Shown here in pieces: positions 1 to 64,000 of a stretch of DNA of 64,000 bases. This DNA is from Planctomyces sp. SH-PL62 (GTDB lineage: Bacteria > Planctomycetota > Planctomycetia > Planctomycetales > Planctomycetaceae), in the NCBI GenBank assembly GCA_945905295.1, contig CAMDPX010000004.1, positions 1-64,000 of the forward strand, in the 5' to 3' direction. Position 1 is the stretch's first letter; each line of letters begins with the position of its first letter. The notes beneath the pieces were generated by a model that saw only the letters and a list, made by a program, of their open reading frames with translations, was not told where the DNA came from and ran no database searches. The position numbers and the translations under genes are program-made.

Positions 1-32
1 TAGCCCCGGTTACACCGCATGAACCGGGGCTA
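1..32. repeat. Inverted hairpin, cut by window edge
   Basis: An 11-bp perfect stem (1-11 with 22-32) has a 10-nt loop. The right arm continues as CTAGCGCC and then GCGCGGCTA, closely resembling the right arm of the element at 61935-61999. It is probably one side of a member of that family whose other side lies before the window. Confidence 0.6.
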
Positions 33-74
33 GCGCCGCGCGGCTAATTCCTGCGATCCGTATCACAGCCGTCC

Positions 75-155
75 CATTCGCTGTCTCCCTAAATTCGCTG
101 TCGATCTCTCATTCAAAACGAAGAGTCGACAGCGAATTTAGAGAGGCAGCGAATG
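75..155. repeat. CATTCG-type paired inverted repeat, 3' of the oxidoreductase gene
   Basis: A 31-nt left arm (75-105) pairs with 124-155 with a few mismatches; the loop is about 18 nt. The arms begin with CATTCG on the outside and contain a second ATTCG. Read outward, the right arm gives GAGG, a short spacer and ATG, the same layout as the elements at 3356 and 31046. It lies 18 nt beyond the stop codon of the oxidoreductase gene and could end its transcript. Confidence 0.8.
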
Positions 156-173
156 CACGAAGCGGCACAAAGT

Positions 174-1511
174 TCAGCACAGACACCAGCCCATGCGGTA
201 CTCGCGACGGATAAGCCGCTCCGCTTCCGGAGCGTTCGGGCAACTGAGATCGGCAGCGTCCCACTTGATCTTCTTGCCCAGCCGATACGCCACGTTGCCG
301 AGATGATTGGCTTCGGTCAGCCAGCCGGAGTACTCGAAGTTGCACGTCGTCGGTGCTCCGGTCTTGCAGGCGATCAGCCACTCGTGCATGAGGCCGGGAG
401 ATTTCGGAATCGACGGCGCGGGACGTTGATAGCCCTCGAAATCTTTCTCCGGCAACAAGAGATGTTTGCCGTAGTCGGACAGCAACATCCCTTTGTCGCC
501 AATGAAGAGCACGCCGCTGTCCCACTTCGGAATTCCGCCGTTGGTCCAGATCGCGGGCTTGTTGACTCCTTGATGCCAGGTCAGCTTGACGGCGGGCATA
601 TCACCGCGCGGGCCGTATTCGTAAGTCGCCTGCATGGAGGCCGGCGCGATTTCCGCATGAGCCGGCGGGCCGGATGCTTCAATCGTCAGCGGCGCTTTCA
701 GCTTGAGCGCCCAGAACGGCAAGTCGTTCCAGTGGCTGCCGAGATCCGACATCGTGCCGCTGCCAAAATCCCACCAGCGATACCACTTCGGCCCCGGGAA
801 ATAGACGTTGTTAAATGGCCGCGGCTTCGCGGGGCCGAGCCACAAATCCCAATCCAATCCTTGCGGCACCGGCTGCACTTCGGTGGGCCGTTCTTCGACG
901 TGGACGATGTCGCCGAACTTCTTCGCGTCTTCGGCGCTCTGCCGTCCCCAAGCTCGACCGACCCACACATGAGCCTCTCGCACGGGACCGATCGCGCCGG
1001 CTTGAATCAACTCGACGACGCGACGGTAGTTCTCTCCGGAGTGAATCTGAATCCCCATTTGCGTGGCGACTTTGAACCTCGCGGCGGTCTCGCGAATCTG
1101 CCTCGCTTCCCAAATGTTGTGAGTCAGCGGCTTCTCACAATAGACGTGCTTGTTGAGCAGCAGCGCGGGATACGTCGCGAAGGCGTGTGTGTGTTCGCAG
1201 GTACTGACGACGACGGCATCGAAGTCGCGATCGCGTTCGAGCAGCTTGCGAAAGTCGGCGAACTTCTTGGCCTGCGGATATTTCTCGCCGACCTTGCCGA
1301 GCGTCGGCTCGAACACATCGCAGATCGCGGTGACGTTTTCATCCGCCAGCGCCGGCAGGTGCGCTCCGCCTCGACCGCCGACGCCGATGCAGGCGACGTT
1401 CAACTTCTCGTTGAGGTTCTTGGCTCGCAGGATCGCCGGTGCGGCGAATAGTGAGGCACCAGCCGTCACGCTGGATTTGACGAAGCTTCGACGAGTGATT
1501 CGATTCGGCAT
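174..1511 (-). CDS. Gfo/Idh/MocA family oxidoreductase, Tat-exported
   Basis: Predicted 445-residue NAD(P)-dependent sugar or polyol oxidoreductase acting outside the cytoplasm. A twin-arginine signal (RRSFVK, residues 7-12) precedes a hydrophobic stretch ending near residue 30. The Rossmann glycine motif CIGVGGRGG follows at 41-49, and the family EKP motif is at 126-128. The C-terminal half is the alpha/beta substrate domain. The ATG at 1511 is chosen because GGGAG sits 6 nt upstream; the ATG at 1517 would touch that sequence. The gene follows the DUF1080-like gene with a gap of only 13 nt, so the two are probably co-transcribed, a common planctomycete pairing for secreted sugar catabolism. 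The substrate cannot be told from sequence. Confidence 0.93.
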
Positions 1512-1524
1512 GAGCATCTCCCGT

Positions 1525-2196
1525 TTATTTCTTGGTGGCAGCCTTCTTTTCGACCGGCTTGATCTCCGCTGCTTTGAGGACTGTGACCTGCACGTCATCG
1601 AGTTGCACGTCTCCGCCGATGACTCGGAAGACGACCGTTGGCTTCGCGACAGAGAACGACGGATCGCTCGCCTCCAGTTTGGCGGTCTTGCCGATCGTCG
1701 CCGTGACCTTCTCGCCTTCCGTGCGCAATTCGATATCGATCCACTCGCCGGCTTTGGCATTGAGCGACGCCGTCGCCAGCGTTTGGTCCTTCGAGGCTTC
1801 GTCCGCTTTGTCTCGGTGCTTCTTGAGTTGAGCCTGCGTCGGCGTGACGACTAGCGAATACAGATGCCCGTTCTTCTTGATCTCTCCCGGTGCGGGATCG
1901 AAGCCGAGATGAAATCCCGTCGCTCCGTCGAACTTCAGCCGCAGCTTGATGACGGCATCCTTGAGCGGAATCTGCCAGCGCGACGCGGCGGCATGATTGT
2001 CTTTGTCCAACTGCCGACAGACGAGGACGCCGTCCTTCGGTTCCCAATGCCCGAAGTTCACGGCCCATTTCTCCGGCCGCTTGGCTTCATCGAACTTGGC
2101 AATCAGAGGCTCGGCGGCGGACAGGGGGCAAGCGGCGGTGAGCGTCAACAAGACGCCAGCGAGCACCGACGAGATTGAGCGATGAGCGAGCGGCAT
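1525..2196 (-). CDS. Secreted DUF1080/LamG-like protein
   Basis: The 223-residue protein has a signal peptide (residues 1 to about 27, ending LSAA). The rest is one beta-rich domain resembling DUF1080 (3-keto-glucoside hydrolase-like, concanavalin fold), with the typical [12 protein letters not shown] and late [10 protein letters not shown] segments. The C-terminus is lysine-rich. Such proteins are abundant in planctomycetes and are thought to bind or cleave modified sugars. The start at 2196 is placed at the ATG before the signal peptide; the open frame extends about 50 codons further but that part has no protein character. It lies 13 nt upstream of the oxidoreductase gene. No catalytic residues were identified. 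Confidence 0.8.
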
Positions 2197-2284
2197 TGGG
2201 CTATTCCTTCGATATTGAGAGACGTTTCGCGGACAGCATACGCAAGCCGCAACACCTCGCCAACGATCATCTCGGAAGCGAGCG

Positions 2285-3235
2285 TCACGTCGGCACGCGA
2301 ACTCGGCGGAGGACGTCGGTGATGATTTCCGGCTTCGTGATGCCACCGTATTTGGCTTGCGAGGTCAGGATGACTCGGTGAGCCAGGACGTAGGTGGCGA
2401 GTTCTTGAATGTCGTCCGGCAGAACGTAATTGCGTCCCTTGGAGAACGCGGCGGCTTGAGCGGCTCGGAAGAGCATCAGCGAGCCGCGTGGGCTGACGCC
2501 GAGTTTCAATCGCGGATCTCTGCGCGTCTCGTGAACGATCTCGACGAGATAGCGGGCGACGGTCGGTTCGACGCGCACTTGATGTACTTCACGTTGCAAC
2601 GCCAGCAACTCGTCACCACCGAGCACCGGTTGCAAGTGCTCCAACGGATGATCTTCTTGCTGCGAATAGAGAATGCTGACTTCGGTGTCCGGGTCGGGAT
2701 AGCCAAGGTCCAACAGGATCAGAAACCGGTCGAGCTGCGCTTCGGGCAGGGGGTATGTGCCGTGGAACTCGACGGGATTCTGCGTTGCCAGCACGAAGAA
2801 TGGGACGGGCAAGACGTGGCGTTCCCCTTCGATGGTGGCTTGCGATTCGCCCATCGCTTCCAGCAATGCCGACTGCGTGCGCGGCGACGCGCGATTGATC
2901 TCATCGGCCAGCAGCACATGACAAAAGATCGGCCCGTTGCGGAAATGGAAAATGCCGTCATGCGGGTTGTAAATCGACGAACCGAGAATATCCGCCGGCA
3001 GCAAGTCGGGAGTGAACTGGATGCGATGAAACGTGAGGTCCACCGATTTCGCCAGTGCCTTCGCCAGCGTCGTCTTGCCGACTCCGGGCACGTCTTCCAT
3101 CAGCACCGACCCGTTGGCCAGCAACGCGATGATCAGAATGTCGAGGCAATGCGGCTTGCCTTGAATGACCGTCCCAAGGTTTTGCTTGAGCCGGTCCAGT
3201 TTGGAATGTGCGTCAGCGAGAGCGGTGTCGGTCAT
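2285..3235 (-). CDS. MoxR family AAA+ ATPase
   Basis: The 316-residue protein has the full MoxR core: Walker A GVGKTT at 51-56, Walker B with LLADEINR around 108-114, sensor segment VLATQNPVE, and the C-terminal lid domain (SPRGSLMLFRAAQAAA). MoxR proteins act as chaperone-like ATPases that activate metal-dependent or VWA-domain partners. The usual DUF58 and VWA neighbours are absent here: the gene stands between the DUF1080-like gene (88 nt downstream) and a repeat-containing intergenic region upstream. A second MoxR with different termini lies at 57411-58490. Confidence 0.93.
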   Translation of the reverse strand: MTDTALADAHSKLDRLKQNLGTVIQGKPHCLDILIIALLANGSVLMEDVPGVGKTTLAKALAKSVDLTFHRIQFTPDLLPADILGSSIYNPHDGIFHFRNGPIFCHVLLADEINRASPRTQSALLEAMGESQATIEGERHVLPVPFFVLATQNPVEFHGTYPLPEAQLDRFLILLDLGYPDPDTEVSILYSQQEDHPLEHLQPVLGGDELLALQREVHQVRVEPTVARYLVEIVHETRRDPRLKLGVSPRGSLMLFRAAQAAAFSKGRNYVLPDDIQELATYVLAHRVILTSQAKYGGITKPEIITDVLRRVRVPT

Positions 3236-3355
3236 GGTGGCGAATTAAGAGATGCAATGGGAAAGGGGAATCGCGTCGATCAATTCGAGATTTTTTGACG
3301 CTCACAATTCATCGACGCAAAGGATTTGCCGGAGAGAAATCTTGCGAACTCAAGC

Positions 3356-3423
3356 ATTCGTCGTCTCCTTCGATTCGTCGGGACCATTCGGAAGAGCCCG
3401 ACGAATGAAAGGAGACGACGAAT
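3356..3423. repeat. CATTCG-type doublet carrying outward Shine-Dalgarno and ATG
   Basis: A 27-nt left arm (3356-3382) pairs with 3397-3423 with 25 of 27 matches; the loop is 14 nt. Read outward on either strand, each arm gives GGAG, 7 nt, then ATG. Neither start leads into a recognisable gene: rightward it runs antisense into the thioredoxin-like gene, leftward it gives about 25 codons. The same arm sequence recurs at 28191-28283 and 63188-63258, with the arms in the opposite order. The rest of the 3236-3491 gap holds no gene. Confidence 0.88.
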
Positions 3424-3491
3424 GTCTGCCCGCGAGTCCATTGTTTTTGTCATCAATTCGACAGCTTTGAATGAGGAGGCGGCTTGTTGCA

Positions 3492-4490
3492 TCACATCGC
3501 CGCTTGATCGATCAGCTTCTGAGCTTCGCCCGCGGCTTCCGTGCCCGGATGTTCGTCGATCAGTTTCTGAAGTTGCTTGAGCGCTCCTTTGCGAGCGGAT
3601 GGCGAACGTGACGCGGCTTGAATCGCGAGTTCCAGTTTCTTCATGGCGGCTTGCTCTCCTTTGATCGCGTCGTCGGCCGCCAACTCTTTGATGTTCGACG
3701 CGACTTCGGGGGGCACAGCAAAACCTTTGAACTTGTTGGGAATCGCCGAGTACCGTTTATAGGCGTCCCACTTCTTGTCCCCGTCGAGCGACTTCTTCGC
3801 GTCCTCCACTTGTCGGCCGAGATCGTCCAGTACCACTTGATTGAGCTTCGTGGCCCACTCTTTGACGTCTCCCTTACCGATGAGGTTTTTCTTGAGCGTT
3901 TGCGCGGCGTCGGGATACTTGCCGAACTCAATGGCCATCCAGGCCGATTGCAGCGCGGGGGGGAGTTTCTCCGGGTCGACCTTCCATTTGGCGTCGCGCG
4001 AGGCTTCCACCGCCGAGCCTTCGAGGTTGTTGAAGTCGCCGGTCTTGAAGCTGCCGTCCGGCATCAACAGCCGCGCCTGCCGAGTGTTCTCCGGCGAAAC
4101 GATGATGTCGAATTGTCGCTCGAACGAACGATCCGAATCGCAGATGACCGGCCAGGTGACTTTGTTCTTGCGGAGATACGCCTCCAACTGCGACCGTGGC
4201 GTACCGGAGTTCACGCCGATGAACATGACCGGCGTCCCTTCGAACTTCGCCGATTGCATGAGCAGGTTCGGCCAATCGATACCGGTTCCAGTTTCCTCGA
4301 AGAAGTACAACACCGCCGCTTTCCCGGCAAGCATCTCGTTAGTGATCGGCGGCGAATTGATCCAGGCCGCCGATTGAGCCGGTAGTTTTTGAGTCTGTTT
4401 GTTGCCGGCTCCTTCTTGAGCCAACCCGACGGCGGCACTCGAAGCGAGCAATGTCCAAACTAAACACGGGCTGATGAGCTTCAATCGCAT
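3492..4490 (-). CDS. Secreted thioredoxin-fold protein lacking the CxxC motif
   Basis: The 332-residue protein has a signal peptide (about residues 1-24, ending LAQ). A redoxin/TlpA-like domain follows: AAVLYFFEETGTG (58-70), FIGVNSG, then a WPVICDSD segment. Where thioredoxins carry CxxC after the first strand, this protein has EETG (66-69), so it should not do thiol exchange. The C-terminal half is helical, with a TPR-like end. ATG 4490 has GGAG 6 nt upstream; the open frame continues about 110 codons further, through a hairpin element, and that part is not protein-like. Role unknown; a scaffold or degenerate peroxiredoxin-like function is possible. Confidence 0.75.
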   Translation of the reverse strand: MRLKLISPCLVWTLLASSAAVGLAQEGAGNKQTQKLPAQSAAWINSPPITNEMLAGKAAVLYFFEETGTGIDWPNLLMQSAKFEGTPVMFIGVNSGTPRSQLEAYLRKNKVTWPVICDSDRSFERQFDIIVSPENTRQARLLMPDGSFKTGDFNNLEGSAVEASRDAKWKVDPEKLPPALQSAWMAIEFGKYPDAAQTLKKNLIGKGDVKEWATKLNQVVLDDLGRQVEDAKKSLDGDKKWDAYKRYSAIPNKFKGFAVPPEVASNIKELAADDAIKGEQAAMKKLELAIQAASRSPSARKGALKQLQKLIDEHPGTEAAGEAQKLIDQAAM

Positions 4491-4509
4491 GACGGTCTCC
4501 GAATCGTGA

Positions 4510-4583
4510 GACGGAGGGGTCGGGTGTTCAAATTTCAAAATTGCCAAGGCAATTTTGAAATTTGAAGACCCGACCCCTCCGTC
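4510..4583. repeat. Near-perfect 36-bp hairpin of the GGGGTCGGGTGT family
   Basis: Positions 4510-4545 pair with 4548-4583 with one mismatch and a 2-nt loop, the tightest hairpin in the window. The outer part is GACGGAGGGGTCGGGT and the inner part is AT-rich. A related element with the same GGGGTCGGGTGT outer arm lies inside the kinase gene at 53549-53642. It sits between the TPR gene and the thioredoxin-like gene and may act as a terminator. Confidence 0.9.
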
Positions 4584-4620
4584 TACGACGCATCGCAAGC
4601 CGAACGCGATTCCGGCAAGG

Positions 4621-5556
4621 TCACACGCGACGCGACGGGGCGAGCATATTCGCCACTGCGAGATGCCCCGCACCCTCTTGGGCTTGGCCGATCCTCTGTA
4701 GTGCTTGGCCAAGTTGCAGGTGAGCCTCGGCGGAATCAGGTTGCAGGCCCACGGCCTTCTTGAACGACGAAACCGCGTCGCCCCAGAGTTCGAGTTCCGC
4801 ATTCGATTGGCCCAGCCCCATCCAGCCATCGAACAAGCTGGCTTGGAACGACAGTGCTCGCTGATACGACTTCACGGCAGCAGCATGATCGCCGATCTGC
4901 CGAAGCGCGGTGGCAAGATCCAAATGAATCGCGGCAACTCGCGGTCGCAGCACGGCGGCGCGGCGTAAGTGCGGGACCGCGTCTGCGAAACGACCTTGCT
5001 CGGAACGAACAACTCCCAGGTTGAGCAACGCCTCGGCGTAATCGGGATCGATCGACAATGCGAACTCGTATTGTTCTGCGGCTTGGTCGAATTGGCCTCG
5101 CTCGCGAAACAGGTTGCCGAGGTTGAGCCGGGCCAGCGCGGACTGCGGGGCTTCGATCAAGGCTGCTTGAAGAGCCGCCTCCGCTTCGTCGATGCGCCCT
5201 TGTTGCAATCGGAGAATGCCCAAATAGGTCCGAGCTTCGGCGCACTGCGGATCGACAGCAATCGCCCGCTCGAAACAGTCGGCTGCGTCGCTGGTATCAC
5301 CCTGTCCGTTCCACGCGCTGCCGAGATTCGTCAGATACTTCGCCGAGCGATCGTCGATTTGAACCGCTTTACGGAACAGCTTGACGGCATCGGCGTAGTT
5401 GGCCTTTTGAAACTCAATCACGCCGAGCAGATTCCATGCTTCCGCGTTTTGTGGCTCGATGAGGACGAACTCGGTCAACCGCCGCTGTGCCTCGGCAATA
5501 TGACCGTTCTCGAACAGACGCAGTGCCGCTTGAAATGTCCCGGCCGGTGCGACCAT
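4621..5556 (-). CDS. Tetratricopeptide repeat protein
   Basis: The 311-residue protein consists almost entirely of consecutive 34-residue TPR units, about eight, with the usual pattern such as NAEAWNLLGVIEFQ, CAEARTYLGILRLQQGR and YAEALLNLGVVRSEQGR. There is no signal peptide or membrane segment, so it is probably a cytoplasmic protein-protein interaction scaffold. It lies 98 nt downstream of the desaturase gene on the same strand. No partner can be named. Confidence 0.88.
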   Translation of the reverse strand: MVAPAGTFQAALRLFENGHIAEAQRRLTEFVLIEPQNAEAWNLLGVIEFQKANYADAVKLFRKAVQIDDRSAKYLTNLGSAWNGQGDTSDAADCFERAIAVDPQCAEARTYLGILRLQQGRIDEAEAALQAALIEAPQSALARLNLGNLFRERGQFDQAAEQYEFALSIDPDYAEALLNLGVVRSEQGRFADAVPHLRRAAVLRPRVAAIHLDLATALRQIGDHAAAVKSYQRALSFQASLFDGWMGLGQSNAELELWGDAVSSFKKAVGLQPDSAEAHLQLGQALQRIGQAQEGAGHLAVANMLAPSRRV

Positions 5557-5654
5557 GACAAAACTTTCCTTGAGATATTGAACGTGACAACGAAAACGCC
5601 GCTGACCACTTGCAGCGGTCAGCGGCGTCGTTTTAGGTCATGAAGGCGTTGGCG

Positions 5655-6689
5655 TCACGCCGCGTGATCGGTCTGCGGCAGACGATCTTGAACTTGAGTC
5701 GCCAGGCCCAGGGCTTTGAGGATGCGGATCATCATGTAGGTGATGTCGATCTCCCACGGTTTGTGTCCGTGGCGAGCGAGTCGCTGATGGGCGTGATGGT
5801 TGTTGTGCCAGCCTTCGCCGTAGCTCAGGAACGCGACCCACCAGAGATTGCGTGAGCGATCGGTCGTCTCGTAATTGCGATAGCCCCAAATGTGGGTCGC
5901 CGAATTCACGAACCAAGTGCTGTGATAGCCCACCACCATTCGGAGGCACAGGCCCCACAACAGGCAGGACAGTCCCAAGCCATCGAAGAAGTAATTGCCA
6001 CCGAAGTACAGCATCGCTCCGAAGACGATCGGGAAGACCGGGAAAAATTTGTGGAAGAACCGCTGAACCGGATCCTTATACATGTCCGGAGCCCATCTCT
6101 TCAGCAGCGCTTCGAGCTCACCCGGACCTTCTTTCGGCTTGAACCACAACATGTGCGACCACCAGAAACCATCGTTCGGAGTGTGCGGGTCACCCTCTTG
6201 GTCGGAGAGCACATGGTGTTTGCGATGTGTCGCGACCCAGAACAACGGGCTTCCTTCGGCCGCCAACATTCCACAGAGGGTCAGGAAATACTTCACCGGA
6301 GCCGGCACAATCAAACTGCCGTGCGTCAGCAAGCGGTGATAGCAGAGAGTGACTCCCAGACATGCCGTCACCCAGTGCATCACCACGGCGATGGCCAGGC
6401 CCACCCAACTGAAATGCCAAAACGCGGCGATCGCGGCCGCATTCATGCCCACCATCCAAATCACGTTGTACCAATTCACGCCGTGGGGAAAGCGCTGTCG
6501 GAAACTGCTGATGACCGGATGCGAAATCTCTGGCCGAACACGCTTCGTCTTCACGTTCGTTTCGGTCGGATGCTCGCGATCCGTTGAAAAATGAGGATGA
6601 GCCAAACTGCCGCGCAACGAGGTGCCCTCGTCGGTACTCGTGGGCGCGGATGGGGAGGACATTTCCGATAAAGCAGAGTCGTGGTTCAC
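5655..6689 (-). CDS. Acyl-CoA/fatty acid desaturase (delta-9 type)
   Basis: The 344-residue integral membrane di-iron desaturase introduces a double bond into saturated acyl chains. All three histidine boxes are present: HRLLTH (118-123), HRKHH (155-159) and HNNHH (295-299), separated by hydrophobic membrane segments as in stearoyl-CoA desaturases. The first 60 residues are a polar extension. The start is a GTG with CGGAG 8 nt upstream; an internal ATG at codon 10 is an alternative. Expected to adjust membrane fluidity. The downstream gene encodes the TPR protein. Confidence 0.95.
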   Translation of the reverse strand: MNHDSALSEMSSPSAPTSTDEGTSLRGSLAHPHFSTDREHPTETNVKTKRVRPEISHPVISSFRQRFPHGVNWYNVIWMVGMNAAAIAAFWHFSWVGLAIAVVMHWVTACLGVTLCYHRLLTHGSLIVPAPVKYFLTLCGMLAAEGSPLFWVATHRKHHVLSDQEGDPHTPNDGFWWSHMLWFKPKEGPGELEALLKRWAPDMYKDPVQRFFHKFFPVFPIVFGAMLYFGGNYFFDGLGLSCLLWGLCLRMVVGYHSTWFVNSATHIWGYRNYETTDRSRNLWWVAFLSYGEGWHNNHHAHQRLARHGHKPWEIDITYMMIRILKALGLATQVQDRLPQTDHAA

Positions 6690-7062
6690 GATAGCACTCC
6701 GATGCAGAAGGTTCTCAAACCGTTTTGACCACCAGATCGGCGGTCGAACCGTGAGGGATTGTAGAACAGCATCGGAAATTGGTGGGTCAGGGGCGGGTCA
6801 AACTTTTGTCAAACTTCTGTCATCAGCCCCAGGACGTTCGCTTTCGTGAGCGGCCGACGCTCGCCCCGGTTCGTAACGGCTCGAACCGGACGGTAGCGCG
6901 TTCCGGCCGAACATTGCCAGGAATCATTGTCGCACCCTCCGCATCAGCCGGTCGATCTGGGTGGTCTTGAAGCCCACGTCCATCGGCTGCCGGACATCGT
7001 GCAGGACGACCGAATCTTACCGCTCGGTGACCAGCGTGCCGTCGAGCCGCAGTGTTTCAGCG
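6690..7062. other. Intergenic region, 373 nt, no gene seen
   Basis: No supported reading frame and no strong long hairpin were found here. It should hold the desaturase promoter (left side) and the 3' end of the macrodomain transcript (right side). The stretch near 6940-7060 is GC-rich and could be gene debris, but I recognise nothing in it. Confidence 0.5.
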
Positions 7063-7602
7063 TTACTCCGCCATCGCTTCCAGCGCGCGGGCGAATGCTC
7101 CGAAGCTGCCGCCATCAAACAGGACAAAGCGGACGAGTTCCGGTTGCTGTTGCTCCAGCAAGAATTGTCGCACGGTCGCCAGCGATCGCTCGGCGGCCAA
7201 GTCCATTGGATAGCCATAGACTCCCGTGCTGATTGCAGGGAACGCGATGCTGCGGCAGGTATGTTCGACAGCCAACTCCAAACAGCGGCGATAGGCCGAG
7301 GCCAGCAAGTCTGCTTCGCCAGCGACTCCACCCCGCCAGACCGGGCCGACCGTGTGAAAGACAAACTTGGCAGCCAATCGTCCGGCCGATGTCGCGATGG
7401 CCGAGCCAGTCGGGCACCCCTCCGGGAATTTCACGCGTGTTTCTTCCATGAGCGTCGGCCCGGCGGCGCGATGAATCGCGCCGTCCACGCCACCTCCGCC
7501 AGCCAGTCGCGAGTTCGCCGCGTTCACGATCGCATCGACCTGCTGCGACGTGATGTCCCCTTTGACGAGCTCAACGCGACACGAACCGAATTGAACTTGC
7601 AT
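7063..7602 (-). CDS. Macrodomain protein (O-acetyl-ADP-ribose deacetylase type)
   Basis: The 179-residue protein is a single macro domain, the usual length for MacroD/YmdB-type enzymes. It shows GDIT (15-18), NAAN (27-30), the glycine loop GGGVDGAIHRAAG (36-48) and the ribose-contacting FPAISTGVYGYP (121-132). Such enzymes bind ADP-ribose and remove acetyl or mono-ADP-ribose groups in the cytoplasm. It is divergently transcribed from the pyrophosphatase gene, and a paired hairpin element (7649-7754) lies in the shared upstream region. Confidence 0.95.
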   Translation of the reverse strand: MQVQFGSCRVELVKGDITSQQVDAIVNAANSRLAGGGGVDGAIHRAAGPTLMEETRVKFPEGCPTGSAIATSAGRLAAKFVFHTVGPVWRGGVAGEADLLASAYRRCLELAVEHTCRSIAFPAISTGVYGYPMDLAAERSLATVRQFLLEQQQPELVRFVLFDGGSFGAFARALEAMAE

Positions 7603-7648
7603 GGTGAAAACTCCGTCGGCGACTGGATGTGGAAGTTGGGTGGATCCA

Positions 7649-7754
7649 CAGAATCATGTTTCACGGAATCATGAAAGGCCAAGGCCAATCCCATGAGGTG
7701 TCGGCGTCGAGAATCCCACCGTTTGTTTGCATCATTCTGTGAAACATGATTCTG
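7649..7754. repeat. AATCATG-family inverted pair between divergent genes
   Basis: A 25-nt left arm (7649-7673) pairs with 7730-7754 with two mismatches; the loop is 56 nt. The core is CAGAATCATGTTTCAC. A second member with the same core is at 14961-15151. It lies 46 nt upstream of the macrodomain start and about 115 nt upstream of the pyrophosphatase start, where it could affect either promoter or leader. Confidence 0.85.
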
Positions 7755-7868
7755 TCTGGTCACTGATTCTGTCATTCCAAACGCAACGCTTTCACCGCGC
7801 CAAGGCAAGCACTACAAGTCGCCTCCCGTTGGCGATGCTGCCGCGGAAACGAATTGGAGACTCAAGAA

Positions 7869-8408
7869 ATGCACTGTTGGCACGACGTGACGCCCGGCGA
7901 ACACCTGCCGCGCGAATTCATCACGGTCATTGAAATCCCGATGGGATCGAGCGTGAAGTACGAACTCGACAAGACGACTGGCCTGCTGAAGCTCGATCGG
8001 ATTCTGTACTCGGCCGTGTATTACCCCGCGAGCTACGGCTTCATCCCGCAGACGCTGGCCGAGGATGACGACCCGCTCGACGTGCTGGTGCTCTGCCAGG
8101 AGCCGGTCGCGCCGCTGACGCTGGTTCGCTCGCGAGCGATCGGGCTGATGACGATGGTCGATTGCGGCAAGAAGGACCACAAGATCATCGCCGTCGCGAT
8201 GGATGATCCCGAATACGCCAGTTTTCAAGAAGCAGATGAACTGCCGGTGCATCGCTTGTCGATGGTCCGCCGCTTTTTCCAGGACTACAAGCAGCTTGAA
8301 GGCAAGACCGTCGAAGTCGATCAATTCCAACCTGCGGAAGCCTCGACCAAAGTCATCGAAGAGGCGTTGGAACGCTACACGAAGAAACGCCGCCGTGGCT
8401 TCCGGTAG
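7869..8408 (+). CDS. ppa: Inorganic pyrophosphatase, family I
   Basis: The 179-residue soluble enzyme hydrolyses pyrophosphate to two phosphates, driving biosynthetic reactions. Family I active-site features are visible: KYE (30-32), R44, the metal-binding cluster EDDDPLD (65-71) and the later DDPEY segment. The C-terminal TKKRRRGFR is basic. ATG 7869 (protein MHCWHDVTPGE) is chosen because GGAG lies 9 nt upstream; a TTG at 7854 is in frame but has poorer context. Divergent from the macrodomain gene. Confidence 0.96.
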   Translation: MHCWHDVTPGEHLPREFITVIEIPMGSSVKYELDKTTGLLKLDRILYSAVYYPASYGFIPQTLAEDDDPLDVLVLCQEPVAPLTLVRSRAIGLMTMVDCGKKDHKIIAVAMDDPEYASFQEADELPVHRLSMVRRFFQDYKQLEGKTVEVDQFQPAEASTKVIEEALERYTKKRRRGFR

Positions 8409-8417
8409 GGAGTTGGG

Positions 8418-8582
8418 AATGTCCAAGGCCCAAGCAACAATGACCAATGAAATCCCAATTTCCAATGACCAAAACTTAAAGGGAGCACTTGAATCTGGAG
8501 TCGCCCCATCAGGTCAGCGATTCATTGGGCATTAGGTCTTGGTCATTCATTGGACATTGGGATTTGGACTTTGGTCATTTGG
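8418..8582. repeat. Degenerate ATGACCAA/AATCCCAAT inverted repeat
   Basis: The left side (8418-8474) and right side (8521-8582) share the words AATGACCAA, AATCCCAAT and CCAATGA in opposite orientation, but with several shifts, so this is an imperfect or decayed pair. It follows the pyrophosphatase stop codon and precedes the MFS gene, and may be a terminator region. Confidence 0.6.
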
Positions 8583-8671
8583 CGACAGCTTCATCCCGCA
8601 GGGTTTGATTCGACCGCTGCCCAGATAGAATCCCGGCCCCGCCTGAAAGACTCCAACCTCAAGGAACCCTC

Positions 8672-10192
<1,521 letters not shown>

Positions 10193-10271
10193 CACTCGTC
10201 CGCGCCGCGTAAGATCACGGTGACACGGCGGTCTCCGTGCGTTCGTGGTGTTCGACGACAGGAAGCGGATC

Positions 10272-13200
10272 ATGCAGAGTTCCCAATCGGCACGGAGCCT
10301 GAGTCTGCTCGTCCTGATGATGGCGTTGACCGCTGCGCTGGGTGTGCTGGCTCAGACACCGGCTCCCCCTGCGAGCGATGCCGACAATCCCGGCCCGGTG
10401 CGCGAGCGGCGGTTGGTTCAGAGACTCGAACAGGCGCGGCAACTGCTTGCGCCACCCGAGCCGAATGACAAGCCGGATGAATCTCAGGCACTGCGGCTCT
10501 TGCAGTCGTTGCTCGATGACGGAGCCCAGACAGAGGACGCTCCGGAAACCGACGATGTCTTTTTAGAGCTTCCTGCTGGCGAGCGGCGTGTCGTGGGACA
10601 CAGCTTGAAAGGGGAGGCTCGGCGATTGATTGGCGGGATGTCGGCGCAAGGTCGGCAAGCCTACGAAGTGCTGGTCGGCAAAGGAGCACGCGTGCAATTG
10701 AGCGCCGCTCTCGCCGAGGGGGATTGGCCGGAAGTCGAAGAGGTCGCTCGGCGTTACTTTCACACGTCGGCGGGTTACGACGCGACAATCACCTTGGGGC
10801 TGCGCGAACTGGATCTCGGCGAGCCGTTCGCGGCCGCGTCTCGGTTTCAGGAAGTGCGCGATTGGCCGCACGGTCGCGCGGTTCGTGAGCCGCTGTTGTC
10901 ACTCCGTCTCGCGCTGGCCTGGAGGTTGGCGGGACACGACGAGCGCTGTCGCACGGTGCTGATCGAATTGAAGAAGTCGCTCGGCGATCAGTCGGTTGAA
11001 CGCCGCGATGGTGGCGAACTGACGCTGTTCAAGAACGACTCAGAGGCCTTGGACTGGTTCGATCGTTGGGCCGGAGTCCCGGTCCGTCCGCAGCGAGCAA
11101 CCGGCGAACGGCGTGATGAGTGGCCGCTCGTTGCCGGAAACGCGGCGCGGAATGCGCTCGCGGCGGCGGCGGTGCCGGCGGAGCATGTTGCGTGGTCACA
11201 CATGCTGCTGGATGACGACGACGAGCCACCGGCGGACGAAGACACTCCCAGTGACGCAAAATCCGATCGCTCGCCAACTCTGTTGCGGGGCGCGTGGGGG
11301 CGTGTGCGCACCGAAGTCCGTTCGGAGATTGAACGGCGTCGGCAGATGGATCGACCGACGATCATCGCCGCGCAGCCTATCGTCGTTGGCGACACGGTCG
11401 TCGTGCGGACATTGTCGCAGTTGCGGGCGTTTCGACTTTCGGACGGTCAGCCGCTGTGGCACTCGGCGATGGTCGAGCCTGAGTTGGCAGAAATGCTGAA
11501 TGACCACCGCCGCGGCCGGACACCGCGGCAGATCTCGTCCGAACTGGAAGGCTGGTTGGGCGAGCGTGTGTGGGAAGATGTCGGCACCGGAACGCTCAGC
11601 AGCAATGGCGAGTTGGTCTTTGCGCTGCAAGAGCGCGAGTCCAGCTTAGGTGCCCCGCAGGCCGCCTGGCGCGGGATGTTCATGACGCGCGAGTTCAACA
11701 AGCTGATCGCGATCGAAGTCGCCACAGGACGACTCCGTTGGGAGATCGGCGGTCCGCGCGGCGACTTTGAACTGTTGGGGGCGGGAGCCTTCTTTCTCGG
11801 CCCACCGTTGCCGTGGCGCGGACGGTTGTACGTGCTGACGGACGATGGCATCGACTTGCGATTGGCAGTGCTCGATCCGCGCGACGGCAAGCTGCTGTGG
11901 ATGCAAACGCTCGCCCCCAGCGATCCGATCTGGAGCGGCTTAGTTCACGACGTGGGGCTAAGTCCCACCGTCGCGGGCGATTGCGTGATCTGTCCGACCG
12001 GAGCGGGAACCATCGTCGCCGTCGATCCCGTGCGGCGCGAGTTGCGTTGGCAGAGCGTGCATCGTGAGCCGGTCGAACGATTGCCCCGAAACCCATTTCC
12101 TCGACCGCAATTCCAATTCTCGCCGTTTCAGCCGCCGGTCATGGCTTTCGAGTCGTCGTGGCATCAGAGCGTGCTGATCGCGGTGCGCGACCGTCTGCTG
12201 GTTGCTCCACCCGATGCCGACGTGCTGCTGTGTCTCGATGCGCGCGATGGGCACGTCTTGTGGCAACAACCGCGCGACGAAGGGTTGTTTCTGGCGGGGA
12301 TCGCCGACGTAGCGACGGGCGGCTCGCCTGTCGAAGAATCGAAACCCACAGGCGAGCCGCCTGTGGCGACGGTCTTAATCGTCGGCCCCAATGAGGTCCG
12401 CTCGGTGCGACTGGCGGATGGCAAACCCGCTTGGCCGCGAACGGTGGCGATCGCGCCTCCGCTGGGACGTGGCGTGCTGATGGAAGGGGTGCTGCACCTG
12501 CCGCAGATCAATGGGGAAGTGGTGAGCATCGAGGCTCGGACTGGCCGGGCGTTGGCGCGGCGCGAAGTCGCCATCAAAGAGTTGCTCGGCAATCTGATCG
12601 CGGCAGATGGCCGGTTGGTTTCACAGTCAGCAACGCACATCGCCGCGTTTCCGGGACTGCGCCGGCAACAACAAGCAATCGCCGCCACGTTGCTGAAGGA
12701 CCCGGACAACGCGCGAGCGTTGGAAGAACGCGGACGCACGAACCTGCATCTCGGACTGCGTGCGCGCGGCCTGGAGGACTTGCGTCGCGTCATTGCGATC
12801 AGTCCGACCTCGGAAGCCAAACAGGCCGTGGCGGGAATCCTGCTGGAAGAGGTGCGGTACGGACAAGCGACGAATCTCGAAGCGACGATCCGCGAATTGG
12901 AAACACTGCTGGACAACCCGAAGCAGCGGTTGTTGTTTGCGCGGTTGCGAGCGGCCAGCTTTCAACGTCGCGGCGAGTTGTTGTCGGCGGCTCGCGAACT
13001 GCTGAAGCTTGCCGATGCGTGGGAACCGTCCAGCGAATTGGAGATCGACAGCGGCGCGACGGTTGCTCGGCAGGATCGTTGGATCGCGGCCGAGTTGCTC
13101 GAACTGCACGCGGCGATGCCGGACAAAGACCGCGACGTCTTGCGGAAGGAAATCGAAACGCGATTGCACACCGCGCTGGAAGGTCCTGGTCCGGCTCGCT

Positions 13201-14960
13201 TGCGCGACTTCCTCGCGCTGTTCGGGTGGAGTGACTCCGCGAGTGCCGCGCGGCAATCGCTCGTCGGACGGATTGATCCGCGCAAGCATCGGCACGAATT
13301 CGAGTCGCTGTTGCTGTCTGAGGGCGGAGCATTCGGAACCGCGCGGCTCGCTCAGCAGTGGTTGTCGTTGGGACAAGTCGAGATGTCTCGCCCGTTGCTC
13401 GACGCGCTGGCGACACGCTTCGCCGCCGAACCTTGTCTCGACGGAAAGACCGGGCGTGAACTGGCCGCTCAATGGCGCGCGGAGTTTGCCGATCGCCTGG
13501 CAACCGACTGGCCGACTCAGCCTCTGAAGGCGGAGCGTGCCGGCAACAACGAACCGTTGAATGCGTGGTCTCACTGGGAATGGTCTGCACCTCCCGATGC
13601 GGTTCACGAGAACTGGCAGTTGTGGCGCGACGCCGTCGGCCGAGCGTTGGTGGCTCGCGACAGTTTCGGCCGCGAACAATGGCGGACGAAACTGCCGTTC
13701 GAGAACCATTCGAATCCGTTGGTCCTGGGCATGTCGGCCGCGTGGCATGGTCGCTGGCTGGCGCTGAATCTCGGTGAACGATTTCTGGTGCTCGACACCC
13801 TGCCGCCAGCGCCGGCGAAGGAAGCCGAAAAGAAGAGTGCCGACGACAAATCCGACGCGACCGAGTTGCCCGAACCGCGACTGATGTGGCAAAACGTGCT
13901 CTTCGACCGGCGACTCGAATCACAGGTCTCGCCCGGAGCACGCCCTCATCCGGTGCCGATCCCTGGGATGCCGAGTCAGTTCCGCATCAAAGATTCTTCG
14001 GAACGTCCCTTCGGCCGCGTCGCGTTCATCGGTCACGACGTCGTCTGCCATCAAGCCGGTCATCGTTTGATCGCCTCCGAGTTGGCGACCGGCGATCCGC
14101 TCTGGATGTTCGATGGCCTGCCGCTGGGCTGCGACCTGTCGGGCGATGATCGAGCGGTGATCGCGACCAGTCAGGAAACTCGTGACATCTATGTGCTCCG
14201 CACGCTCGACGGCCGGCTGTTGTCGCGGCAGGAGGGTGCCGCAGCCACGCAGATCGCGACTGTCGGTCGGCAGGTGCTGACCTGGAACCCGCTCGAAGAA
14301 GACCGCCAACTGCGATTGTTTGATCCGCTGCTCGAAAAGGATGTGCTGACTCAACGCTTTTCGCGCGGCTCGCTGCCGTGCGTGTCGCTGGGAGATACCG
14401 TCGCGGTGCTCGAACCGTCCGGCCGCTTCACGCTGTGGTCGCTCCGCAACGGAGAACGGCTGCTCGAACAAAACCTGCCGCCGATCGAACACGTCACCCA
14501 CTTCGTGATGCTGCGCGACCGCGAACGTTGGCTGCTGCTGACGCACGTCGATGAGCCGGTCGCGCCCGACAAATCGCGGCCGCGCGTCAGCGTGCTGTAT
14601 CTCGATCAATGGAGCGTTCATGGCCCCGCCTTCGCCTTCGACCGCGCGACGGGAAAGCAGTTGTGGACCGCGACGCTCGATTGGCACGGAGTGCAAGCCG
14701 CTCAGCCGGCCGATTCGCCGGCGCTGATGCTCGCCGGACGCGTGCTGAACTTCGTCGGACTGGAGCAGCGGCCCGGAGATGTGGCAAAGTTCCATGTCTC
14801 AGTCTTGGACAAACGGAACGGCCGAGTCATCCCGCTGGAAACTGGCCTGCGTCCCGATCGCAACAACTTCGCCGACATTCGCCCGAACTTCGCCGACAAA
14901 ACCATCGACGTCCAGATCGAACGCGATTTGCATCGGCTCACCTTTGATGCGCAGAAGTAA
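10272..14960 (+). CDS. Very large exported PQQ-type beta-propeller/TPR protein
   Basis: Predicted 1562-residue exported protein. ATG 10272 is chosen because AGGAAG lies 6 nt upstream and a signal peptide follows (hydrophobic LLVLMMALTAALGVLAQ). PQQ-like beta-propeller segments (such as DGQPLWHSA, TGRLRWEIGG, DGKLLWMQTL, DGHVLWQQ) occupy the N-terminal half. A TPR-like helical region (about 780-900) follows, then a second set of propeller blades near the C-terminus (TGDPLWMFDG, TGKQLWTATLDW). Such proteins are common in planctomycetes; real PQQ binding is not implied. Residues around 680-700 are encoded by a paired hairpin element (12309-12370). It ends directly before the hairpin region at 14961. 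Confidence 0.88.
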   Translation: MQSSQSARSLSLLVLMMALTAALGVLAQTPAPPASDADNPGPVRERRLVQRLEQARQLLAPPEPNDKPDESQALRLLQSLLDDGAQTEDAPETDDVFLELPAGERRVVGHSLKGEARRLIGGMSAQGRQAYEVLVGKGARVQLSAALAEGDWPEVEEVARRYFHTSAGYDATITLGLRELDLGEPFAAASRFQEVRDWPHGRAVREPLLSLRLALAWRLAGHDERCRTVLIELKKSLGDQSVERRDGGELTLFKNDSEALDWFDRWAGVPVRPQRATGERRDEWPLVAGNAARNALAAAAVPAEHVAWSHMLLDDDDEPPADEDTPSDAKSDRSPTLLRGAWGRVRTEVRSEIERRRQMDRPTIIAAQPIVVGDTVVVRTLSQLRAFRLSDGQPLWHSAMVEPELAEMLNDHRRGRTPRQISSELEGWLGERVWEDVGTGTLSSNGELVFALQERESSLGAPQAAWRGMFMTREFNKLIAIEVATGRLRWEIGGPRGDFELLGAGAFFLGPPLPWRGRLYVLTDDGIDLRLAVLDPRDGKLLWMQTLAPSDPIWSGLVHDVGLSPTVAGDCVICPTGAGTIVAVDPVRRELRWQSVHREPVERLPRNPFPRPQFQFSPFQPPVMAFESSWHQSVLIAVRDRLLVAPPDADVLLCLDARDGHVLWQQPRDEGLFLAGIADVATGGSPVEESKPTGEPPVATVLIVGPNEVRSVRLADGKPAWPRTVAIAPPLGRGVLMEGVLHLPQINGEVVSIEARTGRALARREVAIKELLGNLIAADGRLVSQSATHIAAFPGLRRQQQAIAATLLKDPDNARALEERGRTNLHLGLRARGLEDLRRVIAISPTSEAKQAVAGILLEEVRYGQATNLEATIRELETLLDNPKQRLLFARLRAASFQRRGELLSAARELLKLADAWEPSSELEIDSGATVARQDRWIAAELLELHAAMPDKDRDVLRKEIETRLHTALEGPGPARLRDFLALFGWSDSASAARQSLVGRIDPRKHRHEFESLLLSEGGAFGTARLAQQWLSLGQVEMSRPLLDALATRFAAEPCLDGKTGRELAAQWRAEFADRLATDWPTQPLKAERAGNNEPLNAWSHWEWSAPPDAVHENWQLWRDAVGRALVARDSFGREQWRTKLPFENHSNPLVLGMSAAWHGRWLALNLGERFLVLDTLPPAPAKEAEKKSADDKSDATELPEPRLMWQNVLFDRRLESQVSPGARPHPVPIPGMPSQFRIKDSSERPFGRVAFIGHDVVCHQAGHRLIASELATGDPLWMFDGLPLGCDLSGDDRAVIATSQETRDIYVLRTLDGRLLSRQEGAAATQIATVGRQVLTWNPLEEDRQLRLFDPLLEKDVLTQRFSRGSLPCVSLGDTVAVLEPSGRFTLWSLRNGERLLEQNLPPIEHVTHFVMLRDRERWLLLTHVDEPVAPDKSRPRVSVLYLDQWSVHGPAFAFDRATGKQLWTATLDWHGVQAAQPADSPALMLAGRVLNFVGLEQRPGDVAKFHVSVLDKRNGRVIPLETGLRPDRNNFADIRPNFADKTIDVQIERDLHRLTFDAQK
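12309..12370. repeat. GTAG hairpin doublet inside the PQQ-like gene
   Basis: The left arm (12309-12331) and right arm (12348-12370) match at 20 of 23 positions in inverted orientation, core GGCGGCTCGCCTGT. The left arm has the GTAG head. The gene's frame reads through it without a stop, coding for ATGGSPVE at one arm and PTGEPPVA at the other. It lies in a propeller loop. Confidence 0.85.
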
Positions 14961-15151
14961 GACAAAATCATGTTTCACAAAATCATGAAAACAGGTCGGA
15001 TCAATTGGCGACGACGAACCCCATTCAACGCGGCTTCGGAAGTAGCCGCGTTCGCCAGAACGCGGGTTTTCACGATACTCGCCCGCACTCTGGCGAGTAC
15101 GGCTACGGTTTTGAAACTGCTTCTCATGATTTTGTGTCACATGATTCTGTC
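14961..15151. repeat. Nested element: AATCATG pair enclosing a GTAG hairpin doublet
   Basis: The outer arms 14961-14988 and 15124-15151 pair at 25 of 28 positions (AATCATG family, as at 7649). Inside them, 15042-15065 and 15083-15106 form a second inverted pair with GTAG heads and hairpins of the form CGCGTTC-GCCA-GAACGCG. The outer right arm overlaps the likely start and signal peptide of the cytochrome/DUF1553 gene. Confidence 0.85.
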
Positions 15152-18100
15152 GACACTGCCCGCCGCCGAGCCGCCGAATTTCTCGCGGGACATTCTGCCG
15201 ATCCTGTCGGACAACTGCTTCGCGTGCCACGGCCCAGACGCGAAGTCGCGCGAAGCGGACTTGCGGCTCGATCAACAAGACAGCGCGCTGCGGACCGAGA
15301 AGCCAATCATCCTGCCGGGCAAGAGCGGCGACAGTGAGTTGATGAAGCGCATCCTCTCGACAGATCCGGAGGCGGTCATGCCGCCGCCGAAATCGGGACG
15401 CAAGCTGACGGCGACGCAAATGGAATTGCTCAAAGCCTGGATCGACAGCGGAGCCAAATGGGGCAAGCACTGGGCGTTCGAGCCGATCCAGCGACCGGCA
15501 GTGCCAGATCGGAAATCTCAACTCTCAAATCTCAAATCTCAAATTCGGAATCCAATTGATGTGTTTGTTCTCGCGAGGTTGGAGAAGGAAGGTCTCTCGC
15601 CTTCGCCGGAAGCCGCGAAGCACACGTTGATCCGCCGCGTCACGCTCGACCTGACGGGATTGCCTCCGACGCTGGAAGAACTCGATGCGTTTGTCGCGGA
15701 TCAGTCGCCCGACGCCTACGAAAAGGTGGTCGATCGACTGCTCAAGTCCCCTCGGTTCGGCGAGCGGATGGTTTGGGAATGGCTCGATGCCGCCCGCTAT
15801 GCCGACACGAACGGCTATCAAGGCGACCCAACGCGCACGATGTATTTCTGGCGTGACTGGGTCATCGACGCGCTCAACAACAATCTGCCGTTCGATCAAT
15901 TCACCATCGAGCAACTTGCCGGAGATCAACTGCCGAACCCGACGCAGCAGCAACTCATCGCGACCGGCTTCCATCGCAATCACATGATCAACGGCGAGGG
16001 AGGCCGCATCGCCGAAGAGTCCCGTGTCGATTACGTCCAAGACCGCGTCGAGACCACCGGCACCGTCTGGATGGGTCTGACGTTTAACTGTTGCCGCTGC
16101 CACGATCACAAATTCGACCCGCTCGCGCAGAAGGAGTACTACCAACTCTCCGCCTTCTTCAATTCCATCGAAGAGAGCGGCGCGAACGACGCTGGAGGAC
16201 TCGCGAATCCGATCATCACGTTCGCCGGACCCGAACAAAAGAAGAAGCTCGACGACTTTCGCGCCGCCGAGACCGCCGCGAACCAGTCGCGCGATGAACT
16301 CGACCGCAAGCTGCGCGAATCGCAGGCGGAATGGGAGAAAACACTGGTCGCCTCTGGCAGCGTGGCCGAACCGCAGTGGTCAGTGCTGGCCTTTGACACT
16401 TTGAAATCCGAAGCAGGTGCGACGCTTAAGAAGCTGGATGACAGCAGCGTGCTCGCCAGCGGCGAAAACCCCGCGAAGGATTCGTTTGAGTTGACCGTCA
16501 AAGGGGTCGGGAGTCTTTTTCGGTCCGCCACCAACGAACCGACTTCGGACACGAAAGAACAGCGGCCCGAAAAAGACTCCCGACCCCGTCGCGCGACGAT
16601 CACCGGCATTCAACTCGAAGCCTTGCCCGATGACTCACTCGTCAACAAAGGCCCCGGCCGTGCCGACAACGGCAACTTTGTGTTGTCCGAATTGAAGCTG
16701 TTCCTCAACGATAAGCCGGTTGAGTTGTCTGCAATCCGAGCCGATTACGAGCAACCAACGTTCCCACCCGCCAACGCCGTGGACGGCCGCAACGACACCG
16801 GCTGGGCCATCGCCAGTGAATTCGGCAAACCTCACGTCGCCGTCTTCGAGCCGCGCACTCACATCGCCGCTATCGACGGCGAAACGACTCTTCGCGTCCG
16901 CTTGGAATTTCAATCGATCCACGTCGCGCATGTGCTCGGCCGGTTTCGGCTGTCGCTCACGAACGCGCCCGTCGCGTCATTTCGACCGATGCCGGCCGCG
17001 GTTCGCGAGGCGCTCAACATCGCCGCCGACAAACGGAACGACGCTCAAAAGAAGACGATCGCCGAGTTCTACCTCAACAACGAACCGACGCTGCTGACCG
17101 CTCGGCGAACGGCCGACGATGCCAAGAAGGCTCGCGAGGGATTTGAAAAATCTCTACCGCGCACGATGGTGATGCGCGAACGACCGCAACCGCGCGACAC
17201 GTTCATCCTCGTTCGTGGCGCTTATGACAAATTCGCCGACAAGGTCACGCACGGCTTACCTGCGGTCCTGCCACAACCGGCCGAACCAGCGACCAATCGC
17301 CTGGCGCTCGCTCGCTGGCTGATGTCGCCCGAACACCCGCTGACCGCGCGCGTCACCGTCAACCGCTACTGGCAGACGTTCTTCGGCACGGGACTGGTGA
17401 AGACCACCGAAGACTTCGGCGTGCAAGGGGAGAAGCCTTCACACCCCGAACTGCTTGACTGGCTGGCCGCCGAGTTCGCCGAAAGCCGAGAACCGATGGC
17501 CGACAGCCGTGATCCCAACCTCGCCGCTCAGTTGGCGAACCCGCGCTGGAATATGAAACGGCTGATCCGCTTGATCGTGACGAGCGCGACGTATCGGCAG
17601 TCCTCCGTAGGTCAGGCTTTCCAGCCTGACCCAAACGCGTCACCGACGTCCAACGCGAATCAAGTCAGGCTAGAAAGCCTGACCTACGATCCCGAAAACC
17701 GCCTGCTCGCGCGCGGGCCGCGATACCGGCTGCCAAGCTGGATGATCCGCGATCAAGCGCTCGCTGTCAGCGGCCTGCTGGTTGAGAAACAAGGTGGCCC
17801 GCCGGTGAAGGGCTATCAGCCTCCCGGCATCTGGGAGGAAGCGACCTTCGGCCGGATCGGCTATCAGCAAGACACCGGCGAAGCGTTGTACCGCCGCAGC
17901 CTCTACCAATTCTGGCGGCGCATCGTGGGGCCGACGCTCTTCTTTGATGTCGCCACGCGGCAGACCTGCCAGGTCAAAGTCGCACGTACCAATACGCCGC
18001 TGCACGCACTGGTCACGCTCAACGATGTCACGTTCGTCGAAGCCGCACGCACGCTCGCTCAACGAGTGCTGCTCGGCTCCGCGATTGACGACGAGTCGCG

Positions 18101-18341
18101 GCTGAGTGAAGCCTTCCGTCGTTGCACGTCTCGTGCTCCAACGCCGAACGAGTTGGCGGTCCTGTCGCGCCGCTTGAAGTCACTCCGTGAACTGTTCGCG
18201 GCCGATGACGTTGCGGCGAGGAAACTGATTGCCGTCGGAGAATCGAAGGCCAGCGAAAAGCTCAAACCGGCGGACCTCGCGGCATTCACCAGCGTCGCGT
18301 CTTTACTCTTGAATTTGGACGAGACGATCTCGAAGGAATGA
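15111..18341 (+). CDS. Planctomycete cytochrome c protein: PSCyt1, DUF1549, DUF1553
   Basis: About 1076 residues from the suggested TTG start at 15111, which gives a good signal peptide ([19 protein letters not shown]); ATG 15126 or 15141 are alternatives and upstream ATGs lie in repeat sequence. PSCyt1 follows with a c-type heme site CFACH. DUF1549 (PSCyt2) comes next, containing a second CxxCH (CCRCH) in [15 protein letters not shown]1553 (PSD1) is at the C-terminus. These exported proteins are typical of planctomycetes, usually beside a DUF1501 gene; here the DUF1501 gene is 13 kb away. Two hairpin elements (16504, 17606) lie in frame, the second exactly in the loop between TSATYRQSS and [12 protein letters not shown], which are normally close. 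Confidence 0.93.
16504..16588. repeat. GGGGTCGGGAGTC hairpin pair inside the DUF1553 gene
   Basis: Positions 16504-16524 pair perfectly with 16568-16588; allowing one mismatch the stem reaches 26 bp. The same arm sequence occurs between infB and rbfA at 45483-45567. The coding frame stays open, giving GVGSLFRS at one arm and RPEKDSRP at the other, in a linker between DUF1549 and the later domains. Confidence 0.9.
17606..17688. repeat. GTAG-GTCAGGCT hairpin doublet inside the DUF1553 gene
   Basis: The left arm (17606-17630) and right arm (17664-17688) match at 24 of 25 positions. Each arm is GTAG plus an 8-bp hairpin (GTCAGGCT, 4-nt loop, AGCCTGAC). It is translated in frame as VGQAFQPD at one arm and VRLESLTY at the other. 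Members of the same family lie outside genes at 55561 and 56287. Confidence 0.93.
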
Positions 18342-18445
18342 CACTGGCTTCGCCAATCCGTTGCTGTCCGTGTTCTCCGTGCCATCCGTGTTTTGTCAGC
18401 CGGCCCAGGAACACAGAGGAAACGGATTTCGCGGATCAGAACGGA

Positions 18446-19687
18446 TCAGGCAGTCGCCGTCCGCCAGCGGAAGGGGTCGCCGGAGACTTCGTAGCCGGGA
18501 CGCATCCCGACATTCAGCAACAGGCCGATGCCGACCGCTGTCATCAGCAGACTCGATCCACCGTAACTGGCCAGAGGCAGCGTGATGCCCGTCACTGGCA
18601 TCAGGCCGCAGGTCATGCCCGTGTTGATGATCGTCTGCGAGGCCAGCAGTGTGACGATGCCAACCGCCAGCAACCGTCCGAACGGTTCGCGCGTGGCGTG
18701 AGCGATCATCAGGCCGCGAGCCACCAGCAACACATACAACAGCAGCGTCAGTCCGCAGCCGACGAAGCCCCAACGCTCGCCGATCAGGCAGAAGATGAAA
18801 TCGGTGCGCGACTCCGGCAGCGTGAATTCCGAGTGATCCGGCAACGGAGCGACCTTCTGGCAACTCGGGCAAGTGGCCGACTGACCGAGACCGAAGTCGG
18901 TCTTCACGCCGAAGTGACTCGCACAATGTGGGCACACAACGATCTCAAACGACTCGCCGGTGAGTTCACTCCCCCAAACTCCGCCGCGCGCGAGGACTCG
19001 CTTGGCCTGATGCTGTTGGTATGCGTCGCCGCGCGGAGCTTCTCCGCTGTCCCGTTGTTGGAACAGAGACACGATGCGCGATTTCTGCTCGGCATTCATC
19101 GCGATCCATAATCCCGGCGACGCGAGCATTCCCAACATCACGATCATCGCCAAATGCCGAGGCCGCGCTCCCGCCGCGAAGAGCATCGCGAACAGCGTCG
19201 GAATGAACAGCAACGCGGTTCCCAAATCCGGCTCGCGCAGGATCAGCGCGACTGGAATCAGCGTCAGCACGAACGGCACCAGCAATCCGGTCAGCCGGCG
19301 AAAGTTGTCGCGATACATCAAGTAGTGCGCCAGCGCCAGCACATAAACCAGCTTTGCCAACTCGGACGGTTGAAAGTTCATGAATCCCAACGGAATCCAA
19401 CAGCGAGCACCATTGACGCTCGGCATCAACAGCACGACGACCAGCAGCAGCAGACTCCCCGCGAACGCCGGATAGCTCAGCGACCGCAGCGAGCGATACG
19501 GCACCAACATCGCCAGCCCCATCGCCGGCAGCGATAAGCAGACCCACATCAATTGCCTAGGAAAGCACATGAAGACGCCGCGACCAAACAGCTCGTCCCC
19601 GCGCGCGATGCCCGTCAGCCCCAGGCCCATCAGCAGGACCGAGCACACGACGACCAACCACGGCACACGACGCCACATGGATTCCAT
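18446..19687 (-). CDS. RodA/FtsW-family SEDS protein with inserted zinc ribbon
   Basis: The 413-residue multi-pass membrane protein belongs to the SEDS family of peptidoglycan glycosyltransferases. Typical segments are [20 protein letters not shown] (93-112), [13 protein letters not shown] (152-164), [17 protein letters not shown] (291-307) and the C-terminal [14 protein letters not shown] (368-381). Between GGVWGSEL and the PESRTDF motif, where RodA has a short extracytoplasmic loop, there is an extra segment (about 245-286) with CPHC (252-255) and CPSC (273-276), a rubredoxin-like zinc ribbon. The first ATG (19687) is almost on top of GAGGA; the ATG at 19678 has better spacing. No partner penicillin-binding protein is nearby. 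Confidence 0.93.
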
Positions 19688-19693
19688 TCCTCA

Positions 19694-19865
19694 CGTAGCC
19701 CGACTCTCCGAGTCGGGCATTTCATTCAAAGTCCGGACACCCGACTCGGAGAGGCTGTGAAGTTTTCGTGGAGCACGTTTTCAACGTGCTCGAAAATAGG
19801 CCGATTGGGCACGTTGAAAACGTGCCCCACGTCATTTATTCACACCCTCGGAGAGTCGGGCTACG
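19694..19865. repeat. Nested GTAG and GTGG hairpin elements
   Basis: The outer head GTAG with CCCGACTC-TCC-GAGTCGGG (19695-19717) has its inverted partner in two pieces, at 19740-19753 and 19847-19864. Between them lies a 93-nt block holding a second pair: GTGG with AGCACGTT-TTC-AACGTGCT (19768-19790) and its inverse (19807-19830). CTCGGAGAG occurs directly on both sides of the block (19745-19753, 19847-19855), as expected if the inner element inserted into the outer one with target duplication. It lies upstream of the RodA-like gene. Confidence 0.8.
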
Positions 19866-19913
19866 GTCTTGTAAACCAAATCGGCGATGCCTGAGAACGC
19901 CGATCTTTCGCGG

Positions 19914-19980
19914 TTCATTCCTCTGGCCCCATTCCTCTGACAAACAACTTTCGCCAGAGGAATGGGGCCAAAGGAATGAA
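19914..19980. repeat. 26-bp hairpin at the 3' end of the second Gfo/Idh gene
   Basis: Positions 19914-19939 pair with 19955-19980 with one mismatch; the loop is 15 nt. The inner motif is CCATTCCTCTG. It touches the stop codon (19981-19983) of the oxidoreductase gene, so it is well placed as a terminator or mRNA-stabilising hairpin. Confidence 0.88.
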
Positions 19981-21135
19981 TCAGGCCAGCGGATGATGTC
20001 GCTCGGCCAGCGGGATCGGCAGACGGCGGCCGTCGGCGAAGTGTGAGGCGTAAACGCCTTGCACCATCTCGGTGATGAGCAGCGCGTTCCGCAGCGGCGA
20101 AAGCGGCTCCTGATTCTTTTCCACCGCGTCGAGCAGATCATTCGCCAGCGTGCGGTTGCCGTGCGCCAGCCATTCCTGGCGAATCGGTCGCAGTTGATGT
20201 TCCGGGGTGAAGTGCCAGTCTTCGATCCATTGCTTCTTCCATTGAAGCTGCTCGAAGTCAGGGAGCACGCCATTGGCCGGATAGAGAAAAACGTCGCCCG
20301 GCTGTCGCAGTTGCAGGACCGCCTCTTCGCACTCAATCGTCAGGCCATAGACGCTGTCCCACACCGGTTTCGGTTGGTCGCTGTTGGTCGGCCGGCGCGA
20401 ACTGGGCGACGTGTTTGCCGTCGAATCGAACGAGCCGAGCACTCCGTCCTCAAATCCGAAGACCGCTAACACCGAGTCACCGCAAATCGGCCCGACTGGC
20501 TCCGAGCCTTCGCGCCGATCGGCTTTCGTCGCCTCGCGGCCTTTCACGCGCAGATGCCCGCTGACCCAGCGCGGCGGTCCAGCGATTGCAATCATCAAGT
20601 CAAACCAGTGCGTGCCATGTACCAGCAATTCTTCACCGCCGCCGCGTGCGTCGTCCTTCGGTCGCGCGCGCATTCGCAGCACGCGACCGTATTTTCCGGA
20701 TCGAATCTCGGCCATCGCGCGTTGCACAGGCGGCATGGCTCGCCATTGATGAGCCATCGCCAGTCGCACGCGATTTGTCTCGAACGCTGATTGGATCGCA
20801 TCGGCTGAAACGAGATCCCCGACGAACGGCTTCTCGCAGTAGACGTGACAGCCCGCCTTCGCGACCGCTTGCAACATCGCCACGCGATCCGTCACCCAGC
20901 GTGGACCGACGCAGACCACATCCGGCTTCACGCGGTCGAGCATCTCGCGATAGTCGGCGAACGCCGCCTCGACTTTCAATCGCTGAGCCGCGAGCTGCAA
21001 TCCGGCCGCGTTGTCGTCGGCGACCGCAACGATCTCCGCCCGATCGAGACCGCGAAAGGCGGTGTCGATTCCGTGACCGTAATCCCCGTGGCCGGTCGCT
21101 CCGATGACAGCCACTCGGTAACGCTTGGCGGGCAT
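19981..21135 (-). CDS. Gfo/Idh/MocA family oxidoreductase, cytoplasmic
   Basis: The 384-residue protein starts directly with the Rossmann strand (RYRVAVIGATGHGDYGHG, residues 5-22) and lacks a Tat signal, unlike the paralogue at 174. The family EKP motif is in HVYCEKPFVGD, followed by the HQWRAMPPVQ substrate-domain helix and the LLVHGTHWFDLM segment typical of the dehydrogenase fold. It probably oxidises a sugar, polyol or amino sugar with NAD(P). It sits alone, flanked by hairpin elements (19914-19980 and 21149-21303) on both sides. Substrate unknown. Confidence 0.9.
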   Translation of the reverse strand: MPAKRYRVAVIGATGHGDYGHGIDTAFRGLDRAEIVAVADDNAAGLQLAAQRLKVEAAFADYREMLDRVKPDVVCVGPRWVTDRVAMLQAVAKAGCHVYCEKPFVGDLVSADAIQSAFETNRVRLAMAHQWRAMPPVQRAMAEIRSGKYGRVLRMRARPKDDARGGGEELLVHGTHWFDLMIAIAGPPRWVSGHLRVKGREATKADRREGSEPVGPICGDSVLAVFGFEDGVLGSFDSTANTSPSSRRPTNSDQPKPVWDSVYGLTIECEEAVLQLRQPGDVFLYPANGVLPDFEQLQWKKQWIEDWHFTPEHQLRPIRQEWLAHGNRTLANDLLDAVEKNQEPLSPLRNALLITEMVQGVYASHFADGRRLPIPLAERHHPLA

Positions 21136-21148
21136 GGCGGTCTCCCAA

Positions 21149-21303
21149 GTAGACCGGTCACACGTGACCGGAACGTTCGAGTTACGGAGAGCCTGTGAAG
21201 TTTTGGGTAGCTGAAGTCGCCAGACTTCAGAATTCGCCGAGAAAACTGAACTCTGGCGAGTTCAGCTACCAATTCTTTCACAGGCTCGGAGTGACTCGTC
21301 TAC
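21149..21303. repeat. Composite nested GTAG hairpin element
   Basis: The outer ends are GTAG (21149) with an ACCGGTCAC-AC-GTGACCGG hairpin and CTAC (21300-21303). Inside, after CTGTGAA, comes a GTAG doublet at 21207-21268: the left hairpin CTGAAGTC-GCCA-GACTTCAG and the right hairpin CTGAACTC-TGGC-GAGTTCAG. A stretch of 77 nt (21207-21283) is identical to 43845-43921. It fills the gap between the rnd stop and the upstream start of the Gfo/Idh gene. Confidence 0.92.
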
Positions 21304-21306
21304 GAT

Positions 21307-22521
21307 TCAATCGGCAACCGGCGATGGTTCAGCAATCGACTCGAACACCAGCGGGTGTTCGCTGTCTCGATCGCCGACACGGAAGCGGACTTTGCCGTCG
21401 AGCACATCGGCGAGCAAGTCGCCGCAGACTTCGGCTCGCCAGCCTTGAGCCAGTCGCGGTGGCGGTTGCTTGGAGTTCTTCTTGCTGTGCCAGCGCACGA
21501 GGTTTTTCAAGTCGGCGGAGGTGCCCACCAAGCCGAGCGCGACTTTCATCTCGGCGCAGCGGTTGGCCAAGACGATCTGTAACAGCTTGCTGAGGATGTG
21601 GTCTTCGGAATTCGAATCCGGCATGGGCGCGGGTTTGGGCCACTGTGATTCCGGCAGCGCGACGCCACGCGCGATGCAGGCAGCAAGTTCAACAGCGTGT
21701 TTCTTGTAGCCGGGCCGATTCATGTCGCGCGTCGCCAGGACCGCTTCGGCGGTTTTTGGCTGCCGCATGGCGAGGTCCACAATCAAGTCATCTCGCAGGA
21801 TGCGGCGGAGCGGTTGATTCCGTTCGGTGGCGACTCGTTCGCGCCATTGGAACAGCTCGCGTGCGACGACGAGTTGCCGCGGCTTCATCTTTTGCAGGCC
21901 GCCGAAGCGCCGCCAACTGTCTTCGTTCCGTTCGTGTTCCAGTTCGTCGATCAGACGAGTGAATTCAGTCTCCGCCCAGTCGAGTCGCTTCAGCCGTTTG
22001 AGCGACGCCTGCTGCTTCTTCCAGACGTCGATCAGATAGCGCACGTCATCGACCGCGTATTCCAACTGCTCCGGCGTGAGCGGCCGATGCCGCCATTCGG
22101 TCCGAGTGGCGTGGTGCCCCAAGCGTTCGCCAATCACGCGGGTCACGAGCGATTCGTAGCCGACCGGGTACGTCGTCGACCGCAGTCCTTCGGAAAGCTG
22201 CGTGTCGAACACTCGTTGTGGCCGGCAGCCTCCCAGGTGCAGGCAAAAGCGGATTTCTTCGCGGCCAGCGTGGACGATGATCGTGGTTGTTTCGTCCGCC
22301 ATGATTTTCCACCAGGCGGACAAATCGGGGACGCCAAACGGATCGACGGCGACGGCTCGTTCCGGAGTGGCCAGTTGCAGCAGGCAGAGTTCCGGCAGAT
22401 AAGTGTGCTCGGAAACGAACTCGGTATCGAAAGCCACGATACCGGCGGCGCGAATGTGCTCGCACAGTTCGTCGAACTGGGCTTGGTTGTCGATCAGCAA
22501 TGAAGGTGTCGTCCCGGACAT
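21307..22521 (-). CDS. rnd: Ribonuclease D (DEDDy exonuclease with HRDC domain)
   Basis: The 404-residue cytoplasmic 3'-5' exoribonuclease is probably involved in tRNA 3' maturation and RNA quality control. The DEDDy exonuclease motifs are visible: Exo I AFDTEFV (D32, E34), Exo II around IIVHAGREEIRF, and Exo III YAVDDVRYLIDVW. The HRDC RNA-binding domain follows (NQPLRRILRDDLIVDLAMRQPKT). Length matches bacterial RNase D (about 375-400). Transcribed away from the MBL-fold gene, with a 226-nt shared upstream region. Confidence 0.93.
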   Translation of the reverse strand: MSGTTPSLLIDNQAQFDELCEHIRAAGIVAFDTEFVSEHTYLPELCLLQLATPERAVAVDPFGVPDLSAWWKIMADETTTIIVHAGREEIRFCLHLGGCRPQRVFDTQLSEGLRSTTYPVGYESLVTRVIGERLGHHATRTEWRHRPLTPEQLEYAVDDVRYLIDVWKKQQASLKRLKRLDWAETEFTRLIDELEHERNEDSWRRFGGLQKMKPRQLVVARELFQWRERVATERNQPLRRILRDDLIVDLAMRQPKTAEAVLATRDMNRPGYKKHAVELAACIARGVALPESQWPKPAPMPDSNSEDHILSKLLQIVLANRCAEMKVALGLVGTSADLKNLVRWHSKKNSKQPPPRLAQGWRAEVCGDLLADVLDGKVRFRVGDRDSEHPLVFESIAEPSPVAD

Positions 22522-22747
22522 TCGCAGCCACTCCGTTGGGGCGTCATGGTACCGGAGCGGCAGTGACTCGCAAGGGCGACGAAGTGTTGAAACTGTCTCT
22601 CAATTATGGTGGGCAGGGCTGTTTCTCGCGGCGAACCCTGTAGCCCGTCCGCCTCAGCCGTTAGCTTACAGGACGTTCCGCTCGGCCGCTGGTTAGAGCC
22701 GAGTCACGTCGTTTCGGTCACTTCAGAATTGTCAGGAGAACGCCGGC

Positions 22748-23533
22748 ATGTTGCCTCGGCGAGAACTGTTTCCGCACGTTATCGAGATGAACCACCAAGC
22801 CCGTCGGCGGCTGGGTTGCTGTGTCTATCTGGTCGGCGACACCCGCGAGTGGCTGCTGATCGACATCGGCTTTGCCGACACCACCGACGAGATTGTCGAG
22901 TTGATCCGCCAGATGGATTTCCCGCTGGCGAACTGCAAGACGCTGATCGCGACTCATGCCGACGTGGACCACATCCAGGGGCTGAAACGAGCCAAGGAAC
23001 TTTTTCCCAATGCCGAGACGGTCGGACATCCGGAATGCCAGCAACTGCTCGCAGACGGCGACCGCGTGCGAACCTACGCCGAGGTCAGTGCCCAAGGCAT
23101 TTCGATCGACTTGCCGAACATCACCATCGACCGAACCATCAACGAAGGGGACGTGCTGACGGTCGGCGACCTGAAGCTGGAAGTCTGGCACACTCCCGGC
23201 CACACGAACAGCCAGTTGTCCTTTCGGCTGGGGAATCTGCTGTTCTCCGGCGACAACATTTATCGCGACGGCTGCGTCGGACACATCGACGCACATCACG
23301 GCAGCGACATCCCGGATTTCATCGCCTCGCTGAAACGCATCCAGGCCAGCGACGCCGAATGGCTGCTCCCCAGCCACGGACCCACGTTTCGCAAGGATCC
23401 GAAGCTGCTGCAAAAGGCGATCGACCGCCTGGATCAATACCAGCACATGGCCGACTTCGGCACCTGCGCGATCGACTGGCCGCTGCTCGACGAATGGGAA
23501 GCGGAGATCGTCAAAGGGGTCGTCCCAAAGTAG
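22748..23533 (+). CDS. MBL-fold metallo-hydrolase
   Basis: The 261-residue metallo-beta-lactamase-fold hydrolase is closest to the glyoxalase II-like group. The metal site reads THADVDH (69-75): the usual HxHxDH is altered, with D in place of the second histidine. Further ligands lie in [12 protein letters not shown] (around 141-152), FSGDNIY, and SHGPTF near the end. The C-terminal helix region ([11 protein letters not shown]) is typical of a planctomycete subgroup. Substrate unknown. It is convergent with the membrane protein gene, and a hairpin element fills the gap. Confidence 0.9.
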
Positions 23534-23540
23534 CACCCAG

Positions 23541-23607
23541 CGCTTGTAGTGACCCGATTTATCGGGTCTCGATCAGCTCGACCCCATGAATGGGGTCACT
23601 ACGAGCG
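23541..23607. repeat. GTAG-TGACCC hairpin doublet between convergent genes
   Basis: GTAG at 23546 heads the hairpin GACCCGAT-TT-ATCGGGTC. The right arm, ending CTAC at 23602, is the inverse of GTAG with GACCCCAT-TC-ATGGGGTC. The arms differ by a G-C to C-G swap that is compensated inside each arm. It sits between convergent genes and may terminate both. Same family as 35855-35965. Confidence 0.93.
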
Positions 23608-23617
23608 CTCCTTCGGC

Positions 23618-24211
23618 TTAGTTTGCAGCCCGCAGCCGGCGTAGATGTCTTCGCCTCCGCAGCAATCGCCGGATCGCTCGCCACCGAGCCCCAATCCCGC
23701 GCCGCCCGCGCATGACATGCAGCATGTGTTTGACCGTCTGCTTGATCCCCGACAGCCTGGCCCTCGTCGCCTGATACAGCGGCATCGCCTTGATCGCCGA
23801 ATACAACCGGTCGCGCGTCACCGTCAGCCAGTCATGCAACCGCGCGAACCAACCGATCGTCATCAGCTTGGGTTGGCAGACCACATACAACCGAGCGACC
23901 ACCGCCGTCCCGGTCACCTTGGCCGCCAAGATCACGCCGATGCCCAGCAGCACTTGGCCGTGAGTCATCAGCCACACCGCTCCAAGTTTGACCGGAAAGA
24001 GAACCGCTCCCGGAACCAGGAATACCGCCATCGTCGGATAGGGAGGCAAGCGCTGGATGAGCCGCTCGGTCCACTTGAACAACGGGAATTTGGCGACCCA
24101 CGCGGTCAGAACTTTCAGATGCTCCCACAGCAACTCCTCGATCCACATCAGGAGCGCCGCGAGCACAATCAGTGGCGGAGTCAGCAATCGTTTCAACCAC
24201 AGCATGAGCAT
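23618..24211 (-). CDS. Small membrane protein of unknown function
   Basis: The 197-residue protein has two or three hydrophobic segments (RLLTPPLIVLAALLMWI; PTMAVFLVPGAVLFPVKLGA; VLLGIGVILAAKVTGTAVVA) and a strongly arginine-rich C-terminus. The middle pattern PPYPTMAVFLVPGAVLFP with KVTGTAVVARLY resembles an uncharacterised inner-membrane family seen in alphaproteobacteria. The function is not known. Start ATG 24211; it may form a unit with the upstream glycosidase-like gene, whose stop lies 90 nt away. Confidence 0.7.
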   Translation of the reverse strand: MLMLWLKRLLTPPLIVLAALLMWIEELLWEHLKVLTAWVAKFPLFKWTERLIQRLPPYPTMAVFLVPGAVLFPVKLGAVWLMTHGQVLLGIGVILAAKVTGTAVVARLYVVCQPKLMTIGWFARLHDWLTVTRDRLYSAIKAMPLYQATRARLSGIKQTVKHMLHVMRGRRGIGARWRAIRRLLRRRRHLRRLRAAN

Positions 24212-24301
24212 TCCCGCCGAATCTGTCTGTCAGTGTCCAATGTGCGCGACTTCGCTCACGGTAATTCCGACATCGCGCGAACGCTATCGTCGAAAGTCTG
24301 T

Positions 24302-25381
24302 TCACGCCAACGGAACAGCGATGGCCGTGCCGATACCGGTCGCACCGTAGCCGTTGCCGCAGTAGAAGAGCCGCAGATGGTCTCCCTCGCGGACGATATG
24401 CGGGTACTCGGTCATCTTGCTTTCCCAGCCTTTGCCCGTCGGCGGCAACGCGAGGTTTTCGCCGGGTGCGCCACGTTGCCAAGTAACGCCGTCGGAACTG
24501 GTGGCTTCGCAAATGGAGTACGCTCCGAACTTCGTGCCGATGCCGGCGTAGATGGCGCGATAGCCGGACTTCGTCTTCCACACGTTGAGTGCGATCGTCG
24601 CGGCGTTCTCGTAGTCCGCCTCGCGGCGCGGGCGCAGTTCGACTCGCTTGCCGAACCACGTCAGGCCATCGAACGAATGTGCGACGACCGACTGCTTCGC
24701 CTGATCGACCAGCAAGTCTTTGCTCGGCGTGCCGGTCGGAAGCGTGTAGTGCATGCGGTGCAGCGTGCGGCCGTCAGGCTGTGGCAGTTCTTCAATCGGA
24801 CCGCCTCCTGCGATGCCGCGATTCGTTGGCCAGTCGGCGAAACCATCGCCCGTCAGAATCGGATCGGGTGAGTGCTTCGTCCAGTGCAGCAAGTCATCGC
24901 TGGTGGCGAGCCCCATCCCCCAGAATCCTTGCAGCCCGGCACCGCTCTGAGCGCTCCGGCCGGTGTAGTACAGATGCCATTTGCCTCCGATGTGATGCAC
25001 GCACGGCAGCACGCACCACGTCTCGTCGAAGCTCCCTTTGCCGCCGAGATCAAACAGCGGACCGTGCCGTTGCCACTTGGTGACATCGTCGATCGGGCAA
25101 GTCGCGAGACAGATTCGGCGATGCCCCTTCGCATCGCCCCCGGCGTAGAACAGCCAATACTCCCCTTCGCGAGTCACGACGAACGGATTCATGCAGCAGG
25201 ACTTGTCGAACTCACCGCCACCCGGAGGCAAAACCGGATTGCGAGCATCCCGCTGCCAAGCATGAACTCGAAACGGCGGCGACGTCGCGGCATCGTCAGC
25301 CACACCGACACGCGGCAGCGACCAGGCAGACGCTGCCAATGTCACCAGAAATGCTCGCCGAGAATTGGGATGGTCGATCAT
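24302..25381 (-). CDS. Exported five-bladed beta-propeller glycosidase-like protein
   Basis: The 359-residue protein has a twin-arginine-like signal (NSRRAFLVTLAASAWS, residues 6-21). The mature part shows the five-bladed propeller pattern of the GH43/GH32/GH130 superfamily: repeated GEYWLFYAGGD, KWHLYYTGRS, YRAIYAGIG and HLRLFYCGNGYG, each ending a blade, alternating with SDDLLHWTKH and SFDGLTWFGK. The exact glycoside hydrolase family and active-site acids were not assigned. It is the last gene of a five-gene minus-strand run with sialidase, beta-helix, esterase and DUF1501 genes, so it probably acts on the same exported carbohydrate pathway. Confidence 0.8.
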   Translation of the reverse strand: MIDHPNSRRAFLVTLAASAWSLPRVGVADDAATSPPFRVHAWQRDARNPVLPPGGGEFDKSCCMNPFVVTREGEYWLFYAGGDAKGHRRICLATCPIDDVTKWQRHGPLFDLGGKGSFDETWCVLPCVHHIGGKWHLYYTGRSAQSGAGLQGFWGMGLATSDDLLHWTKHSPDPILTGDGFADWPTNRGIAGGGPIEELPQPDGRTLHRMHYTLPTGTPSKDLLVDQAKQSVVAHSFDGLTWFGKRVELRPRREADYENAATIALNVWKTKSGYRAIYAGIGTKFGAYSICEATSSDGVTWQRGAPGENLALPPTGKGWESKMTEYPHIVREGDHLRLFYCGNGYGATGIGTAIAVPLA

Positions 25382-25438
25382 TTCTCGAACACCATGTTTT
25401 GATGAGGAACGAAGGGCGGGCCAACGATTTCTACAGAC

Positions 25439-26776
25439 TCATCGAGTGTTGAAATTCGGCACGAACGGTTCGGGAGAGGCCGCATCGGTCAGCCAGCTTG
25501 TCGGGATGCGAGCGAAGTGTAGCTCCGGTCGATAAGTCTGCCCCGCGCGCGATAGCTCGTACAACAATCCGATCTGTCCGTCAGGCAGCCATGCCAGACA
25601 CGAGTACTCCGCCGGGCCAGCATCAATCAACTTCGAGATCGGCCAGGATTGCCCCTCATCGCGGCTGACGCGCAGCGTCAGATTGCGGCGCGTTGCGCCC
25701 GGCGGATTGCAGAACAACCAGACGTTTTCCAGCGCGCGTGCCTTGGCGAGCGGGGCGGCGTCAGCCCCCCGGTTTGAATTCGATGCGTCCCGGTTGGAAG
25801 TCGATCCCACCGGGGGGCTGACGCCGCCCCGCTCGCCTGGTCCAAGCGACGACAACAACGCCGCCTGACACGCCGGCTCCGGCAGATTCCGATCGAGTTT
25901 CGGCTCGCTCCACGTTTGCCCGCCATCGCGGCTGATCGCGATCGAGCGAAAGAATTGCTTGTTCGTCCCACGCATGTTGAGCACGACCGCTCCGTCGCGC
26001 CGCTCAATGGCCTGGCACTCAGCCGTGTGCTCACCAACAGTCTCGCCGAGCTTCCACGTCGCGCCGCGATCGTCGCTGAAGATCGCATGGCTGCGATACA
26101 TCCCCGAACCGGGCTCGGTGTGATAGCTCGGAATCAGCAGTCGGCCGTTGGCAAGTTGAATGCCAATGCCCGGCCCCGTGCCGTACCAACCCCACTTGTC
26201 GTGCCGAGTGGTCGCCGAGATGTCACGCGGTTCGGACCACGTTGCACCATCGTCGTCGCTGCGAGTCACCCACACGGTGGTCGGCCCGTTGCTCTGGCCG
26301 GCCACGATTTGTGCTTCGCTGAACTTGCCGGGACTGCGTGTGAACGGCAGCCAGATCGTGCCGGTCTCACGATCCACGACCGGACACGGATTCCCCAGCG
26401 TGTCATCACCGAGGTCCGCAATCTTCTGCAACGGTTGCCAAGTGAGCCCCGAATCGAGACTGCGCCGCAGCACGAGGTCGATGTTGCCCGTCAGCCCGCC
26501 GCCATCGACTCGACCTTCGCAGATCGCCAGCAAAGTCCCCTTCTTCGTCACGATCAACGACGGAATGCGATACCGCTTGAACGTCCCGTCGTTCGACACA
26601 AACAACGCTTGAGGAACGGCTCGCGCCCCGCTGGTCGAAGGCTCCGCAGCGCGGACCACTGGCAACACTTCTGACGAGTACGCACTGGCAAATACCGCAA
26701 TGCTCGCGAGCATCATCCGCACGCACCGACTCGCACCCCGCAACGTCAGCAGTTGCCAACGATCATGTTTGAGCAT
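25439..26776 (-). CDS. Exported sialidase (exo-alpha-neuraminidase)
   Basis: The 445-residue GH33-like enzyme should release terminal sialic acids. It has an N-terminal signal (hydrophobic around residues 21-43), the sialidase RIP motif (YRIPSLI) and five Asp-boxes (SLDSGLTW, SDDDGATW, SDDRGATW, SRDGGQTW, SRDEGQSW). The catalytic acid region CEGRVDGGG and the GSGMYRSHAIFS segment are present. ATG 26776 has GGAGCGAGGA upstream. A GC-rich hairpin element (25745-25837) is inserted in frame between CQAALLS and ALENVWLFCNPPG, adding about 31 residues (GERGGVSPPVG to APLAKAR). It belongs to the five-gene sialoglycan cluster. Confidence 0.93.
   Translation of the reverse strand: MLKHDRWQLLTLRGASRCVRMMLASIAVFASAYSSEVLPVVRAAEPSTSGARAVPQALFVSNDGTFKRYRIPSLIVTKKGTLLAICEGRVDGGGLTGNIDLVLRRSLDSGLTWQPLQKIADLGDDTLGNPCPVVDRETGTIWLPFTRSPGKFSEAQIVAGQSNGPTTVWVTRSDDDGATWSEPRDISATTRHDKWGWYGTGPGIGIQLANGRLLIPSYHTEPGSGMYRSHAIFSDDRGATWKLGETVGEHTAECQAIERRDGAVVLNMRGTNKQFFRSIAISRDGGQTWSEPKLDRNLPEPACQAALLSSLGPGERGGVSPPVGSTSNRDASNSNRGADAAPLAKARALENVWLFCNPPGATRRNLTLRVSRDEGQSWPISKLIDAGPAEYSCLAWLPDGQIGLLYELSRAGQTYRPELHFARIPTSWLTDAASPEPFVPNFNTR
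25745..25837. repeat. Perfect 29-bp GC-rich inverted pair inside the sialidase gene
   Basis: Positions 25745-25773 pair without mismatch with 25809-25837 around a 35-nt loop; the arm core is GCGGCGTCAGCCCCC. The sialidase frame reads through both arms. The surrounding enzyme motifs are intact on both sides. Confidence 0.93.
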
Positions 26777-26811
26777 GATTCCTCGCTCCTTATCTGTCGA
26801 AACAGACTCTG

Positions 26812-28251
26812 TTACTTGTCCACGCTCACCGGAATCGTACCGTTGCCGATGCCAGCGGCTTGCACGTCGGCCTCCGCCGCAGCCTGCCAGCGACCGTCGC
26901 GATCTGACGTCACCGATTTCTGAAAGTCAGCAAACGTTTCCGCGGAGAACGAACTCTGTGCGACTCGCACGGAACCGAGGTCGTACCAGTTGCCGATTCC
27001 GCGCCACGTCGCATCTTTCCAGAGATGCATCTGCGGCTTACGCGGCGTCTTGGCCGCAATCGTCCCGCCGAGGAAACAGTGATCAAACGCAACTTCGCCG
27101 CCGGTCGCTTGTAGATCGAGATTCAAGAACGTAACCCGCCGCGCGGTCAGCACGCAGTTGGCCGAGACTCGAACTTCGTTCTCGGTCCGCTCGCGGCGGA
27201 TCAGCACGTTATCCAGCGTGAGCCGACATGGTTCGGCCGGTTTGTCGCGGCCCTGCAAGTAGACTGCTTTCGCTGCGGATGAGAGTACCACCGAATCGCT
27301 CACCGAATACGTGCCGGTGTCGAGGAAGAACAGATCGAAGCCGATGCAATCGCGGATCAGAACGCGGCGGTAGGTTGTTTCGCTGTGACCGGTGTCGCAG
27401 ATTCCGGTCGCGTTGCCGATCGACGTGAAGCCATCAACCCGATACCGGCACTCGCCATGAGCGCTGATCCCGTCGTCCCCACAGTCGATCGCGCGGATGT
27501 TCTCCAGCACGATGTCGCACGAATCCGACAGATTGAAGCCGTCGTTGTAAGGCCGAGTCGCCGTCAGATTCTTCACGACGATGTGCGACGACGTGCCGCG
27601 AGTCAGCACACCCGCCGTGCGTTTTGGGAACTCGATCTTCGATTCCGCCAGCTTTTGTCCCGGAGTCAGTCGTAGCCAAAACGTGCCGTGAATGTAACCG
27701 GCTCGCGCGGTCTTCGAGCGTTCGGCGTCTTTCACGAACGTCCATTCGCCCGGTTGTAATTGTTCCGGCGATTTGAGCGGCTCGCTCGGTCCCTTCGAGC
27801 AACGTTGCATCCGATTGAGCTTGCCATCCATCACAAAGAACCAACGGTCGATGATCGCATCGGTCAGCGGCATCAGATCGTCGTTGCGAAACAATCCCGG
27901 TTCGGCCTCAACCCAACCTTTCGGATCGAGCGGATCGCAACCATCGAGCGTGGCTCCATGCCCATCCAATGTGATCGGCTTCCCCGGCTCTCCCGACTTG
28001 TCGAAGAACGCGGCCCAATCGCGAAACGTCACCGGCTTCAGATGAATCGTGTCTCCCGGCTTCGCCAAGCGAATCGCTTGTGCGATCGTTTTCACTGGCT
28101 GAGTCGCTCCGTCGTGTGCGTCATCTCCGACGGTTGGATCGACATGCAGGTCGAGTGGATTCGCATAGACGGTGGTTGTGAAAGCGAGAAAGAGCCCGAC
28201 GAATTGAAGGAGACGACGAATCAGGACAAGGACAGGCAATCTCTTCATCAT
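26812..28251 (-). CDS. Exported parallel beta-helix protein
   Basis: The 479-residue protein has an N-terminal signal (MMKRLPVLVLIRRLLQFVGL, then a hydrophobic run ending VYA) and a right-handed parallel beta-helix: DPTVGDDAHDGATQPVKTIAQAI is the usual opening of the DUF1565/polysaccharide lyase-like fold, followed by repeated SHIVVKNLTA, CDIVLENIRAIDCGDDGIS and RRVLIRDCIGF turns. Probably binds or cleaves a polysaccharide. The start codon, ribosome binding site and the RRLLQFVGLF part of the signal peptide are encoded by the repeat element at 28191-28283; no other in-frame ATG occurs for about 125 codons. Sits between the esterase and sialidase genes. Confidence 0.85.
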   Translation of the reverse strand: MMKRLPVLVLIRRLLQFVGLFLAFTTTVYANPLDLHVDPTVGDDAHDGATQPVKTIAQAIRLAKPGDTIHLKPVTFRDWAAFFDKSGEPGKPITLDGHGATLDGCDPLDPKGWVEAEPGLFRNDDLMPLTDAIIDRWFFVMDGKLNRMQRCSKGPSEPLKSPEQLQPGEWTFVKDAERSKTARAGYIHGTFWLRLTPGQKLAESKIEFPKRTAGVLTRGTSSHIVVKNLTATRPYNDGFNLSDSCDIVLENIRAIDCGDDGISAHGECRYRVDGFTSIGNATGICDTGHSETTYRRVLIRDCIGFDLFFLDTGTYSVSDSVVLSSAAKAVYLQGRDKPAEPCRLTLDNVLIRRERTENEVRVSANCVLTARRVTFLNLDLQATGGEVAFDHCFLGGTIAAKTPRKPQMHLWKDATWRGIGNWYDLGSVRVAQSSFSAETFADFQKSVTSDRDGRWQAAAEADVQAAGIGNGTIPVSVDK

Positions 28252-28283
28252 TCGTCGTCTCCTTCGATTCGTCGGGCTCTTCT
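28191..28283. repeat. CATTCG-type doublet forming a gene start
   Basis: A 31-nt left arm (28191-28221) and right arm (about 28250-28283) pair with one mismatch; the loop is 28 nt. The right arm supplies AAGGAG and the ATG for the beta-helix gene. The left arm encodes part of its signal peptide. It lies 6 nt from the stop codon of the upstream esterase gene. Related to 3356-3423 and 63188-63258. Confidence 0.93.
28249..28264 (-). promoter_or_regulatory. Ribosome binding site and start codon from a repeat arm
   Basis: On the minus strand the sequence is AAGGAG (28264-28259), 7 nt spacer, ATG (28251-28249), followed by a second ATG. Both the Shine-Dalgarno and the start codon are conserved parts of the repeat arm, seen in the same order at 3356-3423 and 63232-63258. 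Confidence 0.88.
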
Positions 28284-28288
28284 ATTCG

Positions 28289-29425
28289 TCATCGAAACCC
28301 TTCGCGACGAATCGCGATCAACCACATCTCCGCCGCGCGTCGCTGCCCGATGCCGCTGAAGTGTCGGCGTGACTTCGCATCGCCACGATTCTCGCCGGTC
28401 AGCGTGTCGGTATCGGGGCCAGCTCGAAAGCCCGGCAACTTGATCAGTTCGTCGATTGCACCGCGAATGCGACCCTCACCGGCCGGGTCGTTGTAGACGG
28501 TGGGATGATGCGTTGATTTCGCTAACAACCACGGAGGCTCGAAGCCCCACGCCTTGGCGGCGGTCTCGCGGATCGTCTTGAGATTTGCCACATACGTTTC
28601 GCCGGTCGTCTTGGAGATGACGTCGGACTCCCCTTGCTGCCAGAGGACTGCGCGGAAGCGACCGAGCGTTTTCCCCGCTTGCACCAATCGCGGATGCAAC
28701 GAGCCTTCCGGCATCCATTGCATCGATGAGGTTGCTCCAACACCGACATTCGCGAAGCCAATCGGCACGCCCCATTCTTTCAGCATCGCGTCTCCCAGCG
28801 GCGGCCAGATCGAACCACCATCGCTGCCATCCGGTGCTGGTTGAGGATCATTCGCAACTCCCCAAGTTGCTTTCGCCGAATCGAACGCGACGACCCGACC
28901 GAGTGGGTCCGTGACTTTGAATCGCTCGTCGTTGCAGTTGGTCGCATACGACTGCCCCGCCACGACGAAGACTTCACCGACACCAATCGGCTCCACCGCT
29001 CCGAGCGCCACCACGTTGTCATTCATGCGGCCACGAATCTCGAATCGATACCATCCTCCGGCTTGGACGCGCGCGGTGGTGTCGAAGGTTGCTTCCGTTG
29101 AGCGAATCTCCAATTTGGTCCAATCAGTCCCGCGTCCGGTTGCCTCTTTCAAGGCGACAACGCGGTACTCGAAAGCGGCACGCTCAGTTCCTTTCGGCAG
29201 AGTTCCGCGCACGGCGACATCCGCGAATCCCAAAGCGGCTTTCTCAGGTTTTTGCTGCGCGGTAGCGGCGAGATCAAATCCGACTCGCTGGACGACCTGA
29301 TTTGGTTTCGGGGAAGTCAGCGTGATCAGGCTTGGCTCCGCGGCGATTCCCGCCGCGCACAGCATCGCCAAATACGCGAACGGGACTAGGAAGCCAAGAA
29401 CCCAAGAACGATTGGAGAGTTTCAT
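28289..29425 (-). CDS. Exported SGNH esterase, sialate O-acetylesterase-like
   Basis: The 378-residue protein has a signal peptide (about 1-29, ending GIAA), a beta-rich N-terminal module and an SGNH hydrolase domain of the SASA (DUF303) type: the serine block VFVVAGQSYATN, then VGVGATSSMQW, the VLWQQGESD block, and HFSGIGQRRAAEMW carrying the probable catalytic histidine. It would remove O-acetyl esters from sialic acids or other glycans so that the sialidase can act. It precedes the beta-helix gene by 37 nt and follows the DUF1501 gene by 46 nt. Confidence 0.88.
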   Translation of the reverse strand: MKLSNRSWVLGFLVPFAYLAMLCAAGIAAEPSLITLTSPKPNQVVQRVGFDLAATAQQKPEKAALGFADVAVRGTLPKGTERAAFEYRVVALKEATGRGTDWTKLEIRSTEATFDTTARVQAGGWYRFEIRGRMNDNVVALGAVEPIGVGEVFVVAGQSYATNCNDERFKVTDPLGRVVAFDSAKATWGVANDPQPAPDGSDGGSIWPPLGDAMLKEWGVPIGFANVGVGATSSMQWMPEGSLHPRLVQAGKTLGRFRAVLWQQGESDVISKTTGETYVANLKTIRETAAKAWGFEPPWLLAKSTHHPTVYNDPAGEGRIRGAIDELIKLPGFRAGPDTDTLTGENRGDAKSRRHFSGIGQRRAAEMWLIAIRREGFR

Positions 29426-29471
29426 GTTGAAGTCGATTCGTGTGATTCGCGGTACGGCTTTGAATTTCGCA

Positions 29472-30974
29472 TCAGGCGAGGATGCCGTCGATCAGTTCTC
29501 CATGCACGTTGGTCAGTCGGCGTTGGATGCCGTTGTGGTAATACGTCAGGCGTTCGTGCTCGATGCCGAGCAGATGCAGAACCGTCGCGTGGAAGTCATG
29601 CCACGAGACACGGTTCTCGACCGCCTTCCAACCGACCTCATCCGTTGAGCCAAACGCGAGGCCGGGTTTGAGGCCCGCTCCGCACATCCACACGCTGAAG
29701 CCGTATTGATTGTGATCGCGCCCGGCTCCGATGACCCCGGCCGCCGACTGCGAGAACGGAGTGCGACCGAACTCGGAGGTGAACAGCACGAGCGTGTCGT
29801 CCAGCATCCCACGCTGCTTGAGATCGCGAATCAGCGCGGCGATCGGCTGGTCGATGCGGATCGCTTCGCGAGCGTGATTCTCGCGCATGTCTTCGTGACC
29901 ATCCCAATTGATGCGCGGCGATCCGAACGCTCCGCCGGACATCATCTGAATGAATCGCACGCCTCGTTCGAGCAACCGCCGGGCGAGCAAACAACCGCGA
30001 CCAAAGTCGACCGTCGTTTTGTCGTTCAAACCGTAGGCTTCTTGCGTCGCAGCCGTCTCAGCGGCCAAGTCCGCAACCTCAGGCACAGTGAGCTGCATCT
30101 TCGCCGCCAGTTCATAACTGCGAATCCGTGCGACCAGCGCATCATGGCCGGGGACTTTGGCCAACTCTTCCTCCGCGACATCACTGAGACCGATTGGAGC
30201 CGACCGCCGCAGATGTTTGTCATTGAGCTGTCGCAGCAATGCGCGCGACGCGGACTCGGTGCGTGCGTCAATCGGCCGAGCCGGTTGTAAGTCATCAATC
30301 GGCGTACCTCGGCTGCGGATGACGACTCCTTGATGCCGAGCCGGCAGGAATCCATTCGACCAATTGATCGACCCACCCGCCGGCAGCCCGCGCGTGTCCG
30401 GGATGACCACATAGGTCGGCAAGTTGTCGGTATCGTTGCCGAGCCCATACGACAGCCACGCCCCCATCGTCGGGAAGCCGTTCAGGCGGAAGCCCGATTG
30501 CTCCTGAAACGTCGCTGGCGTGTGATTGCTGGTCTCGGCCCACATCGAGTGGATGACTGTCAGCTCATCCGCGACCGTCGCGAGGTGCGGCAATAACTCC
30601 GAGACCCACAAGCCGCTCTCGCCGCGCTGTCGAAACTCCCAATCGTTCTTCCGCAGCAAGCCGACTTGTCCGAAAAACACATCCGGCCGCTCATCACCGC
30701 CGAGCGTTTGACCGTGCCGCTTGGCCAACTCCGGCTTGTAATCCAGCGTGTCGATCTGACTCACTCCACCGTACGCCACGACGTGAATCACCCGCCTGGC
30801 CTTCGCCACGAAATGCGGCGGCGGATCGCTCGCCTCTCCCGGAACGACCGCCGCGCAACCATCGTTGCTCCGCTGGAGCAAACTCGCCAATGCCGCGCCG
30901 CCGAGACCGGTCTTCGTCCAGGAGAAGAAGCCGCGACGACTGAGAAGAGCTGATTTGTCGGAAGCAAAGGTCAT
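29472..30974 (-). CDS. DUF1501 protein, Tat-exported
   Basis: The 500-residue protein begins with a twin-arginine signal (RRGFFSWTKTGLGGAALASLL). The alkaline-phosphatase-like DUF1501 fold follows, with VIHVVAYGGVSQIDTLDYKP, SMWAETSNHTP, WDGHEDMRENH, LVLFTSEFGRTPF and GRDHNQYGFSVWMCGAGLKPG. In planctomycetes DUF1501 genes usually accompany DUF1549/DUF1553 genes; here it opens the sialidase cluster instead. ATG 30974 is used because AGAGG lies 5 nt upstream; the open frame extends 49 codons further only by reading through the hairpin at 31046-31113. Confidence 0.93.
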   Translation of the reverse strand: MTFASDKSALLSRRGFFSWTKTGLGGAALASLLQRSNDGCAAVVPGEASDPPPHFVAKARRVIHVVAYGGVSQIDTLDYKPELAKRHGQTLGGDERPDVFFGQVGLLRKNDWEFRQRGESGLWVSELLPHLATVADELTVIHSMWAETSNHTPATFQEQSGFRLNGFPTMGAWLSYGLGNDTDNLPTYVVIPDTRGLPAGGSINWSNGFLPARHQGVVIRSRGTPIDDLQPARPIDARTESASRALLRQLNDKHLRRSAPIGLSDVAEEELAKVPGHDALVARIRSYELAAKMQLTVPEVADLAAETAATQEAYGLNDKTTVDFGRGCLLARRLLERGVRFIQMMSGGAFGSPRINWDGHEDMRENHAREAIRIDQPIAALIRDLKQRGMLDDTLVLFTSEFGRTPFSQSAAGVIGAGRDHNQYGFSVWMCGAGLKPGLAFGSTDEVGWKAVENRVSWHDFHATVLHLLGIEHERLTYYHNGIQRRLTNVHGELIDGILA

Positions 30975-31045
30975 CAAAGCCTCTCGCGGAATCACGGATT
31001 GGTTCGTCGATGATTTTTTTCGCTCGATCACCGAATCTGTTCCGA

Positions 31046-31113
31046 CATTCGCGCTCCACTTAATTCGCGCGGCCCTCCTGAATTGGCCGCGCGAATTAAG
31101 TGGAGCGCGAATG
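31046..31113. repeat. CATTCG-type perfect inverted pair
   Basis: Positions 31046-31074 pair perfectly (29 bp) with 31085-31113; the loop is 10 nt. The arm starts CATTCGCGCTCC and contains a second ATTCG. Outward on both strands it reads GGAG, 5 nt, ATG, but no long frame follows. It lies in the gap between the ATP-grasp stop and the DUF1501 start. Confidence 0.93.
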
Positions 31114-31154
31114 AACTCCATGAATACGACCGCAATCCGTGCCGCCGTTCAAAT

Positions 31155-32192
31155 TCATACCGTAAACGTGACCGGAGCCGACTTCCACCGCAAGGGTTCA
31201 GAGTTCGTCGCGAGCAGCCGGGCCGGAATGTTGTCGTCGGTCAGTTGGCGATAGCCCAGATAACTGCTTGTGAGTCGCGGATTGATTTCGATCAGCGTCG
31301 GTTGTGGAGGCGACGCATCGGGCAGCACGAGGTCGCAGCCGACATAGCCCGTCAGTCCGGGTACCGCTCGACAAGCTCGCTGGGCGAGTTGTTGCACTGC
31401 GAGTGCTGCCTCTAGGGAGATATCTGCGGGGATGCGACCGCCCTGATATTTGAAATGGCCATCGTCGCTCAAATGTTGCTCGGCCACAGGAAAGACTTCC
31501 AAGACAGTACCGTCCGCGGAAATCAGTAACGCAACGGACAGAGCTCGGCCGGAGATGAAAGGCTGTTGGATAAACGTCTCTGGTTCATTCAACCGGCCCA
31601 GCTCATGCCGAGTGTTCCACAGATCAAAGCCGTCGCGCACCAAAAACATATCTTGCGAGCCGGCTCCGTCGCGTCGCTTGATGACGGTCGGTTCGGGCCA
31701 CCGCACCGCTTGCCGGTTGCCGGGATTGAACGGCAAGGTTTCCGGAGTCGGGATGCCCCGCTCTTGCAGCCATGTCGCGAGCGGTAGCTTGTCCGAGGCC
31801 AGCATGATCGCTCGGTCGGAGGCACCGAGGAATCGGCGGGGCGATGATCGCGGTGGCTCGGTGTCGTTCACGAGCTGGACCTGCAACGCGCGCTTGAGCA
31901 ATTCGCCATTCGTCTCCGGAGCGATGATCCATATCGCATCGCTGTCACGAATCAGCTCGCGGAACAACGACAGCTCATCCACGGCCGAGTTCGCCAACCG
32001 CACTTCGCAGTTTTTCAGCGGACATTCGCCGAGCCGAGCATCCCAAGTCGTGACCACTTCGCAGCCGGGGATCCTCGCGATGTCTTCGGTCAGTGCGGCC
32101 AGCATCGCTCGGCCTTCGCGAGCGAGCGATGTCTCAAGCTGCTTCTGTGGCCATGCGCCGCCGCAAACGTATTCGGAAACGAAAACTCGCAT
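31155..32192 (-). CDS. ATP-grasp domain protein, MfnD-like
   Basis: The 345-residue protein has an ATP-grasp ligase fold: DKLPLATWLQERGIPTPET, nucleotide-contacting EPTVIKRRDGAGSQDMFLV, FIQQPFISGRALSVALL, and the metal-binding end PTLIEINPRLTSSYLGY. The opening MRVFVSEYVCGG resembles tyramine-glutamate ligase MfnD and the ATP-grasp proteins found with tetrahydromethanopterin and methanofuran C1 genes, which many planctomycetes possess. That role is inferred; no other C1 gene is in the window. Confidence 0.8.
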   Translation of the reverse strand: MRVFVSEYVCGGAWPQKQLETSLAREGRAMLAALTEDIARIPGCEVVTTWDARLGECPLKNCEVRLANSAVDELSLFRELIRDSDAIWIIAPETNGELLKRALQVQLVNDTEPPRSSPRRFLGASDRAIMLASDKLPLATWLQERGIPTPETLPFNPGNRQAVRWPEPTVIKRRDGAGSQDMFLVRDGFDLWNTRHELGRLNEPETFIQQPFISGRALSVALLISADGTVLEVFPVAEQHLSDDGHFKYQGGRIPADISLEAALAVQQLAQRACRAVPGLTGYVGCDLVLPDASPPQPTLIEINPRLTSSYLGYRQLTDDNIPARLLATNSEPLRWKSAPVTFTV

Positions 32193-32231
32193 GGGATTTT
32201 CTCGGAGGGGGACGCACGCGGGCCGCGGGCG

Positions 32232-33044
32232 CTACGGCTCTTTCACACGATGTTCGTGGTTGCGGAGGTGCTGTGAGCAATACTCGAATGTGCCGGCGTC
32301 GCACTTGGAACAAATCCGGAAATCTTCATTGGGCTCGTCATGTTCGGTCAGGCCGCAGATGACGCAGTTGTGAAACGGCTTGTCTCCCATCGCCACTTTG
32401 CGAATGGCCGCCTCCATTTGAAACTTGTTGGATCGCATCCGTCGCCAGATGTCGCTGCCAAAGAAGAGCAGGAAGTTAAAGACCGACGCCAAAACGTAAG
32501 CGCGAGCAGACCAACCTCCCACAATGAGGATCAACGCATAGCTCAGCCAAGTCAGCAGAGCGAACCACTTAATGCGAATCGGCAAGATGAAGTAAATCGA
32601 GAGCGTGAAATTCGGAAACAAGTACGCGAACGCCAGAAAGACCGACGAGTCAATAAACATGTTCGTCGCCGGTCCGCCATTCGGCAGCATAAACGCCGCG
32701 ACAATCGTCGCGAGCACGGCAATCAACACATAAAAGTTGTACCTCAGCGTCCCCCACTGACCTTCGAGCGCGGTGCCCATCAGCCAGAACAGATAGATGC
32801 CGAAGATCGCCAAGATGCCGAAGCCCGGCGGCAAGAACACAAATGTCACCAGCCGCCAAACTTCCCCGTCCATCACTTTCGCGGGATCCAAGAGGAATCC
32901 ATCGAGAACCAGTCCAACCCCTTGCCGAGGCGGCATGAACATCGACAACGCCCACAGAGCCGCTTGGAACCCCGCGAGGTATCCCGTGAGATTCGGGATC
33001 GCAAACCGCCGCAGTCGTCGTTCGAGTTGATCCAGCAACTTCAT
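32232..33044 (-). CDS. Rhomboid-like membrane protein with C-terminal zinc ribbon
   Basis: The 270-residue protein has about six transmembrane helices arranged as in rhomboid/derlin-like proteins (WRLVTFVFLPPGFGILAIFG; LIAVLATIVAAFM; SVFLAFAYLFPNF). The rhomboid catalytic GxSG is not visible, so it is probably proteolytically inactive. After the last helix comes a cytoplasmic zinc-binding tail: CVICG, then CSKC, then C and H in EYCSQHLRNHEH. Its ATG at 33044 overlaps the EVE gene's stop codon (ATGA), which argues for translational coupling and fixes the start. Confidence 0.8.
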   Translation of the reverse strand: MKLLDQLERRLRRFAIPNLTGYLAGFQAALWALSMFMPPRQGVGLVLDGFLLDPAKVMDGEVWRLVTFVFLPPGFGILAIFGIYLFWLMGTALEGQWGTLRYNFYVLIAVLATIVAAFMLPNGGPATNMFIDSSVFLAFAYLFPNFTLSIYFILPIRIKWFALLTWLSYALILIVGGWSARAYVLASVFNFLLFFGSDIWRRMRSNKFQMEAAIRKVAMGDKPFHNCVICGLTEHDEPNEDFRICSKCDAGTFEYCSQHLRNHEHRVKEP

Positions 33045-33553
33045 TTCGATGGGTCTTTCACTCCGGCGAGTCGATGCACGGCTTGCCATTCCGCCGCGGT
33101 CACCGGCTGAATCGACAGTCTCGCTCCCCGACGCAGCAGCATCATGTCGCTCAACGCGGAGCACTCCTTGAGTTCATCGCGCGTCACTGGCTTCGGGAAC
33201 ACTTGCAGCAGCTTGATATCGACCATGAACCAAGTCGGCAGATCGGGTTTGCTCTTCGGGTCGTAATGATGGTCTTGAGGGTCGAACGCTGTGTGATCGG
33301 GATAGCCGGTCTGCACAACTTCCGCCGTGCCGACAATCGCCATCGGCTCGGCATTGCTGTGATAGAACAACACCCGATCGCCGAGTTGGATTGTGTCGCG
33401 CAGCAAGTTGCGAGCTTGATAATTGCGGACTCCGTCCCAGAACGTCCTCTTCGTCGGCTCGCGCGCCAGATCGGCAATCGAGTACGCCTCCGGTTCGGAC
33501 TTGAAGAGCCAATACTGTCGAACGGTTGGAGCAGATTTCTTCTTGGTCGCCAT
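33041..33553 (-). CDS. EVE domain protein
   Basis: The 170-residue single-domain protein belongs to the EVE/thymocyte nuclear protein 1 family (PUA-like fold, thought to bind modified bases). Typical motifs are YWLFKSEPEAYSIADL, FWDGVRNYQARNLLRD, GDRVLFYHSNAEP, GTAEVV and WFMVDIK. Bacterial EVE proteins are often linked to RNA modification or to modified-DNA restriction; neither context is seen here. It overlaps the rhomboid-like gene by 4 nt. Confidence 0.95.
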   Translation of the reverse strand: MATKKKSAPTVRQYWLFKSEPEAYSIADLAREPTKRTFWDGVRNYQARNLLRDTIQLGDRVLFYHSNAEPMAIVGTAEVVQTGYPDHTAFDPQDHHYDPKSKPDLPTWFMVDIKLLQVFPKPVTRDELKECSALSDMMLLRRGARLSIQPVTAAEWQAVHRLAGVKDPSK

Positions 33554-33617
33554 GAAAGTTTCCTTGGCCGGGATTCTGGCGGCGTCAATGAGTTTGCTCT
33601 AGCCCCACCAGCAATCA

Positions 33618-33820
33618 CGCCACCGGGTTTATCCCATTGGTCTCCACGCAAGTTTGCGAGTCCCATGCAAACGCGTCCGCCTTACCTCTGCGCTCTTCGC
33701 TTCTCTGCGGTGAAAAGAGGCATCTCGAACACTTTTACCGCAGAGAAGCGAAGAGCGCAGAGATGCCGCCGTTTCCGACTATTTCGAGCCGTGTAGAGAC
33801 CAATGGGTTTACGCCGGTGG
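33618..33820. repeat. Nested inverted element: CTCTGCGCTCTTCGC pair inside a longer pair
   Basis: The inner arms 33686-33711 and 33737-33762 pair perfectly over 26 bp with a 25-nt loop. Outside them, the CACCGG...CCCATTGGTCTC arm (about 33618-33641) and its inverse (33796-33820) form a second, looser pair. The EVE start is at 33553 and the DJ-1-like start at 33976, so this occupies most of a 422-nt gap without genes. Confidence 0.88.
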
Positions 33821-33975
33821 TTCCCGCGCTCAGCACTACTCATGCAAGTGTTGTGATAACGGCCATCGGCTTTCGGCTTTCGGCTCTCGGCTTTCGGCCG
33901 AACTCCCATCTTTGGCTGCGCCTGATATGCTTCGCCCGCTGCTCTGATTCCCCAACTTCTCAGGAGAGTTCGCTC

Positions 33976-34536
33976 ATGCCCAAGGTTCTGCTCGTCATCG
34001 GCGACGCGACCGAAGTCCTCGACACGATGTATCCCTTCTTTCGTTTGCCTGAAGATGGCTTTGAGGTCGTCGTCGCCGGGCCGGAGAAGAAGCTGTATCA
34101 CATGGTGCTGCACGAAGTCCCGCCCGGCTCGACGTGGGACATCACGCAAGAGACCGCCGGTTATCACCTGCAAGCCGACATCGCCTTTCGCGATGTGAAC
34201 CCAGACGACTATGCCGGCCTGTTCCTCTCCGGCGGCCGAGCCCCCGAATACCTGCGCTACGATCAAGACCTGCTGAAGATCACGCGGCATTTCTTCGAGA
34301 AGAACAAGCCAGTCGCGTCGGTCTGCCACGGCATCGAGATCGCCGCCGCCGCCGACTGCCTCAAGGGCCGCACGGCCACGACCGTCGCGAAGTGTGCGCT
34401 CGACATCACTCAAGTCGGCGGCAAGTACGTCAATCAGCAAGTCGTGGTTGACGGTAACTTCGTGACGGCTCGCGTCTGGATGGACAACACGCCGTTCGTC
34501 AAAGAATTCATCAAACTGCTGAAGGCCGCCCAATAA
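33976..34536 (+). CDS. DJ-1/PfpI family protein
   Basis: The 186-residue protein has the class I amidotransferase-like fold of the DJ-1/PfpI group. The nucleophile elbow is SVCHG with C117, and GGRAPEYLR (87-95) provides the family glycine loop. Members include deglycase-like and stress proteins; the exact activity is open. ATG 33976 has AGGAGA 9 nt upstream; the open frame extends about 113 codons further through hairpin sequence and is not protein-like there. A GTGG hairpin doublet follows the stop by 1 nt. Confidence 0.92.
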   Translation: MPKVLLVIGDATEVLDTMYPFFRLPEDGFEVVVAGPEKKLYHMVLHEVPPGSTWDITQETAGYHLQADIAFRDVNPDDYAGLFLSGGRAPEYLRYDQDLLKITRHFFEKNKPVASVCHGIEIAAAADCLKGRTATTVAKCALDITQVGGKYVNQQVVVDGNFVTARVWMDNTPFVKEFIKLLKAAQ

Positions 34537-34537
34537 T

Positions 34538-34597
34538 CGTGGGGCAGGTTTTCAACCTGCCCGTGACGACCCTGGCAGGTTGAAAACCTGTCCCACG
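34538..34597. repeat. GTGG-GGCAGGTT hairpin doublet
   Basis: The left arm is GTGG plus GGCAGGTT-TTC-AACCTGCC (34539-34561). The right arm, 34574-34597, is its inverse with one mismatch. It lies immediately after the DJ-1-like stop and 17 nt before the next gene's start, so it also forms that gene's leader. A single arm of this family occurs at 39370-39392. Confidence 0.92.
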
Positions 34598-34614
34598 AAA
34601 AACGGAGTCCACTC

Positions 34615-35850
34615 GTGCGAAATCAAATCATTGCAGCGTTGTGTTTCATCACGTGCTCCCTCAACACGCTTCACGCCGGCGACTGGCCGCAGATCCTTGG
34701 TCCCAACCGCGACGGCCGCGCTGCTGCCGACGAAAAACTCGCCGACTCGTGGCCGAAGGACGGTCCGCCTGTCCTGTGGCAGCGTGAGGTTGGCGGAGGA
34801 TTCTCCGGCTTGGCGATCGGCGGCAACACCGCCATTTTGTTTCATCGAGTGGATGACGAAGAGGTCGTCGAAGCGCTCGACACGCTGACCGGAAAACCGA
34901 AATGGAAGGACGGTAGTCCGACCAAATTCACCAGCGGCTTCTCCGACGACCAAGGCCCGCGCTGCGTGCCGGTCATCCAGGGCGATCACCTCTTCGTATT
35001 CGGTGCTCAAGGAACTCTGCGCTGTCTCGACTTGAAATCGGGAAAACGCATCTGGAAGCGGGAGACGCACACCGAGTTCAAAGCTCCCGAAGGTTATTTC
35101 GGCGCTGGCAGCACGCCGATCGCGATTGGCGACAAACTGCTGGTCAACGTCGGAGCCGGCCGAGCCGGCGCGGGGATCGTCGCGTTCGAGATGGCGACCG
35201 GCAAAACCATTTGGAAAGCGGTCGATGACGACGCCAGCTATTCATCACCGGTGCTCGCGACCGTGGCAGGCACCAAGCACGCAATCTTTGTGACGCGATC
35301 GAAGACCGTGTCGCTCGATCCCGACACCGGCAAGGTTCGCTTCGAGTTCCCGTTCGGCAAGCGTGGCCCAACGGTCAACGGAGCTTCGCCGATCGTGCTT
35401 GATGGCAACGTGTTTGTCTCGGCCCATTACGGAGTCGGAGCTGTCTTCGCCAAAATTGGTGCGACATCGGCCGACGAAACCTGGAACAGCGACGATCTGA
35501 TCTCCAGCCAATACATGACGCCGCTGGTCCACGAGGGATTGCTCTTCGGCATTCATGGCCAAGAGCGAGTCGAGGATTCCGAGATGCGTTGTCTCGACCC
35601 GCGTTCGCAGAAAGTGCTGTGGTCGAAGCCCAGGTTCGGCTTCGGAACACTGATCGCCGCGGATAGCAAGATGCTGATGCAGACGACCGACGGCGAACTG
35701 ATTCTGTGGAAGCCCGACTCGCGCAACTATCAGGAACTCGCCCGTGCCCGCGTGTTTCGCTCGACGACCCGTGCGCTCCCCGCGCTGTCCAACGGCCGGC
35801 TCTTCGTGCGCGACTCGCGCACTCTCAAGTGTCTGCAAGTCGGGAAGTAG
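34615..35850 (+). CDS. Exported PQQ-type beta-propeller protein
   Basis: The 411-residue protein starts at GTG 34615 with CGGAG upstream, giving a signal peptide (IIAALCFITCSLNTLHA). Repeated propeller blades follow: DGPPVLWQREVGGGFSGLAI, LDTLTGKPKWKD, LDLKSGKRIWKRE, FEMATGKTIWKAV, LDPRSQKVLWSKP. This eight-bladed type is widespread in planctomycetes as outer-membrane or periplasmic proteins; no enzymatic motif was seen. It is convergent with the DUF1573 gene, and a GTAG hairpin element fills the gap. Confidence 0.9.
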   Translation: MRNQIIAALCFITCSLNTLHAGDWPQILGPNRDGRAAADEKLADSWPKDGPPVLWQREVGGGFSGLAIGGNTAILFHRVDDEEVVEALDTLTGKPKWKDGSPTKFTSGFSDDQGPRCVPVIQGDHLFVFGAQGTLRCLDLKSGKRIWKRETHTEFKAPEGYFGAGSTPIAIGDKLLVNVGAGRAGAGIVAFEMATGKTIWKAVDDDASYSSPVLATVAGTKHAIFVTRSKTVSLDPDTGKVRFEFPFGKRGPTVNGASPIVLDGNVFVSAHYGVGAVFAKIGATSADETWNSDDLISSQYMTPLVHEGLLFGIHGQERVEDSEMRCLDPRSQKVLWSKPRFGFGTLIAADSKMLMQTTDGELILWKPDSRNYQELARARVFRSTTRALPALSNGRLFVRDSRTLKCLQVGK

Positions 35851-35854
35851 TTGG

Positions 35855-35965
35855 CGCTCGTAGTGACCCCATTTATGGGGTCGTGCCGACCATCCAACCC
35901 GATAAATCGGGTCACTACGAGCGCAAATCGGGGCACTACGAGCGCAAATCGGGGCACTACGAGCG
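35855..35965. repeat. GTAG-TGACCC doublet followed by tandem half copies
   Basis: GTAG at 35860 heads GACCCCAT-TT-ATGGGGTC. The inverse arm ends CTACGAGCG near 35922. Two more near-identical 21-nt units (CAAATCGGGGCACTACGAGCG) follow in tandem up to 35964. This is the only tandem amplification of an arm in the window. It lies between convergent genes. Confidence 0.92.
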
Positions 35966-35973
35966 TCAGAACC

Positions 35974-36993
35974 TCAGCCGTTCGGCTCGCTGATCTTGCC
36001 GATCGCTTTGAACGTAACGGGGGCCGGCCGGCCATTGACGGTCACGGTGAATTCTTCGGAGAGGTTGCCCGGCTTATCCGGCGCGGTGATGGTCATCGGC
36101 AGCACATGCACCTGAGCGGCGTTCTGCGGTAGACGGACTTTGAAGAGGCCGGTGTCCGAATCGCACTCGATCTTGTCGATCTGGAACGGTTGCCGACCCT
36201 TGATGACGATGTTGAATTGCTTCGCCTCGCCTGGCTTCATTACCCCCAGCGACACGATCGCGGGGGTCACCACCACGTCCGCTTCCACATTCGCTTCGAC
36301 CAACAGCGGGACATGCGGGCTGGTCTGGTCGTCGGTGACGATCGTCAGTTGCTCGCGGATGGTGCTCGGCGGAGTGTTCGAGGCCAGCGTGACGACGATG
36401 TCGTAATCGACTCGGCCATTTCCACGAACCGTTTCGACGGCTTTGGCCACGACGGACTCAGAGCGGCTCTTGACCTCTTTGATTTGCCAATCATTGCGGC
36501 CGGCGTATTGCAGCTTGACCGTGCGAGTCGCCTCCTTGCCGTAATCGACCGCGCCGAAGTTCACCGAACCGGGATCGAAGACCACATCGGTCCGGATATA
36601 AGCGGTGATCGGGATGCGGACCTCAGCGGCCCACGGCGTATCAAACGTGATGATGACGTTCGAGTCTTTTCGCCGCGTGAACTTTTTGGTGTCCATCGTG
36701 ACTTCGATATAGCCTTCCTCCAGGCTTTCCAGAGACGTCTTGGTCGGCTTACCGGCCGAGCAACCGCACGTCGTCCGGACGTCGGCGATATGGATCGCGC
36801 GATTCCACTTATTCGTGATCTTCACGCGAGCGACCGCGTCCGAGCCGCGGGCGACGACACCGAAGTCGATATTCCGCTGATCGAACATCTGCTCGGCCCA
36901 GCTCAATTGCTGCTGCTGAGCCGACGCGGACGCGGCGAAACACAAACCGACGATCAAGGTGAGACAAACTGGGAGCAGACGGGAATTCAACAT
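35974..36993 (-). CDS. Exported DUF1573 protein with Ig-like repeats
   Basis: The 339-residue protein has a signal peptide (ends ASASAQ, about residue 25). A DUF1573 domain follows with NIDFGVVARGSDAVARVKI and the cysteine motif VRTTCGCSAGKP. Two further Ig-like repeats have the FDPGSVNFGAVDYGKEATRT and VVTPAIVSLGVMKPGEAKQF openings. Such proteins are abundant and uncharacterised in planctomycetes and Bacteroidetes. The start at 36993 is the ATG directly before the signal peptide. Confidence 0.9.
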   Translation of the reverse strand: MLNSRLLPVCLTLIVGLCFAASASAQQQQLSWAEQMFDQRNIDFGVVARGSDAVARVKITNKWNRAIHIADVRTTCGCSAGKPTKTSLESLEEGYIEVTMDTKKFTRRKDSNVIITFDTPWAAEVRIPITAYIRTDVVFDPGSVNFGAVDYGKEATRTVKLQYAGRNDWQIKEVKSRSESVVAKAVETVRGNGRVDYDIVVTLASNTPPSTIREQLTIVTDDQTSPHVPLLVEANVEADVVVTPAIVSLGVMKPGEAKQFNIVIKGRQPFQIDKIECDSDTGLFKVRLPQNAAQVHVLPMTITAPDKPGNLSEEFTVTVNGRPAPVTFKAIGKISEPNG

Positions 36994-37298
36994 AATGGTC
37001 ACTCGCTCTAGCGTGTGCGGCGTGGTCCAACCCAGCACCGCGCAGCGAATTCGGCTCACGTAATCTCCTGGTGAGCCAGGAACGACGACCCTCGCACGAG
37101 GGAGAGACGACACAAAACCCAAAGGGAGGGTGGGGGTGCATCGCCAACGGCGGCCGTCTGGAATCGGTTCCAGGCTCGGACGTCTTCGATGCCTGTCCCA
37201 TCGGCAGATCTTGCCGCGCGAGGTTAGTTGTGACTTTCCGAAATGTCAACGAGCGGTTTTCTGCACCGCTCAACCCTTGCGCGACCCGCAAGGTCGCC

Positions 37299-38036
37299 TC
37301 AATCGTAAGGGTTCGAGACCGCATCATCGTCGGGATGCGGCCAGCACTCCTCGGCATTGAACGCTCCAAGACGGTCGTAGATTCGACTGCCAAGGACGAA
37401 GCTCAGACATGCTCCGGCACCGAAGACAATTCCCAATAAGTGTGTCCCATCTTGACCATTTCCAGGCAGGGCTTTTCGGACTCCGATGATCTCAATGACG
37501 GCCAAAAATCCCGCAACGGCAACAATGCCAGTGGCGAACAACCACCATCGCAGAAGATTGGACTGTCGTTTTCGTCGCGTCCTTAGGCGCGGTGGCCATT
37601 CGCCGCGACGCCGCGATTCGGACACAGAACCTGAAATCCAAACTTTTCTACCAGACCGCCACGCGAACCAAACTGCCAATGTTGTGTAGAACGAGGCCGA
37701 CGCGGAACTAACCATCCACACGGTCATAAAGGTAACGATTTCGGCGGGCGGCTCTGCGGCCGGATTCTGCCGGACGCCTTTGGCAGCTTGCAGTGCTTCC
37801 GGAATCGCGAAAAGCACGGCGATGACGAACATCAGTGCGAAACTCCAAAGGCAGACTCTCCACAGTGCGCTCGCAATGTAGAACCAGAAACACACGGCTC
37901 CATGCTGTCGATCGGGATCTCGTCGCCGCAGCCACAACGCCGTTCGAAAATCGTTCCAACCGAACTTGTGACAAAACACACTGATGCCAATTGAAGGATG
38001 AGCCGTCAATTCAGTCACAACCAAAGCGACGGTCAA
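37299..38036 (-). CDS. Membrane protein of unknown function, probably interrupted by TAG
   Basis: The 245-residue open part has four hydrophobic segments and the conserved-looking HPSIGISVFCHKFGWNDFRTALWLRRRDPDR. I do not recognise the family. The open frame begins only at TTG 38036. In the same frame just upstream is a 27-codon stretch (GTG 38126 to TGG, ending SGGLVARLPW), separated by a single TAG at 38043-38045. GTG 38126 has AAGG 7 nt upstream and overlaps the end of the aminotransferase gene. A TGG to TAG change would explain this, so the gene may be a recent pseudogene or may start later than usual. Confidence 0.6.
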   Translation of the reverse strand: MTVALVVTELTAHPSIGISVFCHKFGWNDFRTALWLRRRDPDRQHGAVCFWFYIASALWRVCLWSFALMFVIAVLFAIPEALQAAKGVRQNPAAEPPAEIVTFMTVWMVSSASASFYTTLAVWFAWRSGRKVWISGSVSESRRRGEWPPRLRTRRKRQSNLLRWWLFATGIVAVAGFLAVIEIIGVRKALPGNGQDGTHLLGIVFGAGACLSFVLGSRIYDRLGAFNAEECWPHPDDDAVSNPYD

Positions 38037-38128
38037 AATCAGCTACCACGGCAGACGTGCGACCAAACCACCCGAGTCGGACGGTTCAATCTCGAACACT
38101 TCGTCCGATCGAACGTCGTCAGTCACGA

Positions 38129-39313
38129 TCAGCCCTTCGCATAGAACGCATTCGCAGCAGCGATGCTCGCACCGGCCGAGAGCTTGTAACCGCGATCCGA
38201 AAGGCAGCGCTCCAGTGCGGCGAGGAACAGCAGCACGTTGCGTGGCGAACTGGCTTCGCCCATTAGGCCGATGCGCCACGTCTTACCCTTCATCGGGCCG
38301 AGACCGCCGCCGATTTCGATGCCGAACTCGTTCAGCAATTGGCCGCGCACCGCCGCGTCGTCGATACCTTCTGGGATCAAGACGGCGTTGAGCATCGGCA
38401 ACTGCTGGCCTTCGGCAACCGCGTACTTCACTCCGATCGCAGCGAGACCCGCCTTCAAGGCTTTGTGATTTTTCATGTGTCGAGCCTGTCGCGCTTCCAA
38501 GCCCTCTTCCAAAACGAGCCGCAACGCTTCGTGCAATCCGTAATTCATATTGATCGGCGCGGTGTGATGGTACGCGCGCGACTGGCCCCAGTAGTTTCGG
38601 ACCAGCGTCAGGTCGAGATACCAACTGGCAACCTTGGTCTTGCGGGCCTCAATCGCCGCAACCGCTCGCGAGCTGAATGTCACCGGAGCGAGACCCGGCG
38701 GACAGCTCAAGCACTTTTGTGTGCCGCTGTAGACGGCATCCAACCCCCATTGATCCACTTCGAGCGGCACGCCACCCAGCGACGTCACGCAATCAACCAG
38801 CAGCAACGCACCGGCGTCATGCACGACCTTGGAGATCTCTTCCAGCGGTTGCCACGCTCCCGTCGAAGTCTCCGCGTTGACGATCCCGACGACCTTCGGC
38901 TGCACTTTCTTCACGACCTCAGCAATTTCGGCGGTTGAGAAGATCTCGCCGAACGGTCGTTCGATCGTCGTTACCTGCGCGCCGCAGCGACCGGCGACAT
39001 CGGCCATTCGCCCGCCGAAGACGCCGTTGACGCACACGACCATCTTGTCACCCGGTTCGATCAGATTGACCACGCAGGTCTCCATGCCCGCGCTGCCGGT
39101 GCCGCTGACGGCCAGCGTCAGCTCGTTGGTGGTGCGGAAGACTTGCCGCAGCATGGCCTGCATCTCAGTCATGATTTGCAGGAAGTACGGATCGAGATGT
39201 CCAACGGTCGGTGCGGCCAGCGCGGCCCAGACACGCGGATGGATGTCGCTGGGGCCGGGGCCCATCAGGATGCGTCGAGGCGGGTTCACGGCTGCGGGAA
39301 TCGGTGTCGTCAT
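38129..39313 (-). CDS. Class V aminotransferase (alanine-glyoxylate/serine-pyruvate type)
   Basis: The 394-residue PLP-dependent enzyme has the typical opening [13 protein letters not shown], the cofactor-contacting [27 protein letters not shown] with the PLP-binding aspartate, and the Schiff-base lysine in [15 protein letters not shown]. The end [18 protein letters not shown] is characteristic of alanine-glyoxylate and serine-glyoxylate aminotransferases. Expected in glyoxylate, glycine and serine metabolism in the cytoplasm. A membrane protein gene lies downstream and a composite GTGG/GTAG repeat lies upstream. Confidence 0.93.
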
Positions 39314-39369
39314 GGCTATCGATTTTCGTTGGAGAAGTTGTGGAAAAGTCGCGCGGCATTGCAGCGAAC

Positions 39370-39444
39370 GTGGGGCAGGTTTTCAACCTGCCAGTCGTAG
39401 CTGAGGCGTCCCGCCTCAGTTCTGACGCGGGACGCGTCAGCTAC
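39370..39444. repeat. Single GTGG arm plus complete GTAG doublet
   Basis: 39370-39392 is one arm of the GTGG-GGCAGGTT family (complete at 34538) with no partner. It is followed 4 nt later by a doublet: GTAG plus CTGAGGCG-TCC-CGCCTCAG (39397-39419), then the inverse of GTAG plus CTGACGCG-TCC-CGCGTCAG (39422-39444). The arms differ by a base-pair swap compensated inside each hairpin. It ends 2 nt before the ruvB stop codon. Confidence 0.92.
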
Positions 39445-39446
39445 GA

Positions 39447-40532
39447 CTAAAACAGCGTCCCTTGGCTCGGAGCTTCAGGGAGTTCCGGAAGGGCGATGCC
39501 CAGATGAGCCAACGCAGCAGCGGTCACGACTCGGCCACGCGGCGTCCGTTGCAGGAATCCGGCGCGGAGCAGGAACGGTTCGATCTCATCCTCGAGCGTA
39601 TCCGACGGACAACTCATGCTGTGTGCGATCGCAGACAATCCGGCCGGGCCGCCTGCGAACACGTTGATCAGCGTCTGCAAATACTTGCGGTCGAGTTCAT
39701 CGAGTCCGATGTGATCGACCTCAATCATTTCGAGAGCCAGCTTGGCGACGTCAGCGGTAATGCGGCCTGTCGCGCGGCAGTCGGCGTAGTCGCGGCACCA
39801 ATACAGCAGATTGTTCGCTTTGCGCGGCGTGCCTCGGCTCCGTTTGGCAATCTCGGCGGAGGCGTCTGGTTCGATCTCGCTCCGCAGTTTGCGAGCGTTG
39901 CGGTTCACGATCTCGGCGAGGTCATCGTCATCGTAGAAATCGAGATGCAGCCGATTGACGAAACGGTCGCGCAGCGGAGCGGTCAACAAACCGCTGCGCG
40001 TGGTTGCTCCGATGACCGTGAATTTCTTGAGCGGCATGTTGATCGTGCGCGCGTTCATGCCTTCGCCGAGCGCGATATCGACTCGGAAGTCTTCCATCAC
40101 CGGATAGAGAAATTCCTCGACAGCCGGCGGCAGACGATGAATCTCGTCGAGGAACAGAACCGAACCGAAGCCGGCATTCGTCAAATACGGCAAGACATCC
40201 TTTGGTGCCGTCAGCGCGGGAGCCGACGCGATTTGAAAATCGACGCCGAGTTCCTTGGGGATCACTGTCGCAAACGTCGTCTTGCCGAGCCCCGGCGGCC
40301 CATCAAACAGCAAATGTCCGAGCGGCTCGTTGCGCTTCTTGGCGGCGTCGAGCATGATCCGCAGCCGTTCGACCGCTTTGCGCTGGCCGACGACATCGTC
40401 CAGCTTTTGCGGACGAAGTTCTTCATCGTGCTTCTCGTCATCCGGCCGGAACTCGATCCCTGGCGGCTTAAGCGGCAAATCGACTTTCGGCTTCTTGTCG
40501 TCGTCACCGTTGATGATTCGTTGCCGCGCCAT
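39447..40532 (-). CDS. ruvB: Holliday junction branch migration ATPase RuvB
   Basis: The 361-residue hexameric AAA+ motor drives branch migration with RuvA. Walker A is GPPGLGKTT (78-86), Walker B FLDEIHR (127-133), and sensor and arginine-finger region [17 protein letters not shown]; the C-terminal winged helix includes [14 protein letters not shown] and [10 protein letters not shown]. The N-terminus is about 25-30 residues longer than usual, lysine- and aspartate-rich. ruvA and ruvC are not adjacent. It lies 77 nt downstream of yebC. Confidence 0.96.
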
Positions 40533-40609
40533 GTGTCTTCCAATTCACAGCCCCCACCGAGCTTGCCTCGGTGGCTCGCGGGCTTCTGCACTACGCGAGG
40601 ATTCAACGA

Positions 40610-41347
40610 CTAACTCATCAACTCATCGGGCCAATTCACATTGGTGGTGACGGTCTGCACGTCGTCCTGGTCTTCGAGGGCTTCGATGAATTCCATCACG
40701 AGCTTGCCGGTCTCGACATCAACGTCCACCGTATTGCTGGGGATGCGTTGGATCTCGGCAACATCGGTCGGAATCTTCGCGGCTTCCAGAGCTTCGTTGA
40801 TCTGCTGGAAGAGGCTCGGATCGCAGGTGATCTCGAACGACTCTCCCACCTTCTGCACATCTTCGCCACCCGCTTCGAGGACAATCTCGAACAGGCGGTC
40901 TTCCTCGACCTGATCGGCCGGAACCAGGAACACTCCTTTGCGAGTAAACAAATAGGCGACACAGCCGGTGCTGCCGAGATTGCCTCCGTGAACTTTGAAG
41001 ACCTCGCGGACCTCGCCGGCCGTACGATTGCGGTTCTCGGTCAGAATGTCGCAGAGCACCGCGACGCCGCCGGGAGCGTATCCCTCGTAGACCATGTCTT
41101 CGTATTGCTCGTCACCGGCTTCGCCCGTCCCCTTCTTAACGGCGCGTTCGATGTTTTCCTTGGGCATGCTGCTCTTGCGAGCCTTGTCGAGCGCGTATCG
41201 CAGCGCGAGGTTACTCGCCGGGTCGCCGCCGCCGTTGCGCGCGGCCACGATGATCGCGCGGCTGAGCTTGCCGAAGAGCCGCCCCCTTTTCTTGTCCTGA
41301 GCACCTTTCCTGATGGCGATGTTCGCCGAATGAGAATGTCCTGCCAT
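40610..41347 (-). CDS. yebC: YebC/PmpR family regulatory protein
   Basis: The 245-residue protein (usual length about 240-250) starts MAGHSHSANIAIRKGAQDKKRGR, the family hallmark, and contains NLALRYALDKARKSSMPKENIERAVKKGTG and YEGYAPGGVAVLCDILTENRNRT. YebC proteins are described as transcription regulators and, more recently, as translation factors at proline-rich sites. ATG 41347 matches the family start; the longer open frame is spurious. It precedes ruvB, an association also seen in other bacteria. Confidence 0.95.
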   Translation of the reverse strand: MAGHSHSANIAIRKGAQDKKRGRLFGKLSRAIIVAARNGGGDPASNLALRYALDKARKSSMPKENIERAVKKGTGEAGDEQYEDMVYEGYAPGGVAVLCDILTENRNRTAGEVREVFKVHGGNLGSTGCVAYLFTRKGVFLVPADQVEEDRLFEIVLEAGGEDVQKVGESFEITCDPSLFQQINEALEAAKIPTDVAEIQRIPSNTVDVDVETGKLVMEFIEALEDQDDVQTVTTNVNWPDELMS

Positions 41348-41409
41348 GTGTCCGATTTCAGATTTGAATATTGAGATTAGGTTTTTCAGAACGGCCCCGT
41401 CGTGCGACC

Positions 41410-43680
41410 TCAGTTCTTCTTCAGCTTCTCTTCGATCTTCTCGATCAACTTGAGATCCGGCGTCTTGTCCGCCTTCGCATCCTTGAGCGCTTTCTGCCAG
41501 TTCTCGATCGCTTTGTCTTTCATCCCGACGGCCTGCTGGCAATCGCCGAGATGATCGAAGATCGTCGCGTCGCTGCCGCGCGGAGTTTGCACGGCTTTCT
41601 CCAGGAACGGAATCGCCTCGGCCGGCTTGCCGAGTTTGAACAAGACCCAGCCCATGCTGTCCTGATACGCGGCGTTGTCCGGTTCGGCTTTGAGAGCCTT
41701 CTCGATCATGCCGCGAGCTTTTTCCAGGTTCTTGCCTTGGTCGGCGTAGAGATAGCCCAAGTCGTTGTTGACCGACGGATCGTCTGGATCTTTCGCGATC
41801 ACTTTTTCCAGAATCTCCTCTCCTTTGCGGATGTCTCCCTTTTGGACATAGATGTTGGAGAGGCTGAACTGGCACTGCTTCGCCAGCCGGTTGTCGGGAT
41901 TCTTTTCGATGAACTTCTCGAACAGCGGCACGGCTTTATCAAACTGCTGGGCGTGGTAGTAGATCCATGCTTCTTGAAAGAGAAACAACGGGTTGTCGTC
42001 CCGATCCTGGACCAGCTTGCGACCTTCCGTGACGGCCGTCAAAGCCCCTTCGGTGTTGCCAGCCATTTCTTGCGCCTGCGATTGGAGGAACCAAAACGAG
42101 GCACGGCTGTTTTTGTTGTTCTTCAGAGACGGCTCATTGAGAGCGTCGTCGATCACCTTGACCGCCGAGTCGAACTTGCGAGCTTCCAGCAGCATCCGTG
42201 CGAGCTCGTCGAACAAACCAGCCGCTCGGTCGCGACGCAGCTTGATTCCCAGGCGGTAAAACTTTTCAGCCGGATCGTACTGCTTGTTCTGCGCGGCGAT
42301 CTTGGCCAGCAAGATGCTGCCGGCGAAATCGAGCTTCGGAGAATCTCCCTCGGACTGCTGAGTCCCGACTTCGATCAATCCGGTGACGAGCTTCTCGTCC
42401 GCGCCGATCGCTTGCAGTTCGCGTTCGAGGTCTTCGGCCGCCTTCTCCAATTCCGATTCGCGTGCAAAGGCTTGCGAGAGCGCTTGCAGCAACTCGGCCG
42501 GACGGTTCTGCCGGCGGTAGAGCGCGGTGAGACCGATGTAGCCGTCGATCGACTTCTCCGTTTCGAGCGTCTTCTTGAAGCGAGCCTCGGCTTCATCCAG
42601 CCGATTGGCATCGACGTACTGCCGCGCCAGAAAGAATTGCAGCGTCTGATTGTGCTGATCTTTTTCGGCGAGCTGTTCCAGGCGCGAGATCAAATCGGCG
42701 GACTTCCCTTGAGCCTTCAGAATCTCCGCCAGCAGTTGATACGCGGCCTTCCCTTTCGATTGCAGTTGCGCATCGAAGTAGGTCTGCAAGTGCTCAAGCG
42801 CTTTGTCGGACCGCTCGGTCATCATGTAGGCTTGAGCCAAGCTGAAGCTGACGTTTCCCGGTTTCGTCTTCTTGGCCTTGGCTGCGCGTTCCAGAGCGAT
42901 GATGGCTCGATCCGGCCGCTTGGCTTCCAGGAAGACTTGGCCGATCGCTTCGTAGGTCGTGCGCTGATGCTTTTCCAACTCCGACTTCATCTGGAAGTCG
43001 AGATGGTATTTCTCCGGGTTAGTCTTGGCGTCGAGGATGACCTCATAAGCGTCGGCCCCTTTGTCGATTTGGCCGGAGATGAGATACAGCGTGGCAAGGT
43101 CACGCATGATCGCGACGAATTGACCGGAGAGCTTATCCAGCTTGGTCGATTGCGATGCCCGTTCCATCAGCTTGAGGGCTTCGGGGAGCTTGTCCTTGGT
43201 CGCCATCAGAATGGCGATGCGTTGCAGCAAGGGGGCATCGTCGGGCGTCAGCTCAATCGCCTTCAGCGCGTGATTGAGTACCTTGTCCGACTCATTCAAT
43301 CCGAGTGCCAGCGGGATCAGCGCGCGATAGACCTCGACCGCGCTGGGGTCGATCTGGACCGCTTTTTCGTAGGCTTCGAGGGCTGCTTTGAACTCCTCAC
43401 GCTGTTCGAGGAAGCGGCCTTTCATGAACCACGCCATCGCGTCGATTCGCCTCTGGCCGTCGGCATCGCGACCACGCAGCGGTTGCAGCTTTTCAGGCCG
43501 TTCCGGCGGTTCCGCGACATCAAGCCGGAAGTCACCACGAATGAGCAGGCGATGAGCGGGATCGGACGGTGCAGCTTCCTGGGCCAGCCGTCGTGAGGCC
43601 CACGCAGGTGCGGTCAAACAAATCAGTCCGCCGAGAGTGACGATCAACAAGTAGCCGGTCTTGCGTGGCGACTGCGTCAT
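41410..43680 (-). CDS. Large exported TPR protein
   Basis: The 756-residue protein has a signal peptide (LLIVTLGGLICLTAPAWA) and then TPR-type helical repeats throughout, with canonical units such as YEKAVQIDPSAVEVYRALIPLALG, DPDDPSVNNDLGYLYADQGKN and EPDNAAYQDSMGWVLFKLGKP. This resembles large periplasmic TPR scaffolds. ATG 43680 has GGAAGA upstream; the additional 43 codons of the open frame precede the signal peptide and are discarded. It lies 62 nt upstream of yebC, possibly in one operon with yebC and ruvB. Confidence 0.9.
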   Translation of the reverse strand: MTQSPRKTGYLLIVTLGGLICLTAPAWASRRLAQEAAPSDPAHRLLIRGDFRLDVAEPPERPEKLQPLRGRDADGQRRIDAMAWFMKGRFLEQREEFKAALEAYEKAVQIDPSAVEVYRALIPLALGLNESDKVLNHALKAIELTPDDAPLLQRIAILMATKDKLPEALKLMERASQSTKLDKLSGQFVAIMRDLATLYLISGQIDKGADAYEVILDAKTNPEKYHLDFQMKSELEKHQRTTYEAIGQVFLEAKRPDRAIIALERAAKAKKTKPGNVSFSLAQAYMMTERSDKALEHLQTYFDAQLQSKGKAAYQLLAEILKAQGKSADLISRLEQLAEKDQHNQTLQFFLARQYVDANRLDEAEARFKKTLETEKSIDGYIGLTALYRRQNRPAELLQALSQAFARESELEKAAEDLERELQAIGADEKLVTGLIEVGTQQSEGDSPKLDFAGSILLAKIAAQNKQYDPAEKFYRLGIKLRRDRAAGLFDELARMLLEARKFDSAVKVIDDALNEPSLKNNKNSRASFWFLQSQAQEMAGNTEGALTAVTEGRKLVQDRDDNPLFLFQEAWIYYHAQQFDKAVPLFEKFIEKNPDNRLAKQCQFSLSNIYVQKGDIRKGEEILEKVIAKDPDDPSVNNDLGYLYADQGKNLEKARGMIEKALKAEPDNAAYQDSMGWVLFKLGKPAEAIPFLEKAVQTPRGSDATIFDHLGDCQQAVGMKDKAIENWQKALKDAKADKTPDLKLIEKIEEKLKKN

Positions 43681-43810
43681 GACTCTGTCTTCCTTGGGTT
43701 GGCGAGAAAACGGCGAAGCTCGCTCCAGCAAAACCTCGCGCGGCGGATGATAGCGAGGGAGCGGATTCCGACCAAACCTGGTTTGCCGGTCCCGTGGAGA
43801 CGCGAGCAAA

Positions 43811-43963
43811 GTCGACGAGTCGCTCCGAGGCTGTGAACTTTTTGGTAGCTGAAGTCGCCAGACTTCAGAATTCGCCGAGAAAACTGAACTCTGGCGAGTT
43901 CAGCTACCAATTCTTTCACAGCCTCTCCGTGACTCGATTCGAGTCACCGAGTGACTCGTCGAC
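43811..43963. repeat. Composite nested GTAG hairpin element, second copy
   Basis: The outer arms are GTCGACGAGTC (43811) and its inverse ending at 43963, which includes the hairpin CGAGTCAC-TCG-GTGACTCG. The inner GTAG doublet (43845-43907) and its flank to 43921 are identical over 77 nt to 21207-21283. It lies between the HhH-GPD-like and TPR genes. Confidence 0.92.
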
Positions 43964-43992
43964 TTTGCGGCTTCGCCGCACGGAATCAGTCG

Positions 43993-44820
43993 TTAGCGCG
44001 GCTTCTTCTTCACGGGGCCAGCCTTGGCCTTCGGAGGAGCTTTCGCGGCCGGCTTGGATTTCGCCGCCGGCGATTCAGGCTTGGCCTTGTGAGCCTTATG
44101 CGCTTTGTCGGCGTTGTTGAGCAGGTCCGTCGCACGAGCCAACATCTCGTCGAGATCGAAACCGTCTTCGGGTGGTTTCGTCTTGGCGAATGTGGGAATC
44201 AGACGCGGATCGGTCGCGAAGCAACGCACATAGTCACAGAACGTCGCGGTGTCGGCCTTCATGACCGCTGACTTCAAGCCATCGGCAACCTCAGCGGGCG
44301 AGGAACCCGGAGCCGCGAGGCCCAGCCAAATGGCCGTGTCATGGATCCGATCGTCCACAGGGACCGTGTGCGTGCCGAGTGACTTTTGCAACGTGTGCAG
44401 TTGGATGAAAGAACTCAGAAAACGAATCTTCTGCAACTGCTTTTCGGCGAGCTCCAACGTCTTGCGTCGGAGCGACTCGAAGTCGAAATCGAAGTTGATC
44501 TCGAAGACGTATTGCAGGATGGCGCGCACGCGAGCGGCACGAGCATCGGGATCGGACATCCCCTCAAAGCAAGCCGTCAATTCGCCAAACGTGCTGACTC
44601 GGATTTCGTTGAAGTCATGGAAAGACTTGTGCAGCAGTTCGGACGAGGCATCCGCCTGCTCCTGTGTGGCGTTCTCCAAGCAGACGGCATAGAGCATCGT
44701 CTCCAACACCGGCTTGTCTTTCTTCTGGCCGACGGGCGAATAATGCTTCTTCAGAAGTACGACGAGCTTCTTGCTAAGCGAGTGCAGGTCGGACGCTTTG
44801 GTCTTCTTAACGACGGCCAT
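43993..44820 (-). CDS. HhH-GPD-like protein, possible endonuclease III relative
   Basis: The 275-residue protein has a core (about residues 10-215) resembling the HhH-GPD DNA glycosylase fold: DKPVLETMLYAVCLENATQEQAD matches the first helices, FNEIRVSTFGEL the middle, and LGTHTVPVDDRIHDTAIWLGL the region after the helix-hairpin-helix. The hairpin glycines and the catalytic lysine/aspartate of endonuclease III are not clearly present, so enzymatic activity is uncertain. The C-terminal 60 residues are alanine-, lysine- and proline-rich, like a DNA-binding tail. ATG 44820 is preferred over TTG 44826. It follows rbfA by 72 nt. Confidence 0.7.
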   Translation of the reverse strand: MAVVKKTKASDLHSLSKKLVVLLKKHYSPVGQKKDKPVLETMLYAVCLENATQEQADASSELLHKSFHDFNEIRVSTFGELTACFEGMSDPDARAARVRAILQYVFEINFDFDFESLRRKTLELAEKQLQKIRFLSSFIQLHTLQKSLGTHTVPVDDRIHDTAIWLGLAAPGSSPAEVADGLKSAVMKADTATFCDYVRCFATDPRLIPTFAKTKPPEDGFDLDEMLARATDLLNNADKAHKAHKAKPESPAAKSKPAAKAPPKAKAGPVKKKPR

Positions 44821-44892
44821 GAGCAACGTGCCTGTTAATGTGCGGGGTGGGTTGGAAAAGTCGGTGAATTTTGTGGGGGCGGCGATCAGTGA

Positions 44893-45435
44893 TTATTTGG
44901 TCGGTTCGTCTTCTTCGTCTTCGTCGTCGTCTTCTTCGTCTTCGTCTCCATCTTCTTCGTCTCCATCTTCTTCGTCTTCGTCTCCATCTTCTTCGTCGAG
45001 ATCGTCGTCTTCATCTTCGTCGAGATCGTCGTCTTCGGAATCGGGTTCACCCTCGGCCGCGTCAGCCAAGTCCGCATCCGTTGTGATGGCAGTCTCGGCA
45101 GCTTCTTGGAAGCCTTGGGAGGTGGCGCTCAGGTGATCGAGCCAATTGGGTTCCAGAATAAACTTCAGGATTGGAGTGGACTTGGTTTGCAAGCGGTCTG
45201 CGATTTTCGATTGCAGAAAACCCCGAGACGAATCGAGTCCGTGCAGCGTGAGAGACTGCACTTTCGCGTCGCCGCGCACGCCGACTCGCACTTTGCTTTC
45301 CTTGATGTCGCCAGTCGTCTCGACATTGAGGATCGTCACGTTCTTCACACGCGGATCGCGCAGGTCGAACAGGATTGCTGCGCTGAGCGTTTCCAGAATG
45401 GCTCGGTTCACTTTTTCGATACGGCGTGAAGGCAT
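44893..45435 (-). CDS. rbfA: Ribosome-binding factor A with long acidic tail
   Basis: The first about 120 residues are a normal RbfA KH-type domain (RRIEKVNRAILETLSAAILFD, RDPRVKNVTILNVETTGD, KSTPILKFILEPNWLDHL), which binds 16S rRNA during 30S maturation. Residues from about 130 to the end are almost only aspartate and glutamate, encoded by GAAGAAGATGGA-like repeats; normal RbfA ends near 120-135 residues. The tail resembles nucleic-acid mimics and may regulate the domain. It is downstream of infB, the classical nusA-infB-rbfA order, with a hairpin element in between. Confidence 0.93.
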   Translation of the reverse strand: MPSRRIEKVNRAILETLSAAILFDLRDPRVKNVTILNVETTGDIKESKVRVGVRGDAKVQSLTLHGLDSSRGFLQSKIADRLQTKSTPILKFILEPNWLDHLSATSQGFQEAAETAITTDADLADAAEGEPDSEDDDLDEDEDDDLDEEDGDEDEEDGDEEDGDEDEEDDDEDEEDEPTK

Positions 45436-45482
45436 GTGTGCTAAATCTCAATTTCCAAGACCCAATGGCCAATGCGAATCAC

Positions 45483-45567
45483 GGGGTCGGGAGTCTTTTT
45501 CAGGCCGCCGATTGTCATGAGCTTTCACAAGCCCAATGACGGCGGCCTGAAAAAGACTCCCGACCCC
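45483..45567. repeat. GGGGTCGGGAGTC hairpin pair between infB and rbfA
   Basis: Positions 45483-45509 pair perfectly (27 bp) with 45541-45567; the loop is 31 nt. The same arm (first 21 nt) lies in frame in the DUF1553 gene at 16504. It starts 11 nt after the infB stop codon and could weaken transcription from infB into rbfA. Confidence 0.93.
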
Positions 45568-45577
45568 TTCGCGTAAC

Positions 45578-48382
45578 TCAATCAATTGTTCGTTTTACTT
45601 CCTCGATGCGATACGCCTCCAGCAGGTCTCCTTCTTTGACGTCGTTGAAGTTATCCAGACGGATGCCGCATTCCATGCCTTCGCGGACTTCCTTGGCGTC
45701 GTCTTTGACGCGCTTCAGTGACGCGAGCCCATAATCGTTGAGAATCTTCTGGTCGCGAATCAGCCGCACGCGGCTGTTGCGTTCGATGCTGCCGCTCAAG
45801 ACGCGACAGCCGGCGACCGTACCGACGCGGCTGATCGAAAACGTTTGCAGGACAATCGCGCGGCCGGTCGAGACTTGCCGCTTCTCCGGCGTGAGTAGTC
45901 CTTCCAGCGCCAATTTGATCTCGTCGGTGACCTCGTAAATGATCTGGTACCGGCGGATGTCGACCCCTTCTTTTTCGGCGAGTTGCAACGCTCGATCTTC
46001 GGCGATGACGTGGAAGGCCACGATGATCGCCCCCGACGCACTGGCCAGGTACACGTCGCTTTCGTTGACGCCGCCGACGAGCGCGTGCAGCAGGTTGATC
46101 TTCACTTCCGGGTGATCGAACTTTCCAAGCTCATATTTCAGAGCCTCGATCGAGCCCGGCGTATCGGCCTTGATGATGATCGGCAGCTCTTTCACCTCTC
46201 CACCCTGAACGGCGATGAGGATGTCTTCCATCGTGCGTTTGCGCCCGCGGGACGAAAGGGTCAGCGTACGTCCGCGTTGGCGACGGATCTCGGCGATCTC
46301 GCGTGCGGCATCAAGGTCGTCCATCACGAAGAATTGGTCGCCTGCGTTCGGAACCTGATCGAGTCCTGCGACACGAATTGGCGTGGAGGGAGGGGCTTCC
46401 GCGACTTCCTCATCGCGGTCGTTGTACATCGCGCGAATGTTGCCGTGCGAACTGCCGCAGAGCAGGATGTCGCCGACTCGCAACGTGCCGTTTTGAACCA
46501 TCGTCAACGCGATCACGCCGCGGCCTTCGTCGCGAAACGCTTCGATACAGACGCCGACGGCCGAGCGTTCTGGATTCGCCTTGAGCTCATGGACTTCGGC
46601 GGTCAGTAACAGCAGTTCGAGCAGGTTATCAATGCCTTCTCCCGTCAGGCCCGACGTGCGGACCATTTCGACGTCGCCGCCCCATTCCTGCACGAGCACC
46701 CCTTGGGTCGCGAGGTCGCTGAGCACGCGCTGCTCGTTGCGGTCCGGCAGGTCGATCTTGTTGAGGGCGACAATAATCGTCGCGTTGGCAGCCTTCGCGT
46801 GAGCGATGCACTCGACGGTTTGCGGCATGACACCGTCATTGGCTGCGACCACCAGCACGATGATGTCGGTGCAGTTGGCTCCACGAGCACGCATCTCGCC
46901 GAAGGCCGCGTGGCCAGGCGTGTCCACGAACGTGATTTTGTGGCCGTTGTGGTCGATCTGATAGGCACGCACATGCTGGGTGATGCCACCCGCCTCGCCC
47001 GCCGCAACGTTGGTCGAGCGAATCTTGTCGAGCAGCGTCGTCTTGCCGTGATCGACGTGGCCCAGGATCGTGACGATCGGCGGCCGAGTGACCAGGCTTT
47101 CAACCGGATCAGCGGCCAGCAAGGCATCCTGCAACTCTTCTTCGAGGTCTTTCTCGCGAAGGATGGTCAATTCGACGCCGACTTCCATCGCCAAGTCCAG
47201 CGCGGTTTCTTCGTCGATCGTGTCATTGATTTGGATCATCCGGCCTTGCTTGAACAAGATGCTCATGAACGCTTTGACCGGCCGGCCCACCGCTTCCGAA
47301 AGCGTGCGCAACGAAATCGGCGCCTCGACTTCAGCGTGCGTTTTGAGTTCGGGCTGACCGGCAAACTTCGAGCGGTGCATCTTGATGGATCGGCGACGGC
47401 GTGCGCCTTCATCCTCTTCGCCGACGACCTCCACGCGCGAATGCCGTTGCTTCCGGCGTTCGTCGCGCGATTCCATCAAGCCGCCAGCATGCGCCTTGCC
47501 TCCCTTGCCGGGAATAACTTTCTTGTCGCCATCGTCGTCGATGAGCGGGCCGCGTTTTTTCGGGCCGCCAGCGACCGGATGTCCCTTGTCCCCTTTCACC
47601 ACTTGACTGACTCGGCCCGCCAATGGGCCAGAAGCGCCGAAGTTTTCAGCCGTAATCTTGATGTCAGGACGCTGAGCCTTGCCTTCATCCTTCTTCGGCT
47701 TGGCGACCGGAGCATCCGGAATGGCGGCCAACTGTGGGAGATTCGGTTTGTTCTTACGAACCGCCCCAACGGCGCGCATGTCGCCGGTCGAACCGATGGG
47801 CCGCATCTCACGCGTCCGCGGCGTCGAACCATGCGGACTGATGTAGTCTTCGCGACGGATTCCGGTCGTGCCGGGATCCGGCAATTCGGTCACGTCAGCC
47901 TTCGGCGATTCAATCATCGCCGGAGGTTCGAGCGGTACAACTGCCTCGGGAACAACGATCTCTGCTTGGGGAGCCTCCGCAATGACGGCGGGGATCGATT
48001 CAACGGGGAGTTCTGGCTGCGGCACGACCACGGCAGGGACGGGCGGCTCGATTTCTTTTGCAGGTCGCGGCGGGCGAGCGATCGGGGCCATCGACCGAAT
48101 CGGCATCGCCTTGATCTGACGCGCCTTGGCGGTCGAGTCAATGGCGACGTCGTCGCGTGTGATCGACTTTTTCTCGGCAGCAGGCTTGGCGGGCTTACTC
48201 TTGAGATACTCCAACACCACGTCGCGCTCCGCGGGCGAGATGCTCGCCAGCGCCGACGCTTTCACGGGGATGCCAGCATCGTTTGCATGCTGGATCAGGA
48301 CTTTGCTGTCCATCCCCAATTCTTTCGCCAAGGCGAAGATTCGCACCTTGAGCGTTTTGTCCTCGGCCAGTTGTTCGGTCAA
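45578..48382 (-). CDS. infB: Translation initiation factor IF-2
   Basis: About 934 residues. The N-terminal IF2 helix domain ([20 protein letters not shown]) and a long proline/alanine/lysine-rich linker precede the GTPase: G1 [10 protein letters not shown]2 GGITQHV, G3 DTPGHAAF, G4 NKID, then domains II to IV. It brings initiator tRNA to the 30S subunit. The start is uncertain: GTG 48388 touches AGAGG, while TTG 48382 has that sequence 5 nt upstream and is used here. It is between nusA (99 nt) and rbfA. Confidence 0.95.
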
Positions 48383-48481
48383 AGGCACCCTCTGTGTTGG
48401 AAAGACGAATGATGCGGAGCCAGCCGCGAGATGTCTCTCGCGAGGGGCGGCGATCACACAGGTTGTGCTCAGGTCGCGTCA

Positions 48482-49906
48482 TTATTCAACGACCTGAGCG
48501 GGATGTTCGGGTTCGGCACTTGTGAGTTGTTCGGTTTCCGCGACCGGCGACACAGACTCGGCTGCAGCGGACGACTCCGCCACAACGTCCTCAGTCACCG
48601 CAGAGGCTTCGGCTTCGGTCGGCGACGCGTCCTCAGCCAGGGGCACATCGCCGATGTGAGGGGCTTCTGCTTTCGCGGGTGCAGACGCCGCACGTGCATC
48701 GATCTCTCGTTGCAGCTTCAATTCCGCCTTGCGACGGTTGTCTTCGATTTCTTGTTTGTCGCTTTCGATGTCGGCGTATGCGACGACCTCTTCGATTTGC
48801 TCAGGAGTGCAACCGCTCATTTCTTGCAGTTGATCCGGCTCAATCACCGACAAGTCGTAGAAACTGAAGAAGCCTTGCGACACGAGACTCTCGGCCAGTT
48901 CTTCGGTGATGTGGGGAACCTGCGAGAACGCCGCGACCGACTTCTCCAACTGCTCGTTCAGCTCATCGCGAGTCATCACCTCGATGTCCCAGCCGACGAG
49001 CTTCGACGCCAGCCGCACGTTCTGTCCGCGCTTGCCGATCGCCAGCGAGAGCTGATCTTCCCGCACCAGCACGATCACGCGACCGAGCATTGGGCAGAGA
49101 ATCACGTCCTCGACCTCGGATGGCTGCATGGCGTTCGGGACGAGCACTTGCAGCGAGTCGTTCCAGCGCACGATGTCGATTCGCTCGCCCGCCAATTCAT
49201 CGACGATGTTCTTGATTCGCGCCCCACGCACACCAACGCAGGCACCGACGCAGTCGATCTTCGTATCGGAACAGGAAACAGCGACCTTCGAGCGATATCC
49301 CGCTTCGCGAGCCAGCGAGCGGACTTCGATAATCCCCTCGGCGACTTCGGGGATTTCCGTCTTGAACAACTCCAGCACGAGATCCGGATGCGTGCGAGAC
49401 AGGATGATTTTCACTCGGCTGCCGGCCTTTCGAACCTCAATGACCACGGCCCGAATTCGTTCGCCGATGCGATGCGACTCGCCGGGGATCTGTTCGCTCT
49501 TGGGCAGGAAGCCGTCGATCTTGCTGAGTGTGACGAGCGCCGAGCCACCTTCAAACCGGGTGATCGTACCGGTGACGAGTTGCCCCTTGAGGTCTTCGTA
49601 CTCGTCGAAGATCGAATCCCGTTCGGCTTCGCGGATGCGCTGCATCAGCACTTGTTTGGCGGTCTGAGACGAAATACGTCCCAGAATTTCGCCGAGCATG
49701 TCGGGTTCAATGTCCTTGCCGTCACAGAGCACAGTCGGTTTGCCGGTCGCCTGATCGATCGCCACCGTGACTTCAAAGTCTTCGCCGTAATGCTTTTTCG
49801 CCGCCGACAATACCGCCTGTTCCAGCGCCTCGATGACGATGGACTTGTCGATATTCCGGTCGCGATGCAGAGCATCGACGAAGCGTAAGACATCGGCACC
49901 GTTCAT
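48482..49906 (-). CDS. nusA: Transcription termination/antitermination factor NusA
   Basis: The 474-residue protein has an N-terminal RNA polymerase-binding domain ([24 protein letters not shown]), an S1 domain ([21 protein letters not shown]), two KH domains (including [20 protein letters not shown] and [16 protein letters not shown]) and a C-terminal helix-hairpin-helix region ([20 protein letters not shown]). The last about 60 residues are acidic and alanine-rich. ATG 49906 has AAAGGA upstream. It is the first gene of the nusA-infB-rbfA group; rimP, often first in that operon, is not seen. Confidence 0.95.
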
Positions 49907-50314
49907 TTTTTTCCTTTCGTCAAGGCTGGGTGAGTACAGCCTCAACTACGGATATCAATCAGTTCCCAAAAGAACTGTCCCAAAACAAAAAAAGCGGGCA
50001 CGAGACCCACTTCTCTCGCCGCCGCCGCGAGCGGCAACGGACTCAGCCATTCAGGCCAGCCATCGACGGACAACACCGAGCAAGCTCGGAGATCATCCTT
50101 GGAACCGACACGTCTATCTCATCGGACGCCCTCACGCGAAAACACGCGGTGCTGCCAACCATCCAGAACTGTGTCGAGTCGCCCAAAGTCATTTGCGAGA
50201 CGACTTTCGACGGCCAGAACGCCCCTTCCTGCTGAGCGGGGCGGTGACATTAGTTTTGACCACTCATACTGTCAAGCTGCGCGACGATTAAGGAAGGGGC
50301 AGCACTAGCCTGAC
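49907..50314. other. Leader region upstream of nusA, no gene seen
   Basis: 408 nt without a supported gene; short frames here lack protein character. GCCCCTTCCT (50221-50230) and its inverse (50291-50300) form a 10-bp inverted repeat with a 60-nt loop. A degenerate half of the GTAG-GTCAGGCT family reads into the region at 50303-50317. The nusA promoter should be here but no clear -35/-10 pair was assigned. Confidence 0.5.
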
Positions 50315-50484
50315 CTATGGGACTCGCACGACAAAGATGGTGGCGTTGCTGGTGATGAGTTGGCGGCTGTCGTCGGTGAAGGTGAGTTCGTCGACTCGGC
50401 CGGGGAAGGTCAGGCGTTTTTCGACGACTCCGCTGGCGAGCTGGATGATCTGCACTTCGGTGGAGGCTCCGTGTTCCCAATCAT
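50315..50484 (-). pseudogene. Remnant copy of the kinase gene 3' end
   Basis: About 56 codons on the minus strand match the last codons of the WD40-type kinase gene (51569-51740) at high nucleotide identity, including VEKRLTFPGRV and ELTFTDDSR; the local reading ends VVRVP and a TAG at 50315-50317. That TAG lies in a degenerate TAGGTCAGGCT hairpin half. Homology stops near 50484, 20 nt before the HNH gene stop. It is either left from a tandem kinase duplication or from an insertion that duplicated the gene end. Confidence 0.82.
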
Positions 50485-50504
50485 TCCCAGGTTGATGATG
50501 CGGA

Positions 50505-51149
50505 CTAATACACTTCCGGCAGACGCCCAGACCGTCGTTGTTCGAAGCTGCTCTGAGCGATTCCTGACGGGCGTGTATTGCCGCGCGGCGGACGTTTAGA
50601 GGCCAGGTCCGGCAAGTCCGACGGATACCCTAACAGCTCTCGCAGCAGACGCTCGTCGTCCGTCGTTCCGCGCGATGCCAGCAATTCCAAGAGCGATTGC
50701 AGACGGCGGCGAAACTCGACGAGCAGCGGACGATTCAGATGACAAATGCGGATCAAGAGGCGTCCCTCGGCGGACAATGCTTCCGCGGTCCCGTCCGGCG
50801 CGAATTCGACATGTTGAGCAATTGGCTCGCGGCTCAAGTCGAAAGGCAGCACCGCGTCTTGTCGGTTGCGATTGCAGCTACAACAGGCGTAAGACAGGTT
50901 GTCATATTCGTGAGCAAGGCTCGGATCAGCGCTTTGCGGAGTGATGTGATCGACGGCGAAGTCCTCTTGGCCGTCGGGCCTCCAACGCTCTCGGCTGAGG
51001 CAATAGACACAGCGAAAAGAGAATTCATCGCGTAGCCAAGGTTTGTAAGCGCGGTCATCCGTGTAGCCGCATGGGCCATGCCGGCGCGAGTGCGGTGTCA
51101 TCGGGTAACGGAGCGCCGTTTCGCAGGCCGATCGCAACGACTCATTCAT
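50505..51149 (-). CDS. HNH endonuclease domain protein
   Basis: The 214-residue protein has a zinc-stabilised HNH nuclease fold: CVYC, then FAVDHITPQS with the catalytic histidine, then YDNLSYACCSCNRNRQ with the second cysteine pair and the metal-binding asparagine. The C-terminal half is helical with no recognised domain. ATG 51149 overlaps the stop of the upstream gene (ATGAATGA), indicating translational coupling. Such HNH genes paired with a small ribbon-helix-helix-like gene recur in planctomycetes and cyanobacteria in my memory of such genomes; a toxin-antitoxin or defence role is possible but unproven. Confidence 0.85.
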   Translation of the reverse strand: MNESLRSACETALRYPMTPHSRRHGPCGYTDDRAYKPWLRDEFSFRCVYCLSRERWRPDGQEDFAVDHITPQSADPSLAHEYDNLSYACCSCNRNRQDAVLPFDLSREPIAQHVEFAPDGTAEALSAEGRLLIRICHLNRPLLVEFRRRLQSLLELLASRGTTDDERLLRELLGYPSDLPDLASKRPPRGNTRPSGIAQSSFEQRRSGRLPEVY

Positions 51150-51480
51150 CGGACGTGCCCGGGAAACCAGTCGCGCGCGGCGCAGCATCGTCGAGCGTTT
51201 TCAAGAGTTGCCGGTCTTCGGGTTCACAAGCTTTGGTCACCGCATCTTGCAGGGCGTCCAATTCCAGAGTTTCCGCATCGGACAGACCCTGCGAGTACTC
51301 GACCGCAATCAGTTCGAGACGGCGGGCATTGATGTTTTTCCAGGCTCCGGACACGAGCGGCCGTCGAACCGCGTCATGGAGAATTTGGACCGCCAGATCC
51401 TCGACAGAGACCTGGCCAACATCGGCTTGCCGCTGTAATTGTTGGGCAAGTTGTTCATCCAGAGCGACGGTGACTGCCAT
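51142..51480 (-). CDS. Small protein with RHH-like N-terminus, antitoxin-like
   Basis: The 112-residue protein begins with VTVALDEQLAQQLQRQADV and a following helix (SVEDLAVQILHDAV), a pattern like ribbon-helix-helix antitoxins. The second half is helical (ARRLELIAVEYSQGLSDAE, TLELDALQDAV). It has no membrane segment. ATG 51480 has AGGA 8 nt upstream. Its end overlaps the HNH gene by 8 nt. It starts 88 nt downstream of the kinase stop. Family not firmly recognised; DNA binding is inferred from the N-terminus only. Confidence 0.7.
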   Translation of the reverse strand: MAVTVALDEQLAQQLQRQADVGQVSVEDLAVQILHDAVRRPLVSGAWKNINARRLELIAVEYSQGLSDAETLELDALQDAVTKACEPEDRQLLKTLDDAAPRATGFPGTSDE

Positions 51481-51568
51481 TGCGAACGTCCTGACTTAAG
51501 CAGAAAAACTGAATTTCATGCCGAGTTTGATGCTAGCCCGGTGATCGCCAACGGAACAAGTCCAAGAC

Positions 51569-54500
51569 CTACTGCGGCTTCGCGAGCCGCACCACATAGA
51601 TGGTGGCGTTGGCGTTGCCGGTGATGAGGTGGCGGCTATCGTCGGTGAAGGTGAGTTCGTGGACTCGGCCGGGGAAGGTCAGGCGTTTTTCGACGACTCC
51701 GCTGGCGAGGTGGATGATCTGCACTCCGGTGGAGGCTCCGTTCTCCCAGAACGAGGCCGCCAGACGACGACCATCCGGCGAGAACGCGACGGCTTCGCAC
51801 CTGGTCATCGCGAAGCTCGCAGTTGGCTGGGTGAGGTCGGACTTCAGGTTCCAGAGTTCCAAACTTCCATGATTGCCTGTCGCGGGAGTCTGACCGTCGG
51901 GGGCCACGGCAAAATGATTACATTGACGCTGCGGCAGCTTGGTGCGCGGGATGATCTGATCGTCTTTGACATCCCATATCTGGATGACGAAGCCACCAAG
52001 CCGTCCGACCAGCGTGCGTCCGGCTTCGGCAAAGGCTAGTTGTTGGACGGGGTGAGGCGACGATTTGATCTCCGACAGCTTCTTGGCGGGAAGGTCGTCC
52101 GACTCCCAACCCCACAGTTCGAGGACCTCGTCCGTTCCGTTGTGCCGGCCGATTGCGAGACGGCGGCCCTCGTCGTTGAGCGCAGCCGATCCTGGGTAGT
52201 TCGCGGTGACACGGCGAGTCGGCGTCAAACGATCTGCGTCGCACCGGAGAAGTGCGATGCCACCCGCACCCAGCTCGCTAACGACGAGCTGACGTTGTGG
52301 CAAAGAGGCACCGAGAACTTCGGACGCCAATGAAACGATAGGTACAGCTTGCAGACCGTTGGTTGTGGGTCGCCAAATGCCAACACGCTGGGATTCCGTT
52401 GAAGTACACAACAAGCGATCGACGACGGCGACTCGTCCGCGGCCGTCTCTTCGTGTTGGATTGGGAAGAAGCGGATCGAGTTCGGTCACTCCGTTCGAGG
52501 AAACATTCCAGAGGCGGATGGCCCCGTTGTGGTGACCGGTGAAGACGGTCTCGCCGTTCGGGGCGATCGCGAGTGTGGCGATATTGTCTGCGGGGAATGA
52601 CGCTGAAGCACTTCCGAGCAACTTCGGTGGATCAGCGGCGAGATCCCAGACGCGGAACGCGCCAGTGTCGTTGATGACCATTCGTTTGGATTGCGTGGCC
52701 GAAGAAATGATTCCCGTGTCGCGAAGGCTGCCGACTCGTTGGGGTTCGCCGTCGTTGATTTTCCAGAACCAAATGCGGCCGTTGCGATCGGCGGTGGCCA
52801 AGCGACCGTCTGACAGGAAAGCGGCGTGGTCGAAGCCCTTCGCGGGGGCGTCGGATTTCTCGTCGGCATCGGCCTTCAACACGATGGCCTCGCGCGGCGT
52901 GTCTCTTCGCAGATCAATCAGATGAATGGAACTTTGCGTGTGGTTGTTATCCGTGGATTTCTTATCCGTAAAACAGAACCAATGTGAATCCGTAGAAAAG
53001 CTGACCGGAGTAGCGTTTCCATGCGGATTGGGGATGACAAACTTGGCGGCTCGCTGAGGTGGAGCGTCGTCACTGAGTTTCCAGAGACCGACGCTGAGAA
53101 CAGAGGTTCCTTCAAGCGCGGCCAGCCAACGGCCGTCTGAAGACGCGGTCGCAAGATGAGTAGAGGCCGCGTCAGGCTCTGTGATCGCGAATTGCTTCTC
53201 CAAAGGCATTCCGTCGTGTGGCTTGGCGAAGATTTGAAGTTCCAAAGGTTTTGTACCGCCGTCATGAGTAAATGCAGCGATCCGGCCATCGGGCAGCAAT
53301 GTCGCGGAACCGACTCCGCCGGTGCTGGGGAAGAATCGATCCGGTTGCTTGGGGTCGCGACCGTACAAATACAGGCCGTCGTTCGTCGTCAGCGTGAATT
53401 GCGTGCCATCCGAAGAAACCGACGACGAACGGATGATGTTTGAAACCCGTCGGCGATGTTGGCCCAGGACGGCGACCAGACCTTCCGGCTGACGGGGGAC
53501 TCGCTCCGCCTCCGGAATCTGCGCGGGATCAAGGTCATCCCACGGGGAGGGGTCGGGTGTGCGAATTTCAGATTTGGCCGTCACAGACTTCTTGTCTTCC
53601 ACACGCTTGTCGGCCAAATCTGAAATTCGCACACCCGACCCCGCGTTCTCGCGACGCTTGATCTCGACGACTTCTCGGCCGAAGCGTTTGAGCGTGATTT
53701 TGTCGCCGATGACTTCGTATTCGTCGGCGTTGGCTCCGGTGAGCACGACCTCGACCTCGCCCGAACGGACGCGCACGGAGTTCTTGCCGAAGGTCAGCGT
53801 CCGCTCTTGCTCCGGCTGAGCCAACTGGACAATTCTGACTTCGAGGCCCGGTTCGGGGGACGTGATGACCAGCTCAGCCCGGTCGCTGATTTTGATCACG
53901 ATCGCGGCGGCAAGGACGAAGAAGATCGCAGCGGCAATGAGCGTGCGTCGCCGTAGGGTGGGACCAGCGGCGCTTCGCCGCGCCGGCCCACCAATGAGTT
54001 TTCGCGGGGCTTCTGGTGGGCCGGCGCTCGATGCGAGCTTGTCCCACCCTACAGCTTCGGCGTCGTCCGTCTTTGTTGTCGGCATCAGCATTGGTTGTGA
54101 GTCAGGTCGGGTAAGAGTCTCCAGACTACGAAGACAATTCGTCAGCGCGTCTTCAAATTCCTTCGCGGTTTGGAATCGCTGCGCGGGTTCACGAGCCATC
54201 GCTTTGCGGCAGATGTTGGCGAGGTTGGGATCGACGTCGGGACGCAGGGATTCGACCGGCGGTGGTGTCTTGGTGGCGATGTCCACGAGCACTCGCGTCA
54301 TCGGGCCTTCAAAGGGGAGGCGGCCGGTCAGCATTTGATACAGCAAGACGCCCAGGCTGTAGATGTCGCTCCGTTCGTCGCCGCCGCTGGCTCCGAGTTG
54401 AATTTGTTCGGGAGCCATATAGGCCGGCGTGCCGACCAGTGAGCCGGATTGCGTCAACTGCGTGTCGGTCTGCGCCAGGCGAGCTAATCCGAAATCCATC

Positions 54501-55503
54501 AGCAGCGGCTCGCCCCGTTCGTCGATCATCACGTTCGAGGCTTTGATGTCTCGATGCCGAATGCCCACCGCGTGAATCGCCTGCAATGCGGAAGCCAGCT
54601 TGCGTGTCAGTTCGACCGCCTCACGCAGCGAGACTGTGCGGTGCTCCATCCAGGCGGACAACGACATCCCCTCGACCAGCGGCATGGTGATGAAGTGCTG
54701 GCCGTCGAGTTGGCCAACATCGTAGATCGGGCAAATGTTCGGATGCCGAATCGCTCCCGCCGCGCGAGCTTCGTTCAAGAACCGCTGCAAGATGACCGGA
54801 TCGTTGACCAGCTCGGCGCGCGGAATCTTTAGCGCGACGATCCGATCCAACTGCGTATCACGAGCTTCATAGACCGCACCCATGCCCCCGATCCGACCAT
54901 CCGCCGGACTTCGTAACGACCGAACTGCTTGCCGGTGAGCAACCCGATGCGTCTGGCGGCCAGCACGGCGGAGGTTTCTTCTTTCGGAGGAAAGCTGCCG
55001 GTGGGTGGGAGGTCGCCGTCTTGATCTACAGGTTTGACAGTCAGCAGCGTCGCTTCGTTGGCGGGTTGAGCGGTCGAGGCTTCCCCATTCTCGGCGATGG
55101 CGGTGGCTCGTAGCCGATCGAGATCGACGCCGTCCGCGAATTGAGGAAACCGCTGTCGCAGTTCGTCCCGCGTCGGCGAATCCTCCAGACAGAAACGAGT
55201 CAGGCATTCGGCGTCGAGCAACTCTTGAATCGCAGCCGGCTGAGACGTCAGCTCCGGCCAGTCGGCAAGATATTGCTCCAGCAACCGCTGCTCGCCTCGT
55301 TCCCAGCGATGCTCCTGGTCGATCCGCACCAGTTCGATCAACAACCGCAGCCGCAGCGGATCACCCGACTCGGGAAGAAACGGCTCGATGGCCGGGTTGC
55401 GAGTCTGTCGCCAGAGAGCTTCAAACTCGTGAACGGCGTTCGAGATCGCGGTGAACTCGTCGTGAGTCAGTTCTGAATGCGGTCGCAACACGGCTTGAGT
55501 CAT
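51569..55503 (-). CDS. Ser/Thr protein kinase with WD40-like repeats, frameshifted
   Basis: About 1311 residues if one frameshift is bridged. The N-terminal part (from ATG 55503) has a helical planctomycete kinase leader and LTGKQFGRYEVRRMVGSG; the rest continues in another frame with GGMGAVYEARD, VALKIP, HRDIKASNVM, DFGLARL and GTPAYMAPEQ. The break is in the glycine loop at a run of five C (54895-54899); one more base would restore VGSGGMGAVY. After the kinase domain come a transmembrane helix (LIAAAIFFVLAAAIVI) and an exported WD40-like propeller. Two hairpin elements (53549, 53953) lie in frame around the membrane segment. The ECF sigma gene lies two genes upstream. The frameshift may be an assembly error. 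Confidence 0.88.
53549..53642. repeat. GGGGTCGGGTGT inverted pair inside the kinase gene
   Basis: Positions 53549-53580 pair perfectly (32 bp) with 53611-53642; the loop is 30 nt. In frame it encodes ISDLADKR at one arm and KSEIRTPDP at the other, just after the membrane-proximal domain. The outer arm matches that of 4510-4583. Confidence 0.93.
53953..54052. repeat. GTAG-GGTGGGAC doublet inside the kinase gene
   Basis: The left arm (53953-53992) and right arm (54015-54052) are inverted copies with GTAG heads and shared GGTGGGAC and CGCCGGCCCACC. The internal hairpins differ: GCGGCG-CTT-CGCCGC in one, GCTCG-CAT-CGAGC in the other, each self-complementary. It is translated in frame as VGWDKLASSAGPP and GGPARRSAAGPTL, in the linker between kinase domain and membrane helix. 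Confidence 0.92.
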
Positions 55504-55560
55504 GGCGAATGGCCTTCGATTGAGAGTCTGATGGGGTGACGAGCTTAGCGGATTCGGAAA

Positions 55561-55683
55561 ACGTAGGTCAGGCTTTCCAGCCTGACCCGAACGTCGAATA
55601 CCGTTCCATTTTGTTGCTCGGCGGCAAGCTGGGATTTTGAGTCCGTGAAGCGTTCGGGTCAGGCTGGAAAGCCTGACCTACGT
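55561..55683. repeat. GTAG-GTCAGGCT doublet supplying a stop codon
   Basis: Positions 55561-55593 pair perfectly (33 bp) with 55651-55683; the loop is 57 nt. It lies between the PPC-domain gene and the kinase gene. The TAG of the right-arm GTAG head is the PPC gene's stop codon (55678-55680). Confidence 0.95.
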
Positions 55684-56178
55684 GGACAGCGTCAGGTTGT
55701 AGTTCGTGTCGCCGGACCACCGGACGACGCGGATGAAATATGTGCCGGCGGACAAGCTGCTGGTGAAATCTTCGGACGTGGTGCCACAGCGGATCGAGGA
55801 CGCCACGATTCGGCCTTGAGCATCCAAGAGTTGCACGTCCGCATCAGCACTCAGGCCGCTCAATTGCACGCGAACGTTGCGAGCTTGCGTCAGCGTGAAG
55901 CGGAAGTGGTCCTGAGTATCCGCGATTCCCACGAAGTCTCGCACCGTCGTGGGCGTGGAACTGAGTGTCCCCAGCTCTCTGGCGGTGGCAATCGTATTGT
56001 CACTCGGCGCAGCCAGCGTCGCTGTTCCGATTGTGCTGATCTGCGCCGACAGGACCGTTCGTTGCTCCAAGGATTCCGAAGAGCCGTAGCTCGGTCGCTG
56101 GCGACGCCGACGGGGCTTGCCAACCCGTTGTGAACGGCGAATCTCTTGCAACCAATGACGCATCAAGTTTGTGAACAT
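55678..56178 (-). CDS. Exported PPC-domain protein with planctomycete N-terminal motif
   Basis: The 166-residue protein starts at ATG 56178 with a basic N-terminus and then SSESLEQRTVLSA (about residues 33-45), the planctomycete-type LExRTVLSA signature of secreted or surface proteins. A pre-peptidase C-terminal-like beta-sandwich domain follows (DTQDHFRFTLTQARNVRVQL, DVQLLDAQGRIVASS, LSAGTYFIRVV). Longer open frame upstream reads through a repeat element and is ignored. The stop codon comes from the repeat at 55561-55683. It lies between the sigma factor and kinase genes. Confidence 0.85.
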   Translation of the reverse strand: MFTNLMRHWLQEIRRSQRVGKPRRRRQRPSYGSSESLEQRTVLSAQISTIGTATLAAPSDNTIATARELGTLSSTPTTVRDFVGIADTQDHFRFTLTQARNVRVQLSGLSADADVQLLDAQGRIVASSIRCGTTSEDFTSSLSAGTYFIRVVRWSGDTNYNLTLST

Positions 56179-56286
56179 GTTCGGTTTCCTTATTCCTCGG
56201 ACAGGGAGGCGATGGCCACACAGGCCACGCTCTACCAGGGGAATAGGGAACCGCATTCGCGCGGGTGCAAGAATTTTGAGAATTCC

Positions 56287-56368
56287 GTAGGTCAGGCTTT
56301 CCAGCCTGACCCGAATGGCCAAAACCACGTCAATCGTTGATTGGGTCAGCCTGGAAAGGCTGACCTAC
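56287..56368. repeat. GTAG-GTCAGGCT/GTCAGCCT doublet at the sigma factor 3' end
   Basis: The left arm (56287-56316) holds GTCAGGCT-TTCC-AGCCTGAC. The right arm (56340-56368) is the inverse of GTCAGCCT-TTCC-AGGCTGAC. The G-C to C-G swap is compensated in each arm. The right arm overlaps the last codons and the stop (56346-56348) of the ECF sigma gene. Confidence 0.95.
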
Positions 56369-56945
56369 GAGCTTCGATCGCTTTGCCGATCGCGTCCAAT
56401 GTGCGACGTACGGACCAGCGCGAGCAGCCCATCAGTTCGGCGATCTCGGACGTGGAGCTCCCTTCCAGGCAGTGCTCGAAGACTTGCTTGGCCCACGGAT
56501 CGAAGGTGGCCAACGTCGCCGTCACTTCTTCGACCAACGCGAGCGCATCCTCAACGCGCGGTTGAATCGCGGCCAACAACGCACCGGAATTGGAATCGTC
56601 TACATTGGAAACGAGCAACTGCTCACGGCCCACCGCACGTCGTTGAGCGGCATGGAACGCGACCCGCTCGGAAATCTTGTTGCGAGCAATCGCCGACAAC
56701 AACTTCCACAAGGATTCGGCGGGACCAACCCGAAACTCACCCTCTCTCGAATGCCGCAAGAAGGTTCGAAAGACGCTTTGAACAACGTCGTCTCCATCAA
56801 AACGTGGCTTCAGCCGATCGGCAATCAGGCTTTCGGCCAGCTTCCAAGTGCGCCGCGAGTACCGTACGAAAAGCTCCTCGGCAGCCGTCTCTTCGCCCTG
56901 AGCCCAGCGGTCCAGCAGGTCTTGGTCGTTCGTGTCGGGCGGCAT
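56346..56945 (-). CDS. ECF-type RNA polymerase sigma factor
   Basis: The 199-residue protein has a sigma region 2 (AAEELFVRYSRRTWKLAESL, DGDDVVQSVFRTFLRH) and a sigma region 4 (WAKQVFEHCLEGSSTSEIAELMGCSRWSVRRTLDAI). In planctomycetes such sigma factors often adjoin Ser/Thr kinases and are thought to respond to them, as here, with the PPC gene between. No anti-sigma gene is adjacent. The last residues (RRSAFPG) and the stop are encoded by the repeat at 56287-56368, so the original C-terminus was probably replaced. Confidence 0.93.
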   Translation of the reverse strand: MPPDTNDQDLLDRWAQGEETAAEELFVRYSRRTWKLAESLIADRLKPRFDGDDVVQSVFRTFLRHSREGEFRVGPAESLWKLLSAIARNKISERVAFHAAQRRAVGREQLLVSNVDDSNSGALLAAIQPRVEDALALVEEVTATLATFDPWAKQVFEHCLEGSSTSEIAELMGCSRWSVRRTLDAIGKAIEARRSAFPG

Positions 56946-57090
56946 AAGAATGAGTCATCGCGTTTCGAGTTGCGAGATTCACGAGTGCATGATTCAAGGG
57001 TTGTTTCCAGCAACGCTGCTGAAAGATCACGGGCGGCAATATGCAGTAGGAAGGAATTAAGTTACCGACTGGTTCGTTGGTTCGAGTCTT

Positions 57091-57303
57091 CGGCCCAAAG
57101 GGCTATCAGTTCTCCTAGCCAGGGCCAACGGCCCTGGAACGGGTCACACATTTCTTCTGAGGCCCAACGGGCCAGTCGTTCGAACGCTCTGATCCTTCGG
57201 TGAACTCCGAGATGAACTGTCGGCCCGTTGGGCCTTTGCTGAAGGGGGAACCGCCCCCCAGGGCCGTTGGCCCTGGCTGGACGAACAAATGGCCCGTTGG
57301 GCC
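57091..57303. repeat. Mirror-image array of GGCC-type hairpins
   Basis: Within the 465-nt gap 56946-57410 lie hairpins in symmetrical order: a degenerate GGCCCAAAGGGC (57092), CCAGGGCCAACGGCCCTGG (57119-57137), GGCCCAACGGGCC (57161-57173), then the inverse of the last (57222-57234), the inverse of the second (57258-57276), and GGCCCGTTGGGCC (57291-57303). No gene is seen in the rest of the gap. Confidence 0.9.
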
Positions 57304-57410
57304 GGAGAGATGCCCCATCACGTCGTTGACGATGCTGGTATTTCATTTCCAACGGCCGGCATTAGACAAACTTGAAACGACTGACACATCTCGTTCGGCC
57401 AACCGCGCCG

Positions 57411-58490
<1,080 letters not shown>

Positions 58491-58590
58491 GGATGTTCTC
58501 GCGAGACAATGGTGGCGAACATCGTAGCAATTCAAAACCGCACCGCGACCGACCCGTGCTCTCAAGTCAGGACTGGCTAATTTGTGAATC

Positions 58591-58682
58591 CGGGTGGCAC
58601 GCTCTGACCATCGGGAAGGGCGTGGGATTCGTCAACAGATGTAATTTCCACGCCCTTCCCGATGGTCTGGGACGTGCCACCC
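58591..58682. repeat. GTGG-CACG inverted pair
   Basis: The left arm (58591-58625) and right arm (58648-58682) pair at about 31 of 34 positions with one gap; the core is ACCATCGGGAAGGGCGTGG, with GTGG near the outer end. It lies between the OstA-like stop and the MoxR start. Confidence 0.88.
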
Positions 58683-58701
58683 AGCGGGAATCGTCAAGCT
58701 C

Positions 58702-61700
58702 TCAATTCGTTCCTCGGATGCCGGTCGACTGGTCGGCTTTGAGGAAGTTGGTCGAGGGGATGAACTTCCAGATTTTCGCTGAGGCTTCGCTCGGTTCGCC
58801 GTTGAGGGTCGATTGTCGCCAGATGGTGGCTTGCCGATTGCCGGTCGCTCGCAGCGTGTAGAGTTCTTTCGATTCGTCGAACGTGATCTCGTCGGCGCGG
58901 GCGTTGAAGGTGCGGCCTTCGAGCTTGGCGTTCCCCTTGGCCTCTAACTCGACGAATGGCTTTTGTCCGTTCGTCTCTTTGCGTTGCAGAATCTGCAGCG
59001 AGTCGCACTCCATGACGCCGCCATCTTTGGGGAGGTGATCAGGGTCGATGGTTTCCAGCGGATTGGCGACCGGGCCGTAGAGGATGTGAACTCGATCCTG
59101 GAACTTCGTCTGCCGCTCGTGCAGGTTGCCGATCGTCTTGCCGAAGAAATTGATGCGTGTGAACTCCCAGTTGGAGACTTCCGATTCGAGCGGCCGATTG
59201 GCCTGCGCGACGGCGCGCGGCGCGAGGGCCGCGCGTTTGCCCCGTCCGGGCCGCCACATGGAAATCTCGCCGGGGCCGACTGCTTCCATGCGTCCCGTCT
59301 GTTGGTCGAGCGTCATCGTTGCGAAGTGACCGCGCCGGATTTCGGACAGCTCTTTGTCGGCGTACAGCGTGTGATCGATCTCGACCCCCTCTTTGCAGAT
59401 CACACGCCGCACCTCCGCTTGCGAGGCCGGGCCGGAATCCTCTTGGAATGACATCCGCTCGGTCAGCACGACCTCCATTTCCTCGCACTGCAACCGGCTG
59501 TCGCTCAGCGCGGCTTTCACACCGTTGAGAAACGTCGCGGTCTGGCCGTCGAACAACATCTTCTCTTTCCACCACACGGTCAGCAGCGCGGAACTGGCGA
59601 GCTTCCGACCTTCAAAATCGTTTTTGACCGGCATCCGCAAAGCTCCGGCCCCTTCGATCCAGGTGCGATTGTTGAGACGGTCGAGGAAGACTTCGTTCCC
59701 TTCGATGTCAAAGCCGCGCGCTCGAATCACCGCCGGCTGTCCAAAGATGTGCAGCACTTGCTGGCCGTTGCGGCTGGCGTTCCGTATGTGCAGTTTTTCG
59801 CCGGTGAGATGCAACGGCTCTTCGTCCCCTTGGCGTGGCTGTTGGATATCAACATTTCCTTCGGTCCAGACCTCGCTCAGTTCCGCTTTCAGGTCGTTCG
59901 CCTTGGCGGCCTTGGTGGCGTCGTCCTTCAAGTTCACCTTCGCGCGGATGCGATCCGCCGTGAGTTGCAGGGGTTCGGCCAACCGCTTCGGCGATTCGCT
60001 CATCGGCGATTCACTCTTCGCGGAAGCGACTTCGGCGGTAGCGGGGAGTATTCGTCGGCGCGATTTTGTGGACTTCACCAATTCGCTGGGCGCAGCGGAT
60101 CCCTCGTTGAAGTCGACGACGAAATACGGGGTCTGCGCGGACATTTGTGGGCTGACAATGACGACATTGCCTTGAGCTTGGAGCTGTCGTGGCCGGAACT
60201 CGCGCACGGTCAGTTCGGGAGTTGGGACCGCACGCGGCGTTACCGCATTTGCGGAGACGGTCGGGCCGTGTCCGAGCGCATCCACGAAACCATTGCGCTC
60301 CGTGAGAGGTCTGCCCAGCGCGGAAGGCGTGTCGTCTGGCCGTTGAGAATTTGTCGCGCGAACCGTGCCGAGAGCTGTTCGGCTTTGGGTCAGCGAAGCC
60401 AGACGGCGAGGTTGCCTGGTGGGCCGATCGAACCACAAATCAATTTGATCTCCCTTCAGGCCGGTCTTCTGCGTCGGCTGCTCGAGAATCGCGCGGCCGA
60501 CCAACGTCAGGTGGTCCAGGTCTCCACCTGGTTCAGGTTTCAATGAAAATTCCTGTTGCCATCTCGCCGACAGGTCAACCACATCCGAGTCTGGCGGTCG
60601 GCGGCGTAATCGGCCGGCACCGGTTCCAATCGCAGAGACGATCTGGCCTTGTTCGTCGTGAACGAGCTTCAAATACGGGCTGCTCAATTCGATGCCGGTT
60701 CGCTTCTGTTTGACGATCACCGAGGTCAGTTCCGATGGTTTGATTTGTCCTTCGATCGGCAGTGCGGAGAGCGTGACGGTGCGTGTCGGGACGTCGTAAA
60801 CCAAGCTGGGTGTGAGCACGGTCAAGTCATTGGCGGGCGAATCCAGTTCGACCCGGCCGTCGGTTTCCAGCTTCGACACCGTCAGAGAACTGTTGCTCGA
60901 CCGCGCCGCGCCGAATCCCTGAGCCGGTGCCGCAGAGACCAACGCCGACGCATTGCCGCGATCGAGCGGCACAACGAGCGGAGCATCGCCGCGCGACTGC
61001 GGTGTGTCCGTCGGCTCCCTCGCGAAGTCGTCCTCGAAAGACAGTTTCAGCTTGTTGTCGCTGCGCAACCGATCGGGTTTGCCGCGGCCAGTGTGGTACG
61101 CGACTTGAACGTTCCCGTGGAACTCGGCTTCGCGCTTCGCCGGATTAAAGTCGAAACCTTTTTCGCAAGTGACGTGCAACGGTCCGTCGTTACTGACAAG
61201 GTCCATCTCGACGTGATTGAGTAGTGTCACGAGCCCAATGCCGCTGAATGCCAGGAGTTGATCGGGACGAGGACGCTCGGTGGGAAGCAGATCGACTTTC
61301 AAACCTTCGGCAGTGCCGTGATGTTGTTGATAGGTGAACTCGACGGCGGCATCGGTCCGCAGTTCCTTCGTCGATTCGTCGAAGAAAAAATCGCGTCCCT
61401 GGATGGTCAGACCATCGGCCCCCGTCACCGTCACTTGGCCCTCCAGCTTGCAGTTGATGACACGGCCGACCTTCTGATTCACCGGGTCAAACTCGGACGA
61501 GAACCGAATCAGCCCGCGCTCCGAAACCAATGTCACCGGTGCTTTGTCCGCCGCCCCATCGCCGCTCTCGCCCCCTTCGGGAGCATCGAACAAAATCATC
61601 GCGAACGGCTGGAACTCGTAGACGTCGCGCGACTCGCTCCGCGGCTTCCAGGTTTCGGAGAAGAGCACCCCACTGGCGAGGCGAATCTGAAACTTCGCCT

Positions 61701-61914
61701 GCGCCGCCCAAGGAGCCGCCGGCAAAAATCGTTCTGCGTCTGAGCGGTTGCCCGGCGGCGGCTCGGCCTTCATTTCCTCTTGGTCGTCCAACGTCCCCAG
61801 CGGAGCGGCCAGCAGCGGCGGCTCCAATCGCGGAGTCACCACCAGCGCATACAACCAGTACAGCCCGGTCAGGCCGGCGATGACAGTCAGCGTGAAGCTC
61901 AGCCGCTTGAGCAC
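58702..61914 (-). CDS. Large OstA/LptC-like envelope protein
   Basis: The 1070-residue protein has one N-terminal membrane anchor (LSFTLTVIAGLTGLYWLYALV). Beta-strand-rich OstA/LptA/LptC-type repeats follow, of the form GLTIQGRDFFFDESTKELRT, LHVTCEKGFDFNPAKREAEF, LHLTGEKLHIRN and KLEGRTFNARADEITFDESKEL. This fold carries lipopolysaccharide across the periplasm in Proteobacteria. The gene follows the KpsF-type isomerase gene by 99 nt, matching the kdsD-(kdsC)-lptC-lptA order, which supports a role in outer-membrane lipid transport. It is about five times longer than LptC. Confidence 0.82.
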   Translation of the reverse strand: MLKRLSFTLTVIAGLTGLYWLYALVVTPRLEPPLLAAPLGTLDDQEEMKAEPPPGNRSDAERFLPAAPWAAQAKFQIRLASGVLFSETWKPRSESRDVYEFQPFAMILFDAPEGGESGDGAADKAPVTLVSERGLIRFSSEFDPVNQKVGRVINCKLEGQVTVTGADGLTIQGRDFFFDESTKELRTDAAVEFTYQQHHGTAEGLKVDLLPTERPRPDQLLAFSGIGLVTLLNHVEMDLVSNDGPLHVTCEKGFDFNPAKREAEFHGNVQVAYHTGRGKPDRLRSDNKLKLSFEDDFAREPTDTPQSRGDAPLVVPLDRGNASALVSAAPAQGFGAARSSNSSLTVSKLETDGRVELDSPANDLTVLTPSLVYDVPTRTVTLSALPIEGQIKPSELTSVIVKQKRTGIELSSPYLKLVHDEQGQIVSAIGTGAGRLRRRPPDSDVVDLSARWQQEFSLKPEPGGDLDHLTLVGRAILEQPTQKTGLKGDQIDLWFDRPTRQPRRLASLTQSRTALGTVRATNSQRPDDTPSALGRPLTERNGFVDALGHGPTVSANAVTPRAVPTPELTVREFRPRQLQAQGNVVIVSPQMSAQTPYFVVDFNEGSAAPSELVKSTKSRRRILPATAEVASAKSESPMSESPKRLAEPLQLTADRIRAKVNLKDDATKAAKANDLKAELSEVWTEGNVDIQQPRQGDEEPLHLTGEKLHIRNASRNGQQVLHIFGQPAVIRARGFDIEGNEVFLDRLNNRTWIEGAGALRMPVKNDFEGRKLASSALLTVWWKEKMLFDGQTATFLNGVKAALSDSRLQCEEMEVVLTERMSFQEDSGPASQAEVRRVICKEGVEIDHTLYADKELSEIRRGHFATMTLDQQTGRMEAVGPGEISMWRPGRGKRAALAPRAVAQANRPLESEVSNWEFTRINFFGKTIGNLHERQTKFQDRVHILYGPVANPLETIDPDHLPKDGGVMECDSLQILQRKETNGQKPFVELEAKGNAKLEGRTFNARADEITFDESKELYTLRATGNRQATIWRQSTLNGEPSEASAKIWKFIPSTNFLKADQSTGIRGTN

Positions 61915-61934
61915 GAGGAACTCCGATCCGAGCT

Positions 61935-61999
61935 GTGAGCCGCAAGGCGCTAGCCGCGGGTTGTGTTTATCGACCCGCGGCTAGCGCCTTGCGGCTCAC
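61935..61999. repeat. Perfect 27-bp CTAGCGCC-family hairpin
   Basis: Positions 61935-61961 pair perfectly with 61973-61999; the loop is 11 nt. The arm runs GTGAGCCGCAAGGCGCTAGC. It lies between the KpsF-type and OstA-like genes. Related to the fragment at 1-50. Confidence 0.93.
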
Positions 62000-62013
62000 T
62001 CACGAACTTGTTT

Positions 62014-63066
62014 TCAAATCGCCTCTTCCTCAGAAGGCATCAGCCCAATCACGTCCGTGATATCGATCAGCCCAATCGGCCGGTGCGAATCATCGACCAC
62101 CGGCAGTTCGCTGATCTTGCGGCTCGACAGCACTTCGACCGCGTCGTGCAGCAGCGAGTCGGGGTCGATCGTCAGCGGTGATTTTGTCATCACTTCGCCG
62201 ATCGGCCGATCCAACTGCGCTTCACGATGCTGTTCGAGCAGCCGGGCCAAGTCACTGTCGGTAAACAGTCCGCTCAAGCAACCGTCGGCGTCGATCAAGA
62301 TCACCGCGCCGGTTCGTCGGCCACCGCAACTGGGCGACGAGAAGACCTCGCGGATCGTCGCCGACTGCGAAGCGATGCGCAGTTGATTGCCGCTCCGCAT
62401 CACTTCCCGAACCAACCGCAACCGCCGCCCCAAGCTGCCGCCCGGATGCAGCACGGCAAACTGCTGCGGCGTGAACCCGCGCGCGCGGCTGAGCACCAGC
62501 GCCAGTGCGTCGCCGATCGCCAACATCGCCGTCGTACTGCACGTCGGCGCGAGACTCAGCGGCCCCGCCTCGCGGATCGAACCGAGCCGCAACACGATCT
62601 CCGCCTGCAAGCCGAGCGTGCTGAATTCATTCCCCGTGAGTGCGACGCACGTCACGTCGAGACTCCGCGCCGCCGCCACGACGTCGCACACCTCTTGAGT
62701 CTCGCCGCTGTTCGAGATCGCCAGCAGAACATCCTCGCTGCTGAGACAACCCAGATCGCCATGCAACGCCTCGGTGGGATGCAAGAACTGCGACCGTGTG
62801 CCCGTCGAAGCCAACGTCGCCACCACCTTCTGCCCGATCAGGCCCGCCTTGCCGACACCGGTGATGACCACTCGCCCGCGCAGGTGCAGCATCAGATCGA
62901 CCACTCGGCAGAAGTCCGTGTCCAACCGCTGCGAGAGTTCGAGGAGCGCCTCCCCCTCTTGTTTGATGATCGCACGGCCTTCGCGCAATTGCTCAAACTG
63001 TGAATACGTCGCCGCCGTCGTCGCTGGCTCTGCCGCCGCGCGACTGCTCACCGCTGCCTTGCTCAT
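62014..63066 (-). CDS. kdsD: KpsF/GutQ family arabinose-5-phosphate isomerase
   Basis: The 350-residue protein has a sugar isomerase (SIS) domain (GRVVITGVGKAGLIGQKV, HPTEALHGDLGCL, AISNSGETQEV, LAPTCSTTAMLAIGDALA) and two CBS domains (MRSGNQLRIASQSATIREV to FTDSDLARLL; VMTKSPLTIDPDSLLHDAV to PIGLIDITDV). It converts ribulose-5-phosphate to arabinose-5-phosphate, the first step to Kdo. Together with the adjacent OstA-like gene this points to lipopolysaccharide biogenesis. The first about 25 residues are alanine-rich. Confidence 0.94.
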   Translation of the reverse strand: MSKAAVSSRAAAEPATTAATYSQFEQLREGRAIIKQEGEALLELSQRLDTDFCRVVDLMLHLRGRVVITGVGKAGLIGQKVVATLASTGTRSQFLHPTEALHGDLGCLSSEDVLLAISNSGETQEVCDVVAAARSLDVTCVALTGNEFSTLGLQAEIVLRLGSIREAGPLSLAPTCSTTAMLAIGDALALVLSRARGFTPQQFAVLHPGGSLGRRLRLVREVMRSGNQLRIASQSATIREVFSSPSCGGRRTGAVILIDADGCLSGLFTDSDLARLLEQHREAQLDRPIGEVMTKSPLTIDPDSLLHDAVEVLSSRKISELPVVDDSHRPIGLIDITDVIGLMPSEEEAI

Positions 63067-63187
63067 AAAACGTCATCCTTGACGAGTGCTCTCACGCCGG
63101 AGGTGGGGCGCTCTTGCCCGTCCTCGATTGGGGGGCGGGTTATACGCCCGCTCGAAAAATCGAGTCAATTGGGCAGTTGCAAGGAGT

Positions 63188-63258
63188 CCCACGAATGCCA
63201 GGAGACGACCAATTCTTCGACGATTATCCGCATTCGTCGTCTCCTTTCATTCGTCGGG
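63188..63258. repeat. CATTCG-type doublet, third copy, with one decayed arm
   Basis: The right arm 63232-63258 is the same 27-nt arm as at 3397-3423 (inverse). The left arm 63188-63214 matches with a deletion and three changes. Minus-strand ATG with AAAGGAG in front opens a 17-codon frame only. It lies in the gap between the HAD and KpsF-type genes. Confidence 0.88.
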
Positions 63259-63294
63259 CACCTCCGCCTCAAGAATGACAGCTTCGCCAAACGA

Positions 63295-64000
63295 TCACTT
63301 CGGCCACAAATAATCCAAAAGCTCCACAGCGTGGCGGTAGTCGGGGACCACAATGTCCGCACCAACGCCAATCAAGCGGTCGCGCTTCCAAGGATCGGGC
63401 CGGCCGCTCTTATTGCGTTCGTCGCTGGCCACGGCGATGGCGGTTCCCTCGGCGGTTTTGATGTTGTCGATCTCCACGTATCCGTCACCAAAACCGAGCA
63501 ATCGCGAACCGGCCGCGTTGTTTTCGCGGAGGATGCGCTCAATGACCATCTGCTTCGAGAAGTTCTGAAAGTCGTCGCGAGCCCCATAAATGTGCCGGCC
63601 AAAGAACGGCGTCAGGCCCAGCAACTCGACTTCTTCTTTGACATAGACTTCGTCGGTGCCGCTGGCGAGATACAGCGCGACGCCGCGTGCTTGCAGCTCG
63701 CACAGCAACTCGACCGAACCAGGAACCAGGAATTCCGCAGCGGCAACTCGTCCCGTCCGCAGACCGTCACGGCGATGGTTGATCCGTTCGAGCAGCCGGT
63801 CGTGATAACGCTGTTTGTAAACCAGCGGATCTTCCGGCGAGCCGCCGCGCTGACGCACCTCGTCCGCCAAGCGCATCATCTGGTAAATCGTCTGCTTGCC
63901 GTTGAGCTGCATGATGAAGTCCAGCGACAGCTTCGCCAGTTCGTCATCCGATTCGGAGGTGCCCGTGGCGCGCAGCACTTCGACCATCAGCGGCACCATG
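63295..64000 (-). CDS. HAD-superfamily hydrolase, N-terminus beyond the window
   Basis: At least 234 residues; the gene continues past the right edge. Recognisable are the second HAD motif (ALYLASGTDEVYV), the helical cap (ELAKLSLDFIMQLNGKQTIYQMMRLADEVRQR) and motif IV (LLGFGDGYVEIDNIKTAEGTAIAVASDE) with its acidic residues. The first motif DxD must lie before the visible start, so the ATG at 63999 is not the true start. The phosphatase substrate is unknown; the nearby Kdo-type isomerase raises the possibility of a sugar phosphate. Confidence 0.85.
   Translation of the reverse strand, partial: MVPLMVEVLRATGTSESDDELAKLSLDFIMQLNGKQTIYQMMRLADEVRQRGGSPEDPLVYKQRYHDRLLERINHRRDGLRTGRVAAAEFLVPGSVELLCELQARGVALYLASGTDEVYVKEEVELLGLTPFFGRHIYGARDDFQNFSKQMVIERILRENNAAGSRLLGFGDGYVEIDNIKTAEGTAIAVASDERNKSGRPDPWKRDRLIGVGADIVVPDYRHAVELLDYLWPK

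What the first reader, a model, noticed from the sequence alone, without database searches (positions are those of the whole stretch)
28191..28283. Repeat element that created a ribosome binding site, start codon and signal peptide
The minus-strand arm reads AAGGAG, 7 nt, ATG, and this ATG starts the beta-helix gene. The loop and the other arm encode the first part of the signal peptide (RRLLQFVGL). There is no alternative in-frame ATG for more than 100 codons. The element thus appears to have been domesticated as a translation initiation and export module.
Basis: partly seen in the sequence, partly recalled or inferred. Interest (0 to 1): 0.85.

Follow-up and report, generated by a model that had tools for sequence, protein, structure and literature searches.

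The report
Repeat element forms gene's start and signal
A short hairpin-forming DNA repeat, present in over a hundred copies in this uncultured planctomycete, lies across the start of a secreted-protein gene and now encodes its predicted start codon and part of its export signal; the same repeat is built into export signals of three other genes in sister species, so this looks like a recurrent way for mobile DNA to rebuild gene beginnings rather than a one-off.

Summary
Window 28190-28281 is a 92-nt inverted repeat, one copy of a genus-specific family (about 240-260 arms in this genome, none in 47 genomes outside the genus). Its left arm, read on the minus strand, is AAGGAG-7 nt-ATG, and that ATG opens a 479-aa beta-helix gene. 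Spacer and right arm encode MMKRLPVLVL-IRRLLQFVGL of the predicted signal peptide (SP). After the element there is no ATG/GTG/TTG before codon 53.

Three corrections. (1) AAGGAG-N7-ATG is in most arms and usually is not a gene start. (2) Orthologues have SPs without a recognisable repeat, so the element rebuilt an existing export signal. (3) In mRNA the SD is buried in a roughly 30-bp stem; a 14-codon leader ORF with ATGA overlaps at both ends could open it (inference).

The effect recurs. Arms are built into SPs of three further gene families, shared by sister species, with empty sites in others. Arms are 92-100% identical between species where adjacent SP codons are 40-63%. No RAYT is flanked by these arms. 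A GxxExxY (PDDEXK_3) gene is, and GxxExxY genes of the genus often have matching repeats on both flanks (27/37 versus 2/167 controls). Precedent: Yersinia RU-2 in YPO1552.

The parts
28190..28281 (.). 92-nt inverted-repeat element (two arms, 28-nt spacer between the conserved cores)
   Evidence: family
28250..28278 (-). 5' arm on the mRNA (exact consensus AGCCCGACGAATCGAAGGAGACGACGAAT)
28193..28221 (+). other arm (1 mismatch); read on the minus strand it encodes IRRLLQFVG of the signal peptide
28259..28264 (-). Shine-Dalgarno-like AAGGAG, 7 nt before ATG
   Evidence: buried in the hairpin
28249..28251 (-). predicted start codon ATG (second ATG at 28246-28248)
28162..28251 (-). predicted signal peptide MMKRLPVLVLIRRLLQFVGLFLAFTTTVYA (30 codons), about two thirds of it encoded by the element
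   Evidence: hydropathy and inspection; no SignalP available
28248..28292 (-). putative 14-codon leader ORF MTNRRARRIEGDDE, ATGA overlap with the SASA stop at its start and with the beta-helix ATG at its end
   Evidence: function inferred
26812..28251 (-). beta-helix gene (PF13229), 479 aa
28289..29425 (-). upstream SASA (PF03629) gene; its stop lies 7 nt before the element
25439..26776 (-). downstream BNR sialidase-like gene, fused to SASA in relatives
3356..3423 (.). another copy of the family in the window (tail-to-tail arms)
63182..63263 (.). another, more diverged copy of the family in the window

Best explanation
A copy of a small, genus-specific inverted-repeat element sits at the junction between the SASA gene and the beta-helix gene and took over the start and about the first two thirds of an already existing signal peptide. 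Shown: the element belongs to a high-copy family; every standard start codon before the mature domain lies in it; one arm encodes IRRLLQFVGL at the n/h boundary of the signal peptide; orthologues have signal peptides without a recognisable repeat; arms of the same family are built into signal peptides of three further genes, each in two or three species. Inferred: translation starts at ATG 28251 (or 28248). Because the SD sits in a stable hairpin, ribosomes most likely reach it by coupling: they finish SASA, restart at the overlapping ATGA, read a 14-codon leader that melts the 5' arm, stop at the TGA overlapping the new ATG, and restart with the help of AAGGAG. Inferred: elements of this kind usually land just behind a stop codon; where the next gene starts at once they can replace its beginning, which is tolerated because the arm brings an RBS, an ATG and open frames and because signal-peptide starts are permissive. 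Inferred from flanking repeats: the family is spread or maintained by a GxxExxY (PD-(D/E)XK) protein rather than by a RAYT.
For: Family and copy number. Start codons only inside the element. Orthologue signal peptides without a repeat. Removing the element leaves MTNSLAFTTTVYANP, peak hydropathy 0.67 against 2.34 with it. Recurrence: OG2, element in G000 and G010 (87% id), empty site in G002 and G007 with a plain signal peptide (MRANRLALLLLNLLAGLALA in G002); OG3, element in G000, G002 and G005, plain signal peptide in G009 and G003; OG4, a single arm encoding IRRLL[RP]F[VF]GLL in G000, G002 and G010, none in G011. Arms 92-100% identical between species, adjacent signal-peptide codons 40-63%. 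Hairpin MFE -76.4 kcal/mol, z -8.35; SD unpaired probability about 0. Leader ORF with ATGA at both ends. The beta-helix frame is open throughout and 80% identical in DNA to G005. GxxExxY gene flanked by this repeat.
Against: No expression, ribosome or proteome data exist for this uncultured organism. The hairpin could silence the gene instead of serving it; SD accessibility is low (0.09), though not below the 5th percentile (0.04) of my small null of 47 starts. No SignalP-type predictor here, only hydropathy and inspection. The window's own case has no filled/empty pair from a close strain, and the locus is rearranged relative to relatives, so the insertion event itself is not observed. The G005 signal peptide is unexpectedly similar to the arm (17/30 at the same offset; 0 of 244 null starts reach it), so 'no repeat in the orthologue' may really be 'decayed repeat'.
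Confidence: 0.66

Rival explanations
1. The insertion damaged the gene: the hairpin blocks initiation, the element-derived N-terminus is not used, and the gene is silent or a young pseudogene. The ATG is a by-product of the arm sequence.
For: SD and the first two bases of the ATG are paired. Most arm-ATGs in the genome open nothing useful.
Against: 479 codons open without a stop or frameshift and 83% identical in protein to G005; arms are kept in signal peptides of orthologous genes in two or three species in OG2, OG3 and OG4, which random damage would not give.
Confidence: 0.15
2. The element did not insert into this gene; the beta-helix gene was moved behind SASA by a rearrangement whose breakpoint is the repeat (for example recombination between dispersed copies), and the N-terminus is a breakpoint product.
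For: SASA and BNR are one fused gene in G002, G003, G007 and G010; here the beta-helix gene lies between them and the element is exactly at the SASA side of the junction. The G005 N-terminus may carry a decayed arm, so gene and element could have travelled together.
Against: OG2 shows filled and empty sites with the gene order unchanged (DUF1501 gene directly upstream in all), so insertion without rearrangement does occur in this family. This rival changes the history, not the present function.
Confidence: 0.12
3. Assembly error: draft contigs of a 476-contig MAG joined wrongly at a repeat present in more than a hundred copies.
For: High copy number of the arms; fragmented MAG.
Against: The arms (about 30 nt) and the whole element (92 nt) are short relative to reads, and the 28-nt spacer is the only one of that length seen in the sampled elements of this genome; the same arrangement is found independently in other MAGs for OG2, OG3 and OG4.
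Confidence: 0.04
4. The arm resemblance of the signal peptide is a coincidence of coding: the arm frame IRRLLxFVGL happens to look like a signal peptide, and the repeat is kept for another reason (RNA stabilisation behind SASA, binding of a nuclease), the gene start being a tolerated side effect.
For: Arms are conserved far beyond what signal-peptide coding would require; most elements lie behind stop codons like REPs.
Against: In OG4 only the coding arm is left and no hairpin can form, yet the arm is kept in three species.
Confidence: 0.2

Closest known systems
RU-2/YPAL element in Yersinia YPO1552 (Delihas 2007; PMC2759123, PMC2229807)
   Different: Different, longer element (168 bp); essentially one locus; no portable SD-ATG in the arms described; no filled/empty comparison across sister species as for OG2.
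Rickettsia palindromic elements (RPE; reviewed in PMC2229807 and PMC10969869)
   Same: Repeats read in frame inside protein genes and tolerated; some at N-termini.
   Different: RPEs add an insert to an existing protein; here the arms carry RBS, start codon and signal-peptide core.
REP/REPIN with RAYT (PMC3733652, PMC3116915)
   Same: High copy number, head-to-head and tail-to-tail dimers with variable spacers, mostly just behind stop codons between co-directional genes.
   Different: The single arm has no stable hairpin of its own but a direct repeat (CGACGAAT twice, 17 bp apart); no RAYT is flanked by it; a GxxExxY gene is.
MITEs such as Correia/NEMIS and ERIC
   Same: Small inverted-repeat elements without a gene; fusions to genes known.
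   Different: No parent transposase with these termini found; no target-site duplication demonstrated.

Membership tests
REP/REPIN | unit is itself a 20-40 bp palindrome with a stem-loop | tested here: not met
   a single arm folds at only -3.8 to -4.5 kcal/mol as RNA; its internal order is a direct repeat
REP/REPIN | associated RAYT (Y1_Tnp) flanked by the same repeats | tested here: not met
   13 PF01797 loci in the genome, none with an arm in the fetched flanks of about 1.5 kb
REP/REPIN | high copy number, extragenic, inverted dimers (HH, TT) | tested here: met
REP/REPIN | GTAG or CGTC tag at one end of a palindrome | tested here: inconclusive
   the complement reads ...CGTCGTC..., but no palindrome stands beside the tag
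MITE | terminal inverted repeats, small, no gene of its own, repeated | tested here: met
MITE | target-site duplication and a parent transposase with the same termini | not tested
   no close filled/empty intergenic pairs were collected; only Y1 transposases were checked
Element built into a signal peptide (RU-2/YPO1552 type) | repeat encodes part of a signal peptide whose orthologues have an unrelated one | tested here: met
   by hydropathy and inspection, not by SignalP
GxxExxY (TIGR04256/PF13366)-associated repeat | a GxxExxY gene flanked on both sides by the repeat | tested here: met
   G000:C174 gene 3599-4420 between elements 3541-3610 and 4456-4525; 27/37 GxxExxY genes of the genus share a flank repeat against 2/167 other genes

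The most novel reading that the evidence does not exclude
GxxExxY (PD-(D/E)XK_3) proteins each serve a cognate family of short inverted repeats, a counterpart of RAYT/REP built on an unrelated nuclease. Because the arms of this family carry SD-ATG and an open, signal-peptide-like frame (IRRLLxFVGL), the family repeatedly replaces the beginnings of exported-protein genes, with translation dependent on melting of the hairpin by coupled ribosomes.
Probability: 0.35. Interest if true: 0.8.

Novelty: new variant of a known kind. Interest (0 to 1): 0.62.

Why it matters
It gives a natural series of gene-start replacements by mobile DNA within one genus, with filled sites, empty sites and a half-decayed state (OG4). 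That makes the question of how bacterial start sites and signal peptides turn over testable by comparison. It also ties a high-copy repeat family to GxxExxY proteins, for which I found no described function, through flanking repeats; no paper in the library that I could find mentions this link.

Tried and rejected
RAYT as mobiliser: rejected, no arms near 13 Y1_Tnp loci. Other apparent arm starts (MFS L063, PQQ-like L151, C-N hydrolase L107, Rieske L077, DUF1501 genes L101, L110 and L138) were not counted, because the genes have later start codons of their own, in several cases with their own SD. OG6 in G007 (L294), where a single arm gives SD and ATG of an oxidoreductase, was left as suggestive only. 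Joining the flanks of the window element to find the ancestral start: in frame (MTNSLAFTTTVYA) but not signal-like, so the insertion was probably accompanied by loss of the old start. Plasmid search for GxxExxY: only two distant hits, not useful. A paper search for MITE, signal peptide, start codon and RBS together gave nothing relevant. The first alignment of orthologue N-termini used the wrong strand for some loci and was redone.

Full report
What is there. On the minus strand the region reads: SASA stop (TGA, 28291-28289), 7 nt, then a 92-nt inverted repeat (28281-28190), and the beta-helix gene begins inside that repeat. The 5' arm holds AAGGAG, seven nucleotides and ATG (28251). Spacer codons and the 3' arm then give MMKRLPVLVL-IRRLLQFVGL, followed by FLAFTTTVYA, nearly all from outside the element. 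An in-frame TAG lies immediately outside the element; beyond the element the first GTG is codon 53 and the first ATG codon 127. The start codon therefore lies in the element, unless a non-standard codon is used or the gene is dead.

The element is one of a family. Five arm matches occur in the window against none in 100 shuffles. The genome has 239 arms at up to 3 mismatches and none for the reversed control. Eleven of the 12 genomes of the genus have the arm (1 to 50 matches in the others) and none of 47 genomes outside the genus does. The core arm is GCCCGACGAAT-NN-AAGGAGACGACGAAT, usually followed by G: two CGACGAAT direct repeats 17 bp apart with a variable dinucleotide. Arms occur head-to-head around variable spacers, tail-to-tail, or alone. 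Most copies lie between genes, typically 5-50 nt behind a stop codon. The window's AAGGAG-N7-ATG is thus a family feature (187 exact AAGGAGACGACGAATG), not something made for this gene. Of 154 arm-ATGs followed, most open short ORFs, and the longer ones mostly belong to spurious frames or to genes with their own later start.

Was the signal peptide created by the element? Orthologues in G005 (83% identity), RYN_438, LacPavin (G001) and casp40 (61-68%) all have N-terminal hydrophobic export signals of different sequence and no recognisable element. Export is therefore ancestral. The element now supplies the start, the n-region and the first part of the core. Cutting it out leaves MTNSLAFTTTVYA in frame, which has no signal core (hydropathy 0.67 against 2.34). 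The G005 N-terminus is nevertheless more similar to the arm than expected at exactly the same distance from ATG (17/30; 0 of 244 null starts). It may be a decayed copy, which would make the replacement older than that split. This is suggestive only.

The locus is rearranged. In G002, G007, G010 and G003, SASA is fused to the BNR sialidase-like domain that here lies downstream of the beta-helix gene. The beta-helix gene with the element sits between the two halves, and the element marks the junction. G005 has the beta-helix gene elsewhere, behind a different DUF1501 gene.

It recurs. Gene calling around about 115 sampled elements of this genome, and about 65 of its relatives, found three more genes whose signal peptide contains an arm, with no usable start between arm and mature domain. 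OG2 (no Pfam family): G000 and G010 read MKGDDEFM-xxxx-IRRLLSFVGLLLL; G002 and G007 have the empty site (MRANRLALLLLNLLAGLALA in G002). OG3 (PD40 plus laminin-G-like): the element lies in frame in a long n-region in G000, G002 and G005; G009 and G003 have short plain signal peptides; at the same place G010 carries another inverted-repeat family and G007 a GGGTC-type repeat that provides the ATG. OG4 (BNR): only the coding arm is left, MNSQIRVPIRRLLRFVGLLITL and relatives in G000, G002 and G010, none in G011. Between species the arms of OG2 and OG3 are 23-25 of 25 identical, while the next 60 nt of signal-peptide code are 24-38 of 60 and the spacers 4/11 to 13/17. Signal-peptide function alone would not hold the arms so constant, so homogenisation or renewed insertion is likely as well; arms of one element also match each other at the variable dinucleotide more often than shuffled pairs (59 against 29 of 130). 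Presence patterns of OG2 and OG3 do not fit one tree without losses or repeated insertion.

Mechanism. In the mRNA the arms pair: MFE -76.4 kcal/mol, z -8.35, with the SD unpaired probability near zero. A ribosome cannot easily bind AAGGAG. The sequence offers a way round. The SASA stop overlaps an ATG (ATGA, 28292-28289) that opens MTNRRARRIEGDDE; this leader runs through the 5' arm and ends in TGA overlapping the beta-helix ATG (ATGA, 28251-28248). When the 5' arm is held single-stranded the rest of the fold drops from -98 to -42 kcal/mol and the SD is free by construction. In OG3 an upstream start lets ribosomes read through the 5' arm in frame; in OG2 such upstream starts exist but are weak. 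This relay is inference and needs the reporter test.

What spreads it. The 13 Y1 transposase (RAYT) loci are not flanked by the arms, although several are flanked by the GGGTCGGG repeats also seen in this window. A two-domain GxxExxY gene (PF13366, TIGR04256) on G000:C174 lies between two copies of this family. Across the genus 13 of 15 two-domain and 14 of 22 one-domain GxxExxY genes share a repeat between their two flanks, against 2 of 167 other genes, one of those two being the C174 gene itself. Several of those repeats have the same direct-repeat-in-arm design, for example CGCACACGGATG on C20 and CTCTGCG on G005:C73. I read this as a repeat/nuclease partnership comparable to REP/RAYT; the activity is not shown. 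The library has no paper on it under these names.

Known relatives. [quoted passage not shown]). REPs at N-termini are often thought to be misannotation (PMC3733652); OG1 to OG3 escape that objection because no later start exists before the mature domain. The phenomenon is thus a new variant of a known kind. What is new is a different family with SD-ATG in its arms, recurrence in four genes, sister-species comparison, and the link to GxxExxY.

Limits. There are no expression data, no signal-peptide predictor, MAG sequences of draft quality, one genome per species, and a simple codon-usage gene caller of my own.

Noticed in passing
L346 (G000:C174) 3599-4420; L358, L356, L359, L338, L351, L354 and others: GxxExxY (PDDEXK_3) genes in this genus are flanked on both sides by short repeats, a different family for different gene copies; 27 of 37 against 2 of 167 control genes.
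   Followed up: partly
window 24302-31121: SASA and BNR are one fused gene in G002, G003, G007 and G010; here they are split by the beta-helix gene, and BNR has its own signal-like N-terminus.
   Followed up: partly
window 75-155, 7648-7755, 14961-15151, 19914-19980, 31046-31113, 33686-33762: Several other inverted-repeat families whose arms also contain a direct repeat (e.g. ATTCGCTGTC, CTCTGCG, AAAATCATG); the 33686 family resembles the repeat flanking a GxxExxY gene in G005:C73.
   Followed up: partly
window 4509-4584, 16503-16587, 45483-45567, 53549-53642: GGGGTCGGG-type inverted repeats of the kind found around Y1_Tnp (RAYT) genes of this genome (L165, L166, L167).
   Followed up: partly
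L242 (G007, OG3 gene) and L243 (G010, OG3 gene): Two other repeat families occupy the start of the same gene: in G007 a GGGTC-type repeat provides the ATG (MKFEDLTPARCAFLCLLVLV), in G010 a CATTCCTTTG-type repeat lies in the n-region. The site looks like a hot spot.
   Followed up: partly
L294 (G007:C336) 1507-1576: A single arm gives SD and ATG (AAGGAG-7-ATG) at the start of a GFO/IDH/MocA oxidoreductase, without a second arm and hence without a hairpin.
   Followed up: partly
G005:C188:2662-2722: Arm unit repeated in tandem with 17-bp period (three overlapping matches), suggesting the arm is built of 17-bp units.
   Followed up: no
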